Shown here: piece by piece, positions 1-64,000 of the stretch
How the letters are laid out: each line of letters opens with the position of its first letter
How positions within the stretch are numbered: position 1 is the stretch's first letter
Source of the DNA: Variovorax sp. 54
Lineage (GTDB): Bacteria > Pseudomonadota > Gammaproteobacteria > Burkholderiales > Burkholderiaceae_C
DNA: 64,000 bases
NCBI RefSeq assembly: GCF_002754375.1
Contig: NZ_PEFF01000001.1
Location: 2,872,501 to 2,936,500, forward strand
Direction: 5' to 3'
The notes under the pieces: model-generated
Seen by the model: only the letters and a program-made list of their open reading frames with translations
What the model was told of the DNA's origin: nothing
The model's database searches: none
Position numbers and translations under genes: made by a program

Positions 1-440
1 TAGTTGCCCTTGGGCTTGACCTTGAGCACCTCGCGCGCCTCCATGCGCCCGACCTCGACGTTGTCGAAGGTGATGTAGAACACGCCCGGCGCCTCGATCA
101 GCCGGTCGTACGCCACCACCGGCACCTTCTGCCGCGTGGCCTTCGTCACGGCGGGCAGGATCGCGTCCTTGTCCATCGCCAACACGATGAGCGCCTTCGC
201 GCCCTTGGACATCAGGCCCTCGATGTCGCCCAGCTGCTTCTCGGGCGAGCCGCCCGCATCGGCACTGATGTACTTCGCGCCGAGTTTTTCAAGCTGCGCC
301 TTGATCGCGGCCTCGTCGGTCTTCCAGCGTTCTTCCTGGAAGTTGGACCAGCTCACGCCGACCACGGTCTGCGCCATCGCGCCCACGGCCGTGAGACCGA
401 ACGCCAGGGCGGCCAGGGTGTGTTTCGTTGTCAGTTGCAT
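1..440 (-). CDS. xylF: D-xylose ABC transporter substrate-binding protein XylF (5' part only)
   Basis: Periplasmic sugar-binding protein that delivers D-xylose (or a related pentose) to an ABC permease. About 146 N-terminal residues are visible; the gene runs off the left edge. The start ATG (438-440, complement) follows a GAGGAGAG ribosome site, and the first residues form a classical signal peptide ([19 protein letters not shown], cleavage after GAMA). The mature part carries the type 1 periplasmic-binding fold typical of Xyl[17 protein letters not shown] at the ligand lobe, [18 protein letters not shown], and VVAYDRLI followed by [15 protein letters not shown], which lines up well with the E. 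coli XylF segment containing YDRMI and FDNEKVG. A 9-bp-arm palindrome lies about 50 bp upstream. Family assignment is secure; xylose as ligand is inferred from similarity seen by eye. Confidence 0.85.
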
Positions 441-491
441 CGGTGTCTCTCCTCAGAACGGTTTGCCGAGCGTGACGCTGGCGTGCCGGGG

Positions 492-518
492 TAGTTAGTT
501 TGAGTGGCGAACTAACTA
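492..518. promoter_or_regulatory. Perfect palindrome upstream of xylF, probable operator
   Basis: TAGTTAGTT at 492-500 and AACTAACTA at 510-518 are exact inverted repeats separated by 9 bases. The centre lies 65 bp upstream of the xylF start codon. The arms are AT-rich in a GC-rich setting, which makes chance unlikely. The size fits a dimeric repressor or activator of the xylose operon; which regulator is unknown because the gene is not in the window. Confidence 0.55.
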
Positions 519-589
519 TCCCATCGGGTGGGGATTCCGGGCACCCGGGAATTCCCGGACGGCGCTGGGCGCCGCAGATACAAATGGAA

Positions 590-805
590 AACTCTGGGGA
601 CAGTTTCCGGACAAGCCCCCTGTTATCCACAGCGGAAGCGACCGCGCCCAAGTTGTTCCTTTTTTGATAGCACCTCGGAAGCAGGGGAGCACACAGTGTC
701 CAAGGTGCGGCAAGTCGTTGTCAGGCAAGGAAAAAAGTGCCCTGTCCACAGGGCGGGTTTACCCTTATCTACTACTACTAACTTAAATAAGAAGAATAAA
801 TAGAG
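590..805 (+). other. Replication-origin-like region (DnaA boxes, GC cluster, DnaA-trios, AT-rich tract)
   Basis: This is the core of a 438-bp gene-free stretch (441-878) between xylF and a tetR gene. Reading left to right: a perfect DnaA box TTATCCACA at 623-631; a second box CTGTCCACA at 742-750 (7 of 9 matches); a GC-rich spacer GGGCGGG..ACCC at 751-764; a partial box TTATCTACT at 765-773; then CTACTACTACTA at 769-780, which on the complementary strand is a run of 3'-GAT-5' trios; then an AT-rich purine-biased tract 781-802. The order DnaA box, GC cluster, DnaA-trios, AT-rich unwinding element is the published bacterial basal origin unwinding architecture. dnaA, dnaN, rpmH and parAB are not seen here, so this could be a displaced or relict oriC, a DnaA-titration site or coincidence. 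The rest of the stretch (519-589, 806-878) shows nothing I can name. Confidence 0.5.
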
Positions 806-878
806 AAGAGAGCCGGAAGCCCGCAGGCGCAAGGGCGCCCCTGAAGGGGTGGCAATGCCGCCCCAGCGCTCGCGCGGG

Positions 879-1610
879 TCAGGCCTTTTTGCGCCGGGTC
901 GTGGCGCCCGCCGTCGCCTTGCGCGCGGGCAACTCCGCCTCCACCAACGCCAGCGTGCGCGCCGAAGGCGGCGCTTCGAGCACGCCTTGCAGCGTGTCCA
1001 TCACGTTGGAGATGGTGTAGCTGCGTTCCCAGAAACGGCTGGGGTCCTCGCTGTCTTTCGAAGACTCCCAGGCCGCCCACACGGCGTTGCCGTAGATGTT
1101 GCCCGCCAGGGTCAGGCGTTGCTCCAGGATCGGTGCGGGCATGTCGGGCAGCAGCCGCGCCAGGTGCGCGAAGCAGCGCTTGTAGCCGGCGTTCCACTTG
1201 TCCTCCAAGGCCTCGCGCAGGAACGCACGGTTGTTGAGCTGCAGGTTCGCGATCAGGCGGATGTAGGTGGCCTGACCCGTGCGCTCCGACAGCTCGAGCA
1301 GCGGCAGCGTGAGCGCGTCCAGCACGCTGGGCAGGGTCACGTTGCCCTCGCGTTCAAGCACGTCGAGCATGGCCTGGCGTATCTCGTCGATGACGCGCGC
1401 GCCGTCCACGACCAGCTCGCGTGCCAGCTCCAGCTTGTTGCCGAAGTAATAGCGCAGCGACGCGTTGTTGCGCTGCTCGGCGGCCGAGACGATGTCCTGC
1501 ACCGACACGCCGTCGATGCCGCGCAGCGCAAACAGCCGCTGCGCTTCTTCCTTCAGTCGCGCACGCGTCTCGATGCCGTCCGCACGAAGGGTTTTTACCG
1601 ATGGGGCCAT
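879..1610 (-). CDS. TetR/AcrR family transcriptional regulator
   Basis: A 243-residue one-component repressor of TetR type. The N-terminal helix-turn-helix domain spans about residues 10-60 (EAQRLFALRGIDGVSVQDIV followed by ASLRYYFGNKLELARELV, the typical recognition helix and YYF-x-K-x-L motif). The remainder is an all-helical ligand-binding domain; the C-terminus is lysine/arginine rich (TTRRKKA). The gene is divergent from the flavin monooxygenase/esterase fusion gene, and the 60-bp gap holds a near-perfect palindrome (1629-1652), so it most likely represses itself and that operon until an aromatic or ester ligand binds. The ligand is unknown. The start was taken at the ATG ending at 1610, which gives a normal TetR N-terminus. 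Confidence 0.88.
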   Translation of the reverse strand: MAPSVKTLRADGIETRARLKEEAQRLFALRGIDGVSVQDIVSAAEQRNNASLRYYFGNKLELARELVVDGARVIDEIRQAMLDVLEREGNVTLPSVLDALTLPLLELSERTGQATYIRLIANLQLNNRAFLREALEDKWNAGYKRCFAHLARLLPDMPAPILEQRLTLAGNIYGNAVWAAWESSKDSEDPSRFWERSYTISNVMDTLQGVLEAPPSARTLALVEAELPARKATAGATTRRKKA

Positions 1611-1628
1611 GAGTTTATCGAGTTAACT

Positions 1629-1652
1629 TAACTAACCGAACTCGGTTAACTA
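1629..1652. promoter_or_regulatory. Near-perfect palindrome between tetR and monooxygenase gene, probable TetR operator
   Basis: TAACTAACCGA (1629-1639) and TCGGTTAACTA (1642-1652) match as inverted repeats at 9 of 11 positions with a 2-base centre. It sits in the short divergent gap, where a repressor dimer would cover promoters for both genes. An overlapping AGTTAACT (1621-1628) may extend the site. Confidence 0.55.
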
Positions 1653-1673
1653 TACGGAAAACAGGTGTCCAAA

Positions 1674-3836
1674 ATGAAGATTCTCATTGTGGGTGGCGGC
1701 ATTGGCGGCCTGACGACAGCGCTGGCGCTGCGGCATCACGGCATCGACGCGATTGTGCTGGAGCGTGCCGCGCAGATGGCCGAGATCGGCGCCGGCGTGC
1801 AGATCGCGGCCAACGGCACGCTGGTGCTGCGCGAGCTCGGCCTGGAGCCCGCGCTGGCGCAGGTCGCCACGGTGCCCGAGCGCTACGACTACCGCGACCT
1901 GCACACAGGCCGCCTGCTCTACCTCGCGCCGCTGGGCGCGGAGGCAGCGCAGCGCTATGGCGCGCTCATGTACAACGTGCACCGCGCCGACCTCGTCGCC
2001 CTGCTCTACAACGCGCTGCCGCGCGACACCGTGCGCCTCGGCGCCGAATGCGCCTCGATCTCGCAAGACGCCAAGGGGGCTCGCGTGGTTCTCAAGACCG
2101 GCGAGGTCATCGAGGCCGACGCGGTGATCGGCGCCGACGGCATCCACTCGGCCGTGCGCACCGCGCTGCGCGGCCCCGAGGAAAAGCAGTTCGCCAACAT
2201 CCTCATGTGGCGCGCGCTGATCCCGGCCGCACGGCTCGAGGGGCTGGCGCTGCCGGTGGCCGGCAACAACTGGTTCGGCCTGCGGCGCAGCGTCGTGTCG
2301 TACTGGGTCCGCAAGGACCTGTACAGCATCCTGGCCGCCGTGCCCGCCACCGAGGTGCGGCGCGAATCGTGGACCGAGAGCGGCGACATCGGCGAAATGC
2401 TCGACTCGTTCCGCGGCAGCGAGCCGACGGTGCAGCACATGCTCGAGCAGGTGGACTCGAGCTTCATCACGGGCATGTACTACCGCGACCCCATCGAGCA
2501 CTGGACCACGGGACGCATCACGCTGCTGGGCGACGCGGCGCACGCGATGGTGCCGTACCTCGCACAAGGCGCCTGCCAATCCATCGAGGACGCCTGGGTG
2601 CTCGCGACCTGCCTGCACCGCCATGGCGCCAAAGGCGGTGACGGCGTGGAGGCCGCGCTGCTCGAATACGAACGCCGCCGCCAGCCGCGCACCACGCGCA
2701 TCCAGGCCGGCGCACGCTTTGCTGTGAAGCAGTCGCACGAGCCCGACGAGGAATCGGTGCGCCACCGCAACGGCCGCTGGCGCGGCCTCTCGCGCATCGA
2801 TCCGCTCGCCGAAACCTCGTGGGCGTTTGCGTGGGGCCACAACATCCTGGAAGCGGCCCAGCAGCCAGCCGGCGAAGTGGTGGGCCTGAGCGCGGCACGC
2901 GAAGGCAAGCGCATGGCGCGGCCCGAGAGCCAGCGCGCCTTCGACCTATGGAAGAGCGCCATCGGCTCCGAAGACATCGCGCGCGGGCACCGGGGCCAGC
3001 GCGAGGCCTACGAACGCTTCCTCACGATGCACTTTCCCGCGCCCGCCACGCTCGGCGTCACGCCGGTCGAACTCAACGGCGTGCCGGCCTTGCGCGTGGA
3101 CGGCGGCGCGCCGCAACCCGCCGGCTCCGTCGTGCTGCATTTCCACGGGGGCGCCTATGTGATGGGCTCGGCCGCGAGCTCGGCCGAATACGCCGGACGG
3201 CTGTCCGCGGCCCTGGGCGGCGACTGCTACACGGTCGACTACCGGCTCGCCCCCGAGCACCCCTACCCCGCCGCGATCGACGACGCCTTCCAGGCCTACC
3301 GCGGCCTGCTCGCGCGCGGCGTGGCGGCATCGCGCATCGTGCTGAGCGGCGAGTCTTCGGGCGGCGGGCTGGCGCTCGCGCTGGCCCTGGGGCTGGCGCG
3401 CGCAGGGCTGCCGCAACCGGCGGGCGTGATCGCGGTCTGCCCGTTCACCGACCTGACGCTGTCGGGCCCCACCGTGCGGCAGAACTCGGGGGACGATCCG
3501 GCGGCGCATCGCGATTCACTCACGCAGCTCGCGGCGTCGTATTTCCAGGGCCACGAGCCCACCGACCCCCTGGTGTCGCCCCTGTTCGGCGACCTGCGCG
3601 GCCTGCCGCCCCTGTTCCTGTCGGCCGTCCAGGGCGAAGTGCTCGAAAGCGACACGACGCGCTTCGCCGAAGCGGCCCGCGCGGCGGGCGTCGACGTGCG
3701 CCTGGACCTCGTGCCCGATTCGGTCCATGTCTTCACGCTCTTCCCGTTCCTGCCGGAGGCGCAGCGCACGCTGGCCGAGGCCGGGCACTGGGCGCGCGGC
3801 CTGCGCGCGTCGTCGCAACAGAAGGAGGCCGCATGA
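1674..3836 (+). CDS. Fused FAD-dependent aromatic monooxygenase and HSL-type alpha/beta hydrolase
   Basis: One uninterrupted frame of about 720 residues encodes two enzymes. Residues 1 to about 400 are a class A flavoprotein monooxygenase of the salicylate-hydroxylase type: GGGIGG near residue 7 for FAD, the DG motif GADGIHSAVR, and GDAAHAM near residue 286. Residues about 420-720 are a hormone-sensitive-lipase-family esterase: HGGAY oxyanion motif near 490, nucleophile elbow GESSGGG near 558, and a His near 683 (SVHVF). The usual acidic residue of the DPLRDE motif aligns with Glu in QGEVLESD. The likely ring-hydroxylation plus ester or lactone hydrolysis is inference; the substrate is unknown. 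I prefer ATG 1674 (AGGTG 8 bases upstream) over GTG 1665. The last codon overlaps the next gene by ATGA, so they are coupled. Such fusions are unusual, as the two activities are normally separate genes. Confidence 0.85.
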   Translation: MKILIVGGGIGGLTTALALRHHGIDAIVLERAAQMAEIGAGVQIAANGTLVLRELGLEPALAQVATVPERYDYRDLHTGRLLYLAPLGAEAAQRYGALMYNVHRADLVALLYNALPRDTVRLGAECASISQDAKGARVVLKTGEVIEADAVIGADGIHSAVRTALRGPEEKQFANILMWRALIPAARLEGLALPVAGNNWFGLRRSVVSYWVRKDLYSILAAVPATEVRRESWTESGDIGEMLDSFRGSEPTVQHMLEQVDSSFITGMYYRDPIEHWTTGRITLLGDAAHAMVPYLAQGACQSIEDAWVLATCLHRHGAKGGDGVEAALLEYERRRQPRTTRIQAGARFAVKQSHEPDEESVRHRNGRWRGLSRIDPLAETSWAFAWGHNILEAAQQPAGEVVGLSAAREGKRMARPESQRAFDLWKSAIGSEDIARGHRGQREAYERFLTMHFPAPATLGVTPVELNGVPALRVDGGAPQPAGSVVLHFHGGAYVMGSAASSAEYAGRLSAALGGDCYTVDYRLAPEHPYPAAIDDAFQAYRGLLARGVAASRIVLSGESSGGGLALALALGLARAGLPQPAGVIAVCPFTDLTLSGPTVRQNSGDDPAAHRDSLTQLAASYFQGHEPTDPLVSPLFGDLRGLPPLFLSAVQGEVLESDTTRFAEAARAAGVDVRLDLVPDSVHVFTLFPFLPEAQRTLAEAGHWARGLRASSQQKEAA

Positions 3837-5059
3837 GCACGTTGCATCGCATGACCGCCTGCGCACTCGCGTGCGCGTTGTCGCTGTGCGCCCCCGCGGC
3901 CGTCGCGGCGCCGGGGCTCTCGGACCAGGTCGTGAAGGTGGGCGTGCTCACCGACATGAACAGCATCTTCTCCGAGCTCGGCGGACGCGGCTCGGTGGTG
4001 GCCACGCAGATGGCCATCGACGACTTCAGGCGCGACGCCAAGCCGGCCTTCGCCATCGAGATGGTCTCGGCCGACCACCAGAACAAGGCCGACATCGGTG
4101 CCAACAAGGCGCGCGAGTGGTTCGACACGCAGCGCGTCGACATCGTGGTGGACGCGATCAATTCGGCGGTGGCGCTGGCCGTCTCGAACGTGGCGCGGGA
4201 GAAAAAACGCCTGCTGTTCGCCACCGGGCCCGGCTCGATGCGCCTGACCAACGAAGAATGCTCGCCCTACACGGTGAGCTACACGTGGGACGCCTATGCC
4301 ACGTCGCGCCCCACCGTGGCGGCGCTGACGAAGGCCGGCACCGACAGCTGGTACTTCATCACCGTGGACTACGCGCTCGGCCAGTCCATCGAACAGGAAG
4401 CCACCGCCGCCATCACCGCGGCGGGAGGCAAGGTGATCGGCAGCGCGCGCCATCCGTTGAGCGCCTCGGACTTCTCGTCCTTCGTGCTGCAGGCGCAGTC
4501 GTCGAAGGCCAAGGGCGTGGCCATCGCCAACGCGGGCGGCGACCTGATCGGCGCCGTGAAGGCCGCGCGCGAGTTCGGCCTCGGCAAGGCGCAGACCCTC
4601 GTGCCGCTGAGCGGCACGCTCAACGACGTCCAGGCCATGGGGCTGGCAACGGCCCAGGGCATGGTGCTGACCGAGGCCTTCTACTGGAACCTCAACGCGC
4701 AGACGCGCGAGTGGAGCCGGCGCTTCTTCGAGAAGCAGAAGAAGATGCCCAACCTCATCCACGCCGGCACCTACTCGGCGGTGACCAACTACCTGAAGGC
4801 CGTGCAGGCTATCGGTACCGACGACGCGGACGCCGTCATGAAGCAGATGAAGTCGGTGCGCATCAACGACATGTTCGCGGCCAACGGCCACATCCGTGAC
4901 GACGGGCGCATGGTGCACGACATGCTGCTGGTGCAGGTCAAGAAGCCGTCGGAGTCGAAGGAGCCCTGGGACTTCTACAACGTGAAGGCCGTGGTGCCCG
5001 GCGATCAGGCGTTCCAGCCGCTGGCGGAATCTCGCTGCAACCTGGTCAAGAAGCCCTGA
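3833..5059 (+). CDS. ABC transporter substrate-binding protein, branched-chain amino acid/aromatic type
   Basis: A 408-residue periplasmic binding protein of the LivK/HAAT type (type 1 fold). Signal peptide at the N-terminus (MTACALACALSLCAPAAVAA, cleavage after AVAA); the mature start VVKVGVLTDMNSIFSELGGRG is the typical first strand and ligand loop of this family. Overlaps the preceding monooxygenase/esterase gene by 4 bases (ATGA), so it is translated with it. No permease or ATPase genes follow, so it must feed an ABC transporter encoded elsewhere, or act as a sensor. Proteins of this kind next to aromatic monooxygenases often bind aromatic acids; that is inference from context. Confidence 0.85.
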   Translation: MSTLHRMTACALACALSLCAPAAVAAPGLSDQVVKVGVLTDMNSIFSELGGRGSVVATQMAIDDFRRDAKPAFAIEMVSADHQNKADIGANKAREWFDTQRVDIVVDAINSAVALAVSNVAREKKRLLFATGPGSMRLTNEECSPYTVSYTWDAYATSRPTVAALTKAGTDSWYFITVDYALGQSIEQEATAAITAAGGKVIGSARHPLSASDFSSFVLQAQSSKAKGVAIANAGGDLIGAVKAAREFGLGKAQTLVPLSGTLNDVQAMGLATAQGMVLTEAFYWNLNAQTREWSRRFFEKQKKMPNLIHAGTYSAVTNYLKAVQAIGTDDADAVMKQMKSVRINDMFAANGHIRDDGRMVHDMLLVQVKKPSESKEPWDFYNVKAVVPGDQAFQPLAESRCNLVKKP

Positions 5060-5159
5060 GGAAGATCGCTGGGGAGCGGCGGGTAAGCCCGATACCTGAT
5101 TCCGTCACGTTTGATACGATTTTTCTCCAAGCGCAGCCCCGACAGGCGCCGGAGACCAT

Positions 5160-6182
5160 ATGGAATCGAATCTTCCCCCCCACGCCGGCGAGGTGCTGTA
5201 CCGCGTCATGGTGCGCATCCGCGCCTTCGAGAACGCCGCCGAAACCGCCAGCCAGGGCGGGGTCAGTGCCTACGGCCAGCAGGCGGGCGGCGCCGCCAAG
5301 GTGCGCGGGCCGCTGCACCTCTCGACCGGGCAGGAGGCCGTGCCGGCGGGCGTGTGCGCCCACCTGCGCACGAGCGACTACCTCACCTCCACGCACCGCG
5401 GCCACGGCCACACGCTGGCCAAGGGCGCGGACCTCACGCGGATGATGTGCGAGCTGTTCGGCAAGGCCACGGGCTTCAACGGCGGCAAGGGCGGCTCGAT
5501 GCACATCGCGGACTTCTCGGTCGGCATGCTGGGCGCCAACGGCGTGGTCGCGGCGGGCTTGCCGATCGCCGTCGGCGCGGCGCATGCGCAAAAACTCTTG
5601 AAGCGCAGCGACGACATCACGGTCTGCTTCTTCGGTGATGGCGCGATCAACCGCGGACCGTTTCTCGAAGCGCTGAACTGGGCGCGCGTGTACGACCTGC
5701 CCGTGCTCTTCGTCTGCGAGGACAACCGCTGGAGCGCGACCACCGCGAGCGGCCCGATGACGGCCGGTGATGGCGCCTCGGCGCGCGCTGCGTCGATGGA
5801 CATCGCGGCGACGCAGGTCGACGGCAACGACGTGTTCGCGGTGCATTCCGCCGCGCAGCGGCTGGTGGCCGAGGTGCGCAGCGGCGCGGGGCCGCGCCTG
5901 CTGCACGCGCTCACCTACCGCGTGAAGGGCCATGTGTCGGTCGACCTCGCGGCGTACCGCGACCCGGCCGAGCTGGCGGCCGCGCTGGAGACCGACCCGA
6001 TCGCGCGCGCCCGCGGCCACCTGCTCGACACGGGCGTGGCCGCTGCGACGCTCGACGCCATCGAGAACGCCGCGCGCGACGAGGTGGACACCGCCCTCGC
6101 CGTGGCCGACGCGGCGCCCTGGCCCGAGGCGAGCGCCGCCTTCACCGACGTGCAGACCACGGGAGCAGGCCAATGGCTGTGA
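5160..6182 (+). CDS. Thiamine-diphosphate-dependent dehydrogenase E1 component, alpha subunit
   Basis: A 340-residue E1-alpha subunit of the 2-oxoacid/acetoin dehydrogenase family. It carries the ThDP/Mg2+ motif, GDGAINRG with the downstream Asn in EDNRW, and the family signature RGHGHTLAKGAD with GGKGGSMHI. GGAG ribosome site 5 bases before ATG 5160. The beta subunit gene overlaps its 3' end by 10 bases. No E2 or E3 gene follows, so the complex must borrow these from elsewhere, or the pair works as a stand-alone ThDP enzyme. AcoA (acetoin) is the nearest family flavour; a branched-chain or pyruvate substrate cannot be excluded. Confidence 0.87.
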   Translation: MESNLPPHAGEVLYRVMVRIRAFENAAETASQGGVSAYGQQAGGAAKVRGPLHLSTGQEAVPAGVCAHLRTSDYLTSTHRGHGHTLAKGADLTRMMCELFGKATGFNGGKGGSMHIADFSVGMLGANGVVAAGLPIAVGAAHAQKLLKRSDDITVCFFGDGAINRGPFLEALNWARVYDLPVLFVCEDNRWSATTASGPMTAGDGASARAASMDIAATQVDGNDVFAVHSAAQRLVAEVRSGAGPRLLHALTYRVKGHVSVDLAAYRDPAELAAALETDPIARARGHLLDTGVAAATLDAIENAARDEVDTALAVADAAPWPEASAAFTDVQTTGAGQWL

Positions 6183-7135
6183 CGACGCTGAGTTATTCCG
6201 AAGCCGCCGTGCGCGCGCTGCAGCAGGAGATGGACGCCGACCCGCGCGTGGTCGTGCTCGGCGAGGACGTGGGCCGCGGCGGCATCTTCGGCCAGTACAA
6301 GGGCCTGCAGCAGCAGTACGGCGCCGAGCGCGTGATCGACACGCCGATCAGCGAGGCCGCGATCATGGGCGCCGGCGTGGGCATGGCGCTCGCGGGGCTG
6401 CGCCCCGTGGTCGAGATGCGCGTGGTCGACTTCGCGCTGTGCGGCATGGACGAGCTGGTGAACCAGGCGGCAAAAAACCGCTTCATGTTCGGCGGCCAGG
6501 GCCGCGTGCCGCTGGTGGCGCGCATGCCGGGCGGCATCTGGGACGCGTCGGCGGCGCAACATTCGCAGTCGCTCGAAGCCTGGTTCGCGCACCTGCCGGG
6601 CGTGGTGGTGGTGAGCCCCTCGACGCCGCAGGACAACCACGGCCTGCTGCGCGCGGCGCTGCAGTGCGGCGACCCGGTGGTCTACATCGAACACAAGACG
6701 CTGTGGGGCCTGCGCGGCGAGGTGGACGACACGCTGGTGGTGCCGCTGGGCCAGGCGGCGCGCGTGCGCGAGGGCAATGCGCTCACGCTCGTGAGCTGGA
6801 GCAAGCAGATGCAGCCTTGCGCCGCGGCCTGCGACGCGCTGGCGGCCGAGGGCATCGCGGTGGACCTGATCGACCTGCGCACGCTGTGGCCCTGGGACCG
6901 CGAGACGGTGCTGTCGTCGTGCGCGCGCACGGGGCGGCTGCTGGTCGTGCACGAGGCGGTGCAGGCCGCGGGCTTCGGCGCCGAGATCGCCGCGAGCGCG
7001 GCCGAGGCCACGGGCTGCCGCGTCGCGCGGCTGGGCGCGCCGCGCATTCCGGTCGGCTATGCGCCGGTGCTGGAGGCGCAGTCGCGCGTCGGCGTGGACG
7101 CGATCGTGGCGGCGGCGAAGAAGCTGGCCGGCTGA
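6173..7135 (+). CDS. Thiamine-diphosphate-dependent dehydrogenase E1 component, beta subunit
   Basis: A 320-residue E1-beta partner of the preceding alpha subunit. It begins with the transketolase pyrimidine-binding domain (VVLGEDVGRGGIFGQYKGL, then DTPISEAAIMGAGVGMALAG with the catalytic Glu of the family) and ends with the transketolase C-terminal domain (DLIDLRTLWPWDRETV, VVHEAVQAAGFGAEIAA). The start ATG lies inside the alpha gene (10-base overlap), indicating translational coupling and equal stoichiometry. It is followed after 27 bp by a MarR gene in the same direction. Confidence 0.88.
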   Translation: MAVTTLSYSEAAVRALQQEMDADPRVVVLGEDVGRGGIFGQYKGLQQQYGAERVIDTPISEAAIMGAGVGMALAGLRPVVEMRVVDFALCGMDELVNQAAKNRFMFGGQGRVPLVARMPGGIWDASAAQHSQSLEAWFAHLPGVVVVSPSTPQDNHGLLRAALQCGDPVVYIEHKTLWGLRGEVDDTLVVPLGQAARVREGNALTLVSWSKQMQPCAAACDALAAEGIAVDLIDLRTLWPWDRETVLSSCARTGRLLVVHEAVQAAGFGAEIAASAAEATGCRVARLGAPRIPVGYAPVLEAQSRVGVDAIVAAAKKLAG

Positions 7136-7162
7136 CACGCGAGAACCAAAGCACGAACGTCC

Positions 7163-7612
7163 ATGGACCCGCTTTTCTTCAAGCTGGTGCGGGTGGTCAA
7201 CCTCACGGCGCGGCCGTTCCATGAGCGCGTGGGTCGCGAGCACCAGCTCACGCTGAACGAGTGGCGCACGCTGGCCGTGCTCGCCACGCAGCCGGGGCTC
7301 ACGGGCGCGCAGGTGGCCGACCTCACCGGCCTGGACAAGATGGCCGTGAGCCGCGCGCTGGCGGGCCTGAAGCGCCACAAGCGCGTGCAGCGCCGCGGCG
7401 ACCCGACCGACCAGCGCTGCAGCCGGCTCTACCTCACGGCCGCCGGCAAGGCGCTGCACGCGACGGTCGGCGCGCTGGGCCGGCAGCGCGAGGCCGAGCT
7501 GTTCGCGGGCGTCGATGCGGGCGAGCTGGCCCGGCTGAGCGCGACGCTCGACACGCTGATCCGCGCGGTGGAGCGCGCGCCCGACCACATCACTGTCGAT
7601 CAGACCGTGTAG
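7163..7612 (+). CDS. MarR family transcriptional regulator
   Basis: A 149-residue winged-helix regulator. The core runs LTLNEWRTLAVLATQPGLTG (helix 1-2), GAQVADLTGLDKMAVSRALA (recognition helix) and KRVQRRGDPTDQRCSRLYLT (the wing, with the D-x-R signature of MarR proteins). Located 27 bp after the E1-beta gene, probably in the same transcript, and convergent with the SDR gene, whose last codons it overlaps by 13 bp. It likely controls the monooxygenase/E1 operon in response to an aromatic acid; no dedicated operator was identified. Confidence 0.85.
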   Translation: MDPLFFKLVRVVNLTARPFHERVGREHQLTLNEWRTLAVLATQPGLTGAQVADLTGLDKMAVSRALAGLKRHKRVQRRGDPTDQRCSRLYLTAAGKALHATVGALGRQREAELFAGVDAGELARLSATLDTLIRAVERAPDHITVDQTV

Positions 7613-8376
7613 CCGCCGTCCACGCTCAGGCTGGCGCCGGTGACGAAGCCGCCGTCGGGGCCCACGAGGTAGGCGACCATGCCGGCGATTTCTTCGGCAC
7701 GGCCGTGGCGCGGCAGCACCATCACGTCGTGCATCGAGGCGGCACGCGGGCCGGTGGCGGGGTTCATGGCGGTGTCGATGGGGCCGGGCTGCACGTTGTT
7801 CACCGTGATGCCGCGCGGGCCGAGGTCGCGTGCCAGGCCGCGCGTGAGGCCGACGATGGCGGCCTTGCTCATCGCGTAGACGCTGGCGCCCGCGTCCAGC
7901 ACGCGCTCGGCGTTGATGCTGCCGATGTTGACGATGCGACCCGTGCCGTCGCCCATGTGGCGCGCGGCAGCCTGGACGGCCACGAAGGTGGCGCGCACGT
8001 TGACGTCGATGGTGCGGTCGAAGTCGTCGAGCGAGAAGGTGTCGAGCTCGCCGCCAAGGTACACGCCGGCGTTGTTCACCAGGATGTCGAGGCGCTCGAA
8101 AGCGCGCGCGCCCTGGGCAATGGCGGCCGTCAGCGCGGCGGCGTCGCCGGCGTCGGCACGGATGGCCAGCGCGCGGCCGCCGGCGGCCTGGATTTCGCCG
8201 GCGAGCTTCTCGGCCTCGGCCTGGGCACTGACGTAGGTGAAGGCCACGGCCGCGCCGTCGCGCGCCAGCCGGCGCACGATGGCGGCGCCGATGCCGCGCG
8301 AGCCGCCGGTGACGAAGGCGACCTTGCCGGCCAGGACGGGAGAAGACGACGAAGAGGACACAGAGGTGGAAGCCAT
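7600..8376 (-). CDS. SDR family NAD(P)-dependent oxidoreductase
   Basis: A 258-residue classical short-chain dehydrogenase. Cofactor motif TGGSRGIG near residue 24 (Rossmann fold; the motif resembles NADP-preferring members), NNAG near residue 96, catalytic Ser in NIGSINAERV, and YAMSK for the catalytic Tyr/Lys pair; PGPID follows. C-terminal GASLSVDGGYTV is typical of the 3-oxoacyl-ACP reductase-like group. The ATG at 8374-8376 gives a serine-rich leader before strand 1. The gene is divergent from a LysR regulator across 123 bp, a typical arrangement for a LysR target. Substrate unknown. Confidence 0.87.
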   Translation of the reverse strand: MASTSVSSSSSSPVLAGKVAFVTGGSRGIGAAIVRRLARDGAAVAFTYVSAQAEAEKLAGEIQAAGGRALAIRADAGDAAALTAAIAQGARAFERLDILVNNAGVYLGGELDTFSLDDFDRTIDVNVRATFVAVQAAARHMGDGTGRIVNIGSINAERVLDAGASVYAMSKAAIVGLTRGLARDLGPRGITVNNVQPGPIDTAMNPATGPRAASMHDVMVLPRHGRAEEIAGMVAYLVGPDGGFVTGASLSVDGGYTV

Positions 8377-8461
8377 GATTTTTCCGATCAGTTGGAGGAG
8401 GAAGGCCTTCAGTGTCGGAATTCCATTCCCTTTGCGGTAGCCATCAATCGGCCCGATCAGA

Positions 8462-8478
8462 TTCAACCCAAAGTTGAA
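8462..8478. promoter_or_regulatory. Inverted repeat in the SDR/lysR divergent gap, candidate LysR box
   Basis: TTCAAC (8462-8467) and GTTGAA (8473-8478) are perfect inverted arms with 5 bases between, placed 21 bp before the lysR start. Length and position suit a LysR recognition site that controls the divergent SDR gene and autoregulates lysR. Confidence 0.45.
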
Positions 8479-8499
8479 GATGAGCGCCAGAATCGCGGC

Positions 8500-9429
8500 A
8501 TGGAACCGCTCAATCACCTCGAATCCTTCGTGCAGAGCGCCGAGGGCGGCAGCTTCTCGGCGGCCGCGCGGCGCCTGGGGCTGACGCCGGCAGCGGTCAG
8601 CAAGAACGTGGCGCGGCTCGAGGCGCGGCTGGGCGTGCGGCTGTTCCAGCGCAGCACGCGGCGGCTCACGCTGACCGAGGCCGGCGAGCGCTTCCTGGCG
8701 CAGGTCGGCGGCGCGCTGGCCACGCTGCAGGACGCGGTGGCGGGCCTTGCGCAAGACGACGGCCAGCCCTCGGGCACGCTCAAGGTGAGCATGGGCCAGG
8801 CCTTCGGGCGCGAGCACGTGCTGCCGTTCATGGGCGACTTTCTGGCGCGCTACCCGGGCATCGTGCCCGACTGGCATTTCGACAACCAGCAGGTGGATCT
8901 GATCGGCGAGGGCTTCGACGCGGCCATCGGCGGCGGCATCGCGCTGTCGCCCGGCGTGGTGGCGCGCGAGCTGGCGCGCATCCATGTGGTCGCGGTGGCG
9001 GCGCCGGCCTACCTGGCGGGGCGCGCGCTGCCCGCGCATCCGGCCGAGTTGGCGCGCTTCGACGTGCTGCTGCGCCGCTCCTCGCCCACGGGCCGGCTGC
9101 GGCCGTGGACGCTGCGGCATGCGAGCGGCGAGGAAACCATGGTCGAGTTGCCGACGCGCCCGCGCGCGATCTTCAACGACCCCGAGGCGATCGCGCAGGC
9201 GGCGCTGCTGGGGCTCGGCGTGGCGATGCTGCCGATGCCTTTCGTGGAACGCGGCCTGCGCAGCGGCGCGCTGGTGCGGCTGCTGCCCGCGTGGTACCAG
9301 GATTCGGGCGCCGTGTGGATCTACTACCCGAGCAAGAAGCTGCTGCCGCCCAAGACGCGGGTGTTCGTCGACTTCGTGCTGGCGCGTTTTCGCGAGGCGC
9401 AGTTCGCGCAGCGGATGCAGGTGGGTTGA
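8500..9429 (+). CDS. LysR family transcriptional regulator
   Basis: A 309-residue LysR-type regulator. N-terminal winged helix-turn-helix at residues about 3-60 ([20 protein letters not shown], then [39 protein letters not shown]). The C-terminal effector domain is a periplasmic-binding-like fold of the CrgA/DsdC-like group ([20 protein letters not shown]; hinge GFDAAIGGG). Start chosen at ATG 8500, which gives the standard [11 protein letters not shown]-terminus. It faces the SDR gene and precedes the Bug binding-protein gene by 71 bp in the same direction, so it may control either neighbour. Confidence 0.88.
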
Positions 9430-9500
9430 GCGACATCCACCCTCACAGGCCGGGGTTTTTACCCGCGACGCCTGCGACGCCCCCCTGTACAAAGACGCGC

Positions 9501-10535
9501 ATGACTTCTATCTCCCGCTCTTCTTCCACCGCTTCATCTACCCGCCGCTTCGCACTGGTCGCCACGGCGGCGGCCACCCTCGCGCTGCTGGGCGGCGCCG
9601 CGCACGCCCAAGGCACCTGGCCGACCAAGCCGGTGCGCATCGTCGTGCCCTTCGCGGCCGGCGGCACCACCGACATCCTGGCGCGCGCGGTGGCGCCCGA
9701 ACTCTCGAAGGCCTTCGGCCAGCAGTTCATCGTGGACAACCGCGCAGGCGCCGGCGGCAACGTGGGCGCCGAGATCGTCGCGCGCTCGGCCAACGACGGC
9801 TACACGCTGCTGATGGGCACGGTGGGCACGCACGGCATCAACCGCGCGCTGTACCCCAAGCTGCCCTTCGACCCGATCAAGGACTTCGCGCCCATCACGC
9901 TGGTGGCCGCGGTGCCGAACGTGATGGAGATGAACGCCGAAACAGCCAAGAAGCTGAACATCCACAACGTGCAGGATTTCATCAAGTACGCCAAGGCCAA
10001 CCCCGGCAAGCTGAACATGGCATCGAGCGGCAGCGGCACCTCGATCCACCTGGCAGGCGAACTCTTCAAGAGCATGACCGGCACCTTCATGGCCCACATC
10101 CCGTACAAGGGCTCGGGCCCGGCGCTGCTGGACATGGTGGGCGGCAATGCCGATGTGATGTACGACAACCTGCCTTCGTCGATGGCGCAGATCAAGGGCG
10201 GCAAGCTCACGGCGCTGGCCGTGACCAGTTCGCAGCGCTCGCCCGCGCTGCCCGACATTCCGACGGTGGAAGAAGCCGGCGGCCCTGCGCTCAAGGGCTA
10301 CGAGGCGAGCTCATGGTTCGGGTTGCTGGCGCCGGCTGGCACGTCGCCCGAGATCGTGAACCGCATCCAGCAGGAAGTCGCGAAGTCGCTGGGCACGCCG
10401 GCGATCAAGGAAAAGATGCTGGCCCAGGGCGCGATCCCGAGCGGCAATTCGCCGGCAGACTTCACGAAGCTCATTGCGAGTGAGCACGTGAAGTGGGCAA
10501 AAGTCGTGAAAGAGTCCGGCGCAAAGGTGGACTGA
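9501..10535 (+). CDS. Bug-type tripartite tricarboxylate transporter substrate-binding protein
   Basis: A 344-residue periplasmic solute receptor of the Bug/TctC family, which is greatly expanded in Burkholderiales. A long N-region with RR precedes the signal peptide ([20 protein letters not shown], cleavage before QGTWP). The mature protein shows the family hallmarks [50 protein letters not shown] and [17 protein letters not shown]. No TctA/TctB membrane genes are adjacent, as is common for orphan Bug proteins. Ligand unknown, probably a carboxylate. Confidence 0.9.
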
Positions 10536-10551
10536 TCACGAGCCGGGGGGC

Positions 10552-10881
10552 TCAGGTCCCCCAGGTCACATCCTTGCTCTCGGCCTGTGAGTCCTTGAGC
10601 ATGTGCAGCAGCGGCGCGGCGCGCTGGTGCAGGCCGACATGCTGCTTCTCTGCGTCGGCGTCGTGGCCTTCCACGGCGTGGTCGTCGTGGTTGTGCGCGG
10701 CGGGCTTGGTGCTTTCGCGGGCCAGTGCGGCCTCGAGGGCGGCGATGGCGCCGGGAATCTGCTCGACCGTGATGATGCCCTGCGGCGCGGCCGGCTTGCC
10801 GACGATGTCGAGCAGTTGGCGCGCATGCACCTCGAGCATCACGAAATCAGGGGCAGCCCGGGATTTGAAGCGGTAGAGCAT
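10552..10881 (-). CDS. DUF1840 domain-containing protein
   Basis: A 109-residue small cytoplasmic protein of unknown function. It begins MLYRFKSRAAPDFVMLEVHA and ends in LLHMLKDSQAESKDVTWGT, the signature ends of DUF1840, a family largely restricted to betaproteobacteria. The middle has a His/Asp-rich stretch (HNHDDHAVEGHDADAEKQH) that could bind metal; that is only an inference. It lies 17 bp downstream of the CFA-synthase-like gene on the same strand, so the two may be cotranscribed. Confidence 0.8.
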   Translation of the reverse strand: MLYRFKSRAAPDFVMLEVHARQLLDIVGKPAAPQGIITVEQIPGAIAALEAALARESTKPAAHNHDDHAVEGHDADAEKQHVGLHQRAAPLLHMLKDSQAESKDVTWGT

Positions 10882-10898
10882 GGTGCTGGTGTCCTCAC

Positions 10899-12170
10899 TT
10901 ATTTGTAGATGTAGTCACGGGCAAAAGGGTACACCGATTGCGCGCCGCGCAAGACACCTGCGCGCCCTACATTGCCGTCAGGCTTTGTCGACAGCATCTG
11001 GTGCAGCGAGATCCAGCCCTGCTCGAAGCTCATCGCCGAGCCCGCGAGGTACAGGCGGTAGGCACGCAGCACGCGCTCGGCGTTCTCGCCCTGGCGGCCA
11101 CCGCTGCGACCCAGCACCTCGCGCGCGGCATCGAGCTGCGCCTCGAGCGCATCCGACCAGGCCCACAGCGTGCGCGCGTAATGCGGGCGCAGGCTCTCGG
11201 TGTCGACCATCTCCAGCCCGGCCGCCGCGGTCTCGCGCAGCACGTGCGTCACATGCAGCAGCTCGCCGCCGGGGAAGATGTACTTCTCGATGAAGTCGCC
11301 CATGCCCGCACCGAGCTGGCGGTAGTTCAGCTCGCCCGAGGTGATGCCGTGGTTGAGCACCAGCCCGCCCGGCTTGAGCAGCGTGTGAATCTTGCGGAAG
11401 TAGGTCGGCATGTTGGCCGCGCCCACGTGCTCGAACATGCCCACCGACGAGATCTTGTCGAAGGGCTGGTCGTCGGGCAGCTCGCGGTAGTCGCGCAGCT
11501 CCACGCGCACGCGGCCCTGCAGCCCTTTTTCTTCGATGAGCCGCTGCACATGCGCATGCTGGTTCTTTGACAGCGTGATGCCGGTGGCGTCCACGCCGTA
11601 GTGCTCGGCCGCCCACAGCAGCAGCGCGCCCCAGCCCGAGCCGACGTCGAGGTAGCGCTCGCCGGGCTGCAACATGAGCTTGCGGCAGATGTGGTCGAGC
11701 TTGGCTTCCTGCGCCTGCGCCAGCGTGAGCTCGGGCGTGCGGAAGTAGGCGCATGAATAGACGCGGCGCGGGTCGAGCCACAGCGCGTAGAAATCGTCGG
11801 AGACGTCGTAGTGGAACTCGATCTGCGCGGCGTCCTTGCGCAGCGAGTGCGAGCCGCGCGACTTGGCGCGGTGCTGCAGGCGGCTCCACCAGCTGGTGTC
11901 GGTCTCGGCGGGGTTGCCGGGCAACAGGCCGACGGTGGCGTCGATCAGGTCGCGCATGGCGCCCTCGATCTGCACCTTGCCCTCGACGTAGGCCTCGCCG
12001 AGGGCCCCGACCTGCCGGCCGGCCAGCTTGGCCAGCACCGACCACTCCTTGAAAGCCAGCGTCACGCGTGAACCCGCCTGGGCGACCCGGCGCCCGTCGG
12101 GCAACTCCAGTGCGATGGGCACGGGCAGCGAGGCCAGCTGCGACTCGATCTTGGGTATCAAGTGTTGCAT
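10899..12170 (-). CDS. Cyclopropane-fatty-acyl-phospholipid synthase family methyltransferase
   Basis: A 423-residue SAM-dependent enzyme that methylenates or methylates unsaturated fatty acyl chains in membrane phospholipids. An N-terminal lipid-binding region is followed by the SAM-binding Rossmann motif [20 protein letters not shown] near residue 175, then GITLSKNQ, and the CFA-synthase signatures [29 protein letters not shown] and [12 protein letters not shown]. Start taken at [10 protein letters not shown] (12170); an upstream extension in frame lacks family similarity. It is divergent from the aromatic-degradation operon. Members in this clade are annotated CFA synthase but some act as fatty-acid methyltransferases. 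Confidence 0.88.
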
Positions 12171-12251
12171 GGGGCCATGGTATTGATTTTTCCAAGAATT
12201 TGCATGACATCGCACCGGCGAGCGGGTCGGGCCTCTGCTGAGAACCCCTCG

Positions 12252-12279
12252 TTGACAACAGATCGTTTATGCCTAAACT
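12252..12279 (+). promoter_or_regulatory. Sigma70 promoter with MarR-like palindrome for the aromatic-CoA operon
   Basis: TTGACA at 12252-12257 and TAAACT at 12274-12279 with 16 bases between, ending 8 bases before the ATG at 12288. GTTTA (12265-12269) and TAAAC (12274-12278) are perfect inverted arms around TGCC, so the palindrome overlaps the -10 box. A bound repressor would block polymerase; the MarR protein encoded second in the operon is the obvious candidate. Confidence 0.65.
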
Positions 12280-12287
12280 ATTCAACC

Positions 12288-14672
12288 ATGAACAGCTTGA
12301 CCACCCCCCGCCTCGCGCCCGCCTCGGACCTCCAGCGCATCCTGTGCATCGGTGGGGGTCCGGCCGGCCTGTATTTCGCCCTGCTGATGAAGGCCCGCAA
12401 CCCGGCGCTGCAGATCACGGTGGTGGAGCGAAACCGCCCCTTCGACACCTTCGGCTGGGGCGTGGTGCTGAGCGACCAGACGCTGGGCAACCTGCGCGCG
12501 GCCGACGGCCCCACGGCCGCGCTCATCGGCAACGAGTTCCACCACTGGGACGACATCCAGGTCTTCTTCAAGGGCCGCCAGGTGCGCTCGGGCGGCCACG
12601 GCTTCTGCGGCATCGGCCGCAAGCGCCTGCTGAACATCCTGCAGGAACGCTGCCTCGAACTCGGCGTGGAACTGGTCTTCGAAACCGACGCCACCGACGA
12701 CCAGGCGATTGCCGCGCAGTACAAGGCCGACCTCGTGATTGCGAGCGACGGACTCAACAGCCGCATCCGCCAGCGCTACGCCGATGTGTACAAGCCCGAC
12801 GTCGATCTGCGCAACTGCCGCTTCGTATGGCTGGGCACGCACCAGACCTTCGACGCCTTCACCTTCGCCTTCGAAGAAACGGAGCACGGCTGGTTCCAGG
12901 CGCATGCCTACCAGTTCGATGACAAGACCTCGACCTTCATCGTCGAGACGCCCGAAGCCGTGTGGAAGGCCCACGGCCTCGACCAGATGGAGCAGCCCGA
13001 GGCCGTCGCCTTCTGCGAGAAGCTGTTCGCCAAGTACCTGGGCGGCCACGCGCTCATCAGCAACGCCACGCACCTGCGCGGCTCGGCCAACTGGATTCGC
13101 TTTCCGCGCGTGGTGTGCGAGCGCTGGACGCACCGCATCGACGTCGACGGCCGTTCGGTGCCCGTGGTGCTCATGGGCGATGCCGCGCACACGGCGCATT
13201 TCTCGATCGGCTCGGGCACCAAGCTCGCGCTCGAAGACGCGATCGACCTGGCCAACGAATTCGAACAGGGCGGCACGCTCGACCATGTGCTCGAAGGCTA
13301 TGAAGCCCGCCGCAGCGTCGAGGTGCTGAAGATCCAGAACGCCGCGCGCAACTCCACCGAATGGTTCGAGAACGTGCCGCGCTACACGGGCATGGAGATC
13401 GAGCAGTTCGCGTACTCGCTGCTCACGCGCTCGCAGCGCATCAGCCACGAGAACCTGCGCGTGCGCGACACGCAATGGCTCGGCGGCTACGAGCAGTGGC
13501 TCGCGGGCGGCAAGGCGATGGCGCCGATGCTGATGCCGCTGAAGGTGCGCAGCCTCGAACTCAAGAACCGCATCGTGGTTTCGCCGATGGCCACCTACAG
13601 CGCAGTCGACGGCGTGCCGCAAGATTTCCTGCTGGTGCACCTGGGCGCACGCGCCCTCGGCGGCGCCGCGATGGTGTGCGTCGAGATGACGAGCCCGACG
13701 CCCGAAGGCCGCATCACGCCAGCCTGCACGGGCCTGTACAACGACACGCAGCAGGCGGCGTTCAAACGCATCGTCGACTTCGTGCACACGCAGTCGAGCG
13801 CGAAGATCGCGATCCAGCTCGGCCACAGCGGTCCCAAAGGCTCGACGCGCGTGGGCTGGGAAGGCACCGACGAGCCGCTAGCAAGCGGCAACTGGCCGGT
13901 GCTCGGCGCGAGCGCCCTGCCCTATGGCGAACAGAACCAGCTGCCGGCCGCGATCACGCGCGCCGAGATGGACACGCTGCGCGACCAGTTCGTCGATTCG
14001 ACGCGCCGCGCCGTCGAATGCGGCTTCGACTGGCTCGAGCTGCACTGCGCGCACGGCTACCTGCTGTCGGCCTTCATCAGCCCGCTCACCAACCAGCGCA
14101 CCGACGCGTACGGCGGCGGCATCGAAGCACGCTGCCGCTACCCGCTCGAAGTGTTCCGCGCGATGCGCGCCGTGTGGCCGGCCGACCAGCCGATGAGCGT
14201 GCGCATCTCGGCACACGACTGGGCGCCCGGCGGCAACACCGATGCCGACGCCGTGGTGGTCGCGCGCCTCTTCAAGGAGGCCGGTGCCGACTTCATCGAC
14301 GTGTCTTCCGGCCAGACCACGCGCGACGCCAAGCCCGTGTACGGCCGCATGTACCAGACGCCGTTCGCGGACCGCATCCGCAACGAGGTCGGCATCTCGA
14401 CCATCGCGGTGGGCGCCATCACCGACGCCGACCAGGCCAACAGCATCATCGCGGCCGGCCGCGCCGACCTGTGCGCCGTGGCGCGCCCGCACCTGGCCGA
14501 CCCCGCCTGGACGCTGCACGAAGCCGCCAAGCTGCAAAGCCGCGACGTCGACTGGCCCAAGCAGTACCTGAGCGGCCGCGACCAGATGTACCGCGAGATC
14601 GCCAAGCAGCAGCAGATCGCCGCGGCCACCGCCGCCGCAGGCCGCGCGGCCGACACCGAAGAGACCCACTGA
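12288..14672 (+). CDS. Bifunctional aminobenzoyl-CoA (or salicylyl-CoA) monooxygenase/reductase
   Basis: A 794-residue two-domain flavoenzyme. Residues 1 to about 400 form a class A FAD monooxygenase ([15 protein letters not shown] near residue 18; [20 protein letters not shown] near 300). Residues about 410-780 form an old-yellow-enzyme domain ([50 protein letters not shown] with the His pair and FMN-binding context). This architecture is that of 2-aminobenzoyl-CoA monooxygenase/reductase, which hydroxylates and then reduces the ring of anthraniloyl-CoA, and of proteins annotated salicylyl-CoA 5-hydroxylase. The CoA ligase, hydratase, dehydrogenase and Rid protein downstream favour the anthranilate route. 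Start ATG 12288 lies just downstream of a good promoter; the in-frame upstream extension would cover that promoter and was rejected. Confidence 0.87.
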
Positions 14673-14673
14673 C

Positions 14674-15153
14674 ATGGACCTCGAAGCACGCGCCCACAGC
14701 GAGCACCCCGAGGCGCTGCGCCTCTGGCTGCGCATGCTGACCTGCACGCAGCTGGTGGAAAAGCAGGTGCGCAACGGACTGCGTGCGCAGTTCGCCACCA
14801 CGCTGCCGCGCTTCGATCTCATGTCGCAACTCGAGCGCTCGCCCGACGGCCTGAAGATGAACGAGCTCTCGCGCCGCATGATGGTCACGGGTGGCAACGT
14901 CACCGGCATCACCGACCAGCTCGTGACCGAAGGGCTGGTGGAGCGCATCAACGTCGAAGGCGACCGCCGCGCCTGGCGCGTGCGCCTCACACCGCGCGGA
15001 CGCAAGCTCTTCAACGAGATGGCGCAGCAGCACGAAGACTGGATCGTCGAGGCTTTTTCAAGCCTCGCCCCCAAGGAGATCGCGCAGCTTCACAAGCTGC
15101 TCGGCAAGGTCAAGCAACATTCACACAGCAGCCAATTGGCGGAGACCGCATGA
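14674..15153 (+). CDS. MarR family regulator of the aromatic-CoA operon
   Basis: A 159-residue winged-helix protein. Core: [40 protein letters not shown] (recognition helix) and [20 protein letters not shown] (wing with the D-R-R signature). It begins one base after the monooxygenase/reductase gene and overlaps the enoyl-CoA hydratase gene by ATGA, so it is embedded in the operon. By analogy with MarR repressors of aryl-CoA catabolism it is expected to release DNA when bound to the CoA ester; a suitable palindrome lies in the operon promoter (12265-12278). Confidence 0.87.
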
Positions 15154-16004
15154 AGCACTACATCGGCGCAAGCAATCCCATGCGCGCGCAATTCGAACCC
15201 AAGGCCGACTACAAGGCCGAGCACTTTGCCTGGCGTTTCGAGGCCGGCGTCGGCACCATCACGCTGAACCGCCCCGAGCGCAAGAACCCGCTGACCTTCG
15301 ACTCGTACGCCGAGCTGCGCGACCTGTTCCGCGCGCTGACCTACGCGACCGACGTGAAGGTGATCGTCATCACCGGCGCCGGCGGCAACTTCTGCTCGGG
15401 CGGCGACGTGCATGAAATCATCGGCCCGCTCACCGGCATGCGCATGCCCGAGTTGCTCGAGTTCACGCGCATGACGGGTGACCTCGTGAAGGCCATTCGC
15501 AACTGCCCGCAGCCCATCGTCGGTGCCATCGACGGTGTGTGCGCCGGCGCCGGCGCGATGATCGCGCTGGCCTGCGACCTGCGCTACGGCACGCCCGCCA
15601 CGCGCACCGCGTTCCTCTTCACCCGCGTGGGTCTGGCCGGCGCCGACATGGGCGCCTGCGCACTGCTGCCGCGCGTGATCGGCCAGGGCCGCGCTTCGGA
15701 GCTGCTGTTCACCGGCCGCGCCATGACCGCCGAAGAAGGCCAGGCCTGGGGCTTCTTCAACGCACTGCACGACAGCGCCTCGCTGCTCGACGCCGCCACC
15801 AAGGTGGCGCGCGACCTGGCCGAAGGCCCGAGCTTCGCGCACGGCATGACCAAGACCATGCTCGCGCAAGAGTGGTCGATGACCATCGACCAGGCCATCG
15901 AGGCCGAAGCGCAGGCGCAGGCGATCTGCATGCAGACCGAAGACTTCAAACGCGCCTACGAGGCCTTCGCGGCCAAGCGCAAGCCGGTGTTCGGCGGAGA
16001 CTGA
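15150..16004 (+). CDS. Enoyl-CoA hydratase/isomerase family protein
   Basis: A 284-residue crotonase-fold protein acting on the CoA-bound ring product. Oxyanion-hole segments are visible: [20 protein letters not shown] near residue 75 and [20 protein letters not shown] near 130. The C-terminal part [20 protein letters not shown] is typical. Crotonase members of aryl-CoA pathways hydrate a double bond or hydrolyse the ring C-C bond; which one applies cannot be told from sequence. It overlaps the MarR gene by 4 bases. Confidence 0.87.
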
Positions 16005-16012
16005 CGCGCATC

Positions 16013-17206
16013 ATGATGACCAAGATCCCCGCCCCACCTTCGACCGCGCACCTCGCGCTGCCGTTCTTCGACGACGCGCACCGCGCGCTCGCCAACGACC
16101 TGCTGCCCTGGTGCGCCGCCCAGGAGATCGATGAGCGCGACGACCGCGCCGCCTGCCGCGAGTGGGTGCGCCGTCTCGGCGACGCCGGCTGGCTGCGCTA
16201 CGCGGTGCCCGGCAGTGCCGGCGGCGCGCTCGAACGCCTCGATTCGCGCGCGCTCGTGCTGCTGCGCGAAACGCTCGGCTACCACTCGCCACTGGCCGAC
16301 TTCGCGTTCGCGATGCAAGGCCTGGGCAGTGGCGCGATCACGCTGGACGGCACGCCCGAGCAGCAGTCGCAGTACCTCACAGCCGTGGGCCAGGGCAAGA
16401 AGATCGCGGCTTTCGCGCTCAGCGAACCCGAGGCCGGCTCCGACGTGGCAGCGATGGCGATGCGCGCCGAGCCCACCGCCGACGGCTGGTGCCTGAACGG
16501 CGAGAAGACCTGGATCAGCAACGGCGGCATCGCCGACTTCTACTGCGTGTTCGCGAAGACCGATCCCACGGCTGGCACGCGCGGCATCACGGTGTTCATC
16601 GTCGACGCGACGACGCCGGGGCTCGACACCTCGGCCCACATCGACGTGATGGCGCCGCACCCGCTGGCCACCTTGCGCTTCGACAACTGCATCGTGCCGC
16701 GCACGGCGCAGCTGGGCACGCTGAACGGCGGCTTCAAGCTCGCGATGCGCACGCTCGACATCTTCCGCGCGTCGGTGGCTGCCGCCGCACTCGGCATGGG
16801 ACGCCGTGCACTGGCCGAAGCCATCGCGCATGCCAAGGGCCGCCGCATGTTCGGCCAGACGCTGGCCGACTTCCAGCTCACGCAGGCCAAGCTCGGCGAG
16901 ATGGCCGCGCTGATCGACAGCGCCGCGCTGCTGACCTACCGCGCCGCGTGGATGCGCGACGACGCCGAGCGCCGTGGCGCGCCGGCGGTCGGCGATGTGT
17001 CGGCGGCTGCCGCCATGGCCAAGATGTGCGCCACCGAGAACGCGAGCCGCGTGATCGACATGGCGCTGCAGATGCATGGGGGCCTCGGCGTGAAGGTCGG
17101 CACCAAGATCGAAAGCCTGTACCGGGACATCCGCTCGCTGCGCATTTACGAAGGCGCGACGGAAGTCCAGCAACTGATCATCGGCAAATCCGTTTTGCGG
17201 GGGTGA
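16013..17206 (+). CDS. Acyl-CoA dehydrogenase family protein
   Basis: A 397-residue FAD-dependent acyl-CoA dehydrogenase. FAD/substrate motifs FALSEPEAGSDVAAMAMRAE and KTWISNGGIADFYCVFAKTD lie near residues 140-180; the C-terminal helix bundle ends with ALQMHGGLGVKVGTKIESLY and LRIYEGATEVQQLIIGKSVL, where the Glu of YEGATE sits near the usual catalytic-base region. The first codons are a double ATG (16013, 16016). It follows the hydratase by 8 bp. Expected to introduce or shift a double bond in the alicyclic CoA intermediate produced by the monooxygenase/reductase, feeding a beta-oxidation-like ring breakdown; the 3-hydroxyacyl-CoA dehydrogenase and thiolase are not in the window. Confidence 0.88.
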   Translation: MMTKIPAPPSTAHLALPFFDDAHRALANDLLPWCAAQEIDERDDRAACREWVRRLGDAGWLRYAVPGSAGGALERLDSRALVLLRETLGYHSPLADFAFAMQGLGSGAITLDGTPEQQSQYLTAVGQGKKIAAFALSEPEAGSDVAAMAMRAEPTADGWCLNGEKTWISNGGIADFYCVFAKTDPTAGTRGITVFIVDATTPGLDTSAHIDVMAPHPLATLRFDNCIVPRTAQLGTLNGGFKLAMRTLDIFRASVAAAALGMGRRALAEAIAHAKGRRMFGQTLADFQLTQAKLGEMAALIDSAALLTYRAAWMRDDAERRGAPAVGDVSAAAAMAKMCATENASRVIDMALQMHGGLGVKVGTKIESLYRDIRSLRIYEGATEVQQLIIGKSVLRG

Positions 17207-17210
17207 AATC

Positions 17211-18842
17211 GTGTCTGCCCAAGTCGATCGCTTCGTTCATGACCGCCTGCCGCCTGCTGCGCAGTTGCCGGTCTTTCGCTACGACCTGCCCGAGCTGCAG
17301 TTCCCCGACCAGCTGAACCTGGTCGAGGAGCTGCTGGACAAGGCGGTCGCCAAGGGCTTCGGCGACCGGCCGATGCTGCGCTCGCCCGCCGGCGTGCTCA
17401 CCTACGCCCAGGCGGGCGTCGAGGTGAACCGCATCGCCCAGGTGCTGGTCGAGGATCTCGGGCTGGTGCCTGGCAACCGCGTGCTGCTGCGCGGCGGCAA
17501 CTCGGTGTGGATGGCGCTGTCGTGGCTGGCCGTGGTCAAGGCCGGGCTGATCGCAGTGGCGACGATGCCGCTGCTGCGCGCCAAGGAGCTCGGCGAGATC
17601 ATCGAGAAAGCGCAGCCCGTGGCCGCGCTGTGCGAAGGCCGCCTGCTCGAGGAGCTGGTGACTGCACAGCAGGCGCACCCGGTGCTCGCTACGGTGATTG
17701 CCTTCAACCAACCTGATGCCCCGGATTCACTGTCGGCACGCGCGGCCGGCAAAAGCGGCGTGTTCCCCGCCTGCCCCACGGCGGCCGACGACATCGCGCT
17801 GCTCGCCTTCACCTCCGGCACCACGGGCAAGCCCAAGGCGCCCGTCACCACGCACCGCGACGTGGTCGCCATGTGCCAGACCTGGCCGCGCCACGTGCTG
17901 CGCGCGCGCAGCGACGACATCGTGGTCGGCACGCCGCCGCTGGCCTTCACCTTCGGGCTCGGCGGTCTGCTGATCTTCCCGATGTGGGCCGGTGCGTCGG
18001 TGTACTTCCCGGACGGATCGTTCTCGCCCGAAGCGCTCGTGAAACTCATCAACGAGGTCGGCGCGACCCTCTGCTACACCGCGCCCACCTTCTATCGCCA
18101 GATGGCGCCCTTCGTCCGGCAGCACGGAGCGCCAAGCCTGCGCATCTGCGTGAGCGCAGGCGAGGCGCTTCCCGACGCCACGCGCCAACTCTGGAAGGAC
18201 ACCACTGGCATCGAGATGCTCGACGGCATCGGCGGCACCGAGGTGTTCCACATCTACATCTCGGCCGCCGGCGACGACGTGCGCCGCGGCGCCGTCGGCA
18301 AGGCGGTGCCGGGGTTCACGGCGAAGGTGGTCGACGACCAGGGCAACGAAGTGCCGCGCGGCACGGTCGGCAAGCTGGCGCTGCAAGGGCCGGTCGGCTG
18401 CCGCTACCTCGACGACGCGCGCCAGGCCGACTACGTGAAGAACGGCTGGAACTACCCCGGCGACTCGTTCGTGCAGGATGATGACGGCTACTTCTTCTAT
18501 CAGGCGCGTGCGGACGACATGATCATCACGGCCGGCTACAACGTCGGCGGCCCGGAAGTGGAAGACGCGCTGCTCAAGCACCCGGCCGTGGCCGAGTGCG
18601 GCGTGATCGGCAAGCCCGACGCCGACCGCGGCATGATCGTGAAAGCCTTCTGCGTGCTCAAGCCCGGCAACACCGGCGATGCAGCGATGGCGAAGGCGCT
18701 TCAGGACCACGTGAAAGCCACCATCGCCCCCTTCAAGTACCCGCGGGAGATCGAGTTCGTGACGGCGCTGCCGCGCACCGAAACCGGCAAACTCCAGCGC
18801 TTCAAATTGAGACAACTCAACAGCGAGACACCATCATCATGA
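17211..18842 (+). CDS. Aromatic acid-CoA ligase, probable 2-aminobenzoate-CoA ligase
   Basis: A 543-residue ANL-superfamily enzyme that activates the aromatic acid with ATP and CoA, the entry step of the pathway. P-loop-like motif LLAFTSGTTGKPKAPVTTHR near residue 200, A5-type motif DGIGGTEVFHIYIS near 340, hinge/A8 region ITAGYNVGGPEVEDALLKHP near 440, and the catalytic Lys in PRTETGKLQRFKLR at the C-terminus. The form GYNVGGPEVE and the DGIGGTE motif are those of the benzoate/2-aminobenzoate-CoA ligase group. It starts at GTG 17211, 4 bp after the acyl-CoA dehydrogenase stop, and overlaps the Rid-family gene by ATGA. Confidence 0.88.
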   Translation: MSAQVDRFVHDRLPPAAQLPVFRYDLPELQFPDQLNLVEELLDKAVAKGFGDRPMLRSPAGVLTYAQAGVEVNRIAQVLVEDLGLVPGNRVLLRGGNSVWMALSWLAVVKAGLIAVATMPLLRAKELGEIIEKAQPVAALCEGRLLEELVTAQQAHPVLATVIAFNQPDAPDSLSARAAGKSGVFPACPTAADDIALLAFTSGTTGKPKAPVTTHRDVVAMCQTWPRHVLRARSDDIVVGTPPLAFTFGLGGLLIFPMWAGASVYFPDGSFSPEALVKLINEVGATLCYTAPTFYRQMAPFVRQHGAPSLRICVSAGEALPDATRQLWKDTTGIEMLDGIGGTEVFHIYISAAGDDVRRGAVGKAVPGFTAKVVDDQGNEVPRGTVGKLALQGPVGCRYLDDARQADYVKNGWNYPGDSFVQDDDGYFFYQARADDMIITAGYNVGGPEVEDALLKHPAVAECGVIGKPDADRGMIVKAFCVLKPGNTGDAAMAKALQDHVKATIAPFKYPREIEFVTALPRTETGKLQRFKLRQLNSETPSS

Positions 18843-19237
18843 CGAACAAACTCATTCAGCCTCCCGGCTGGCTGCCCCCGAAGGGCTATGCAAACGGCAT
18901 CGCCGCGCGCGGCACGCAAGTGTTCGTCGGCGGCCAGATCGGCTGGAATGCCCAGCAGCAGTTCGAATCCGACGACTTCATCGACCAGTGCGGCCAGGCG
19001 CTGCGCAACATCGCCGAGGTGCTGCGCGAAGCCGGCGCCGGCCCCGAGCACATGGTGCGCATGACCTGGTACGTGACGGACCGCGACGAGTACAGCCGTC
19101 GCCTGTCCGAGCTCGGCCCGGTCTACCGCGACGCGCTGGGCCGCAACTTCCCGGCCATGACCTGCGTGCAGGTGGCGGCGCTGGTGGAGCACCGCGCGAA
19201 GGTGGAGATCGAGGTCACGGCGGTCATTCCGGACTGA
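18839..19237 (+). CDS. Rid family (RidA/YjgF/UK114) protein
   Basis: A 132-residue member of the Rid superfamily, trimeric proteins that hydrolyse enamines and imines to ketones and ammonia. Visible family segments: FVGGQIGWNAQQQFESDDFI, DQCGQALRNIAEVLREAGAG, MVRMTWYVTDRDEY and a C-terminal VEIEVTAVIPD. In archetypal RidA an Arg precedes the conserved Cys-Val (PARSCV); here the matching stretch reads PAMTCV, so that Arg appears replaced by Met, placing it in a divergent Rid subgroup. In the anthraniloyl-CoA route the ring product carries an enamine, so an enamine deaminase or a structural homologue in the operon makes chemical sense. Last gene of the operon, with ATGA overlap to the ligase. 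Confidence 0.88.
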   Translation: MTNKLIQPPGWLPPKGYANGIAARGTQVFVGGQIGWNAQQQFESDDFIDQCGQALRNIAEVLREAGAGPEHMVRMTWYVTDRDEYSRRLSELGPVYRDALGRNFPAMTCVQVAALVEHRAKVEIEVTAVIPD

Positions 19238-19331
19238 TCTGAGTGGGCTGCGCGCCAGGCGCAGTCCCTCAGGCGCCTTCGCTGCGCACGTTCTCGAAGC
19301 CGGCCTCTTTGCGGGCCGGCCCAGAAACAGA

Positions 19332-19354
19332 AAAGCCCTCTTCACGAGGGCTTT
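19332..19354 (+). terminator. Rho-independent terminator after the aromatic-CoA operon
   Basis: AAAGCCCTC (19332-19340), loop TTCAC, GAGGGCTTT (19346-19354), followed by CTTTTG. It is symmetric and could also act on the minus strand. A second GC-rich hairpin GCCGGCC/GGCCGGC lies just upstream (19299-19320). Confidence 0.75.
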
Positions 19355-19404
19355 CTTTTGCGTCGAATCTCGACCACGAATTTCCAAAAGAATTCGGCCA
19401 AAGA

Positions 19405-19436
19405 AAAAGGCCCTTTGATTTCTCAAAGGGCCTTTT
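19405..19436 (-). terminator. Rho-independent terminator of the spc-alpha/tRNA-fMet transcript
   Basis: Inverted arms of 14 bases (19405-19418 and 19423-19436, AAAAGGCCC..GA and its complement) with a TTTC loop. On the minus strand the stem ends in a TTTTTCTTT run directly after the tRNA 3' end, so it terminates the ribosomal/tRNA transcript. Confidence 0.8.
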
Positions 19437-19440
19437 AAAT

Positions 19441-19517
<77 letters not shown>

Positions 19518-19527
19518 GCAAGTATAA

Positions 19528-19533
19528 ATTATA
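19528..19533 (-). promoter_or_regulatory. Perfect -10 element between rplQ and tRNA-fMet
   Basis: On the minus strand TATAAT lies just after the rplQ stop codon and 10 bases before the tRNA 5' end, the right distance for a start about 4 nt upstream of the mature tRNA. No good -35 hexamer was found at 16-18 bp spacing (that area is inside rplQ), so activity is uncertain. Confidence 0.4.
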
Positions 19534-19535
19534 GC

Positions 19536-19934
19536 TTATTCAGCGGCGTTTTGCTCAGCGCCAGCATCTTTAATTTCAGCACGGTCGACCAGTTCGACGA
19601 GCGCCATCGGGGCATTGTCGCCCACGCGGAAACCCATCTTCAGGATGCGGGTGTAGCCGCCCGGACGCGCTGCGAAACGCGGGCCGAGTTCGCCGAAGAG
19701 CTTGACGACGCTGTCGCGGCTGCGCAGGCGGTCGAAGGCCAGGCGCTTATTGGCGAGCGTGGGCTTCTTGGCGAGCGTGATCATCGGTTCGATGACGCGG
19801 CGCAGTTCCTTGGCCTTGGGGACCGTGGTCTTGATGACTTCGTGCTCGATGAGCGAATTCATCATGTTCTGCAGCATCGCAAGGCGGTGCGAGCTGGTGC
19901 GGTTGAGTTTGCGAAGTCCGTGTCCGTGACGCAT
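19536..19934 (-). CDS. rplQ: 50S ribosomal protein L17
   Basis: A 132-residue large-subunit protein at the end of the alpha operon. The N-terminus [20 protein letters not shown] and [20 protein letters not shown] are diagnostic of L17. Follows rpoA, as in most bacteria, with an 86-bp gap. The stop codon is only 18 bp from tRNA-fMet. Confidence 0.97.
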
Positions 19935-20020
19935 GGTGCTTTTCCTTTACTTTATTAAACAGGCAGCCGTATCAGGTACTGCCCGGGCACGAGCCCTCAG
20001 GGGCTCAATTCAAACAAAAA

Positions 20021-21010
20021 TCAACGCTTGTCGAGACCGGCCGGCGGCCAGCTTTCAAGCTTCATACCAAGGGTCAGACCGCGCGAAGCGAGGACTTCCT
20101 TGATTTCGTTGAGCGACTTGCGACCCAGGTTCGGGGTCTTGAGCAGCTCGTTTTCGGTGCGCTGGATCAGGTCACCGATGTAGTAGATGTTTTCGGCCTT
20201 CAGGCAGTTGGCCGAACGCACCGTCAGTTCGAGTTCGTCGACAGGGCGCAGCAGGATCGGATCGAATTGCTGGGCGCTGCGCGGTGCGGGTGCATCGAAT
20301 GCAGCGAGTTCGCCGCCTTCGAGCTGCGCAAACACGGCGAGCTGTTCAACCAGGATTTTAGCCGATGCGCGAACCGCATCTTCGGCGCTGATCGCACCGT
20401 TGGTCTCGATCTCGACCAGCAGCTTGTCCAGGTCGGTACGCTGTTCGACACGGGCGCTTTCGACGGTGTAGCTCACGCGCTTGACGGGCGAGAACGACGC
20501 GTCCAGAACGATACGGCCGATCGACTTGGTCGGCTCGTCAGCGTAGCGGCGCATCGTGCCGGGCACATAGCCGCGACCCTTTTCGACCTTGATCTGCATG
20601 TCGAGCTTGCCGCCTTGCGACAGGTGCGCGATCACGTGGTCAGGGTTGATGATCTCGACGTCGTGCGGGGTCTGGATGTCCGATGCGAGGACCGGGCCTT
20701 CGCCGTCCTTGCGCAGGCTCAGCGTGACTTCGTCGCGGTTGTGGAGCTTGAACACCACGCCCTTGAGATTCAGCAGGATGTTGACGACATCTTCCTGCAC
20801 GCCGTCGATCGACGAGTACTCATGCAGAACGCCAGCGATCGTGACTTCGGTGGCCGAGTAGCCGACCATGGACGACAGCAGAACGCGACGCAGCGCGTTG
20901 CCGAGCGTGTGGCCGTAGCCGCGCTCGAAAGGTTCGAGCGTGACCTTGGCCTTGTTGGCGGCAAGTTGCTCGACCTGGATGGTCTTGGGTTTCAGCAGGG
21001 TGGTTTGCAT
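20021..21010 (-). CDS. rpoA: DNA-directed RNA polymerase subunit alpha
   Basis: A 329-residue alpha subunit, normal length. The N-terminal assembly domain shows [20 protein letters not shown] and [20 protein letters not shown]; the C-terminal domain has the UP-element/activator-binding helix-hairpin-helix [20 protein letters not shown]. Located between rpsD (142 bp away) and rplQ in the alpha operon. Confidence 0.97.
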
Positions 21011-21152
21011 GCAGACTTCCTCTCAATACCCCCGGCTCGTTACACCGGTAAGGCTGGTGAAGCGCCTGATCCGCAACAGAGTGCGGAGCAGGAACGTGAA
21101 CAACAATATCAATCTCCCGCCGGCGCAAAGACGCGCAGGCGGGTAGAGAAAA

Positions 21153-21776
<624 letters not shown>

Positions 21777-21906
21777 GGTATTTCCTTGGTGTCATCTGCC
21801 GCAGTTGCCTGCGGGAGCCGTCGGCGAATGTGCCGATGGCGGTGGGCTTAGTGAAAAAACAAATGCGCAGCCGCTCGAAAGCTGGCTGCGCCTTGCGGAC
21901 TGACGA

Positions 21907-22311
21907 TCAGATGCGGCGACGCTTCTGGGGACGGCAGCCGTTGTGCGGAACCGGCGTCACGTCGGCAATGGAATTGATCCGGATGCCGAGCGCAGCCAGG
22001 GCGCGCACCGACGACTCGCGACCAGGACCGGGGCCCTTGATCTCGACGTCGAGGTTCTTGATACCTTGTTCGACAGCAGCACGGCCGGCCACTTCGGAAG
22101 CGACCTGCGCAGCGAACGGGGTCGACTTGCGCGAGCCCTTGAAGCCCTGGCCACCCGACGAAGCCCACGACAGGGCGTTGCCCTGGCGATCGGTGATCGT
22201 GATGATGGTGTTGTTGAACGAGGCATGCACGTGGGCGATACCGTCCGCAACGTTCTTGCGAACCTTCTTGCGAACGCGCTGTGCGGCGTTGTTTGCAGGT
22301 GCTTTAGCCAT
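21907..22311 (-). CDS. rpsK: 30S ribosomal protein S11
   Basis: A 134-residue platform protein of the 30S subunit. Alanine-rich start, then [20 protein letters not shown] and [20 protein letters not shown], ending in the conserved [16 protein letters not shown]. Twelve bp after rpsM in the alpha operon. Confidence 0.97.
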
Positions 22312-22323
22312 GCTTGTCTATCC

Positions 22324-22689
22324 TTATTTCTTCAGGGACTGCGCAGCCTTGCGCGGACCCTTGCGGGTGCGGGCGTTGGTGCGCGTGCGCTGGCCGCGCA
22401 TCGGCAGGCCGCGACGGTGACGGAAGCCGCGATAGCAGCCGATGTCCATCAAACGCTTGATGTTCATCGTCGTCTCGCGACGCAGATCGCCTTCGATCGT
22501 GAACAGAGCGATCTGGTCGCGGATCTTTTCGAGATCAGCGTCGGTCAGATCCTTGATCTTCTTCGAATATTCGATGCCGCTCGCTTCGCAGATTTGACGG
22601 GCGCGGGTGCGACCGATACCGAAAATGGCGGTCAGGCCGATTTCAGCGTGCTTGTGCGGCGGGATGTTGATGCCAGCAATACGTGCCAT
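22324..22689 (-). CDS. rpsM: 30S ribosomal protein S13
   Basis: A 121-residue 30S head protein. [20 protein letters not shown] at the N-terminus and [20 protein letters not shown] in the C-terminal tail are diagnostic. Follows rpmJ by 23 bp and starts the alpha part of the cluster. Confidence 0.97.
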
Positions 22690-22712
22690 GTGCGTCCTCT
22701 AATACTCTTCAA

Positions 22713-22826
22713 TCAACCCTGGCGCTGCTTGTGGCGCGGGTCGGTGCAAATCACACGCACCACACCTTTACGGCGGATGACCTTGCAATTACGGCAGATG
22801 GTTTTGACCGAAGCCGAAACTCTCAT
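22713..22826 (-). CDS. rpmJ: 50S ribosomal protein L36 (zinc-binding form)
   Basis: A 37-residue protein starting [20 protein letters not shown] and ending RHKQRQG. Cys11, Cys14, Cys27 and His32 form the zinc ribbon of the C+ form. It lies between secY and rpsM; no infA is found in this interval, unlike in some related clusters. Confidence 0.95.
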
Positions 22827-22890
22827 TTCATTCTCCTAAAACTGTTTAACGTGGCGGTCTACCGCCCGGACTCAATACTGAAACACAGCC

Positions 22891-24204
22891 CTACGATGTC
22901 TTGAAGTTAGCCTTCTTCAGCAGCGATTCGTACTGCTGGGACATCATGTAGTTTTGCACCTGGGCCATGAAGTCCATCGTGACGACCACGATGATCAGCA
23001 GGGAGGTACCACCGAAGTAGAACGGCACGTTGTACTTCAGGATCAGGAACTCGGGCAGCAGGCAGACGAAGGTGATGTACACCGCGCCGGCCAACGTCAG
23101 GCGAACCAGAATCTTGTCGATATAGCGAGCGGTCTGGTCACCCGGGCGAATGCCAGGAATGAACGCACCACTCTTCTTCAGGTTATCGGCCGTTTCCTTG
23201 CTGTTGAACACGAGTGCCGTGTAGAAGAAGCAGAAGAAAACGATCGCAGCAGCGTACAGCAGCACGTAGATCGGCTCGCCCGGACGCAATGCGCTGGCGA
23301 TGTCCTTGATCCAGCGGAAGCCACCGTCACCAGCGCTGAACCAGCCCACCACCGTTGCCGGCAGCAGAATGATCGACGACGCGAAGATCGGAGGAATCAC
23401 ACCGGCCATGTTCAGCTTCAGGGGCAGGTGCGACGACTGACCGCCGTAGACCTTGTTGCCAACCTGGCGCCGCGCATAGTTCACGAGGATCTTGCGCTGA
23501 CCGCGTTCCACGAACACCACGAAGTAAGTGACCAGCACCACGACAGCGATGATGAAGAGCGCGACGATGGGGTTCATCGCACCGGTCGTCACCAGCGAAG
23601 CCAGGCCACCGATGGCACCCGGGAGACCGGCCGCGATACCTGCAAAGATCAGGATCGAGATGCCGTTGCCCAGGCCGCGTTCGGTGATCTGCTCGCCGAG
23701 CCACATCAGGAACATCGAACCAGCGGTCAGGCTCACCATGGCGGTCAGGCGGAAGCCGAAACCGGGGGCGATCACCAGACCAGCCGACGATTCGAGGGCC
23801 ACTGCGATGCTGAACGACTGGAACAGAGCCAGGCCGAGCGCGCCATAGCGCGTGTACTGCGTGATCTTGCGGCGACCGGCCTCGCCTTCCTTCTTCAATT
23901 GCTCGAAGGTAGGAAGCACGTAGGTCATCAGCTGCATGATGATCGACGCCGAGATGTACGGCATGATCCCCAACGCGAACACGGTGAAACGCGACAGCGC
24001 CCCGCCCGAGAACATGTTGAACAGGCTCAGAATGCCGCCCTGCTGGCCCTGGAACAACGCTGCCAGCTGGTCCGGGTTGATACCCGGCACAGGAATGTGC
24101 GCGCCAATCCGATAGACCACGAGCGCGAGCAGCAAAAAGACGAGCCGACGACGGAGGTCGCCGAACTTGCCCGTTTTTGCGATCGTTGCCGCGTTAGTTG
24201 CCAC
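22891..24204 (-). CDS. secY: Preprotein translocase subunit SecY
   Basis: A 437-residue inner-membrane channel subunit of the Sec translocon with ten hydrophobic spans. Diagnostic stretches: [40 protein letters not shown] (plug and TM2 region), [20 protein letters not shown] and [20 protein letters not shown]. Lies between rplO and rpmJ, its standard place in the spc operon. Confidence 0.97.
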
Positions 24205-24231
24205 GAAGAACTTCTTTCAGTCCGAAGGTGA

Positions 24232-24663
24232 TCAGGCGAAGCTGCCACCGGCTGCTTCGATCGCAGCCTTGGCACCAGCGGTCGCACCCACGCCCGTCAG
24301 CTTGACGGCCTTGGTGAGCTCACCGGTCTTGATGATCTTGACGACCTTGGCGAGCTGGCCCACGAGGCCGGCTTGCTTCAGTGCCAGGACATCGACTTCG
24401 GCCAGGCCGAGCTGCTCGAGAGCAGTCAGCGTGACTTCGGCGTTGTACTTCAGCAGGTGCGACTTGAAGCCACGCTTCGGCAGGCGACGCTGCAGCGGCA
24501 TTTGACCGCCTTCGAAGCCGACCTTGTGGAAACCGCCTGCGCGCGACTTCTGGCCCTTGTGACCGCGACCTGCGGTCTTGCCGATGCCGGAGCCGATACC
24601 GCGGCCGACGCGACGCTTGGCGTGCTTGGCGCCAGCTGCCGGCTTGATGCCATTGAGTTCCAT
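24232..24663 (-). CDS. rplO: 50S ribosomal protein L15
   Basis: A 143-residue protein. [20 protein letters not shown] followed by the Gly/Lys/Arg-rich [20 protein letters not shown] and [20 protein letters not shown] are diagnostic of L15. Eleven bp after rpmD, 27 bp before secY. Confidence 0.97.
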
Positions 24664-24674
24664 ATCAGTCTCTC

Positions 24675-24857
24675 TTACAGAACTTTGACCAGATAACTGA
24701 TCTTGTTGATCATGCCGCGCACTGCGGGCGTGTCTTGCAGCTCGCTCACGCTGTTGAGCTTGCGCAGGCCGAGGCCACGCACGGTCGCGCGATGCGATTC
24801 CTTGGTGCCGATCGGGCTCTTCACCAGCTGCACCTTGAGGGTTTGTTGTTGCGTCAT
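24675..24857 (-). CDS. rpmD: 50S ribosomal protein L30
   Basis: A 60-residue protein: [20 protein letters not shown] and [20 protein letters not shown], the full single L30 domain. Between rpsE and rplO as in the standard spc order. Confidence 0.96.
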
Positions 24858-24892
24858 TTGAATGCTTCCTTCAGCCTTGCGAGAGCTTGCGC

Positions 24893-25411
24893 TCAGGCGA
24901 AGATTTCTTCGACGGTGAGACCGCGCTTGGCAGCCACATTGCCGGCCGTCGTCGAGTTCTTCAACCCGTCGAGCGTGGCGCGAACCATGTTGTAGGGGTT
25001 CGACGAACCATGGCTCTTGGCCACGATGTCGGTGATGCCCATGACTTCGAACACGGCGCGCATCGGGCCGCCGGCGATGATGCCGGTACCCTTGGGGGCC
25101 GGATACATCACGACTCTGGCGGCACCATGATGGCCTTGCACCTGGTGGTGCAGCGTGCCGTTCTTGATCGCAGCCTTGAACAGGTTGCGACGGGCTTCTT
25201 CCATTGCCTTCTGCACGGCAGCAGGCACTTCCTTCGACTTGCCCTTGCCCATGCCGACGCGGCCTTCACCGTCACCGACCACGGTCAGTGCTGCGAAACC
25301 GAGGATACGACCACCCTTCACCACCTTGGTGACGCGGTTGATCGCGATCATCTTCTCGCGCAAACCGTCCTCAGGACCTTCGTTCTGCGTTCTTGCTTGA
25401 ATCTTTGCCAT
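24893..25411 (-). CDS. rpsE: 30S ribosomal protein S5
   Basis: A 172-residue protein with the double-stranded-RNA-like S5 N-domain ([40 protein letters not shown]) and the C-terminal domain ([20 protein letters not shown]). Follows rplR. Confidence 0.97.
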
Positions 25412-25429
25412 TTTGAATCTCGTGTCCGA

Positions 25430-25798
25430 TTAGAACTGCAGACCGGCTTCGCGGGCTGCCTCGGCCAGCGCCTTGACGCGGCCGTGGTAGGCGAAACCTG
25501 CGCGATCGAAAGCGACCTTCTCGACGCCGGCAGCCTTCGCCTTTTCAGCGATGCGCTTGCCGATGGCGGTGGCAGCGGCGGCATTGCCACCCTTGCCCGA
25601 GGCGCCGAGTGCTGCGCGCACTTCGGCTTCGGCGGTCGATGCGGTTGCGATCACCTTGGTGCCGTCGTCGGAGATGACGGTGGCATAGATGTGCAGGTTG
25701 GTGCGGTTCACCGTGAGGCGAGCCACGCCCTGCGTCGCAATGCGGATGCGGGTCTGGCGCGAGCGGCGAAGACGCTGTGCTTTTTTGGTCAACATCAT
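25430..25798 (-). CDS. rplR: 50S ribosomal protein L18
   Basis: A 5S-rRNA-binding protein of 121-122 residues. [20 protein letters not shown] at the start and [20 protein letters not shown] at the end are diagnostic. Two adjacent ATG codons (25798 and 25795) compete; family members usually begin MLTKK, which favours the second, but a GGGG site fits the first better. Confidence 0.96.
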
Positions 25799-25809
25799 TT
25801 TGCTGCCCC

Positions 25810-26343
25810 TTACTTCTTCTTGGTCTCTTTGATCACGATCTTCTCGTCCGAATAACGGATGCCCTTGCCCTTGTAAGGCTCAGGCGGACGAACAGCGCGG
25901 ATCTCAGCGGCGATTTGACCAACGCGCTGACGGTCAGCACCCTTGATCACGATTTCGGTCGGGGTCGCGGTGGTCACCGTGATGCCTTGCGGCATGTCGA
26001 TGTTGACCGGGTGCGAGTAACCGACTTGCAGGTTCAACTTGTTGTTGGACGCTGCAGCCTTGTAGCCGACGCCGACCAGGTTGAGCTTCTTCTCGAAGCC
26101 CTTGGTCACGCCAACCACCATGTTGTTCACCAGCTGACGGATCGTGCCGCTCATCGCATTCGCTTCACGCGATTCGTTGGCGGGCTCGAAGCTCAGCTTG
26201 CCGTCATTGCTGACGACATTCACCAGCGCATTGCGAGCCAGGTTGAGCGTGCCGCCCGTGCCCTTGACGCTGATCTGGTCTTCCTTGATCGACACATCCA
26301 CACCTGCGGGGATGGCGACCGGCATTTTTCCTACTCGGGACAT
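25810..26343 (-). CDS. rplF: 50S ribosomal protein L6
   Basis: A 177-residue protein: [20 protein letters not shown] at the start and [20 protein letters not shown] at the end, the conserved L6 signature. Between rpsH and rplR. Confidence 0.97.
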
Positions 26344-26367
26344 TTCAGTAACTCCTCGATGTCTCGG

Positions 26368-26763
26368 TTAGGCGACGTAGCACAGAACTTCGCCACCGAC
26401 ACCGGTAGCGCGAGCCTTGCGGTCGGTCATCACGCCCTGGGGGGTCGTGACGATCGCAACGCCGAGGCCGTTCTGGACTTGCGGGATGGCAGCGCTGGCC
26501 TTGTAGACGCGCAGGCCGGGGCGGCTCACGCGCTCGATACGTTCGATGACCGGGCGGCCAGCGTAGTACTTCAGCGTGATGACGAGTTCGGACTTGCCGG
26601 CATCGGTCTTCACTTCGAAGCCGTCGATGTAGCCTTCGTCCTTCAGGACTTGTGCAATCGCAGCCTTCACCTTGGAAGACGGGATCGACACAGTGGGCTT
26701 CGCCACCATCTGCGCGTTACGGATACGCGTCAGCAGGTCGGCAATGGGATCACTCATGCTCAT
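26368..26763 (-). CDS. rpsH: 30S ribosomal protein S8
   Basis: A 131-residue 16S rRNA-binding protein. [20 protein letters not shown] and the C-terminal [20 protein letters not shown] are diagnostic. In E. coli S8 is the translational repressor of the spc operon. An AGGAG site 8 bases before the first ATG supports the longer start over the internal MSDPIAD. Confidence 0.97.
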
Positions 26764-26783
26764 GTTGTTTGCTCCTGCCTGGC

Positions 26784-27089
26784 TTACCAGCTGGCCTTGG
26801 TGACACCGGGGATGTCGCCAGCGAAAGCCAGTTCACGGATCTTGGCGCGAGCCAGACCGAATTGACGGAAGGTGCCACGGGGGCGACCGGTGATTGCACA
26901 ACGGTTGCGCTGGCGCGTGGGGTTCGCGTTGCGCGGGAGCTTCTGCAGGGCCAGACGGGCCACTGCACGCTCTTCGTCGCTCTTCTTCGCGTCGTTGGAA
27001 ATTGCCTTCAGCTCAGCGTGCTTCGCAGCGAACTTGGCAACCAGCTTGTCGCGCTTGAGTTCGCGCTGGATCAAAGATTGTTTGGCCAT
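26784..27089 (-). CDS. rpsN: 30S ribosomal protein S14
   Basis: A 101-residue S14 of the long zinc-free form: [20 protein letters not shown] and [20 protein letters not shown] without the CxxC pairs. Between rplE and rpsH. Confidence 0.97.
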
Positions 27090-27097
27090 GGTTCGCC

Positions 27098-27637
27098 TCA
27101 GTTCTTGAACGGGAAACGGAAGCCAGCGAGAAGCGCCTTGGCTTCTTCGTCGGTCTTGGCCGTCGTCGTGATGCTGATATTGAGACCGCGCAGGGCGTCG
27201 ACCTTGTCGTACTCGATCTCAGGGAAAATGATCTGCTCTTTGACGCCGATGTTGTAGTTGCCACGGCCGTCGAATGCGCGACCCGAGATACCACGGAAGT
27301 CACGCACGCGGGGCAGGGCCACGGTGACGAAACGGTCCAGGAACTCGTACATGTGCACGCCACGCAGCGTGACCATGCAGCCGATCGGCTGGTTTTCGCG
27401 GATCTTGAAGCCGGCGATGGCCTTCTTCGACTTGGTGACCACAGGCTTCTGGCCAGCGATCTTGGTCAGGTCGGCGACAGCGTTGTCGAGGACCTTCTTG
27501 TCGGCGACTGCTTCACCCACACCCATGTTCAGGGTGATCTTGGTGAGACGCGGAACTTGCATCGGCGACTTGTAGCCGAACTTTTCCGTCAGGTCTTTCG
27601 CGATCTTTTCGCGATAGTGTTGTTGGAGACGTGCCAT
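27098..27637 (-). CDS. rplE: 50S ribosomal protein L5
   Basis: A 179-residue 5S-rRNA-binding protein: [20 protein letters not shown] and [20 protein letters not shown] are diagnostic. Eight bp before rpsN, eleven bp after rplX. Confidence 0.97.
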
Positions 27638-27648
27638 GTGAGTACCTC

Positions 27649-27981
27649 TTAGGCGAACTTGATTTCGTCGCCGCTCGACTTGAAGACGCGAACAGCCACG
27701 CGCTTGCCGTCGGCACCTTGGGTGACCTTGATGCCCACGCGATCGGCCTTGCCGGTCGCAGCATTGAAGATCGCCACGTTGGATTGGTGAATAGGCATGG
27801 TCTTCTCGACGATGCCACCGGTCGTGCCCTTGAGGGGGTTCGGCTTGGTGTGCTTCTTGACGAGGTTGATGCCGTCGACGATCACATGCGAATCGTCTGC
27901 GCGCAGCGACACGACGCCGCGCTTGCCCTTGTCACGACCGGCCAACACGATGACCTGGTCGCCTTTGCGAATCTTGTTCAT
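27649..27981 (-). CDS. rplX: 50S ribosomal protein L24
   Basis: A 110-residue assembly-initiator protein with an N-terminal KOW motif ([20 protein letters not shown]) and [20 protein letters not shown]. Twelve bp after rplN. Confidence 0.97.
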
Positions 27982-27993
27982 GGCGTTGTGTCC

Positions 27994-28362
27994 TTAGAGA
28001 ACTTCGGGTGCCAGCGACACGATCTTCATGAACTTCTCGGTGCGCAGTTCGCGCGTGACCGGTCCGAAGATGCGGGTGCCGATAGGCTCCAGCTTGGCGT
28101 TGAGCAGCACGGCGGCATTGCCGTCGAACTTGACGAGCGAACCGTCAGCACGACGGATGCCCTTGGCGGTGCGGACCACCACTGCGCTGTAGATCTCGCC
28201 CTTCTTGACGCGACCACGCGGAGCGGCTTCCTTGATGCTGACCTTGATGACGTCGCCCACGCTAGCGTAACGCCGCTTGGAGCCACCGAGCACCTTGATA
28301 CACAGGACGGATTTCGCGCCCGTGTTGTCGGCCACTTCGAGCCGGGATTCAGTTTGGATCAT
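27994..28362 (-). CDS. rplN: 50S ribosomal protein L14
   Basis: A 122-residue protein: [20 protein letters not shown] and [20 protein letters not shown]. The start at 28362 gives the universal MIQ N-terminus; the longer frame to 28515 is not conserved L14 sequence and covers the promoter. It is the first gene of this cluster, with a strong promoter 144 bp upstream and no rpsQ before it. Confidence 0.97.
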
Positions 28363-28439
28363 TTCTTGATATTCCCAACTTGTACCGATGAGCCTCCAGG
28401 AGGGAGACACCGCGGTCAGTCTTGGGCCCGTCGTCCACA

Positions 28440-28500
28440 CCTCGAACCACTCGAGGCATTTCCGCTTTGGGCTGAAAGCTTCGCCTTTTGAAAGCGAAGC
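28440..28500 (-). promoter_or_regulatory. Structured leader of the rplN operon: two hairpins
   Basis: GCTTCGC/GCGAAGC arms (28478-28484 and 28494-28500) and CCTCGA/TCGAGG arms (28440-28445 and 28451-28456) lie between the predicted start of transcription near 28499 and rplN. The first would be at the very 5' end of the mRNA. They could stabilise the transcript or serve as a protein-binding leader; no known family was recognised. Confidence 0.45.
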
Positions 28501-28505
28501 CCGCG

Positions 28506-28534
28506 ATTGTGGCACCCATGTCCGGGGATGTCAA
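28506..28534 (-). promoter_or_regulatory. Sigma70 promoter for the spc-alpha cluster
   Basis: On the minus strand TTGACA (28529-28534) and CACAAT (28506-28511), the latter preceded by TGC, separated by exactly 17 bases. Placement 144 bp upstream of rplN shows that the cluster is transcribed independently of an S10 operon. Confidence 0.75.
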
Positions 28535-28577
28535 CTGCCTCATTACACGAACTTCGACTGCCGCTAGACTTTGTGGC

Positions 28578-29756
28578 GTGCGCGCCCCCAACCTCCCCCT
28601 CATTTCGCCGCCTTCTGTGCGGCGCCGACGCCTGCTGACGGGCGGGGCGGGCCTGCTGGGGCTGGGATCACTGGGACTCGCGGGATGCGGCAGTCCAGCA
28701 CCGGTGCTGGACACCGGCCGGCTGCAGCGCTTGGGGGAAGCCCACTGGGCGCACCGACGCTCTATAGAAAACACCACGGCAGGCGGCCTCTCAGGCATCG
28801 ACTACGACCCGGTCAAAGGTGAGTACCTGCTTCTCAGCGACGACCGATCAGATCTGGCCCCCGTGCGCTGCTACACCGCCAGATGGCCCCAGCCGGCCGA
28901 CGCCGCCCCCGAGCCCACCGGCGTTGTTCAGTTGCAACGCCCCGGTGGCGGCCCCTGGCCCGGGCGGCGCCAGGCGGTCGCCGGCCTGCCCGTTCCCGAC
29001 CCCGAAGCCCTGCGCCTGCGCCCCTCGGCCGGCACCTTGCTCTGGACCAGCGAAGGCGACATTACCCGCGGCTTCGGCCCCGCCCTTTATGAATCAGCGC
29101 GCGACGGTCGCTTTCTGCGCGAATTCACCCTGCCGCCGATGTTCGCCCCGGACCCGACCCAGCGCCGCGGCCCGCGCGACAACCTGACGTTCGAAGGCCT
29201 GGCCCTCGCGCCCGACGACCGCTCCGCCTGGCTCGCGATGGAAAACGCCCTGATCCAGGACGGCCCGACCCCGACCACCTCCGCCCCCGGTGGCCCCTGC
29301 CGCTTCACCCAGGTCGACCTGTCGACCGGCCGCGCCGTGCGCCAGATCGCCTACGTGCCCGACGCCATCCCGCTGCGCCCGCTCGTGCCGGGCACCTACG
29401 CCGACAACGGCGTGAGCGAGGTGCTGATGCTCGACGCCCACCGCATGCTGGTGCTGGAACGCGCTTACGCCACGGGCGCCGGCAACTCGCTGCGCCTGTA
29501 CGAGATCGACACCCGGGCCGCCGACGACGTGCTCGCCATCGATGCCCTCGCGCCCGGCAACCACCGCCCGGTCGCCAAGACGCTCGTGGCCGACTTCGCC
29601 ACGCTCGGCCTCTCGCGCCTCGACAACAGCGAGGGCATGTGCTGGGGCCCACCGCTGCCTGACGGCCGCCGCCTGCTGGTGGTCGTGAGCGACGACAATT
29701 TCAACCCGCTGCAAGTGACGCAGTTCGCCGCCTTCGCCTACACCGACCGACCATGA
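28578..29756 (+). CDS. Lipoprotein with esterase-like/phytase-like domain
   Basis: About 392 residues. The N-terminus carries RRRRLLTGGAGLLGLGSLGL and a lipobox-like LAGC, suggesting export (the arginines resemble a Tat signal) and lipid anchoring. The body shows the esterase-like domain of phytase pattern: GGLSGIDYDPVKGEYLLLSD, DPEALRLRPSAGTLLWTSEG, DNLTFEGLALAPDDRSAWLA, and LDNSEGMCWGPPLPDGRRLL near the C-terminus, a beta-propeller-like arrangement. Substrate unknown. I prefer GTG 28578 over the first in-frame codon at 28488, because the latter would put the opposing rplN promoter inside the coding region and spoil the signal peptide. It overlaps proC by ATGA. Confidence 0.75.
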   Translation: MRAPNLPLISPPSVRRRRLLTGGAGLLGLGSLGLAGCGSPAPVLDTGRLQRLGEAHWAHRRSIENTTAGGLSGIDYDPVKGEYLLLSDDRSDLAPVRCYTARWPQPADAAPEPTGVVQLQRPGGGPWPGRRQAVAGLPVPDPEALRLRPSAGTLLWTSEGDITRGFGPALYESARDGRFLREFTLPPMFAPDPTQRRGPRDNLTFEGLALAPDDRSAWLAMENALIQDGPTPTTSAPGGPCRFTQVDLSTGRAVRQIAYVPDAIPLRPLVPGTYADNGVSEVLMLDAHRMLVLERAYATGAGNSLRLYEIDTRAADDVLAIDALAPGNHRPVAKTLVADFATLGLSRLDNSEGMCWGPPLPDGRRLLVVVSDDNFNPLQVTQFAAFAYTDRP

Positions 29757-30610
29757 CCATCGCCGTGACCTTCCTGCCCCGCACCGCGCCGGGCCCTCTG
29801 CCCCCCATCGCCTTCATCGGCGGCGGCAACATGGCCAGCGCCATCATCGGCGGCCTGATCCAGCAAGGCGTCGCGGCCGACAACTTCGAGGTGGTCGAAC
29901 CGTTCGACGATGCCCGCACCAAGCTGGCCCAGTCTTTCGGCATCGTCGCCAAGGCCGAGGCCACCGAGGCCCTCGCGCGCTGCGACGTGGTGGTGTGGGC
30001 CGTCAAGCCCCAGACCTTCGCAGGAGCCACGCGCCCGGTGCGCGCCTTTGCCGGCGACGCCCTGCACCTGAGCGTGGCCGCGGGCATTCCGTCCGACAGC
30101 ATCGCCCGCTGGCTCGGCACCGAGCGCGTGGTGCGCGCCATGCCCAACACGCCCGCGCTGGTGGGCAAGGGCATGACCGGGCTGTTCGCACGGCCGGGCG
30201 TCGAAGGCGCCGACCGCGCCCGCGTCGGCCAGTTGCTGGCGCCGACCGGCGAGCTGATCTGGGTCGATGCCGAACCCGCGCTCGACGCGGTGACCGCGCT
30301 GTCGGGCTCGGGCCCCGCCTACGTGTTCTATTTCATAGAGGCGATGACCGAAGCCGGCGTCGAGATGGGCCTCACGCCCGACCAGGCCCAGCGGCTGGCC
30401 ATCGGCACCTTCACCGGTGCCTCGGCGCTGGCGCACAGCGCGACCGAGCCGCCATCGGTGCTGCGCGAACGCGTGACGTCCAAGGGCGGCACCACCTACG
30501 CGGCGATCACCTCGCTGGAAGGCGCGGACGTCAAGGCGCAGTTCAAGACCGCCATCCGCGCAGCGCAGACGCGGGCCGCCGAGCTGGGCGAGGAATTCGG
30601 CCGCGGTTGA
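29753..30610 (+). CDS. proC: Pyrroline-5-carboxylate reductase
   Basis: A 285-residue NAD(P)H-dependent enzyme, last step of proline synthesis. Rossmann motif IAFIGGGNMASAIIGGLIQQ near residue 18, VVWAVKPQTF, RAMPNTPALVGKGMTGLF, and the C-terminal dimer domain signature ALSGSGPAYVFYFIEAMTEA with RERVTSKGGTTYAAI. Coupled to the preceding lipoprotein gene by a 4-base overlap; convergent with the MaoC-like gene 6 bp away. Confidence 0.95.
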   Translation: MTIAVTFLPRTAPGPLPPIAFIGGGNMASAIIGGLIQQGVAADNFEVVEPFDDARTKLAQSFGIVAKAEATEALARCDVVVWAVKPQTFAGATRPVRAFAGDALHLSVAAGIPSDSIARWLGTERVVRAMPNTPALVGKGMTGLFARPGVEGADRARVGQLLAPTGELIWVDAEPALDAVTALSGSGPAYVFYFIEAMTEAGVEMGLTPDQAQRLAIGTFTGASALAHSATEPPSVLRERVTSKGGTTYAAITSLEGADVKAQFKTAIRAAQTRAAELGEEFGRG

Positions 30611-30616
30611 AGCGGC

Positions 30617-31084
30617 TCAGCCAGCGAGCGCACGCGGGCCGAGAAAGAACAGCCACTCGGCCGCCAGCGTGACCGTGCCGTCCTCGAGTTCGAGCAGCAC
30701 CTCTTCCTTCAACAGGAAACCGTCTTCTCCCTTGGGCGTCGCGCTGAGAATGCGCACCCGTGCCCGAAAGCGCGCACCCACCGGCATCGGCCTCGCGAAG
30801 CGCAGGCGGTCGAAGCCGTAGTTCAGCGCGTGGTTCGAATCGAAGGGCAGCAGCGTGCGCATCGCCTCGCCGGTCAGCCGGATCAGGTGCGAGACCTGGA
30901 AAAAGCCCGGCACGATCGTTCCGCCGTAGCTCGCCTCGCGGGCTGCGCGCTCCGGATCGAGGTGGATCCACTCGCCTTCACCATCGCCCGAGAGCACCGC
31001 GTACTGGTCGACCATCTGCTGCGTGATGGCATGCCACTCGGACAGGCCCTCCTGGCCGATCTTCTGTGTCAGGCGGTCGAGCAT
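30617..31084 (-). CDS. MaoC family dehydratase
   Basis: A 155-residue hot-dog-fold protein related to (R)-specific enoyl-CoA hydratases. Signature region MVDQYAVLSGDGEGEWIHLD (hydratase 2 motif with Asp and His) and GGTIVPGFFQVSHLIRLTGE, then LNYGFDRLRFARPMPVGARF. It lies 15 bp downstream of ubiA on the same strand. Likely acts on an acyl-CoA or acyl-ACP; the physiological substrate is not evident. Confidence 0.85.
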   Translation of the reverse strand: MLDRLTQKIGQEGLSEWHAITQQMVDQYAVLSGDGEGEWIHLDPERAAREASYGGTIVPGFFQVSHLIRLTGEAMRTLLPFDSNHALNYGFDRLRFARPMPVGARFRARVRILSATPKGEDGFLLKEEVLLELEDGTVTLAAEWLFFLGPRALAG

Positions 31085-31099
31085 GTGCGTCCTCTTGCT

Positions 31100-31963
31100 T
31101 TATCGGATGACATAGCCGGCCACGATGCCGACGAACACCGCGAAACCCAGCCAGTGGTTTTCGCGGAAGGCCTTGAAACAGCCGTCACGCGTGCGGTCAT
31201 GGATCAGGCGCCAGTGCCAGAGCGCCTGGGCCACCGCCACGGCAATGCCCACATAGAAGAGCACTCCCAGCGACCGGCTGGCACCGGCCCAGATCCAGAC
31301 CGCCAGGAAGATCGCGTAGCTGGCCATCACCGCCGCCACGTCGAAACGGCCGAAGGTGATGGCCGAAGTCTTCATGCCGATCTTCAGGTCATCGTCGCGA
31401 TCCACCATCGCGTACTCCGTGTCATAGGCCAGCACCCAGAACAGGTTGCCCGCCAGCAGCCACCAGGCAAAGGCCGGCACCGTCGACTGCACCGCGGCAA
31501 AGGCCATCGGGATGCCGAAGCTGAAGGCGATGCCCAGCACCGCCTGCGGGATCGACACGAAGCGCTTGGCGAACGGGTAGATCAGCGTGATCGCAAGGGC
31601 CGCGAACGACCACAGCACGGTCGCGCGGTTGGTGGTGAGCACCAGCCCGAAGGACAGCAGCGCCAGCACCGCGCCCAAGCCCAATGCCTCCTTGACCGAC
31701 ATCGCACCGCTCGTCACGGGCCGCTGGGCCGTGCGCTTCACATGGCGGTCGAACTCGCGGTCGGCCACGTCGTTGACGCAGCAGCCCGCGCTGCGCATCA
31801 GGAACGTACCGAGCGTGAACACCACGACGAGGTGCCAGCCGGGCCAGCCATCGGCCGCGAACCAGAGCGCGCCCAGCGTGGGCCACAGCAACAACAGCCA
31901 GCCGGCCGGCCGGTTCCAGCGGATCAGATCGAGGTAGAGCGCAAAACGGCGGGCGAGAGGCAT
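31100..31963 (-). CDS. ubiA: 4-hydroxybenzoate polyprenyltransferase
   Basis: A 287-residue integral membrane prenyltransferase of ubiquinone synthesis. Both Asp-rich Mg-diphosphate motifs are present: [19 protein letters not shown] near residue 64 and [20 protein letters not shown] near residue 180. N-terminal [20 protein letters not shown] is typical of UbiA, and about eight hydrophobic helices follow. Confidence 0.94.
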
Positions 31964-31990
31964 GCGAAAAGCGGCGAGGCAGACGTCAAA

Positions 31991-32012
31991 AGAGCGGCCA
32001 TTGTGCCGCTCT
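31991..32012 (-). terminator. Hairpin terminator between dps and ubiA
   Basis: AGAGCGGC and GCCGCTCT (31991-31998, 32005-32012) are perfect 8-base arms with a 6-base loop. On the minus strand the stem runs into TTTT, 39 bp after the dps stop. The short T run makes it a modest terminator. Confidence 0.55.
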
Positions 32013-32051
32013 CTGAGGGGGCTCCCGGCGTACCAGAAGATCAGGACGTCA

Positions 32052-32636
32052 TCAGTCCTCGAGCAGCGAGCGCAGCATCCAGGCCGTCTGGTCGTGCACC
32101 GTGCAGCGCGCGGTCAGCATGTCGGCGGTCGGGTCGTCGCCGGCCTCTTCGGCCACCGGGATGAACTCGCGCGCGATGCGCGACACCGTTTCGTGGCCCT
32201 TCACGAGGATGCGCACCATCTCCATCGCCTTGGGCGGGGTCTGCGGCACGTCGGGCACGGTGGCGATCTTGCTGAACTCGGCATACGAGCCCGGCGCGTA
32301 GTGGCCCAGTGCGCGGATACGCTCGGCGAGCACGTCTGTCGAGCCCCACAGCTCGGTGTACTGTGTCATGAACATCGCATGCAGCGAGTTGAAGTGCGGA
32401 CCCGTCACGTTCCAGTGGAAGTTGTGGGTCGTGAGGTACAGCGTGTAGGTGTCGGCCAGCACGCGGCTCAGGCCTTCGGCAATGGCCGCGCGGTCCTGGC
32501 GCTCGATGCCGATGTTGATCAGCGGCGCATTGCGGCTGCCCGACTCCTGCGCGACGACGGCGCGCCCCTTCTTGGGCACCTTGCCGGCAGAAGAAGCGGG
32601 CGACGGGGACTTGGTTTTTTTCGCAGGTTTGGCCAT
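32052..32636 (-). CDS. dps: Dps family DNA-binding/ferritin-like protein
   Basis: A 194-residue miniferritin. The first 30 residues are Lys/Ser/Pro rich ([20 protein letters not shown]), a DNA-binding tail of the Dps kind. The ferritin core has the inter-subunit ferroxidase motif [20 protein letters not shown] and [19 protein letters not shown]. It oxidises Fe(II) with H2O2 and protects DNA. It lies 136 bp downstream of an oxyR-like gene on the same strand, a functionally logical pairing. Start ATG 32636 chosen; the longer in-frame extension has no Dps similarity. Confidence 0.92.
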
Positions 32637-32772
32637 GGCGGAGAGGTCTTTCTTGAAGTTGGGTGACAACACCGAAATTCTGAAAGCCGGCAGGCGGCTT
32701 CGCAACAGCTTCACTCTATCCCAGCGATCAGCGATCCCAAACAGCCCGCGCGTAGGCGAAGGCCCCGAATCG

Positions 32773-33738
32773 CTAGGAGAGTCGTTTGACACCCGGCAGC
32801 TCGCACGCGTAGATCGCGTTGCGCAGCGCCGCAATGGCTTCGTAGCGCGTGAAGGTGCGACGCCAGGCCAACACCACGCGGCGCATCGGCGGATCGCGGT
32901 CCTGCGCGTCGCGCACGGGCAGGTAGCGCACCATCTGCTCGGGCTCCTTGCGGCCCTTGACCTTCGGCTTGAGCGCCTCGGCCGGCACCGACAGGCGCGG
33001 CACCAGCGTCACGCCCATGCCCGAGGCCACCATGTGCTTGATGGTCTCCAGCGACGAGCCCTCGAAGCTCTTGCGGATGCCCTCAGCGTTGCTCGAGAAG
33101 CGCGCGAACTCGGGGCACACCTCGAGCACGTGGTCGCGAAAGCAGTGGCCCGTGCCCAGCAGCAGCATCGTCTCGCTCTGCAGCTCTTCCGAGGTGATCG
33201 ACTCGCGGTCGGCCAGCTTGTGCTTCACGGGCAGCGCCGCCATGAAGGGCTCGTCGTACAGCGGCGCCATCGCCAGGCCCGTGTCGGGAAAGGGCTCGGC
33301 CATGATCGCGCAGTCGATCTCGCCGGCGCGCAGCATCTCGAGCAGCTTGACCGTGAAGTTCTCCTGCAGCACCAGCGGCATCTGCGGCGTGCGCGCGATC
33401 ACCTGGCGCACCAGGTCGGGCAGCAGGTACGGGCCGATCGTGTAGATCACGCCCAGGTTCAGCGGACCGGCCAGCGGGTCCTTGCCGCGCTTGGCGATCT
33501 CCTTGATGCTGGCGGCCTGGTCGAGCACGCTCTGCGCCTGCTGGACGATCTGCTCGCCGAGCGGCGTCACGGTCACTTCACCGGCGCTGCGCTCGAAGAG
33601 CTTGACCTCGAGTTCGTCCTCGAGTTTCTTGATGGCCACCGAAAGCGTCGGCTGGGACACATAACAGGCCTCGGCCGCCTTGCCGAAGTGCCGCTCGCGG
33701 GCGACTGCGACGATGTATTTGAGTTCGGTGAGAGTCAT
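32773..33738 (-). CDS. oxyR: Hydrogen-peroxide sensor, LysR family regulator OxyR
   Basis: A 321-residue LysR protein. N-terminal MTLTELKYIVAVARERHFGK and YVSQPTLSVAIKKLEDELEV give the winged helix; in the effector domain LLGTGHCFRDHVLEVCPEF holds the two redox cysteines with the spacing and GHCxRD context of E. coli OxyR Cys199/Cys208. This identifies it as OxyR rather than a generic LysR. ATG 33738 is preferred over the in-frame TTG at 33750. A CATAAT -10-like element overlaps the start region, suggesting a very short leader. Followed by dps, a classical OxyR target. Confidence 0.92.
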   Translation of the reverse strand: MTLTELKYIVAVARERHFGKAAEACYVSQPTLSVAIKKLEDELEVKLFERSAGEVTVTPLGEQIVQQAQSVLDQAASIKEIAKRGKDPLAGPLNLGVIYTIGPYLLPDLVRQVIARTPQMPLVLQENFTVKLLEMLRAGEIDCAIMAEPFPDTGLAMAPLYDEPFMAALPVKHKLADRESITSEELQSETMLLLGTGHCFRDHVLEVCPEFARFSSNAEGIRKSFEGSSLETIKHMVASGMGVTLVPRLSVPAEALKPKVKGRKEPEQMVRYLPVRDAQDRDPPMRRVVLAWRRTFTRYEAIAALRNAIYACELPGVKRLS

Positions 33739-33811
33739 AGCTTGCGTCAATTATGCGCAAGGGTCTGTGACCCGGCTGGGGCGGGGTTAAAAGCCGCGGG
33801 CTGCGCTGCGC

Positions 33812-34555
33812 TCAGTCGGCGCGGCTCCAGACCCATTGCACCGGCTGCCCGCCGTTCGAGGGCATCGGCTCACCCTGCGTGACCGCCGCGCTCACGCGCA
33901 GGTCGGTCAGGCAGGCCCAGACGCCCGAGCGGGGGCAGGTCTGGCCCGTGTCCGCAAACAGCAGCTCATCGCGGCGCATGCGGTGCCCCTGGATCTGCGC
34001 CGAGCCATCGACCTCCGCGGTGAACGCGACGCGGCCGGACGCGGCACGCTCTTCGAAGATCTCGATGGCGCCTTGCAGGGCGATGAAGAAATCCCAGTCG
34101 GACAGATCTTGCTCCGCCGCCGCGGCGGTGAAGTCGGCCTGGTACAGGCGCTGATAGCGCTCGGCGTTGTAGTCCAGCTCGAAGACGACATTGCCTGTCG
34201 CAGCGTCCATCAGCCGGAACCGGCTGAAGCCCTGCCGCAAACGCCCATCGCCATAACGCGAAGGCGCGATCTCGCTGCGCAGGACGGGCGAGAGCATCAC
34301 CACGGAGCCGTCGCCGCGCTTCTGGCAGATCTCGAACACGGCACCGTCGTCGGTGCGAAAGACGAACTTCTCGTCGGACGTCCAGTAGCTGTAGTAGCGC
34401 TTGTCGTTCTCGATCGTGTAGCCGCCTTTGACGGGGAGGTCGGCGAGTACCGAGGCGCCTGGCGGTTTTTCGGCGTCGTCGACTGGGCGCCAACGGCCGG
34501 TTGTGGGGTCCAGGTCGATGAGGTCGGAGGCGGTGTGATGCAGGTAGAGCCACAT
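33812..34555 (-). CDS. Hypothetical protein, probable immunity protein of the adjacent T6SS toxin
   Basis: A 247-residue protein with no signal peptide or membrane span. It begins MWLYLHHTASDLIDLDPTTG and contains short beta-rich stretches (GYTIENDKRYYSYWTSDEKF, EIAPSRYGDGRLRQGFSRFR). I recognise no catalytic motif or named domain. It lies 4 bp downstream of the putative effector in the gene order vgrG-toxin-this gene, the position in which the cognate immunity protein of a T6SS effector is nearly always found. The function is therefore inference from context. The longer frame to 34627 was rejected because it overlaps the effector start of translation. Confidence 0.55.
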   Translation of the reverse strand: MWLYLHHTASDLIDLDPTTGRWRPVDDAEKPPGASVLADLPVKGGYTIENDKRYYSYWTSDEKFVFRTDDGAVFEICQKRGDGSVVMLSPVLRSEIAPSRYGDGRLRQGFSRFRLMDAATGNVVFELDYNAERYQRLYQADFTAAAAEQDLSDWDFFIALQGAIEIFEERAASGRVAFTAEVDGSAQIQGHRMRRDELLFADTGQTCPRSGVWACLTDLRVSAAVTQGEPMPSNGGQPVQWVWSRAD

Positions 34556-34559
34556 GGGA

Positions 34560-35696
34560 CTATTTCTTTGCTCGGTTGACGATCGCGTCGATTTCACGGA
34601 GAAGCTTGGCTGCCTTCTCGGGGTCACCGGTTTTCTTCTGGCGATAGAACTCCATGATCAGGTCCCACGGCATGTCGTCGCCCCCTGCATTCTGGGCGCC
34701 TTCGATGATCTGGGCATCGGTCTTGGGATTGCCCTTGCCGACATTCACGCGCTCACGTGTCTTGGGGTGAATGACATAGCCCCGCTTCAGGTCTTCGTAC
34801 TTCGGCCCCAGCGGATCGCCATACAGCGCCTGGTTGCGCTTGTAGATGACCTCCCGGAGCTCGGGGTCGGTCTTGTCCTTGAATTCCTTGCCGAGTGCAC
34901 GGCGCTCGGCATTCGCGGCCTTTGCGATCTCTTCTTCGCTCTTGCCTGCGGCGCGCATGCTTTGCACCTTGCCACCGACGCGGCGCTTGACCGCCACTTC
35001 ATAGTCGAGCCGAAGCAGCGGCTTGGCACTGTGCGCCAGAGTGTTGGCCGTGTCGGTTGCTCCGTCCAGCTTCGCGGGCTTGGCCCGCTCCAGCAGCTTG
35101 TCGAGCTCGGACTTGAGGAACCGCATGACTTCGGGAATCTTGGCCTGCCCCATGCCCCGCAACTTCGCGATCTGCTGCTCGACCAGTTCCAGCCGCTTGA
35201 CGTTGTCACCCAGCAACTTCCGGGTCAGCCACCGGTGCCGCACATCGGAGATGCCAAGAATGATCTTCTGCGTGATCTCGTCGAACCGCTTGACGGCATT
35301 CTTTGCATACTGATCCATCGGCAGGCTCTTGAGCCACTTGACGGGATCTCCCTTGCCAGCGCCACGGATGATCGCAAGGATCGTTTCAAGCGCCTCATCG
35401 GCGTACTTGCCACCCTGCTTGAGAAACTTCACCAGCGACTTGAAAACACCCTTCAGCAGGCTCCCCAGAACCGGAATGAGGCCAATGAGCGTGATGGCGA
35501 GCGCGATCCATTTCCACTTGTCGCTCGAGTCCTTCGAGAGCTGGTGCAAATTGGCAATCACGTCGCGAATGTCCGCGAGCTGATCAAGGATGGGAATCGC
35601 GGTGATGATGCTGCCGACGACTGTTTGCGACAGGCTGGCATCCTCGTTGAAGTCGCCCTGCAGGACGCCCCAGAACCAATCGAGCGCGTCGTTCAT
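34560..35696 (-). CDS. Putative T6SS effector, unrecognised C-terminal toxin
   Basis: A 378-residue protein coupled to the upstream vgrG by a 4-base overlap. Residues about 1-150: acidic start, then hydrophobic segments (VVGSIITAIPILDQL, KWIALAITLIGLIPVLGSLL) that resemble the N-terminal membrane-associated region of polymorphic toxins. The middle is helical and charged. The C-terminal ~110 residues (LGKEFKDKTDPELREVIYKR, NQALYGDPLGPKYEDLKRGY, IIEGAQNAGGDDMPWDLIME) look like a distinct, compact toxin domain rich in charged residues, but I cannot assign an activity. No PAAR or Rhs repeats are present. Its dedicated VgrG carries a transthyretin-like tail that probably binds it. Confidence 0.6.
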   Translation of the reverse strand: MNDALDWFWGVLQGDFNEDASLSQTVVGSIITAIPILDQLADIRDVIANLHQLSKDSSDKWKWIALAITLIGLIPVLGSLLKGVFKSLVKFLKQGGKYADEALETILAIIRGAGKGDPVKWLKSLPMDQYAKNAVKRFDEITQKIILGISDVRHRWLTRKLLGDNVKRLELVEQQIAKLRGMGQAKIPEVMRFLKSELDKLLERAKPAKLDGATDTANTLAHSAKPLLRLDYEVAVKRRVGGKVQSMRAAGKSEEEIAKAANAERRALGKEFKDKTDPELREVIYKRNQALYGDPLGPKYEDLKRGYVIHPKTRERVNVGKGNPKTDAQIIEGAQNAGGDDMPWDLIMEFYRQKKTGDPEKAAKLLREIDAIVNRAKK

Positions 35697-38593
35697 TTGT
35701 CCTCCGAACCGAAAACCAGCGCGTAGAGCGCCATGGCCTGCTCAGGCGTCACGTCCTTCCCGTAGGCGGGGTTGGCCGGAGACTCCTCGACGGGGTCGAT
35801 TTGCCATTCCCTGGCGTCTTCGCCGATCTCGATGTCTGCAGCACCGGCCGGCACGCCGTCGAAGCGCAGCTGCCCGTTCGATCCCAACTTGCCCCTGCGT
35901 ACGCTCTTGTCCGAGAACGTCACCTTGACGTCCGCGCCCTGCACCGCATCCGTGTCGTAGTAACGGCGTTCCACTTCAATGAAATGCTTGGGTTCGCTGG
36001 TCAACCCCATCGGCAGCCCCATCAGCTCTGCCGGATTCCCCTTCGGCCCCACGAAGCTCTTGCTCGTCCCCTTGATGTCCAGCAGCGCCGGCATCTTCAG
36101 CGTGATGTTCATCCCATCCAGCTCGATGCTCGTCTGCCCACCCTTGAGCGTGATCTTCTGCTGCGCCAGCACGTGGATCTCGTCATTGCTGCTGGTGACC
36201 GTGAAGCCTTCCTTGGCCAGCCATTCGAGTTCGTCGGTGTGCGCCTGCACAGTCACCGGCCCGTCCTGCGCGATGACCTGGATGCCACCTTCGTGGCTGT
36301 ACAGGCCCACGGATTTGCCAGCAGCGAAGCCCACGGTCTTGCCTGCGGCCAGATGGGCCTGCGCCTGCGCGGTCCAGTGGATCGCTTCGCCCGCGAACAC
36401 CGTGGCGCTGGCGGGCGTGGCCATGTTCAAGCTCATGGCGGCATCGAGCACCATGAGCGGTCGTGCGAAGGCGGGCACGGGGTCTTGCCCTTCACGCGAA
36501 CCTGCGCCTTCTCCCCCCTTCGGCTCGCGGGCGTCCTGCCCGTTGACGCTGCCCGGGTAGTGCCCGTTCTTCTGCGGATCGATGTCGTCGATGAGCGGCT
36601 GCAGCAGTGCCGTGGCATTCAACGCCAACGCCTTCGCACCGCCGGCCGCATCAGACAGCTTCTGCGCCTCGCGCAGCGCGCCCCCGAGTTGGCCGCGCAC
36701 GCTGGTGGTGTCTTGCACGCTGCCCGCCGCCCGCTCCTGGGCCAATGTAGAGATCAGCAGGCCCTCACCGGCGCGCGTGGCGACCCAGGCGTCGGAGCGC
36801 AGCTCTGCGCCGCTGCCGCGCCAGGCGCCGCGGGTGCTCTCGTCGGGTGACTGGGCGTTGAGGTGGCCCAAGTTGAGCTGGCTCGCTGCGTGTGAGCTGG
36901 CCAGGCGGGTGCGCACCTGTCCGGGTGCGTCGTCGGCGATCCACTGGTTGTAGCCACTGCCGTCGAGCGCGCGGCTGTGCCAGCCCGAGAGCACGCCTGC
37001 GTGGTTGGCCGACGAATCGGTGCCGGCCGACCAGGGCGGCAGGTCTTGGCCGTTGTAGAGCTGCTGGGACACCACCGGTCGGTCGATGTCGCCTTCGATG
37101 AAGGACACGAGCACTTCAGAACCGACGCGCGGCAGGTGGTGAGCGCCCCAGTTTGGCCCGGCCACCGGTGCCGCCACACGCAGCCAGACCGACTGGCGGT
37201 TGCTCGCATGGCGACCGGCTGCGACCAGGCTGCCTTGTTGTTGCTGCTGGCTCGCCCGCTGAGTCTGCCAATGGAAACGGACTTGCACGCGATGGTCGCG
37301 CTGCGTGTGGACTGCAGTCGGTGCCTCGTCGTCATCGGCACCAACCACGAGCGCAACCATCGCTTCAGGGGCCGTGGGCTTGGGCCGCCACAGCGGCACG
37401 ACCTGCGCTTCGACCGGTTGGGCCTCGAAGCTGTTGCGGTAGCTGCCTTTCTCGAGTTCGCCGGCTTCGAGCACCTGCGCGGCTTGTGCACCGAGGTTAT
37501 TGGCTGCTTCATGGCGCACGCGCAGCGCGAGGAATTTGCTGCCCTCGTAGCGGTCGTGCTGCGTGAGCGTGAAACGCTCGCCCGCACCGAGCTGCCGCAC
37601 GCTGCCTGCCGCGCCGTAGCGCTTGATGCGCGACTCGAAGGCCACCAGTTGCTGCTCGGCGCGCCGGGCCGCAGTGGCGCTGTCGGCGTAGCGCTGTGCA
37701 CCGGTGCCGTCGTAGTGCTCCAGCACGGGCACGTCGCCCATCGACAGCGCGCTCTGCACGGCGCCGGTGGGGGCTTGCAGCACGCTGGCGTCCCAGGCGT
37801 TGCGCATGACGGCGTTGGTAGTAACCTGGCGCCGGCTGCTCCAGGCGGTGATGGCGTCGGTCGCTTCGGTGGCATCGACGCGGTGGAAGCGGATCTGCGG
37901 CAGGGCGCAGTCGGGCGGGGTGGCCGCGCGGTCGAAGATCACGAGGCGGTGATGCGAGGGCGTGGTGTTGTTCCCCGTGCTGCTGCCATTGGCAGACTGC
38001 TGTTCATGCTCGAAGCGAAAGCTCAGGCCTTCTTCCGCCAGCAGGCGCAGCACGAAGGCCAGGTCCGACTCGCGGTACTGCACGCAGGTGGGCCGCACAG
38101 GCATCTCCTGCGTGACTTCGAAGCTGAAGCTCGCGGTCGTGTGGTCGGCGAACACTTCGCTGACGATGTCCTGCACGTTCTTGGCGGCGTACACGAAGCT
38201 GTCGCGGCGAAGGCCGAGCGCTGTGAGCCAGGGTTGCAGGTGCAACCGGTAGCGCGCGAGGCCGCCGTCACCGCCCAGTGCGTCGACGGCCGTGAGGTAG
38301 CCGTGCCAGGTGCGAAAGCTGCCATTGGCCAGCAGCAGGCGCAGGCTCAGCTCTTCACCGATCAACGCGAACGGGTCGAACTCGCTCGAGGTGGCAAGGG
38401 TGTCGATGGTGAACTCGAAGAGTTCGTTGAGGCCTTCGCTGCCGGTGAAGCGCTCGACGACGACGGCGTTCTGCGGTGCCGACGCGGGCAGCTGCAGCTT
38501 GATGAGCCGCGCCTGCTCCGACAGCCGCGCGACGCTCAGGCCTTCGAGTTTCCATGGCGTCGGCATGAAGCTGCTTGATGTGTCTGATGACAT
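35693..38593 (-). CDS. vgrG: Type VI secretion tip protein VgrG/TssI with C-terminal transthyretin-like extension
   Basis: A 966-residue spike protein. N-terminal gp27-like part (FTGSEGLNELFEFTIDTLAT; YRESDLAFVLRLLAEEGLSF), the OB-fold/gp5-like part with HHLPRVGSEVLVSFIEGDID and RPVVSQQLYNG, then the beta-helix/DUF2345 region (QKITLKGGQTSIELDGMNIT). Beyond the usual end, residues about 880-935 form ADVKVTFSDKSVRRGKLGSN, GQLRFDGVPAGAADIEIGED, the pattern of a transthyretin-like cargo-binding domain. The toxin gene overlaps its stop by 4 bases. It stands apart from the core tss operon and so is an accessory spike. Confidence 0.92.
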   Translation of the reverse strand: MSSDTSSSFMPTPWKLEGLSVARLSEQARLIKLQLPASAPQNAVVVERFTGSEGLNELFEFTIDTLATSSEFDPFALIGEELSLRLLLANGSFRTWHGYLTAVDALGGDGGLARYRLHLQPWLTALGLRRDSFVYAAKNVQDIVSEVFADHTTASFSFEVTQEMPVRPTCVQYRESDLAFVLRLLAEEGLSFRFEHEQQSANGSSTGNNTTPSHHRLVIFDRAATPPDCALPQIRFHRVDATEATDAITAWSSRRQVTTNAVMRNAWDASVLQAPTGAVQSALSMGDVPVLEHYDGTGAQRYADSATAARRAEQQLVAFESRIKRYGAAGSVRQLGAGERFTLTQHDRYEGSKFLALRVRHEAANNLGAQAAQVLEAGELEKGSYRNSFEAQPVEAQVVPLWRPKPTAPEAMVALVVGADDDEAPTAVHTQRDHRVQVRFHWQTQRASQQQQQGSLVAAGRHASNRQSVWLRVAAPVAGPNWGAHHLPRVGSEVLVSFIEGDIDRPVVSQQLYNGQDLPPWSAGTDSSANHAGVLSGWHSRALDGSGYNQWIADDAPGQVRTRLASSHAASQLNLGHLNAQSPDESTRGAWRGSGAELRSDAWVATRAGEGLLISTLAQERAAGSVQDTTSVRGQLGGALREAQKLSDAAGGAKALALNATALLQPLIDDIDPQKNGHYPGSVNGQDAREPKGGEGAGSREGQDPVPAFARPLMVLDAAMSLNMATPASATVFAGEAIHWTAQAQAHLAAGKTVGFAAGKSVGLYSHEGGIQVIAQDGPVTVQAHTDELEWLAKEGFTVTSSNDEIHVLAQQKITLKGGQTSIELDGMNITLKMPALLDIKGTSKSFVGPKGNPAELMGLPMGLTSEPKHFIEVERRYYDTDAVQGADVKVTFSDKSVRRGKLGSNGQLRFDGVPAGAADIEIGEDAREWQIDPVEESPANPAYGKDVTPEQAMALYALVFGSEDK

Positions 38594-38719
38594 GGATATC
38601 CACCTCCCTGGTGTCAGTGCCGGTCGTGCCGGTCTTCGTTCGATGCATGGCCGCGCGCGGTCTTCCCGCCCTGTCGGTTCAGGGGCTGGCCGATCGCCAT
38701 CGCGTGGACCGGAAAAATC

Positions 38720-39238
38720 CTAGTTCGCCAACGTTGCATGTGCGTTTGCTGTGCCACAGCTGAATTTCATGACCGCAGGCGGCGGAAACACGGTGTTCGA
38801 TCCGAACAGCCAGTAGCGCTTCGCGTTGATCGTGACGGTCTGGGTGAACGAGCCCGTCAGCCCCAAGTCGGAGGCGGTCGGATTCGTCTCGTCGAAGCTC
38901 AAGCTTTCCGCAGACTGGAATGGGTCCTTGGGAATGTTGAGGACCACATGGATGGCGGCTGTAGGAATGGTTTCATTTCCAAGACGGATGCCGAACCAGT
39001 TGCGTGTCACGAACGTGGAGGACTTTTCCAGCCACGCGTCATGGACCGAGCAATCGCCAAAAGACGGTGCATCGAAACGAAGCTTCGCCAACAGCCTTCC
39101 CTGGGCCCGGCTCTCATCGCTCGATACCGCGGTGGATGTATCGGAGGTGCTCACGTTCACCCTATAGCCGTAATAGGCCACCGCCGACGCAATGAGGACT
39201 GCAACAACCATCGCAACAGGCAGGAGCAATCGCTTCAT
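38720..39238 (-). CDS. Hypothetical exported or membrane-anchored protein
   Basis: A 172-residue protein with an N-terminal hydrophobic anchor or signal sequence (LLLPVAMVVAVLIASAVAYY) and a mostly polar, beta-rich periplasmic part (TVTINAKRYWLFGSNTVFPP, one Cys pair). No family recognised. It overlaps the zinc-ribbon membrane protein gene by 4 bases and lies in the group between the pore-forming effector and the second vgrG, so it may be an immunity or accessory protein. Confidence 0.55.
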   Translation of the reverse strand: MKRLLLPVAMVVAVLIASAVAYYGYRVNVSTSDTSTAVSSDESRAQGRLLAKLRFDAPSFGDCSVHDAWLEKSSTFVTRNWFGIRLGNETIPTAAIHVVLNIPKDPFQSAESLSFDETNPTASDLGLTGSFTQTVTINAKRYWLFGSNTVFPPPAVMKFSCGTANAHATLAN

Positions 39239-39594
39239 GAGATGGGGTGTCGTTTTCCACAATGAGGACACGCAGGTGCTTCCATCGGAACTTGTGCGTA
39301 GCAAGCGAAGCACAGCTCCATGACGTCAGCTCCTGCTTGCAATTCCCGACCTCTGCCTTCGGCAGCCGAAGCGGCCGTTGCTTTTGCGTAGAAATGCGCA
39401 ATCGCTTGCAAAACCAACGCAGCAATACCCAAGACCAAAGCCGCCTTGGCGCTCGCCGAAAATGCGAACCAAGCAGCCAACCCAAAAGCGATGAAAGCCA
39501 GAAGGTACAGAACCGCCAAGAAAAGATGGCGCGCCGTCATTGGCTGTTCGCTCAAAAATTCGTTGCTATCAGTTTGGTTGGTGTTTGCCTTCAA
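39235..39594 (-). CDS. Small membrane protein with C-terminal zinc ribbon
   Basis: A 119-residue protein with two hydrophobic helices (LFLAVLYLLAFIAFGLAAWF and KAALVLGIAALVLQAIAHFY) and a C-terminal CFACYAQVPMEAPACPHCGK, two CxxC pairs that form a small zinc ribbon. Function unknown. It is a candidate inner-membrane immunity partner for the VasX-like effector, on position only. Confidence 0.6.
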   Translation of the reverse strand: MKANTNQTDSNEFLSEQPMTARHLFLAVLYLLAFIAFGLAAWFAFSASAKAALVLGIAALVLQAIAHFYAKATAASAAEGRGRELQAGADVMELCFACYAQVPMEAPACPHCGKRHPIS

Positions 39595-39727
39595 GTGGGC
39601 TCCTGAACTCAGGGTAATTTCTTAACGGGTAAAAGCCTACGATTGCCGATTCGGGATTGGATAGACGCCTTGCAAAAACGCTCCCCTCATGATCAATGCC
39701 AATGGACTCACCGAAAGCGTCTGCCAT
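39569..39727 (-). CDS. Possible short ORF or gene remnant
   Basis: A 52-codon frame starting MADAFGESIGIDHEGSVFAR and running into the start of the next gene. The composition looks protein-like, but there is no ribosome site I trust and no recognised family. It occupies part of the 201-bp gap 39595-39795, in which I see no other feature. It may be the tail of a lost gene. Confidence 0.2.
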   Translation of the reverse strand: MADAFGESIGIDHEGSVFARRLSNPESAIVGFYPLRNYPEFRSPLEGKHQPN

Positions 39728-39795
39728 GGACAAGCAAGATGAACTCGGCGACACCATCTGAGATGCACTGGCCCACCTGCAATAAGCACCCTCAT

Positions 39796-40938
39796 TCATA
39801 GCTTGGCGGTCGCTTCGGCCAATGCCTCTTCGGTGCCCCAATGCGTCAGCAATTCAAACTCGTCGGCCTTGTTCAACCTACCCCTCGCCCGATAGACCAA
39901 AGCCGTCATCACTGCACCTGTTTGCACCGGCCGATCTTCAGGTTCACCCATGCCACTGTCGCTTTGCCATTCCCTTGGAAACGCTGGCCACGAGCACGTG
40001 ACCTGACTGAGCATGTGATAGGCGGTTTCCATGACGCCCGGGCGCTGCTCAAGCTTGTACTGCCGAACATCGGGCATTCCGCAGAAAGTGCTATGGCCCT
40101 GCGAGATGTAGCGCGGAATTTGCTTGGATCGAGCGGATGAACTTTCCGAGATCTGATCGACCGTTGGACCAGTCTCCATATAGCGGCGGATGTATTCCCA
40201 CAAAGGTGCAGCCTGACTCTGCATGGGCAACGATGGGCCCACGAAGATGGCGTCCTCGCCTTTGGCCTCCGGGTCGGCGGGGTCGAAAGGCGGGGCATAA
40301 AGAATGAGGGAATAGTACGCAGCCTTCCCCGGAGCCCCGTTCTTCCGCGCAAGCAGATCGTAGCCATCCATGTCCACGATGGCGCGCAAGCGATCCCAAT
40401 CGAACACTGCATTTCCGCCGCAACTTTTCGGCCTCAGCAAGTACACCTTGCGGGTAATTCGATTGAAGCGAATGCGACCTCTGGCAAACGTAAAAAAACA
40501 GGTGCGTGCGCCCATGATGTCGAACCAAAGCCACAGCAAGACACAGCAGCCGATGGAAAGCGGAAGCATGAGAAGCCAACCGAACCAAACAAAAATCGGC
40601 CGAGCCTCAAAGACTCCAAACCACAGGAATATCATTTCCCCTGTGAGGAGAGGATGAAGTGCAAACCCGTAGAACCCCCAGAAGATAAGCAGGCAGGGCA
40701 GTAGCACGAAGACAGTTCCGATCCCGGTCTTCCACTGCTGCTCCCATCCCGAATTGCACAACTCCAGATACGAGTCGTTTTGCGCGTAGACGCATCGCCC
40801 CGGCAAGGCGACATTGTTAACTTCGCAAGCCTCGTGAGGCTTCCACATCTTTTTTCCGCCATCGGCTTGCACACATCGACGCCCCTCAGCCACGGAGCGG
40901 CTGCGCGCGCGTTGATATACGTGTTCGTTAGGAAACAT
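39796..40938 (-). CDS. DUF6708-like membrane protein next to T6SS effector
   Basis: A 380-residue protein with a soluble N-terminus, three hydrophobic segments at about residues 75-150 (GTVFVLLPCLLIFWGFYGFA, FVWFGWLLMLPLSIGCCVLL) and a cytoplasmic-looking C-terminal part containing GRIRFNRITRKVYLLRPKSC and VFDWDRLRAIVD. This pattern matches what I know as DUF6708 proteins, which are commonly encoded beside VasX/BTH_I2691-type T6SS effectors in Burkholderiales; the domain name is from memory. Ten bp after the effector gene on the same strand, it is the first candidate for immunity against a membrane-active toxin. Confidence 0.6.
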   Translation of the reverse strand: MFPNEHVYQRARSRSVAEGRRCVQADGGKKMWKPHEACEVNNVALPGRCVYAQNDSYLELCNSGWEQQWKTGIGTVFVLLPCLLIFWGFYGFALHPLLTGEMIFLWFGVFEARPIFVWFGWLLMLPLSIGCCVLLWLWFDIMGARTCFFTFARGRIRFNRITRKVYLLRPKSCGGNAVFDWDRLRAIVDMDGYDLLARKNGAPGKAAYYSLILYAPPFDPADPEAKGEDAIFVGPSLPMQSQAAPLWEYIRRYMETGPTVDQISESSSARSKQIPRYISQGHSTFCGMPDVRQYKLEQRPGVMETAYHMLSQVTCSWPAFPREWQSDSGMGEPEDRPVQTGAVMTALVYRARGRLNKADEFELLTHWGTEEALAEATAKL

Positions 40939-40947
40939 GACGTTTTG

Positions 40948-43614
40948 CTAGTTCGCTGGTTGCAGTTCGGCCTGAACATTGGCGAACTTCTGCAGTGTCT
41001 CCTGCAGATTTTCGTGATTCGGTTTTTTACTCTTGTTCAGTGGGCAGTCGGAGAGCCAGTTGACCCACTCTTCCTCTTTGAACAGTGCGATGGCAATGAT
41101 CGCTGCGACCACCAAGACAGCACCGATCAAACCAAGCACGGCCCCCAAACTTGCTGCAGCCACCCCCAACACCGAGATATCGAACGCAACAACCGCGGTT
41201 GCAGCAATCGTAAATATGGTGCCAAAAACGCTCGTGATCTGTGCGATTGCCAACGCATCTTGATTTCTTCTTATCGACATCGAAGCATCTACACCATCAA
41301 ACCAGATGGAAATCAACGCAGCCGGAAGCAACCATTTGAACGCCATCTTCTGAAGCGCCCGGAGCTGGGTCAAATTCAACGCGTCCAACCCTGTCTCCAG
41401 TGCCTTGTACTTATAGACGTTCGCGCCTTTGATGCCCTTGAAGATCGTCTCTTCATAGGCCTTGGCACGCCAGTCCGCAATCGAGCCGATGCCCTGCAGC
41501 ACATTGCCCGCCATCTCAGTTGCCGTTCGCCCATTGGGGGACACTGCGAGTTGCCCGCCCTTGAGCAACGCCGCGGCGAAATCGAAGACCCCCGCCAACA
41601 TTGCCGCACGGGTGCCTGGCGTCGCCTTTCTGACTCGCGCCATCGCTGCCTCACCGGTCTTCCCTTTCTGAGGCGTCGAAAGCTCGGTGAGCTTGGTGGC
41701 ACGGGCGCGCGCTCGCTTGATATCTTCCGCGTTCAGTTGCAAACGCTCTGCTTCCCTGTCAACCGTACGGCCCAACGTCGTCACGCCAGCCAGAGCCATA
41801 TAGCGGACCAATTGCGCTTCTCTCCTTGTCACCGGAATCAGGCTCAAACCCGAAGCCATCTTCACGCTCAGCAGAGTCATCACGTGCGCTGGCCAAGCCA
41901 GCTTTCGCAGCCGCGCGCTTTCGCTGATGGAGGGAAACTGATCCAAGAAAGCGAGCGCTTTGTCGCCAAGACTCAGGCGCCCTGCAAGGAACTTCAATTT
42001 GGTGGCGAGGCCTTCAAGCAGGGATGTGCTTGCCTCGGGCGCAGGAAGATCTGCTGATGGCGCGGTCTGTTGTTCGATCGCCTGCTTTAACGAAGCGAGA
42101 TACGCCTTGCTGTTAAAGCACAGCATCCGGGAGAGAACGTTTTCGTCCCAAACGCCGACTTTCGACAGCCATGTCCGCCCCCAGGTGTTGGTTTCCAGGC
42201 CTGCCATGCACTGCGCCAGCTGAAGGCTCAAATTGACGCCGCCGCCGAGCTTGTCAATCCTTGAGTCCTTGTCGCTGTAGCGGCCCAACTCATTGAGCAT
42301 GGCCGGGCTTACCAGCCAAGTCCCCTGATCGGTTCCCAATTTGTCACGTAAAGCCGAGAGTGTGTCGTAGGCAGGCTGATGAACGTTGTCCGCAAATTTC
42401 TTTGCCGCAGCCCGATCGAACAGCTTCGAAAACTTGCCATCGATCTTCCCAATCGCTTCATCCAATTGCCTCTTCTTGTTGTACTCGCGGTTCGCATTTC
42501 GAGTCGCCAGTGCAGCTTCGCGTTCGCGTGGGTCATGCGGCAGCGGCGCATAGAACATCTTGGATTCTTCGTATCCCGCGTTCACAGACTGAATGGCACC
42601 TTTCTTGACCAGATCCTGCAGACTTTGCGCGTTCAAAGATGTCTGAAGCACCCATTCGTTGGTCACCCCCTTGGCGAACTCTGGTGCCTGCTGGACCTGC
42701 CAGTAGGCATACGTCGTCTGCGCCACTGACTGCAAATGCCCGAGCTCCTGACAAATGCCAATGGCGTCGTTGCACGCAGCCACAGCGCCCTTGTTGGCTT
42801 GCAGGAACTCGGCCATCTTTCTAAGTCGTTGACCATGGGCTTGCTCGTAGGTCGGACCGACTCGCTTTCGGGTCTCGACCGATATGTCATCAAATCCGGT
42901 GAGGTCGCCCATCGCAGTGACCGCTGGCGTTCGAAACTCCACCTCCTCCTCGTAGTCTCCCCATCCGCGCTCCTGCGCATTGCTGCCCATCAGGCCGAAC
43001 ATGAGCGGTCCGCAAGCGTCGCGAACGGTCTGTGTAGTCAACGCGGAAAACTCGACAACCTGCCCATTGAGCTGTCCGGGCTGACAGGCATCGGCCTGAT
43101 TCAAATTTCCTTTGGTCCAGCTGGCCACGTCGAAGCTCTGCATGTACTTACCCAGATTCGGCTCGACTTCCTTCTTGAGATGCTCGTAGTCCACGACGTC
43201 TGGATGGAACATGTACCAGAGCTTCTTCACGCGCGTGGCATCCCGCACCCACACCATGCTCGCGTTGGCCTGGCGATCGTCCCGCGCACAGGCGACATGC
43301 ACCTTCGCGGTCTCCGGAGCGCTGACAGGAAACGCGGTCAGATAGCCGTGCGGATGCACTGCGTACCCCTCCCAGCGCTTTTCACCAGCGATTTCGATCA
43401 GCAGATACAGATACCCGGCACGCAACATGCGGACGTTGTACAACGCAGTCTTCAAGGCAACGCCACTGGGCTGAGCTTGCAGCTGACCGGTGGGGCGCAG
43501 TTGACGTAGTGCCGCCATGCCCTTGTCCTGCGCGCTGTAGGCAACGGCATACCGGGTGAAAAGGATCGGCAGGCCTGCGCGATTGCAGTTGTCGCAAGGA
43601 GATTCGCAGGTCAT
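40948..43614 (-). CDS. T6SS effector, VasX/BTH_I2691-like, probable pore-forming toxin
   Basis: An 888-residue protein. The N-terminus MTCESPCDNCNRAGLPILFT has the C-x2-C then GLPIL-x-x-RYAVA start of VasX-like N-terminal domains, followed by LYNVRMLRAGYLYLLIE. Long helical middle. The C-terminal ~150 residues hold several hydrophobic segments (WLLPAALISIWFDGVDAS, ITSVFGTIFTIAATAVVAFD, VLGVAAASLGAVLGLIGAVL), the colicin-like hairpin expected of an inner-membrane pore former. It overlaps the DUF4123 adaptor gene by 4 bases (43611-43614). Role: delivered by the upstream VgrG into rival bacteria; the pore activity is inference from family and topology. Confidence 0.8.
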   Translation of the reverse strand: MTCESPCDNCNRAGLPILFTRYAVAYSAQDKGMAALRQLRPTGQLQAQPSGVALKTALYNVRMLRAGYLYLLIEIAGEKRWEGYAVHPHGYLTAFPVSAPETAKVHVACARDDRQANASMVWVRDATRVKKLWYMFHPDVVDYEHLKKEVEPNLGKYMQSFDVASWTKGNLNQADACQPGQLNGQVVEFSALTTQTVRDACGPLMFGLMGSNAQERGWGDYEEEVEFRTPAVTAMGDLTGFDDISVETRKRVGPTYEQAHGQRLRKMAEFLQANKGAVAACNDAIGICQELGHLQSVAQTTYAYWQVQQAPEFAKGVTNEWVLQTSLNAQSLQDLVKKGAIQSVNAGYEESKMFYAPLPHDPREREAALATRNANREYNKKRQLDEAIGKIDGKFSKLFDRAAAKKFADNVHQPAYDTLSALRDKLGTDQGTWLVSPAMLNELGRYSDKDSRIDKLGGGVNLSLQLAQCMAGLETNTWGRTWLSKVGVWDENVLSRMLCFNSKAYLASLKQAIEQQTAPSADLPAPEASTSLLEGLATKLKFLAGRLSLGDKALAFLDQFPSISESARLRKLAWPAHVMTLLSVKMASGLSLIPVTRREAQLVRYMALAGVTTLGRTVDREAERLQLNAEDIKRARARATKLTELSTPQKGKTGEAAMARVRKATPGTRAAMLAGVFDFAAALLKGGQLAVSPNGRTATEMAGNVLQGIGSIADWRAKAYEETIFKGIKGANVYKYKALETGLDALNLTQLRALQKMAFKWLLPAALISIWFDGVDASMSIRRNQDALAIAQITSVFGTIFTIAATAVVAFDISVLGVAAASLGAVLGLIGAVLVVAAIIAIALFKEEEWVNWLSDCPLNKSKKPNHENLQETLQKFANVQAELQPAN

Positions 43615-44735
43615 TTGATGACTTTCTCAAAAGGCTGGGCGATTTCGTGAAATACGCCACCAAAGCTGGCGTCAGGCTCGTTCTGCAGCACACTCAACAC
43701 ACGGGCGAGCACTGGCGCCCATCGTGGCGAACACCACGGGATACTTTTTCGATCAAGGTTGAAGTACTTCGACTGCGTGCTGCACCACACAAAATCTTCA
43801 AGGTTTTTGCCTTCCAGACCGAGCGCACAGCCTTCGCTCAAAAGGGCACTCACGACACTCCCCTCAGGCTGCGCCGCAATGTCGATGGCGGCATCGGCGT
43901 AGCGTCTCCACACGCGATTTCCAACGGGCGCGGTGTGCGCCACAGTCCATTGCGCCTCATCGAACAAGCGGCGCTGGGAACGTTGGGCATCGGGATCCAA
44001 GCTGTGCGTCGCAGGGGCAACTGCCTTGAACCATTGAGCTGACTTGATGCAAGGCTGGGCGTCCTGCCCTTCTTCATTTGCCTCCCATGCCTCCCATGGC
44101 TGCGCGAGTGACCACCATTGCAGCACCGGCCCCATCCAGAGTTTGCGCTGCCACGGTGTGAGCAAAGGCCATACACGTTGCATGACGCGCGGATCTTGAT
44201 AACGGAACAGACGTGCGCGCGACGTCTTTGGCGGGGTCTGGAATCCCAGAATGCCCAGATGTCGCGCTACTTCACGCGCCGACTCACAGCTGAAAATGAC
44301 CGCCCCGAAATGCTGTGCTGCCAAACGCTGTCGAGCCTCACACCATGCCGCCTCGAGCCAGGTTCCCAGCCATTCACGAGCCAGCATTCCCGCTAACGTG
44401 TCATCGGATGCCGTGGGCTCAAACACTTCAGGCAGCGGTACGACACAGGGCGCATCGTCCTCGCGCCCCTCGAAGAAATCGTCCGTCACAGAACTACGCG
44501 CACCTGCGCACTCCGGGTACTTCGCATCGAAGGCGGCTGCCAGCGGGTTGTCGCGCCAGCGTTCAAGCAGGAGATAGGGCCGTACCGTGCGAATACCTTC
44601 ATGCGAAAACCCTGCGGTAATTTCGCGGCATAGCGCAACGCAATGCGGGTGAGGCGGCGGCACCGGTACGTCGGCGCCTGCGGCACGGAGCGACGACAGG
44701 GCTTGGAACAACATAGGTGAAATCTGCTTGCTCAT
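43611..44735 (-). CDS. DUF4123 T6SS adaptor/chaperone (Tap/TEC)
   Basis: A 374-residue cytoplasmic protein. The central part WLEAAWCEARQRLAAQHFGA, RHLGILGFQTPPKTSRARLF, RYQDPRVMQRVWPLLTPWQR corresponds to the conserved DUF4123 core (the FRFYDPRVL-like and L-P-W motifs). Such adaptors bind the N-terminal part of an effector and hand it to a specific VgrG. Here it sits exactly between vgrG (overlap 44732-44735) and the VasX-like effector (overlap 43611-43614), all translationally coupled. Confidence 0.85.
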   Translation of the reverse strand: MSKQISPMLFQALSSLRAAGADVPVPPPHPHCVALCREITAGFSHEGIRTVRPYLLLERWRDNPLAAAFDAKYPECAGARSSVTDDFFEGREDDAPCVVPLPEVFEPTASDDTLAGMLAREWLGTWLEAAWCEARQRLAAQHFGAVIFSCESAREVARHLGILGFQTPPKTSRARLFRYQDPRVMQRVWPLLTPWQRKLWMGPVLQWWSLAQPWEAWEANEEGQDAQPCIKSAQWFKAVAPATHSLDPDAQRSQRRLFDEAQWTVAHTAPVGNRVWRRYADAAIDIAAQPEGSVVSALLSEGCALGLEGKNLEDFVWCSTQSKYFNLDRKSIPWCSPRWAPVLARVLSVLQNEPDASFGGVFHEIAQPFEKVIK

Positions 44736-47578
44736 CGCGAAAGCGAACCATCACCCGCACCGGCAGCATCACTTTCCTGCATGCTGCATCCTCGATATGC
44801 ATTTCCGGACAACGCATTGCTCGCACTGTCCCCCATCGGCCCCACGAAGTTGTGCATCCCCCTGAACGTCACCTTCCCCGGCGCATGGATCTTGATGCTC
44901 GCCCCCTCCAGCTTGATGTACGCCCCCGCGCTCGTCAGCAGCACGTGCTTGGGCGCCTCCACGGCCACGTCCTTCGCCGTGCTGGCAATCGTCACTTTCT
45001 TATCGGCGGCGATCTTGGTGGCGCCGGTCTGGCTCTGAAGGCTCACCTTGCCGCTGGCCGCATGCAGCGTGATGCCGCGCTCCTGGTTCGGTTCACTGCC
45101 TTCTCCCGCCTTCGTGCCCACCGTGTACAGGCTCACCCCCTTGGCCACGCTCACCGCGATCTGGCCTTGCGCGGGCAGGTCGATGTCCTGGCTCGCGACG
45201 ATGGCGGTGTGCTGGCCGCTCACGGCGATCACTTCCTTGGGCGTGACGAAGCCGATGCCCATCGGCGCGCTGAACTGCAGGTGCGGTTCGCTGTACGCGG
45301 TGACGCTGCCGTGACCGCCCTCGGTGGCCTTGATGTCGCTGCTACTTGATCCACCGTTGTTACCCGATGGTCCGCCGCCTTCCTGCTTGGCCTCCAGCAC
45401 TTCAGCCACGTGCTTCAACGCCGCGATGGCCGGCAGATCATTCGGAGCACCTTCGCCCTTGATCTGCGCCTTCTGCGTCTGCGCGCTCTGGGCGAGCGAC
45501 GTGGCGAGTTCTTCGGCCTGCTTGGTCTGCTGCTGCGCTTCGCGGCTCGCCATGAACGCACCCTTGGCGTTCGGCTGCGCGTAGGCGCTCACGAGCAGCC
45601 CCGCGCCTGCACGGATGGCGCCTTGCGCGGTGGTGGCCAGCTCGGCGCCGTGGCCGCGGCCCTTGCCGCGCGCGTTGTCGTCCTGCTGTTTGTGGTGGCC
45701 CAGGTGCAGGCGGCTGCTGGCCTGTGTGGTGGCCAGGCTGGTGCTGCCCTGGCCCGGGGTGTCGTCGAAGACGAGCTGGTTGTAGCCCCCGTCGCCGCTC
45801 TGGCTGGCGCTGAGTTCCTGGGTCTTGATGCCGCTGAAGACGGCGTTGTGCGCATGCTCCTTGGCGCCCTTGCCTTCGCCAGCGAACCATGCGGGCGCGT
45901 TGCCGGTGGACTGGGCGGCGCCTGCTGATTTCTGGTTGTGTTGGGCGTCAACCTGGCCGGCGCCGTTGTACAGCGCGGCGACGACGACGGGGCGGTCGAT
46001 GTCGCCGTGGTGGAATTCCACCAGCACTTCCTGGCCCACGCGCGGCAGGCTCATCTGGCCCCAGTTGTCGCCGGCGGCGCTGGCGGCCACGCGCACCCAG
46101 GCGCCCAGGCGGTCGGCGGCGGGGGCGTTGTCCTGGCCGTCGGTGCGCGACTGGCGTGCGCTGGACGCACTGCCGCGCTGCCAGTGGAATTGCACCTTGA
46201 TGCGGTGGTCGCGGTCGGTGTGGACCGGGGCACCGTCGCTACCGCCACCACCCACGCCGATGACGATGGCGCTCTGGCTGCCGTGCACGCTGGGCTTGGG
46301 GTGGATGCGTTGGCCGTGGCCGTCCAGGCTCAGGGGCCGGTAAGGGATGGCCGCGCGCACGGTGGTGAACTCGTTGCGGTAGTGGGTGACGGCGTCTGCT
46401 GTCTTGTCGGCATTGCCGCTGTCGAACTCGGTGGCGATGTCGGGCAGGCCCAGTCGCTCGCCGATGCCGGTCTTCAGGTCTTCGTCGAAGTTGTTGCGCG
46501 CGATGTGGCGCACGGCGAGCACGGCGAAGCGGCGGTCCTGCTCGCTGTCCTTGTCGTGCTGCTCGTGCCCGCTCAAGGTGAAGGTGGTGGCGGGTGCCAG
46601 GGTGCGCACGGCGCTGCGGCCTTCGAAGCGCTTGTTGCGCAGCTCCAGCGCCTGCAGGGCGTTGGCCAGCAGGCGTTCGCCTTGGGCACTGGTTTCCCAG
46701 CCGTAGGCGCCGGGGTCATCGCTCCAGCGCAGCGTGCGCTGGCCCGCGGCGCGGCTTTGCTGTTGCACGGGGCGCGCGCTCACGCTCTTGTAGTCCCAGC
46801 TTTGCTGCGCGAGGCTGTTGGTCTGCAGCTGGCGGTGGCCGCGCCACTGCTGGATGGTGTCTTCGCGCTCGCTGGCATCGGCGCGGTGAAAACGGATGGT
46901 GGCTTGGGTGTTGGCGCGGAAGGCGCCGGCGTGGTCGACGATGACGAGGGTGTGGTTGCCCAGTGCGCCCTCTTTGCCGGTCGCGTGTTCAAACCAGTAG
47001 TACAGGCCTTCTTCAGCGAGCAGGCGCGCGACGAAGTCGAAGTCGCTCTCCTGGTACTGGGTGGTGATGCCGCGCACAGGGTAGATGTCGCGCTGGGCAA
47101 TCTCCCAGCGCCATTGCGGAACCAGCTGGCCCTGGCTCTGGTAGCGCCCGAACACGGCATCGACGATGTCGAACACGTTCTGGTGCTGGAACAGGCAGCT
47201 GTCCTGGCGGTAGCGCAGGAAGGCCATCCACGGTTCGATGACGAGCCGGTAGCGCGCCATGCCGCCGTTGCTCGACACGCACTCGGCCTCGCTCACGTGG
47301 CCGTGGAAGGGGCGCAGCTCGGTGCGGCTTTGCGCGGTCTGCAGGTCGAGGCGCACGCCCCGGCCGATGAGGGTCTTGAGTTCGATGTGCGCGTCGTCGC
47401 TCAACGCGGTGAGTTCGAAGCGAAAGCCGCCGTCATCGATGCTTTCCACGCCGTCCAGGCGCTCGGCCAGCAGCTTGTCGGTACTCAGTGGCGTGTGCAG
47501 CACCAGCAGGCGCTCGCGCTGCGTGGTGCCCGCGCGCAGAAGCCCGCCGAGTGAAGCCGATGTGAAGTTCGTCGTCAT
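44732..47578 (-). CDS. vgrG: Type VI secretion tip protein VgrG/TssI
   Basis: A 948-residue spike protein. Gp27-like N-terminal part (GFRFELTALSDDAHIELKTL, QYQESDFDFVARLLAEEGLY, YWFEH), central OB fold (MSLPRVGQEVLVEFHHGDID, RPVVVAALYNGAGQ), DUF2345 region (YTVGTKAGEGSEPNQERGIT) and a final VTFRGMHNFVGPMGDSASNA. Start ATG 47578 chosen; the frame extending to 47902 lies over clpV. It begins 37 bp after clpV, so it belongs to the core operon. The C-terminus lacks the transthyretin-like extension of the other VgrG, in keeping with its use of a DUF4123 adaptor. Confidence 0.93.
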   Translation of the reverse strand: MTTNFTSASLGGLLRAGTTQRERLLVLHTPLSTDKLLAERLDGVESIDDGGFRFELTALSDDAHIELKTLIGRGVRLDLQTAQSRTELRPFHGHVSEAECVSSNGGMARYRLVIEPWMAFLRYRQDSCLFQHQNVFDIVDAVFGRYQSQGQLVPQWRWEIAQRDIYPVRGITTQYQESDFDFVARLLAEEGLYYWFEHATGKEGALGNHTLVIVDHAGAFRANTQATIRFHRADASEREDTIQQWRGHRQLQTNSLAQQSWDYKSVSARPVQQQSRAAGQRTLRWSDDPGAYGWETSAQGERLLANALQALELRNKRFEGRSAVRTLAPATTFTLSGHEQHDKDSEQDRRFAVLAVRHIARNNFDEDLKTGIGERLGLPDIATEFDSGNADKTADAVTHYRNEFTTVRAAIPYRPLSLDGHGQRIHPKPSVHGSQSAIVIGVGGGGSDGAPVHTDRDHRIKVQFHWQRGSASSARQSRTDGQDNAPAADRLGAWVRVAASAAGDNWGQMSLPRVGQEVLVEFHHGDIDRPVVVAALYNGAGQVDAQHNQKSAGAAQSTGNAPAWFAGEGKGAKEHAHNAVFSGIKTQELSASQSGDGGYNQLVFDDTPGQGSTSLATTQASSRLHLGHHKQQDDNARGKGRGHGAELATTAQGAIRAGAGLLVSAYAQPNAKGAFMASREAQQQTKQAEELATSLAQSAQTQKAQIKGEGAPNDLPAIAALKHVAEVLEAKQEGGGPSGNNGGSSSSDIKATEGGHGSVTAYSEPHLQFSAPMGIGFVTPKEVIAVSGQHTAIVASQDIDLPAQGQIAVSVAKGVSLYTVGTKAGEGSEPNQERGITLHAASGKVSLQSQTGATKIAADKKVTIASTAKDVAVEAPKHVLLTSAGAYIKLEGASIKIHAPGKVTFRGMHNFVGPMGDSASNALSGNAYRGCSMQESDAAGAGDGSLSR

Positions 47579-47615
47579 TGTTATGGTTCTCCCGTGGGCA
47601 CGCGCCGTGCTGCGC

Positions 47616-50339
47616 CTAGGTGATCCGGTAGCGGGACTCGCCGCCCTTGCCACAGCTGGCCTTGATCTTCGCGAGCGGCGTCTCGTCGGCCATGCGCGTG
47701 AGCACGGCCTCGGCAATCTCGGGCAGCAAGGTGCCGTTGAGGATGTGGTCGACGTTGCGCGCGCCCGAGTCGACCTCGGTGCAGCGTGCGAGCACGGCCT
47801 CGACCAGCGCGTCGTCCCACTCGAACACGGCCTTGTGGTTAGTCGCGATGCGGTCGCGGATGCGGCCGAGCTTGAGCGCAATGATCTGCTCCAGCACCGC
47901 ATCGGTGATCGGATAGAACGGCGCCACCTTCATGCGGCCGAGAAAGGCCGGCTTGAAGGCCTTCATGAGCACGGGGCGCAGGGCGTCGGCCAGCGCGTCG
48001 GGCGCGGGGCGTTCTTCATCGGTCTTGTTGAGACAGGCCTGCATGATCTGCGACGAACCGATATTCGACGTGAGGATGATCAGCGTGTTGCGGAAGTCGA
48101 TCTCGCGGCCCTCGGCGTCGTCCATCATGCCCTTGTCGAACACCTGGAAGAACATCTCGAGCACGTCGGGGTGGGCCTTCTCGACCTCGTCGAGCAGCAC
48201 CACGCTGTAGGGCTGGCGGCGCACGGCTTCGGTGAGCACGCCGCCTTCGCCATAGCCCACATAGCCGGGCGGCGAGCCCTTCAGGCCCGACACGCTGTGC
48301 GCCTCCTGGTACTCGCTCATGTTGATGGTGATGAGCTTCTTCTCGCCGCCGTAGAGGATGTCGGCCAGCGCGAGCGCGGTCTCGGTCTTGCCGACGCCCG
48401 AGGGGCCGACGAACATGAACACGCCGCGCGGCTTGTTGGGGTCTTCCAGGCGAGCGCTCGCGGTGCGCACGCGCTGGGCCACGGCGGCGAGCGCGTGGTC
48501 CTGGCCGATGACGCGCTCGGCCAGCAGCGTGTCGAGGGCACGCACGGTCTTGATCTCGTCCTTGACCATGCGGCCGAGCGGCACGCCGGTCCAGGCGGAG
48601 ACGATCTCGGCGACGACGTGGCCGTCGACCTGCAGCGGGACCATCGGCGTGGTGCCCTGCAGTGCGCGCAGTTCGGCGAGCAGGGCGTCGAGCTGGTCGC
48701 GCGCGGGGTCTGCGGCGGCAGCGGTTTTCTTGCGGTTGGCGGCGCGGGCCGGGGCCTTCTCTGCCACTGCGGGCGCGGCTTCGGGCTGCGCAGCCGATTC
48801 ATCGCGTTGGGCACGCAGCGCACGGATGCGTTCGACCAGCGCGTTCTCTTCGGCCAGACGTTGCTGGCTCGCGGCCAGCTCGGCCTGCAGCGCACTCTTT
48901 TGTTCCGCCAGTTCGGCAAGACGCGCTTCATGGCGCCCGCCGGCCGCGGTGTCGCGCACCAGCGCGGCGCTCTCGGCCTCGATGCGTTCGAGGCCACGAT
49001 TGGCTTCTTCGATCAACGCCGGTGTCGCGCTCTGGCCGAGCGCCACTTTCGCGCACGCGGTGTCGAGCACGCTCACCGCCTTGTCGGGCAGCTGCCGTCC
49101 GCTGATGTAGCGGTGCGACAGGCGCACGGCCTCGGTGATGGCTTCGTCGAGCACGCGGATGTTGAAGTGCTTCTCCATCAGCGGCACCATGCCGCGCAGC
49201 ATGGCGGCGGCCAGCGTTTCGCTGGGCTCCTCGACCTTCACGACCTGGAAGCGCCGTGCGAGCGCCGCGTCCTTCTCGAAGTATTTCTTGTATTCGCCCC
49301 AGGTGGTGGCGGCGATCGTGCGCAGCTCGCCGCGCGCGAGCGCGGGCTTGAGCAGGTTGGCCGCGTCGCTCTGCCCGGCCTGGCCGCCCGCGCCGATCAT
49401 GGTGTGGGCCTCGTCGATGAACAGCACGATCGGGTGCGGGCTCTTCTTCACTTCGGCAATGACGTTCTTCAGGCGGTTCTCGAACTCGCCCTTCACGCTC
49501 GCGCCGGCCTGCAAGAGGCCCATGTCGAGCGTGTGCAGCGCCACGGCGCGCAGCGACTCGGGAACGTCTTGTGCGGCGATGCGCAGTGCCAGCCCTTCGA
49601 CCACGGCCGTCTTGCCGACGCCGGCTTCGCCCGTGAGGATGGGGTTGTTCTGGCGACGGCGCATCAGGATGTCGATGACCTGGCGGATCTCGGTGTCGCG
49701 GCCGATCACGGGGTCGAGTGCGCCGTCTTTCGCGCGCTGCGTGAGGTTGGTGGTGAACTGATCGAGCGCGGGCGTCTTGCCGGGCACGCCCGCGGCCAGC
49801 GGGTCGGCCGGCACTTGCTGCGCATCGCCTTCGGCCGCCGCGCCCGAGGCGCCGGCTTCGGCCGCTTCGCTCGAACCGTCGGTGAGCTTGTCGAAGTCGT
49901 GCTTCAGGTCTTCGAGACGGATCTTCGCGAACAGCGGAGAACCGCGCTGCGCGAGCTGTGCGAGGTCGGGCTGCGTGAGCAGCGCGAGCAGCAGATGGCC
50001 TGAGCGGATCTGCGCCGCGTGCGCGTCGAGCGAGGCCAGCAGCCACGCCTGCTGGAACAGCTGCTGCAGATGCTGCGAGAACACCGGCGTGCGCGTGTTG
50101 CCGTTCTTGAAGGTCTGGATCTCGCGCTCCAGGTCCGACTGGATCGCGCTGGCGCTGATGCGGTTGGCGTGCAGCACGCGCGCGAGGTCGTTGTCGGTCT
50201 GCTCCAGAAGCGCCAGGAACAGGTGCTCCAGGTCGACCTCGTAGTGGCCGTGGGCCAGGCACAGGTTGGCAGCGCGCTGCGTGGCCATGCGTGCGCTGGC
50301 GTTGAGCTTGGTGATCAGTGTCTTCAGCGAGGTGCTCAT
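47616..50339 (-). CDS. tssH: T6SS ATPase TssH (ClpV)
   Basis: A 907-residue AAA+ unfoldase that recycles contracted TssBC sheath. N-terminal double Clp-N domain (HYEVDLEHLFLALLEQTDND, HLLLALLTQPDLAQLAQRGS), first Walker A GEAGVGKT near residue 237 with VLFIDEAHTMIGAGGQAGQS as Walker B, coiled-coil middle domain, second Walker A GPSGVGKTE near residue 643, and KGSPPGYVGYGEGGVLTEAV. The form of the middle region and the gene context distinguish it from ClpB. Confidence 0.95.
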   Translation of the reverse strand: MSTSLKTLITKLNASARMATQRAANLCLAHGHYEVDLEHLFLALLEQTDNDLARVLHANRISASAIQSDLEREIQTFKNGNTRTPVFSQHLQQLFQQAWLLASLDAHAAQIRSGHLLLALLTQPDLAQLAQRGSPLFAKIRLEDLKHDFDKLTDGSSEAAEAGASGAAAEGDAQQVPADPLAAGVPGKTPALDQFTTNLTQRAKDGALDPVIGRDTEIRQVIDILMRRRQNNPILTGEAGVGKTAVVEGLALRIAAQDVPESLRAVALHTLDMGLLQAGASVKGEFENRLKNVIAEVKKSPHPIVLFIDEAHTMIGAGGQAGQSDAANLLKPALARGELRTIAATTWGEYKKYFEKDAALARRFQVVKVEEPSETLAAAMLRGMVPLMEKHFNIRVLDEAITEAVRLSHRYISGRQLPDKAVSVLDTACAKVALGQSATPALIEEANRGLERIEAESAALVRDTAAGGRHEARLAELAEQKSALQAELAASQQRLAEENALVERIRALRAQRDESAAQPEAAPAVAEKAPARAANRKKTAAAADPARDQLDALLAELRALQGTTPMVPLQVDGHVVAEIVSAWTGVPLGRMVKDEIKTVRALDTLLAERVIGQDHALAAVAQRVRTASARLEDPNKPRGVFMFVGPSGVGKTETALALADILYGGEKKLITINMSEYQEAHSVSGLKGSPPGYVGYGEGGVLTEAVRRQPYSVVLLDEVEKAHPDVLEMFFQVFDKGMMDDAEGREIDFRNTLIILTSNIGSSQIMQACLNKTDEERPAPDALADALRPVLMKAFKPAFLGRMKVAPFYPITDAVLEQIIALKLGRIRDRIATNHKAVFEWDDALVEAVLARCTEVDSGARNVDHILNGTLLPEIAEAVLTRMADETPLAKIKASCGKGGESRYRIT

Positions 50340-50379
50340 GAACGGTGGTTTTCTTCTGTCGGTCGTGTTCGTTGAAAGG

Positions 50380-51501
50380 TCACTGCAGGGGCTGAAGCTC
50401 GTACTGCGTGTCGCTGCGGTCGCTCTCGGCTTCGCAGGTGGTGATGAAGCTGTCCCAGCCGAGGTGGCTGCCGCCGCTGTCGCTGAGCTGCACGGCGGCC
50501 ACTTCTTCGCGCGCCAGGATCAGGCGCACTTCGTATTCGCAGGTCACGCCGGCGAGCAGTGCCAGCATTTTTTCGAGCGCCTTCGCATGCGCGCGGCCCG
50601 GAAAGAACTCGCGCAGCGCGCTGCGCTTGAGCGGACCGATCCACAGGCGGATGCGCAGGTCGCGCTGCCAGATGCGTTCGCCCGCCATCGCGTTCTGGCC
50701 CAGGCTCACATTGCCCTCGCCCAGCTTGGAGCGCTGCTGCACGGGCATGTCGTACCACTTGCCGAGGAACTGTTCGATGCGAATGTGGCTGCGGAAGTAG
50801 TCCGACAGCACGCGCTGCAGGTAGGCCGCCGACATCGGCCGGTGGCGCACCGCAGCCGCATAGCCGGCCACGGTTTCGTCGAACACGGTGCCCGTGCCGT
50901 CGGTCAGCGGATCGCGCTGTGCCGTGTGCTCCAGCCCGGCCATCGACAGCAGCACCGGCAGGTAGGCGCGGCTGCGCTCGTGCTCGTAGTGCAGCGGCAG
51001 GCGGTACTTGCGCCAGGCCGCATAGAAGAGCGCGGCGGCGCGGTTGCTGAACACGTCGAGAAAGGCGCGCGCCGAGCTGTCGCGCAGATGCTGCTCGCGG
51101 CGCATCAGCATCTCGGTGTAGACGATGGGCAGAGCGCCCGATACGCCCAGCATGCCGAAAGACGCGGGCGTGAGTTCGATGCGGCTCAGGTCGTGCTCGT
51201 CCTCATGCGGCGCCGGCGGCTCGCACAGCTGCGCGCCCGACATCAGCTCGCCCACGGCGTCGCGCACCGCCAGCGCCTCGATCTCGCTGGGCGGAAAGTT
51301 CAGGCTCGTGGAGCTGCGAAAGCGCACCCAGCGCGGCACCATGCGCTCGCCGGGCACCAGGCGCTGGTGCACGTCGCGCTCCTGCCGCTTGAGCAGCATG
51401 AGCTCGATCAACCGCACCGCCTGGAAAAACTCGAAGCGGTAGGGTTCGCGCAGCAGCCTTTCGGCTACAGGAGGATCGATTCGCCGCTGCGGGGCTTGCA
51501 T
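50380..51501 (-). CDS. tssG: T6SS baseplate protein TssG
   Basis: A 373-residue baseplate wedge subunit. Start MQAPQRRIDPPVAERLLREP, YRFEFFQAVRLIELMLLKRQ and VRFRSSTSLNFPPSEIEALA are typical of TssG (VasB/ImpH). It overlaps the end of tssF by 37 bp, which indicates coupled expression of the wedge partners. Confidence 0.93.
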   Translation of the reverse strand: MQAPQRRIDPPVAERLLREPYRFEFFQAVRLIELMLLKRQERDVHQRLVPGERMVPRWVRFRSSTSLNFPPSEIEALAVRDAVGELMSGAQLCEPPAPHEDEHDLSRIELTPASFGMLGVSGALPIVYTEMLMRREQHLRDSSARAFLDVFSNRAAALFYAAWRKYRLPLHYEHERSRAYLPVLLSMAGLEHTAQRDPLTDGTGTVFDETVAGYAAAVRHRPMSAAYLQRVLSDYFRSHIRIEQFLGKWYDMPVQQRSKLGEGNVSLGQNAMAGERIWQRDLRIRLWIGPLKRSALREFFPGRAHAKALEKMLALLAGVTCEYEVRLILAREEVAAVQLSDSGGSHLGWDSFITTCEAESDRSDTQYELQPLQ

Positions 51502-53315
51502 CGCACCAGCTCCTCCTTGTCGCGCGCCGAAACAATCACCAGTTGGGTGAAGCTGTTCAGGTGCACATAGAGACCGAAGAAATGGTCCATCACGCGGGCA
51601 AAGGCCTGCAGGCTGCTGCCCACGAAGCCGGTCTCGTCGACCGTGAGCCTGAGCTCGATGCCGCGCACGAAGGTCGCGAAGGGCTTGCCGGGCAACCACT
51701 GGGTGGTGGCCTGCTGCTCGATCGCGGTGATGGCCTCGATCTGCCGCGCCGACACGGCCGAGCGGCCCAGGTCGTACAGCCGCAGCATTTCCTTCAACGC
51801 CGGCAGCCCGCTGGTGGCCAGCGACAGGTGATTGAGCGACAGGTGCGACACCAGCCGCCACTGCACGCCCTTGCCGCGCGGCATGCGCAGCGTCTGCGTC
51901 GGGCGGCGCAGCATGCGGATCGAGCGCGCCACCGAGTTGCCCTCGATGAACAGGTCGCCGCCGGGCAGGCCGAAGGCCAGCGAGTGCGGCAGGTCGCGGT
52001 TGGTGCAGGTGAGGTCGATGCTCAGCGTCTCGGTCTGCGGCAGCGACGGCTGAAAGTCGATGTCGACGATCGAGAGCTCGGTTTCGTAGCCGGGGCTGCG
52101 CTGCGCCACGAGTTCGTTGCGCCGCGCAAACCAGTAGTGCTCGGCCTCCTTCGGATGCTCGCCGTGGTGCAGCGAATAGAAGGGCCTGAACTCGATGTAC
52201 GCGTCGCCCTCGGCGGTCTGCTTCACGAGCTTGACCGAGTCGATGCTGTAGACCTCGAAGCCGAAGGCGCGGCGCGCATCGGCCACCACGGGGTACGCGG
52301 CGGCGGCGTGCGTGACGCGAATGGGGTCGCTGCGCTGCTTGAAGAGGTTGATGACGGGCGTGCAGCCCAGCCGCAGGTTGCGGCTCGACACGCCTTCGAG
52401 CAGCCGCGCCGTGGGCGAGTCGGCGCGCACGTCGGTCATCACCAGATGCAGCGTGATCGAGCGGCACGAGCCGATGTGGCGCAGCGCATTCGCCAGGTCG
52501 ATGTCGACAAAGTTGAACTTCTCGGGGAACGCGAAGTACTCGCTCAGCAGGCGGTACGCGGGGTGCGAGCGCGCCGGCAGTTCGATGAGCGCATCGGCCT
52601 CGTCGAAGCCGACCGGATGCAGCGCCTCGCCCTGCACCAGCGTCCACTTGCCGCTGCGCTCGGGCTCCACGAAGACGGCAGCCGTCTTCAGGAAGATGGC
52701 GTCGGCCAGCGCCGTGGCCAGCGAGGGCTCGGCGTCGATGAAGGTGCGCAAGCGCGCCAGTGTGAGCGCCAGGGTGCCGAGCGACTTCTGCTCGCCGGTG
52801 GCCTCGAGCGTGACCGACAGGCATCCCGTGGCGTTGCGCGGCAGCGAGGCCTGCGCGGGCGCGTTGACCACCGAGTGGTAGACCACGTTCGACACCTGCA
52901 CTGCTGCCAGCGTGACGTCGTACACGCTGCGAAAACGGCAGGCGCCGCCGCGCACGGGCTGCGAGGTGAGCTCGGTGCCGCGTGCGATGGTGATGGGCTT
53001 GCTGAGCTTGGCGAGTGCCGCGCCGCCGGCGTCGAACTGCGCGATGGAGCACGACGGAAAGGGCCGCAGGTAGTGCGGGTACATCACCTCGAGCAGCGCT
53101 TCGGTGAGCTCGGGGTAGTCGTCGTCGAGCTTCTTGCTGATGCGGGCCGTGAGCAGCGCGAACGACTGGATCATGCGTTCGACGTGCGGATCTTCGCTGG
53201 CGTCGGCCGAGATGGCCAGGCGCGCGGCGATCTTCGGGTAGCCCTTGGCGAACTCCTGCGAGTAGCCGCGCAGGAAGGCCAGCTCGCGTTCGTAGAAGGG
53301 CAGCAACTCGTCCAT
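51465..53315 (-). CDS. tssF: T6SS baseplate protein TssF
   Basis: A 616-residue baseplate subunit. N-terminus MDELLPFYERELAFLRGYSQ, EFAKGYPKIAARLAISADAS, EDPHVERMIQSFALLTARIS is the diagnostic TssF (ImpG/VasA) opening; then DDDYPELTEALLEVMYPHYL and RPFPSCSIAQFD. Start 53315 was chosen on that conserved opening. TssF and TssG with TssK form the wedge linking sheath to membrane complex. Confidence 0.94.
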   Translation of the reverse strand: MDELLPFYERELAFLRGYSQEFAKGYPKIAARLAISADASEDPHVERMIQSFALLTARISKKLDDDYPELTEALLEVMYPHYLRPFPSCSIAQFDAGGAALAKLSKPITIARGTELTSQPVRGGACRFRSVYDVTLAAVQVSNVVYHSVVNAPAQASLPRNATGCLSVTLEATGEQKSLGTLALTLARLRTFIDAEPSLATALADAIFLKTAAVFVEPERSGKWTLVQGEALHPVGFDEADALIELPARSHPAYRLLSEYFAFPEKFNFVDIDLANALRHIGSCRSITLHLVMTDVRADSPTARLLEGVSSRNLRLGCTPVINLFKQRSDPIRVTHAAAAYPVVADARRAFGFEVYSIDSVKLVKQTAEGDAYIEFRPFYSLHHGEHPKEAEHYWFARRNELVAQRSPGYETELSIVDIDFQPSLPQTETLSIDLTCTNRDLPHSLAFGLPGGDLFIEGNSVARSIRMLRRPTQTLRMPRGKGVQWRLVSHLSLNHLSLATSGLPALKEMLRLYDLGRSAVSARQIEAITAIEQQATTQWLPGKPFATFVRGIELRLTVDETGFVGSSLQAFARVMDHFFGLYVHLNSFTQLVIVSARDKEELVRCKPRSGESILL

Positions 53316-53344
53316 GGTGTGCGTCGTGTGCGCGGATCGTGGCG

Positions 53345-53836
53345 CTAGGCGTACCGGCTCTTGCCGGTGCCGCGGGTGATGGAGTACTGCAGCGTCGTGG
53401 GCTGCAGCATGGCGTCGAAGTTCACCGGCTCGGCCAGCTCGGGCAGCACGAGCAAGGCGGTGATTCCGAAATAAAGCATGTGGGTGCTGGCCTGGCCGTC
53501 GACCTCGAGCGACACCGAAACATCGCGCAGGCGCGACTCGTGGCGGGCAATGGCCTGCTCCAGCGAGCGGCAGATGAACGAACGGTCGTAGTGGCTGGCC
53601 AGGCTCAGGCCCGAGAAATCGCTCAGGCCGTAGGTCATGACGGAACGCCGGCACTCGGGGTAGGCCTCGAGCTTGGCGTCGTCGAAGACCATGCGCGTGT
53701 TGAGCAGGGACTCGAGGTCGCGTGCGACCACGTTCTTGACCTCGTCGAGCGACAAATGGCGCAGCACCGGCGAAGCCGGACCGCGCCAGTCGTCATCGAA
53801 CAGCTTGTCGAGCAGGCCTGGTTCGAATCCTGTCAT
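53345..53836 (-). CDS. tssE: T6SS baseplate protein TssE (gp25-like)
   Basis: A 163-residue gp25-like baseplate protein that nucleates sheath polymerisation. LDEVKNVVARDLESLLNTRM contains the conserved ExR-like region, followed by YGLSDFSGLSLASHYDRSFI and ARHESRLRDVSVSLE. Twenty-nine bp before tssF. A tandem repeat and terminator hairpin separate it from hcp upstream. Confidence 0.92.
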   Translation of the reverse strand: MTGFEPGLLDKLFDDDWRGPASPVLRHLSLDEVKNVVARDLESLLNTRMVFDDAKLEAYPECRRSVMTYGLSDFSGLSLASHYDRSFICRSLEQAIARHESRLRDVSVSLEVDGQASTHMLYFGITALLVLPELAEPVNFDAMLQPTTLQYSITRGTGKSRYA

Positions 53837-53873
53837 GGGTCACTCCCTGTCTCTCGCGTCGAGCAATGGGCAA

Positions 53874-53917
53874 GGCGCCGCGCGAGGGGCACGGCGCCGC
53901 GCGAGGGGCACGGCGCC
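53874..53917. repeat. Short GC-rich tandem repeat between hcp and tssE
   Basis: Two perfect copies of a 19-base unit (53874-53892 and 53893-53911, GGCGCC..GAGGGGCAC) followed by the first six bases of a third copy. It lies 38 bp upstream of tssE and next to the hcp terminator. Copy number may vary by slippage. Confidence 0.8.
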
Positions 53918-53925
53918 AAAAAGAA

Positions 53926-53945
53926 ACCGCGGCCTTCGCCGCGGT
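53926..53945 (-). terminator. Terminator/attenuator directly after hcp
   Basis: ACCGCGGC and GCCGCGGT (53926-53933, 53938-53945) pair perfectly around CTTC. On the minus strand the stem runs into TTTCTTTTT, 20 bp after the hcp stop. It would cut most transcripts after hcp and lower tssE-clpV expression relative to the highly needed tube protein. Confidence 0.7.
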
Positions 53946-53964
53946 CGTCATTGCCCGACTGGCG

Positions 53965-54477
53965 TCAGACCGAGTAGGTCTTGTCGTTCTTCGTGAGGCT
54001 CCAGGCGCCTTGCGAGTTGCCGCCCTGGTTGCCGCCGATCTTCTGCTGCGTGTACTTCCACTGCACGGCGGCGTACTTCAGCGAGAAGGTCTCGCTCGGC
54101 ACGCTGGCCACGTCGGTGCTCACGACCTTCGGGTTCACGCTGGCGATCAGCACGTACTTGAGCTTGATCTCCATGTACTGCACGCGCTTGCCTTCGCCGT
54201 CGGCACGGTAGAACTGCACCGTGACTTCGTCGAAGGTGGTGCCGCCCGACGCGTGCTGGTACAGCAGCGGGCTGACGACGTCCATGTCCTTCGTGAAGAT
54301 CATCTCGCCGTGCTCGCAGCGCTCGGCGGTGTGGCCGCCGGCGGTCGACGCAGTGGCCGAGCGCGGTTGCACGATGCTGTGCTGCCACGAGCTGACTTCG
54401 ATCCAGTCCTTGTGGTCCTTGTCCTGCGACTCGCCGTTGATGGCCGGGCTGCCGAACTTGACGTAGATATCTTTCAT
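53965..54477 (-). CDS. hcp: T6SS tube protein Hcp (TssD)
   Basis: A 170-residue Hcp1-family protein forming the stacked hexameric inner tube. MKDIYVKFGSPAINGESQDK, DHKDWIEVSSWQHSIVQPRS and HGEMIFTKDMDVVSPLLYQH are characteristic. Lies between tssC and tssE, with 80 bp to tssC and a terminator behind it. Confidence 0.95.
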   Translation of the reverse strand: MKDIYVKFGSPAINGESQDKDHKDWIEVSSWQHSIVQPRSATASTAGGHTAERCEHGEMIFTKDMDVVSPLLYQHASGGTTFDEVTVQFYRADGEGKRVQYMEIKLKYVLIASVNPKVVSTDVASVPSETFSLKYAAVQWKYTQQKIGGNQGGNSQGAWSLTKNDKTYSV

Positions 54478-54557
54478 GTTTCTTCCCCTTCTTGATTGAT
54501 TACTGACAGTTAACGTGTTGCAGCACGGCCCCTCGGCCGCGCACCCGATCTGCCTCC

Positions 54558-56048
54558 TTACTTATTCACTGACTTCGGCAGATCGGCGACCAAGCGCAGT
54601 GAAATAGACAGTTCATCCAGCTGGAAGTGCGGCCGCAGGAACGCGACCGCGCGGTACACGCCGGGCCGGCCGGGCACTTCGCCGACCTGGATGGCGGCTT
54701 CGCGCAGCGGGAATTGGGCTTTCTGTTCCTGCGTCGCGTTGTCGTCGAGCAGCACGTACTGCGCGATCCAGCGGTTCAGGAACTGTTCGACGTTGTGCGC
54801 TGAGGCAAAGCTGCCGATCTTGTCGCGCATCATGGCCTTGAGGTAGTGCGCGATGCGAGACACCGAGAAGATGTACTGCAACTGCGCCGACAGCACGGCG
54901 TTGGCGTTGGCGCTGTCGGTGTTGTACTTCTTGGCCTTCTGCAGCGACTGCGCGCCGAAGAACGCCGCGTAGTCGGAGTTCTTGCAGTGCACGAGCGGAA
55001 TGAAGCCCAGGTCGCTGAGCTCTTTTTCGCGCCGGTCGGTGATGGCGATCTCGGTCGGGCACTTGAGGGCGATCTCGCCTTCGTCGGTCTTGAAGGTGTG
55101 CGTGGGCAGGTCTTCGACCAGGCCGCCACCTTCGACGCCGCGGATGGCCGCGCACCAGCCGAAGTCGTCGAACGCAGCCGTCAGGCGCGTGGCGAAGGCC
55201 CAGGCGGCGTTGCACCAGAGGTACTTGGCGTGGTCGGTGCCGTCGACGTCTTCGACGAAGTTGAAGCTGTCGACGACTGTGCCGTCACGCGGGTGATACG
55301 GCAGGCGGCCGAGGAAGCGCGGCAGCGTGAGGCCCACGTAACGCGAGTCTTCCGAATCGCGGAACGACTTCCACTTGGCGTACTCGACGGTGTCGAACAC
55401 CTTGGCCATGTCGCGCGGCTTGCCCAGGTCGGAGAAGCTCTCCAGGCCCAGCAGCTCGGGCGAGGCCGCGCCGATGAAGGGCGCGTGAGCGGCAGCCGCC
55501 ACGTGCGCCATCTGGTCCAGGAAGTACATGTCTTCCGGCTGGCGCGTGACGTCGAAGTCGCCCACCAGCGCGCCGAACGGCGCACCGCCGAAGGTGCCGA
55601 ACTCTTCTTCGTAGACCTTCTTGAACATCGCGCTCTGGTCGAACTCGACGGCGGCCTTGAAGTCGCGGATCAGGTCGCGCTTGGTGGCATTGATGACCTT
55701 GATCTTGAGCATCGTGCCGGTCGGCGTTTCCTTGACCAGGTACTCCAGGCCGCGCCAGGTGCTCTCGAGCTTCTGGAACTCGGGCGCGTGCATCACGGCG
55801 CTGAGCTGCGCGGAGATGAGCGCGTCGAGGTCGGCCACGCGGGCGTCGATCATGGCCGACACGTTGTCGGAGACGATCACCGAGCCTTCGAGGACCTGGC
55901 TGACGAGTTCGCCGATGAGGTCCTTGGTGCGCGTGTGTTCCACGTCGGACTTGGCGACCTTGCTCTTCTCGACGATCTGGTCGAGCAGGTCGACCGTGGC
56001 TTCCGATGAAGCGGCACCGCTCGATGCCGATAGTGCTTGCGCAGTCAT
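54558..56048 (-). CDS. tssC: T6SS sheath large subunit TssC (VipB)
   Basis: A 496-residue contractile sheath subunit. SVIVSDNVSAMIDARVADLD, FQKLESTWRGLEYLVKETPT, KCPTEIAITDRREKELSDLG and FIPLVHCKNSDYAAFFGAQS are conserved TssC segments, and LDELSISLRLVADLPKSVNK at the C-terminus. Starts 2 bp after tssB ends, so translation is coupled. Confidence 0.96.
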   Translation of the reverse strand: MTAQALSASSGAASSEATVDLLDQIVEKSKVAKSDVEHTRTKDLIGELVSQVLEGSVIVSDNVSAMIDARVADLDALISAQLSAVMHAPEFQKLESTWRGLEYLVKETPTGTMLKIKVINATKRDLIRDFKAAVEFDQSAMFKKVYEEEFGTFGGAPFGALVGDFDVTRQPEDMYFLDQMAHVAAAAHAPFIGAASPELLGLESFSDLGKPRDMAKVFDTVEYAKWKSFRDSEDSRYVGLTLPRFLGRLPYHPRDGTVVDSFNFVEDVDGTDHAKYLWCNAAWAFATRLTAAFDDFGWCAAIRGVEGGGLVEDLPTHTFKTDEGEIALKCPTEIAITDRREKELSDLGFIPLVHCKNSDYAAFFGAQSLQKAKKYNTDSANANAVLSAQLQYIFSVSRIAHYLKAMMRDKIGSFASAHNVEQFLNRWIAQYVLLDDNATQEQKAQFPLREAAIQVGEVPGRPGVYRAVAFLRPHFQLDELSISLRLVADLPKSVNK

Positions 56049-56050
56049 GG

Positions 56051-56566
56051 TCAGCTTTCGTCCTTCTTGCCAACGCCTTGTCCCAGGCGCTGGAGTTGCT
56101 CGGTGTTGTTCAGCACGTCGGCCAGCAGGTCTTCGAGCTTGCTGTTGCCGGCCATCTTGTTGCGCAGGTCGGCCAGCTTGGTGCGCGCGTCGAGCAGGCG
56201 CTTGAGCGGCTCGATCTGCTCGACGACGGCTTCGGGCGAGAAGGCGTCCATCGAGTTGAAGGTGAGGTCGACGCCGAAGCTGCCGCCGCGTCCGTCGAGC
56301 TTGTTCGGCACCTGGAAGGCGGCACGCGGGGCCACGCCCTTCATGACGTCGTCCATGTTGTCGCGGTCGATGCTGACGAACTTGCGGTCCTTGAGCTTGG
56401 GCTGCTCCACCTCGGACTGGCCCGCCAGGTCGGCGATCACGCCGACGACGAAAGGCAATTCCTTTTTCTCGATGGCGTCACCGAGTTCCACGTCGTACGT
56501 GAGTTGCACGCGCGGCGGACGCACTTTTTGAAGCCGCTTCTGCACGCTCTGTCTTTTGGTCGCCAT
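56051..56566 (-). CDS. tssB: T6SS sheath small subunit TssB (VipA)
   Basis: A 171-residue partner of TssC. VQLTYDVELGDAIEKKELPF and VVGVIADLAGQSEVEQPKLK with DRKFVSIDRDNMDDVMKGV are typical of TssB/VipA. I prefer ATG 56566 (MATKRQSVQKRL) over the in-frame TTG at 56575. Confidence 0.95.
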   Translation of the reverse strand: MATKRQSVQKRLQKVRPPRVQLTYDVELGDAIEKKELPFVVGVIADLAGQSEVEQPKLKDRKFVSIDRDNMDDVMKGVAPRAAFQVPNKLDGRGGSFGVDLTFNSMDAFSPEAVVEQIEPLKRLLDARTKLADLRNKMAGNSKLEDLLADVLNNTEQLQRLGQGVGKKDES

Positions 56567-56654
56567 AAGTTTCAATACCTTCGCAATAGGACTGAGAAAC
56601 GAATTAAAAAGTTGTACGGCTCATTCCGAAAACCGCACGCCCATTCGTTAATAC

Positions 56655-56673
56655 ATTGGTTCAAGAAACCAAT
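56655..56673. promoter_or_regulatory. AT-rich inverted repeat upstream of tssB
   Basis: ATTGGTT and AACCAAT (56655-56661, 56667-56673) are perfect arms with 5 bases between, in a 122-bp AT-rich gap between the lipoprotein gene and tssB. It lacks a T run in either direction, so a protein-binding site or mRNA structure is more likely than a terminator. Confidence 0.35.
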
Positions 56674-56688
56674 TCAAAAACAAAACAA

Positions 56689-57381
56689 TTACTTGAGGGC
56701 GTCAAATGGATTGCCGCCACCCGCGCGCGCGGCGGGCGGGGCAGGTGCCGGGCGCGGCGCGGCGACCGGGGCCGGGGCGGGCCGTGCGGCGGCGACCGGG
56801 GTCGGCGCTGCGGCAGACGATGACGAAGGCGCGGGTGCCGGGCTGGGTGCCGCGGCGCGGCGCGTGGGCGTCGGCCGGGCTTCGGGGCCGGCGGGCACCA
56901 GGACCGACAGGCCCAGGGTTTCGCGCAGCAGGGCGGCCAGACGGTAGGCGTCGGCGTTGGCGTCGCCGCTCAGGCTGCTGTCCTTGCCCAGGTCCTCGAT
57001 GGAGCGGGCCGCAAGGCGCAGGCCGCCCACGGCGGTGATGCTCTTGGCCTGGCGGCTGGTGGGGTCGCGGCGCAGCGACTCTTCGGCGGCCGAGATGGCC
57101 AGGCTGTAGCGGCCCTCGTTGAAGTAGATCTGCGCGATGCGCGACCACGGCTCGCCGCGGGTCGGGTTCTCGGTGGCGATCTGCTGGTACTGGCGGACGA
57201 CGGGCGCCTTGTCACCGGTGGCGGCTGCCGCGGCGGCATCCGCATCGGCCAGGCTCTTGTTGTAGGCCGCGGTGGCCTGGGCAACGGCCGCGTCCGGCGT
57301 GGTGGTACAGGCCGACAAAAGCACGGTGGCCGCAATGGCACCGGCAATCATCGTGCGCGTCATGTTTTTTCGAATCGACAC
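56689..57381 (-). CDS. T6SS-linked lipoprotein with TPR-like region and Pro/Ala-rich tail
   Basis: A 230-residue protein. The signal sequence MIAGAIAATVLLSACTTTPD ends in a lipobox (LLSAC). A TPR-like pair follows (GEPWSRIAQIYFNEGRYSLA, ISAAEESLRRDPTSRQAKSI), then a long Ala/Pro/Ser-rich tail (about residues 165-225) able to span peptidoglycan. It is the first gene of the tssBC operon on this strand. GTG 57381 is preferred because a GGGGGGA site lies just upstream; ATG 57363 lacks one. Function unknown; probably a periplasmic accessory of the secretion system. Confidence 0.8.
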   Translation of the reverse strand: MSIRKNMTRTMIAGAIAATVLLSACTTTPDAAVAQATAAYNKSLADADAAAAAATGDKAPVVRQYQQIATENPTRGEPWSRIAQIYFNEGRYSLAISAAEESLRRDPTSRQAKSITAVGGLRLAARSIEDLGKDSSLSGDANADAYRLAALLRETLGLSVLVPAGPEARPTPTRRAAAPSPAPAPSSSSAAAPTPVAAARPAPAPVAAPRPAPAPPAARAGGGNPFDALK

Positions 57382-57491
57382 ATTCCCCCCTGATCTGACT
57401 TTTTAGCAGGCCGCAATCATTCATTAAATTGCGACCGTTGACAATAACAATACACGATACTACAGCCGCGTGGATGGCAAATGACGGGAGC

Positions 57492-57542
57492 GGATTAATG
57501 CTAATTTCCTAATCGAAAGTCATTTTCGAAATCGATTAATCC
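57492..57542. promoter_or_regulatory. AT-rich divergent T6SS promoter region with nested inverted repeats
   Basis: Within the 199-bp gap 57382-57580 between the lipoprotein-tssBC operon and tssJKLA, GGATTAAT (57492-57499) and ATTAATCC (57535-57542) are perfect arms; inside them TCGAAA (57513-57518) and TTTCGA (57524-57529) form a second pair. The gap is far more AT-rich than the flanks, as expected for a silenced, regulated divergent promoter. No convincing sigma54 site was found. Confidence 0.5.
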
Positions 57543-57580
57543 TATTTGGTCCATCGGAATATTGTTACGACTCGCTTTTA

Positions 57581-58201
57581 ATGAAAATATTAATTACATC
57601 TGGCGCGCTGCTGGCCGCGTTGATGCTCGGCGGGTGCAGTTCGCCGGCGCTCACGATCGCCAACATCGCGCTCGAGGCGAGCGGGCTGAAGAAGCCCGAG
57701 CTGCCCGAGTCGCAGAAGCCCCCGCGCAAGGTGACGATGTCGATCGCCGCGGGCAAGAACCTCAACGCCGACAGTCGCAACCGCCCGCTGGCCGTGGTCA
57801 TGCGCATCTACAAGCTGAAGGAAACGACGGGCTTCTACCAGTCGTCCTTCGATGCCTTCGTCACGCCGGGGCGCGACAAGACGCAGCTGGGCGACGACCT
57901 CGTCGAGAGCCGCGAGATCACGCTCATTCCCGACCAGCAATACACCTGGACCGAAACCGTGCCGCGCACCGCCAACGCGGTGGCCGTGGTGGTGCTGTTC
58001 CACTCGCCCGACGCGCAGCGCTGGCGCTTCGCCTTCAACGCCGCGGACGCCGAGAAAACCGGCGTCGTGATGGGTGCGCATGCCTGCGCGCTTACCGTCA
58101 CGACAGGCGCGGTGGTGGGCCAGCAGAACGCACAAGGCGCGGCCCCCACGGGCGCGCTCAACCTGTTGGGGCCGGTGACCTGCCGGCCCTCGCCCGCCTG
58201 A
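57581..58201 (+). CDS. tssJ: T6SS outer-membrane lipoprotein TssJ
   Basis: A 206-residue lipoprotein of the membrane complex that contacts TssM in the periplasm. Lipobox LMLGGC near residue 19; then KVTMSIAAGKNLNADSRNRP, LAVVMRIYKLKETTGFYQSS (the conserved RIYxL region) and DDLVESREITLIPDQQYTW. First gene of the divergent tssJKLA block. Confidence 0.92.
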   Translation: MKILITSGALLAALMLGGCSSPALTIANIALEASGLKKPELPESQKPPRKVTMSIAAGKNLNADSRNRPLAVVMRIYKLKETTGFYQSSFDAFVTPGRDKTQLGDDLVESREITLIPDQQYTWTETVPRTANAVAVVVLFHSPDAQRWRFAFNAADAEKTGVVMGAHACALTVTTGAVVGQQNAQGAAPTGALNLLGPVTCRPSPA

Positions 58202-58280
58202 TCTGCACCGACGACGGGCCTGTCCGAGTCGACACGACGATGCGATACATTCAAAAAAAATTGTGGGGAGTTGATCCGAC

Positions 58281-59627
58281 GTGAGCTACGCAGCCAAGGT
58301 CCTCTGGGGAGAGGGCTTGTTTCTACGCCCCCAGCACTTTCAGCGCCAAGACGCGTACCACGAGGCGCGCCTGCGCGCCACGGCGCAGACGCTGCATCCG
58401 TACTTCTGGGGCGTGCGCTCCATCAGCTTCGACCTCGATGCGCTGGCCAGCGGCATGCTGCGCGCCTCGCAGTTGTCGCTGGTGTTCCCCGACGGTGAGC
58501 CCTACGCGGCGCCGCAGGCCGACGCGCTGCCCCCGCCCATCTCGCTGGACACCCTGAGCCCGGGCCAGAACGAGATCACCTTCTACCTGGTGCTGCACCC
58601 GGTGAAGGAGCTCGGCAAGAACTACACCGACCCCAACGAAGAAGGCTTTGCCGCGCGCTACACCAGCGACGCGACACAGTCGCTCGACCTGTACACCAAC
58701 GCCGTGAGCGCCGAGGTGGTGTTCCTGCGCAAGAGCGTGAAGCTGCTGGCCGATACCGAGCCGCGCGAGCAGTTCGTGTCGATCCCCGTGATCCGCATCC
58801 GCCGCACCGCCGCGGGCGGCTTTGAAATCGACCGCAGCTTCGTGCCGCCGTGCACCAGCATCGACGCCTCGCCCACCGTGTTCCAGCAGCTGCGCCGGCT
58901 GCTCGACGTGCTGCAGGCCAAGGTCAATTCGCTGTACGGCATTCACCGTGAGCCGAGCAAGAACATCATCGAGTTCCGCTCGGGCGACATCGCCTCGTTC
59001 TGGCTGCTGCACACGGCCAACTCGGCGTTTGCGTCGCTCTCGCACCTGTTCCATCACCCGTCGCTGCACCCGGAGCGGCTGTTCCAGGAGCTGCTGAGCC
59101 TGGCCGGCGCGCTGATGACGTTTGCCAAGACCTACTCGCTGAACGACCTGCCGGTGTACGACCACGAGAAGCCGGGCCCGGCCTTCGCCGAGCTCGACCG
59201 CATCGTGCGCGACCTGCTCGACACCGTCATCTCCACGCGTTACTTCGCCATTGCGCTCACCGAGACGCGCAACGCCTTCTACCTGGGTCGCCTCGACTCC
59301 GGAAAGATCGACGAGAAGACCGTGTTCTACATGTCGGTCACCGCCAGCATGCCGGCCGCCGAGCTGGCCGAGGTGGTGCCGCAGCGCTTCAAGATCGGCG
59401 CGCCCGAAGACGTCGACAAGCTCGTGCTCTCGGCCATGCCGGGCGTGCGCATCGTCTACGCGCCGCAGGTGCCGCCGGCCATTCCGATCCGCGCGGGCGC
59501 CTGCTACTTTTCCATCGACAGCAAGAGCCAGCTGTACGACCGCATGCTGCAGGCGCAGAGCGTCACCATCTACGCGCCGGCCGGCATCCCCGACATGCAA
59601 CTCGAACTGATCGCCGTGACCGGCTGA
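58281..59627 (+). CDS. tssK: T6SS baseplate protein TssK
   Basis: A 448-residue trimeric connector between baseplate and membrane complex. The start VLWGEGLFLRPQHFQRQDAY is diagnostic of TssK (ImpJ/VasE); IPVIRIRRTAAGGFEIDRSF and IPIRAGACYFSIDSKSQLYD follow. A GTG start at 58281 is used; it lies 79 bp after tssJ. Confidence 0.95.
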   Translation: MSYAAKVLWGEGLFLRPQHFQRQDAYHEARLRATAQTLHPYFWGVRSISFDLDALASGMLRASQLSLVFPDGEPYAAPQADALPPPISLDTLSPGQNEITFYLVLHPVKELGKNYTDPNEEGFAARYTSDATQSLDLYTNAVSAEVVFLRKSVKLLADTEPREQFVSIPVIRIRRTAAGGFEIDRSFVPPCTSIDASPTVFQQLRRLLDVLQAKVNSLYGIHREPSKNIIEFRSGDIASFWLLHTANSAFASLSHLFHHPSLHPERLFQELLSLAGALMTFAKTYSLNDLPVYDHEKPGPAFAELDRIVRDLLDTVISTRYFAIALTETRNAFYLGRLDSGKIDEKTVFYMSVTASMPAAELAEVVPQRFKIGAPEDVDKLVLSAMPGVRIVYAPQVPPAIPIRAGACYFSIDSKSQLYDRMLQAQSVTIYAPAGIPDMQLELIAVTG

Positions 59628-59640
59628 TCCGCCTGATCGT

Positions 59641-60438
59641 ATGAACACCACCACCCTGAACAAGGCCCCTTCCCTGCTGGGCGGCGACGCGCCGCCCGCG
59701 TCGTTCACGCCCGCGGGCGTGGCGACCGGTGCCGATTCGAGCCTGCTCGACCTGCTGTACGACGGCTTCGTGATGCTGTTCCTGCTGAAGAAGAAGCAGC
59801 AGCCCGCCACCACCGAGCAGTTCCTCACGGGCATCCGCAACTACCTGGGCGAGTTCGAGCGCAACGCGCGCAAGCTCGATGCCACGGCCGAGCAGATCCA
59901 CGCCGCCAAGTACGCCTTCTGCGCCACGGTCGACGAGTTCGTGCTATCGGCGCCCGAGTTCGCGATTCGCTCCGAATGGGAGCGCCGGCCGCTGCAGCTC
60001 ACGCTGTTCGGCGACCAGCTGGCGGGCGAGAACTTCTTCAACATGCTCGAGGTCGAGCGGGCCCACGGCGCCGCGCGCATCCAGACGCTCGAGGTGTTCT
60101 ACATGTGCCTGCTGCTGGGCTTCCAGGGCAAGTACGCCATCGACGGCACCGAGAAGCTGGCCTACCTCACCGCGCGCGTGGGCGACGAGATTGCCAACGC
60201 ACGCGGCAAGCGCACGCCGTTCGCGCCGCACTGGCCGCTGCCCGACCTCATCTCGCACTCGCTCAAGCGCGAGGCGCCGCAGTGGGTGGTGGCCGCGCTG
60301 TTCTCGCTCATCGGCCTGCTCGGCTTCGTCGGCCTCTCGGCGCACCTGGGCAGCACCACGCAGGGCGCGCTCGCGAGCTACCAGGACATCGTGAAGCTCG
60401 GCCCGCGCCAGGCCAACCTGACGATCTCATTGCCATGA
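59641..60438 (+). CDS. tssL: T6SS membrane protein TssL (DotU family)
   Basis: A 265-residue inner-membrane protein with a cytoplasmic N-terminal DotU domain (DLLYDGFVMLFLLKKKQQPA, FCATVDEFVLSAPEFAIRSE, GENFFNMLEVE) and one C-terminal transmembrane helix (WVVAALFSLIGLLGFVGL). It carries no peptidoglycan-binding OmpA domain, so that function must come from another protein, perhaps the OmpA-family gene at 61649. Overlaps tssA by ATGA. Confidence 0.94.
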   Translation: MNTTTLNKAPSLLGGDAPPASFTPAGVATGADSSLLDLLYDGFVMLFLLKKKQQPATTEQFLTGIRNYLGEFERNARKLDATAEQIHAAKYAFCATVDEFVLSAPEFAIRSEWERRPLQLTLFGDQLAGENFFNMLEVERAHGAARIQTLEVFYMCLLLGFQGKYAIDGTEKLAYLTARVGDEIANARGKRTPFAPHWPLPDLISHSLKREAPQWVVAALFSLIGLLGFVGLSAHLGSTTQGALASYQDIVKLGPRQANLTISLP

Positions 60439-61592
60439 CGGTCGCGACGAACAGGCTCGACCCGTCGGCCCTGCTGGCCCCGATCTCGGAGGCCAAGCCT
60501 TGCGGCGAGGACATGCTGTTCTCGCGCGAGTTCGACGCCATCCAGGAAGCACGCAAGCACGACGACCCCTCGCTCGAACAGGGCGAATGGGTCATCGAGC
60601 TGAAAGAGGCCAACTGGCCCTTCGTGATCGCCGAGTGCGACAAGCTGCTGCGCGCCTCCACCAAAGACTTGCGCCTGGCCGTGTGGCTCACCGACGCGCT
60701 GGCCAGCCAGCGCGGCTTCGAAGGGCTGGCCGATGGTTATCGCCTGCTCACCGGCCTGTGCCGCCAGTACTGGGACGAACTGCATCCGCAGCCCGAGGGC
60801 GGCGACATCGAGATGCGGATCGGCACCGTCACCTGGCTGATCTCGCGCTCGGTCGAGCTGCTGCAGCGCGCGCCCATCGTGAGCGACGGCAGCACCGGCC
60901 ACAGCGCGCTGGTCTGGGAGACCGCACTGGCGCTCGACCAGGCCATCCGCCGCACGCCGGCGCAGGCCGACGAGCTGCAGCGCAACAAGGTGACGGTCGA
61001 CCAGTTCGACCGCCTGCGCCGCGCCACGCCCGCGAAGTTCCTGCAGAAGACGCACCGCGACGTGCACGCCTGCGAGCAGGCGCTGGCCGAGTTCGAGGCC
61101 GTGTTCGACGAACGCACCGCCTCCAACGGCCCGAGCTTTCGCGCCGCGAAGGACGCGGCCACGGCCATCCGCCAGACCGTCGAGCGCTTTGCGCGCGAGG
61201 CCGGCGTGCCGATCGACAACGGCGCAGCGCCACAGGCGCCCGCTGCTGCACCGGCCGCCAGTGCACCGACGGCTCCTTCACGCATCGAACCCGTCTTCGA
61301 CGCCGCCATGCCCCATTCACCACCCTCGTACCACGCGGTCGCGCACGCACCCGCCGCGCAGCCGCCCGGCATCCACAGCCGCGCGCAGGCCATCGCGCAG
61401 CTCAAGGAAGTGGCGGCGTATTTCGAGCAGACCGAGCCTTCGAGCCCGGCCGCCTACATGGCGAACAAGGCCGCACGCTGGGCCGACATGCCGCTGCATG
61501 CCTGGCTGCGCAACGTGATCAAGAACGAGCAGGAGCTGGCCCAGCTGGTGGACCTGCTCGACCTGCCGAAGGGCGACGACGAGTCACGCTGA
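60435..61592 (+). CDS. tssA: T6SS cap protein TssA
   Basis: A 385-residue protein with the N-terminal ImpA domain (LLAPISEAKPCGEDMLFSRE, YWDELHPQPEGGDIEMRIGT) that coordinates sheath and tube growth. An Ala/Pro-rich linker (about 260-320) separates it from a C-terminal helical domain (SRAQAIAQLKEVAAYFEQTE, PSSPAAYMANKAARWADMPL) of the TssA class with a GxxSRxxAIxxLxxVxxYF motif. Ends the plus-strand block, followed by a terminator. Confidence 0.92.
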   Translation: MTVATNRLDPSALLAPISEAKPCGEDMLFSREFDAIQEARKHDDPSLEQGEWVIELKEANWPFVIAECDKLLRASTKDLRLAVWLTDALASQRGFEGLADGYRLLTGLCRQYWDELHPQPEGGDIEMRIGTVTWLISRSVELLQRAPIVSDGSTGHSALVWETALALDQAIRRTPAQADELQRNKVTVDQFDRLRRATPAKFLQKTHRDVHACEQALAEFEAVFDERTASNGPSFRAAKDAATAIRQTVERFAREAGVPIDNGAAPQAPAAAPAASAPTAPSRIEPVFDAAMPHSPPSYHAVAHAPAAQPPGIHSRAQAIAQLKEVAAYFEQTEPSSPAAYMANKAARWADMPLHAWLRNVIKNEQELAQLVDLLDLPKGDDESR

Positions 61593-61621
61593 CTTCGCGA
61601 CTTCCCGCTGAGCGACAGAAG

Positions 61622-61644
61622 AAAGGCCCGCGTTGCGGGCCTTT
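61622..61644 (+). terminator. Rho-independent terminator after tssA
   Basis: AAAGGCCCGC (61622-61631), loop GTT, GCGGGCCTTT (61635-61644) and two more T. It lies between the convergent ends of tssA and the OmpA-family gene and could serve both strands. Confidence 0.85.
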
Positions 61645-61648
61645 TTCG

Positions 61649-62491
61649 TTAGCGTCCGACGCGGAACTCGATGCGCCGGTTGCGCGAGCGCCCCTCGTCG
61701 GTCGCATTGCTCGCCACCGGCTGGTCCGGGCCCACGCCCGAGGTCGAGAGCGTCATCGGATCGATGCCCTTGCCCACCAGGTAGCCCTTGACCGATTCGG
61801 CACGCGACTGGCTCAGCGCCAGGTTCGACGTGCGATTGCCGGCGTTGTCGGTGTGGCCCACCACCGCCACCGACTTGTTGGTGAGCTTCTGCAGGATCGG
61901 CGCCATCTCGTCGAGGATGGCGCGGCCCTTGCCCGTGAGCGTGGCGCTGCCCAGCTCGAACTCGATGGTGCGGTTGCCCAGCACCTGGTCGACCGCGATC
62001 TGCTCCGACACCGGCACGCGCAGGCTGTTCTTGATGGTGTAGGTCGGGTTGAGCGCGTTCGCCATGTCGCTCACGATCTTCTGGCGCAGCGCCTCGTTGC
62101 CGACCTCGCCGCTCAGCGCCATCTGGGTGCCCTCGATCTGGAACTGGCCGCGGTGGATGTCCTTGAGCGAAGGCGTGATCAGCCGCTGCACGTTGGCGGC
62201 CCAGTTGGCCGGCATGCTGACGGTGCTCACCACCTCGATCTTGTCGATCACGCCGCTGGGGCCGTAGATGCGGCGCAGCGCCTCGATGACGGCGGCGCGC
62301 GTGGCCTCGTCGGGCACCTGCCCGCCGGCCACGACCGGCTCGCCCTTGCCGACGGCCGCAACCGTGGTCTCGACGCGCGCGGCGGTGGTGCCCGCCGCGG
62401 GTTGTTGTGGTGGTTGCTGGGCCTGCACGGCCGGCACGAGCGCGAGCCCGCAGGCCATGGACAGCACGAGAACGCGCAAAGAACAATTCAT
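61649..62491 (-). CDS. OmpA family protein of the T6SS locus
   Basis: A 280-residue exported protein. Signal peptide (LRVLVLSMACGLALVPAVQA, cleavage before QQPPQ), a central region with BON-like repeats (GQFQIEGTQMALSGEVGNEA), and a C-terminal OmpA/MotB domain: TIEFELGSATLTGKGRAILD, VAVVGHTDNAGNRTSNLALS and the Asp/Arg peptidoglycan-binding pair in RSRNRRIEFRV. Placed behind tagF and tssM, it probably anchors the secretion complex to the cell wall in place of a TssL OmpA extension. Confidence 0.9.
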   Translation of the reverse strand: MNCSLRVLVLSMACGLALVPAVQAQQPPQQPAAGTTAARVETTVAAVGKGEPVVAGGQVPDEATRAAVIEALRRIYGPSGVIDKIEVVSTVSMPANWAANVQRLITPSLKDIHRGQFQIEGTQMALSGEVGNEALRQKIVSDMANALNPTYTIKNSLRVPVSEQIAVDQVLGNRTIEFELGSATLTGKGRAILDEMAPILQKLTNKSVAVVGHTDNAGNRTSNLALSQSRAESVKGYLVGKGIDPMTLSTSGVGPDQPVASNATDEGRSRNRRIEFRVGR

Positions 62492-62498
62492 GACCGTG

Positions 62499-63482
62499 TC
62501 ATTCCCCGATGAAGACTTCGCGAAAGGCGCTGAGCACGATGTCCAGCGGCAGCTGCGGCTGGTCGAGGTAGCTCACCAGCTTGAACATCGCGTAGTTGCT
62601 GTGGATGGTGTCCTCGACCCACTCCGGGTTGTCGATGTCGATGTTGTGCTCGGTGTAGACCTGCGGGTGCAGCACGCTCTGCAGGCTGCGCGGTGACAGG
62701 CCGTTGAAACCGATCACCAGCCGCGCGCGGCCGTCGATCTCGGTGACCAGCAGCACCAGCTCGAAGTCGGCCTTGGCCAGAAACTGCGACACCATTTCGA
62801 GCCAGAAGGTGGCGATCAGCGAGCGGTCGACCGGGTCGCGCGGCAGCGGCAGCGTGAGCCCCTTGTCCAGGTGCGACACGGCGCTGGCCATCACCGGCTG
62901 CAGCAGCAAACCAAGCGCCAGGATGGCACGGCGCAGCGACACCTTGTGGCCGTCGAAGTTGAGCATCTGCTCGATGCGCAGCAGGCTGGTGTCGCGCGTG
63001 AAGGCGGCATAGGTGGCGCGCGAGGCCGACTTCTTGAAGCCGGTCTCGATGGCCGGATCGATGGCCTCGAACTTCTTCAGCTCGCTGTCCAGGTCGGTGC
63101 CGGCCGCCAGCGACTGCACCTGCACCGCCATGCGGTCCCAGTAGGGGCCGACGAGCATCGGCGCGCCGCGCATGAAGTCGAGCGCCTCGTCCACGTCCAC
63201 CGAGGTGGCCGCCAGGAACGGGTAGCGGCGCGACGACTCGTCGCGGCTCGCACGCAGGTGCCCCGCAATCGCCACGCGGCTGCGCGAGCCCAGGCACACG
63301 AAGTGCATCGGGGCCGCGTTGTCGTAGATCAGCTTCCAGCGCGGGTCTTCCGACAGCATCTCCATGGTCTGCGACAGCCAGTGGTCGAACACCTTGATGA
63401 GCTGCGGGTTGTACAGGCCCTTCACGAAGTCGCCGCGACCGGGCAACTTGCCGAAGTAGCACAGCTGTTGTGGCGCGCTCAT
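62499..63482 (-). CDS. tagF: T6SS-associated protein TagF
   Basis: A 327-residue protein. The start YFGKLPGRGDFVKGLYNPQL is the diagnostic N-terminal motif of TagF (ImpM); RRYPFLAATSVDVDEALDFM and GPYWDRM follow. TagF is a post-translational repressor of T6SS assembly in Pseudomonas and Agrobacterium, acting through Fha where present; no fha, ppkA or pppA gene is visible in this window. It overlaps the tssM stop by 4 bases. Confidence 0.9.
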   Translation of the reverse strand: MSAPQQLCYFGKLPGRGDFVKGLYNPQLIKVFDHWLSQTMEMLSEDPRWKLIYDNAAPMHFVCLGSRSRVAIAGHLRASRDESSRRYPFLAATSVDVDEALDFMRGAPMLVGPYWDRMAVQVQSLAAGTDLDSELKKFEAIDPAIETGFKKSASRATYAAFTRDTSLLRIEQMLNFDGHKVSLRRAILALGLLLQPVMASAVSHLDKGLTLPLPRDPVDRSLIATFWLEMVSQFLAKADFELVLLVTEIDGRARLVIGFNGLSPRSLQSVLHPQVYTEHNIDIDNPEWVEDTIHSNYAMFKLVSYLDQPQLPLDIVLSAFREVFIGE

Positions 63483-64000
63483 TTTCCTGCTCCCCCTGCC
63501 TGCACCGGCACTTGCGCCGGCGCCTGAACTGCCGCTGCTGCGCGCGGCACACCAATCTCCGCGACCGTCGGCGGCAGCACCGTGCCGCGCAGGCCCTTGC
63601 CTTGCGGCGAATCGCCGCCCGAACCGGCCGACTGCGTGTTCTGGATCACGCGCAGCTTGACGGTCACGCTCGCGTTGTCGCGCGCCCACGTGAGCTCGAA
63701 GCTGCCGTCGGGCAACTTCGTGCGCTGCGCCGTGCTCAGCAGGCGCTCCAGGCCGAAGTTGCCTGGCTCGTTGATCAGCTCGACCGTGCGCCCGTCGAAG
63801 GTGACGGCGGTGATCTTCGCGCCCGGCGTGCCCTGTGCGTTGGGCCAGACAAAGTTGGACCACTGCGGCGGCGTGTTGCGGTAGCGCAGCTGCTGGCCGT
63901 CGATTTCCACCATGTATTCCGTGAGGCCCGACACGGGCTGCGGCAGGATCTGGAACAGCGTCTGCGGCTGCGCGCTGCCGCCGGCACCGGCCGCAGCACC
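63479..64000 (-). CDS. tssM: T6SS membrane protein TssM (IcmF), C-terminal part only
   Basis: The last ~173 codons of tssM; the gene continues past the right edge. The visible part GLTEYMVEIDGQQLRYRNTP, PQWSNFVWPNAQGTPGAKIT, ERLLSTAQRTKLPDGSFELT is the conserved periplasmic C-terminal domain of TssM/ImcF that binds TssJ. The final ~30 residues are Ala/Gln/Val/Pro rich. Coupled by a 4-base overlap to tagF. Confidence 0.9.
   Translation of the reverse strand, partial: GAAAGAGGSAQPQTLFQILPQPVSGLTEYMVEIDGQQLRYRNTPPQWSNFVWPNAQGTPGAKITAVTFDGRTVELINEPGNFGLERLLSTAQRTKLPDGSFELTWARDNASVTVKLRVIQNTQSAGSGGDSPQGKGLRGTVLPPTVAEIGVPRAAAAVQAPAQVPVQAGGAGK

Follow-up and report, generated by a model that had tools for sequence, protein, structure and literature searches.

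A second oriC-like element conserved in Variovorax chromosomes: a putative duplicated origin of replication

The element between xylF and a tetR-family gene

The stretch of DNA analysed (the window, 64,000 bp) comprises bases 2872501-2936500 of the single-contig, 6.64 Mb genome of a Variovorax strain. Near its left end, as an earlier, preliminary description of this DNA had it, a 438-bp intergenic gap extends from the start codon of a xylF gene (position 440) to the end of a tetR-family gene (position 879), and within the gap is an element, here termed copy B, the features of which are listed in Table 1. The left neighbour was identified from a 146-aa XylF fragment, and its match to TIGR02634 is below the full-length cut-off because the gene is cut by the window edge. 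Elsewhere the window carries ribosomal protein operons with rpoA and secY (20021-27981, all on the minus strand, named by eye) and a Type VI secretion-like cluster (about 35693-60438; VgrG-, ClpV- and TssB/TssC-like genes, also named by eye). No Rfam match was obtained for positions 380-940 at E values up to 1. A protein-coding reading via an open reading frame at 528-803 (plus strand), which overlaps the element, was rejected because the frame starts in unconserved flanking sequence and because relatives show single-base gaps within the element.

Table 1. Features of copy B and its neighbours (window positions), and clusters of origin copies in other genomes (genome:contig:positions)
Feature	Position	Strand	Remarks
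Left neighbour, XylF-like D-xylose binding protein, cut by window edge	1..440	-	TIGR02634, E 1.9e-43
Whole B element (second oriC copy)	586..809	+	right edge approximate, 803-809; alignment of 21 B and 15 A copies
Left conserved block GGAAAACTCTGGGGACAG	586..603	+	mean conservation 0.92 (21 B), 0.96 (15 A)
DnaA box 1, TTATCCACA	623..631	+	exact consensus; conservation 0.98 B, 1.00 A
Conserved block CAAGTCGTTGTC	711..722	+	conservation 0.95 B, 0.93 A
DnaA box 2, CTGTCCACA, trio-proximal	742..750	+	2 mismatches to TTATCCACA; conservation 0.97 B
GGGTTTACCC, GGGT-NN-ACCC inverted repeat, B-specific	755..764	+	between box 2 and trios
TTATCTACT, box-like 9-mer	765..773	+	2 mismatches; overlaps first trio; kept in A too
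Four CTA units (CTACTACTACTA), DnaA-trios 3'-GAT-5' of the other strand	769..780	+	
AT-rich tract, presumed unwinding element	781..809	+	23/29 A/T
Right neighbour, TetR-family regulator	879..1610	-	weak match to TetR-type models, best E 5e-14
Clustered origin copies	G001:C36:130397-132442; G106:C1:322209-324268; also G132:C82, G022:C353		

In an alignment of 21 B copies with 15 copies of the A type (see below), similarity sets in at 586 and fades after about 803-809; the element that had been placed at 590-805 is thereby borne out, although it begins further left than was thought. The exact-consensus DnaA box TTATCCACA, the second box CTGTCCACA with its two mismatches, the trio run CTACTACTACTA and the AT-rich tract are all present, as in the preliminary description. 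The left block GGAAAACTCTGGGGACAG is found also in A, C and other-genus origins, and CCCTTAT within the TTATCTACT region reaches a conservation of 0.99 in B and 1.00 in A. The A/T content of the tract is attained at only four separate places in the window, CTACTACTACTA occurs twice, counting both strands, in 1,196,001 sampled bases of the 6,642,361-bp genome (once in copy B and once in the second copy described below), and DnaA boxes with at most one mismatch have a density of 0.025 per kb in six sampled stretches. The rarity of CTACTACTACTA and of DnaA boxes in the sampled genome, together with a single genome-wide match to the element, argues that the architecture of copy B has not arisen by chance.

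The basal unwinding system is defined by at least three DnaA-trios (NAN, consensus 3'-GAT-5'), a DnaA box with at most two mismatches upstream of them and an AT-rich tract behind them. Copy B provides four CTA units, CTGTCCACA as the upstream box (with a perfect box also at 623-631) and the tract at 781-809. The blocks do follow the published order, as had been proposed, but the distance of 18 bp between box 2 and the first CTA slightly exceeds the published range, since the search program for this system allows 0-16 bp from the first located box to the first trio (PMC8287927); the box-like TTATCTACT overlaps the first trio. The 18-bp distance is shared by 23 of 24 A, 4/4 C and 5/5 other-genus origin copies examined, and is 14 bp in the three D copies. 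A further mark of an origin, a location at a skew switch and next to dnaA or another replication gene, is not displayed by copy B; as the preliminary description noted, dnaA is not nearby, and lies 356 kb away.

Origin copies in the genus and the family

A search of the genome with window positions 441-880 returned exactly one other place, at 3259227-3259457 on the opposite strand (73% identical, E 3e-29), 386 kb from copy B. This copy A is situated between creB (NF008296, above its cut-off) and a gene for which no NCBIfam model supplies a name and which is labelled terB-like here; dnaA (3229501-3230877) and two parS sites are each 28 kb from it. Among 11 genomes examined, parS sites lie 18-31 kb from A in the ten that have A by terB, the eleventh, G135, being different, and no exact parS was found near B in the B-bearing genomes examined, where the sites are near A (in G038 a third site is located elsewhere). 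Copy A is likely to be the main origin of the chromosome. The genome's own dnaA-dnaN gap (89-90 bp; L001 2512-2600) contains no DnaA box; its AT/GA-rich end resembles the ends of dnaA|dnaN origins in other species and is perhaps a remnant of a lost ancestral origin.

An exact 21-base piece of the element was detected at 12 loci (10 strains) in a scan of a genome collection, all of them in Variovorax, and a first similarity search matched 57 of 61 genomes of the genus and none of 40 genomes from other families of the order. Across the whole genus, 97 of 101 genomes match the window element and 98 of 101 a dnaA|dnaN-type element; these matches can be sorted into A (at creB|terB, some 28-34 kb away from dnaA), C (at dnaA|dnaN), B and a remainder of further copies. 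Within the family a C-type query matched 76 of 250 genomes, three of which belong to the genus itself, in a search that scored three candidates per genome, so that copy numbers there are lower bounds. Sixteen of the 17 other-genus loci tested, among 20 loci listed, are flanked by dnaA and dnaN, making this the likely ancestral place of the origin and the A site a later one. The expectation that origins of this group adjoin dnaA thus stands for those 16 loci and fails for the present genome, in which A is 28 kb removed. At the remaining locus (G211, L200) the element is found beside a terB homologue instead, and a creB|terB-type place may therefore be older than the genus.

Other arrangements of origin copies were also encountered. 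Ten genomes have one copy at dnaA|dnaN and a second 30-34 kb off (G002, G019, G021, G023, G024, G027, G044, G054, G127 and G135, the second copy being beside creB in the last of these), and it is possible that these represent two-origin chromosomes of another layout. Clusters in which the copies are separated by between a few hundred bases and 1.2 kb (Table 1) consist of three in G001 and G106 and of two in G132 and G022. In another genus of the family, origin-like copies are present at 280052 and 304590 of G271:C3, about 24 kb apart, one of which (L205) is at dnaA|dnaN.

Copies of the B type, which were found by whole-length similarity and grouped by tree, were detected in at least 17 of the 101 genomes of the genus, amounting to 21 copies: one each in 14 genomes, two in G007 and G016, and three in G118. 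In at least 84 genomes the whole-genome search, on which absence rests, found none. An A-type copy accompanies B in 16 of the 17, the exception being G110, which is 86% complete and also lacks a dnaA match. In a midpoint-rooted tree of 57 elements (21 B, 24 A, 4 C, 3 D and 5 from other genera, all but the B rows being a selection), the B copies are monophyletic (support 100/99, and 100% of 200 bootstrap trees) and nested among the A copies. Homology to an origin of the same or a related genome, one of the marks by which an oriC is recognized, is thus provided by the 73% identity to A and by the tree, and copy B is almost certainly a paralogue of oriC. Of the possibilities raised in the preliminary description, that of a duplicated origin is strongly supported, since the chromosome has a second, homologous copy and such copies form a monophyletic family.

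When the genes within 7 kb of each of the 21 copies are considered, five B neighbourhoods can be distinguished (11, 5, 2, 2 and 1 copies), and no gene is common to all five. The first, in 11 genomes, is defined by XylF and/or the gene at window positions 5160-6182, an E1-like dehydrogenase subunit as judged by eye (both in six genomes, only the latter in three, only XylF in two); the bases immediately beside B are barely alignable across these genomes. First-neighbourhood (B1) copies on the same contig as A are 362-465 kb from it in eight genomes (G000, 386 kb; G038, 362; G046, 396; G136, 448; G128, 384; G016, 401; G115, 371; G137, 465), and the distance is 310 kb for a second-neighbourhood copy (B2) in G122. 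With G118 set apart, B is on the dnaA side of A in all nine genomes with a shared contig (range 310-465 kb), and its AT-rich end is toward A in seven of them (not in G128 and G136), as it is in all three B copies of G118. The latter genome has four origin copies in total, and its B copies are 1.05, 1.23 and 2.03 Mb from A. B-bearing genomes were also observed to be larger (median 7.3 vs 6.6 Mb, p 1e-4; 16 vs 73 genomes, all at least 95% complete, after exclusion of 12 that fell short of this), in a comparison of rounded sizes that is not corrected for relatedness.

Sequence constraint and strand bias

Conservation of copy B stands out sharply against that of its surroundings. Between close relatives the element is 91-94% identical, whereas the flanks are 44-47% identical; for G000/G105 the element (586-803) has 204 of 218 positions identical as against 55 of 117 in the flanks (Fisher 1e-21), and for G000/G038 the figures are 198 of 218 and 51 of 117 (Fisher 1e-20). 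Mean column conservation over the 21 B copies is 0.97 for the trios, 0.97-0.98 for the boxes, 0.75 for the spacers and 0.43 for the flanks. The trios are more conserved than the spacers (p 3e-4), as are the 'functional' columns when pooled (p 9e-12), the latter value being inflated because part of the 'functional' blocks was chosen after the alignment had been seen. The AT-rich tract is not significantly above the spacers in B (0.83, p 0.089) but is so in A (0.98, p 4e-4). Four CTA units are kept in 17 of 21 B copies and the others have 5, 3, 3 and 2; the changes in trio number in G128 and G048 are of whole units of three, and the two-CTA copy arose by one substitution that preserves the NTN pattern. 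Taken together, these alignments indicate that copy B is very probably under selection. The constraint is real but weaker than that on A, since B is the more divergent of the two in all six genome pairs compared (for G000/G038, 198 vs 215 of 218 positions identical).

The B family also has a motif of its own. GGGTTTACCC, located between box 2 and the trios, is present in 20 of the 21 B copies, and the remaining copy has it minus one base; it was found in none of the 36 non-B copies (0/24 A, 0/4 C, 0/3 D and 0/5 other-genus). These counts are to be read with the caveat that similarity to the window favours motif-bearing copies and that sharing partly reflects common descent. Within B, GGGTTTACCC is as constant as the trios, and the four bases preceding it vary. 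It occurs once more in a sampled 1.2 Mb of the genome, at 4630384. From its position, we infer that GGGTTTACCC is a putative site controlling the passage of DnaA from box 2 to the trios. At the level of sequence comparison, then, alignments and tree show paralogy to oriC, a single origin of the B family, selective retention of boxes and trios, and a conserved B-specific motif.

Plain GC skew is too weak in the genus, and oligomer and third-position skews were used, which come from sampled stretches and are noisy. A first oligomer score switches sign across A (-0.16 to +0.21) and is about zero near B. When both gene orientations are averaged, third-position T/A skew amounts to -0.043 in the left arm and +0.060 in the right arm; the A-B interval, at -0.031 +- 0.021 (12 stretches), is left-arm-like, and the matching interval gives -0.036 +- 0.025 (8 stretches) in G033, which is without B, and -0.036 +- 0.021 (10 stretches) in G128, which has it. 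The oligomer score of the A-B interval (-0.041 +- 0.037) is intermediate between those of the arms (-0.157 and +0.100), being +0.028 +- 0.037 in the half next to A and -0.110 +- 0.053 in the half next to B, and the T/A skew left of B is near zero (-0.003 +- 0.023). No second skew switch is seen in the half-interval or left-of-B values, none of which is strong. The ribosomal protein operons 19-28 kb to the right of B, on the minus strand, are transcribed in the direction of forks coming from A and would meet a rightward fork from B head-on. A search of 11 genomes for dif with a XerCD-type pattern found no site. Strand skew, the position of parS and the direction of the ribosomal operons speak against B firing regularly in both directions. 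All three marks would look the same with an origin that is weak, conditional or fires in one direction.

Copy B as a proposed duplicated oriC

We interpret copy B as a duplicated, origin-competent second oriC that is normally weak or conditional, its activity being putative; this is the reading we lean towards, by a modest degree, and on balance B is predicted to work by initiating replication at least sometimes. It is proposed that an ancestor of part of Variovorax copied the oriC at the creB/terB site (A) to a site some 300-470 kb away, and that the copy retained the left block, box 1, the middle blocks, box 2, the trios and the AT-rich tract, acquired GGGTTTACCC before the trios, and was then maintained by selection; in some species B would have been copied again to other sites. 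As in the basal unwinding system, DnaA would load on box 1 and box 2 and from there extend along the trios, so that B could open, and GGGTTTACCC would be placed where this extension could be gated. Retention of the trios suggests a function beyond duplex box binding, since a site acting through double-stranded boxes only would not need them. B would fire rarely or under some condition, with A remaining the main origin. A bolder version, which we hold only tentatively, is that of a multi-origin Variovorax clade in which B, as a genuine second origin dependent on DnaA, would lie dormant or act conditionally and be licensed or blocked via GGGTTTACCC, the family having expanded to up to three additional copies on one chromosome.

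The main rival explanation, rather unlikely in our estimation, is that B is an origin-derived DnaA control site analogous to datA or DARS that never loads helicase. Such a site might bind and perhaps oligomerise DnaA, sequestering it or altering its nucleotide state, and its dose would double once a fork from A had travelled the roughly 390 kb to it. In Escherichia coli the positions of datA and DARS relative to oriC are described as conserved and as mattering (PMC5010248), and these loci are reported to carry much of DnaA titration (PMC12371093). The fairly constant position of B (362-465 kb from A in eight genomes, 310 kb for G122 B2, and on the dnaA side in 9/9) is in keeping with a control site, and the lack of a skew imprint and the faster evolution of B than of A fit a non-initiating role. 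However, the trios have been kept in number and phase, which duplex-box binding leaves unexplained, one perfect and two two-mismatch boxes in the 438-bp gap would make a poor sink, and the copies of G118 at 1.05, 1.23 and 2.03 Mb indicate that the distance is not always kept. Copy B shares with datA, DARS1 and DARS2 (PMC5010248) an intergenic setting and DnaA boxes, and its distance from oriC is fairly constant outside G118; trios, AT-rich tract and homology to oriC are retained in B.

The remaining alternatives fare worse. Conservation of the element against diverged flanks, boxes and trios conserved above the spacers, and a motif of its own make a relict, a recent insertion or a sole oriC unlikely. 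An inserted mobile or plasmid-type replicon, past or present, would accord with the spread over five neighbourhoods and the presence of as many as three copies in one genome, but these neighbourhoods have no companion gene in common, B nests within chromosomal A copies, and no match to B was found in 72,556 plasmid records at E 1e-5; we regard it as improbable. A neutrally decaying relict of a duplicated origin, one of the options in the preliminary description, is largely refuted and has very little left to recommend it: B does evolve faster than A, and the search detected no B copy in at least 84 of the 101 genomes, but the contrast in identity between element and flanks (Fisher 1e-20 to 1e-21), the B-only motif in 20 of 21 copies and the persistence of copies in 11 species at one neighbourhood despite turnover of adjacent genes all speak against decay. 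That B is the main oriC and A the extra copy, or in the earlier wording the true oriC after rearrangement, is the least probable of all, for although B too is a full element and local strand skew is weak in the genus, the strand-biased oligomer score flips at A and not at B, dnaA and parS (18-31 kb away) are with A, and A is found in many genomes that lack B, the reverse being seen in only one, incomplete genome (G110, 86% complete). It had been suggested that the proposal would fall if an oriC lay elsewhere and the stretch were not conserved in close relatives; an oriC does lie elsewhere, but the stretch is conserved.

Several known systems bear comparison with the duplicated oriC proposed here. 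Copy B resembles the Comamonadaceae oriC with its basal unwinding system (PMC8287927) in block order, 18-bp spacing, trios and homologous sequence, and differs from it in not being beside dnaA, creB or parS, in having GGGTTTACCC, which is absent from the 36 non-B copies examined, and in a constraint weaker than that on A. Two origin-like regions per chromosome are also a feature of the putative double origins of Gao (2015; PMC4403523), which were predicted from boxes and skew by requiring neighbouring replication genes, a switch in skew and a minimum of three boxes with no more than one mismatch; B displays none of these, yet is a true paralogue, as judged by homology, that is conserved across species. 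The four chromosomes given in that account as putative double-origin chromosomes by prediction do not include one from Variovorax. The Vibrio cholerae strains NSCV1 and NSCV2 likewise have two origins on one natural chromosome, one of which can be silent though functional (PMC6284228), but there oriC and a plasmid-type ori2 were joined by chromosome fusion, whereas in Variovorax one oriC would have been duplicated. The bipartite origins of Bacillus subtilis and Helicobacter pylori also have more than one DnaA-box region per chromosome; these are two sub-regions around dnaA (PMC4403523), whereas B is a complete additional element at a distance of 386 kb. No publication on Variovorax origins was found by title or abstract in searches for oriC, replication origin and dnaA, the coverage of which leaves out most subscription journals.

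Bacterial chromosomes investigated so far are described as starting replication from a single origin, and the reason for this has been asked (PMC7174701); the natural occurrence of multiple origins has been posed as an open question (PMC4403523). The mobility of oriC is illustrated by its place at dnaA|dnaN in other genera and at creB|terB or dnaA|dnaN, plus further copies, within Variovorax. The genus offers a conserved, lineage-specific, putatively duplicated oriC, with related species that do and do not have B and named strains that carry it, among them V. boronicumulans NBRC 103145 and V. guangxiensis DSM 27352, and thereby a way to test whether more than one start site can exist on a natural bacterial chromosome. 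If the bolder version is true, this would be the first natural bacterial chromosome shown to have duplicated oriC-type origins kept by selection.
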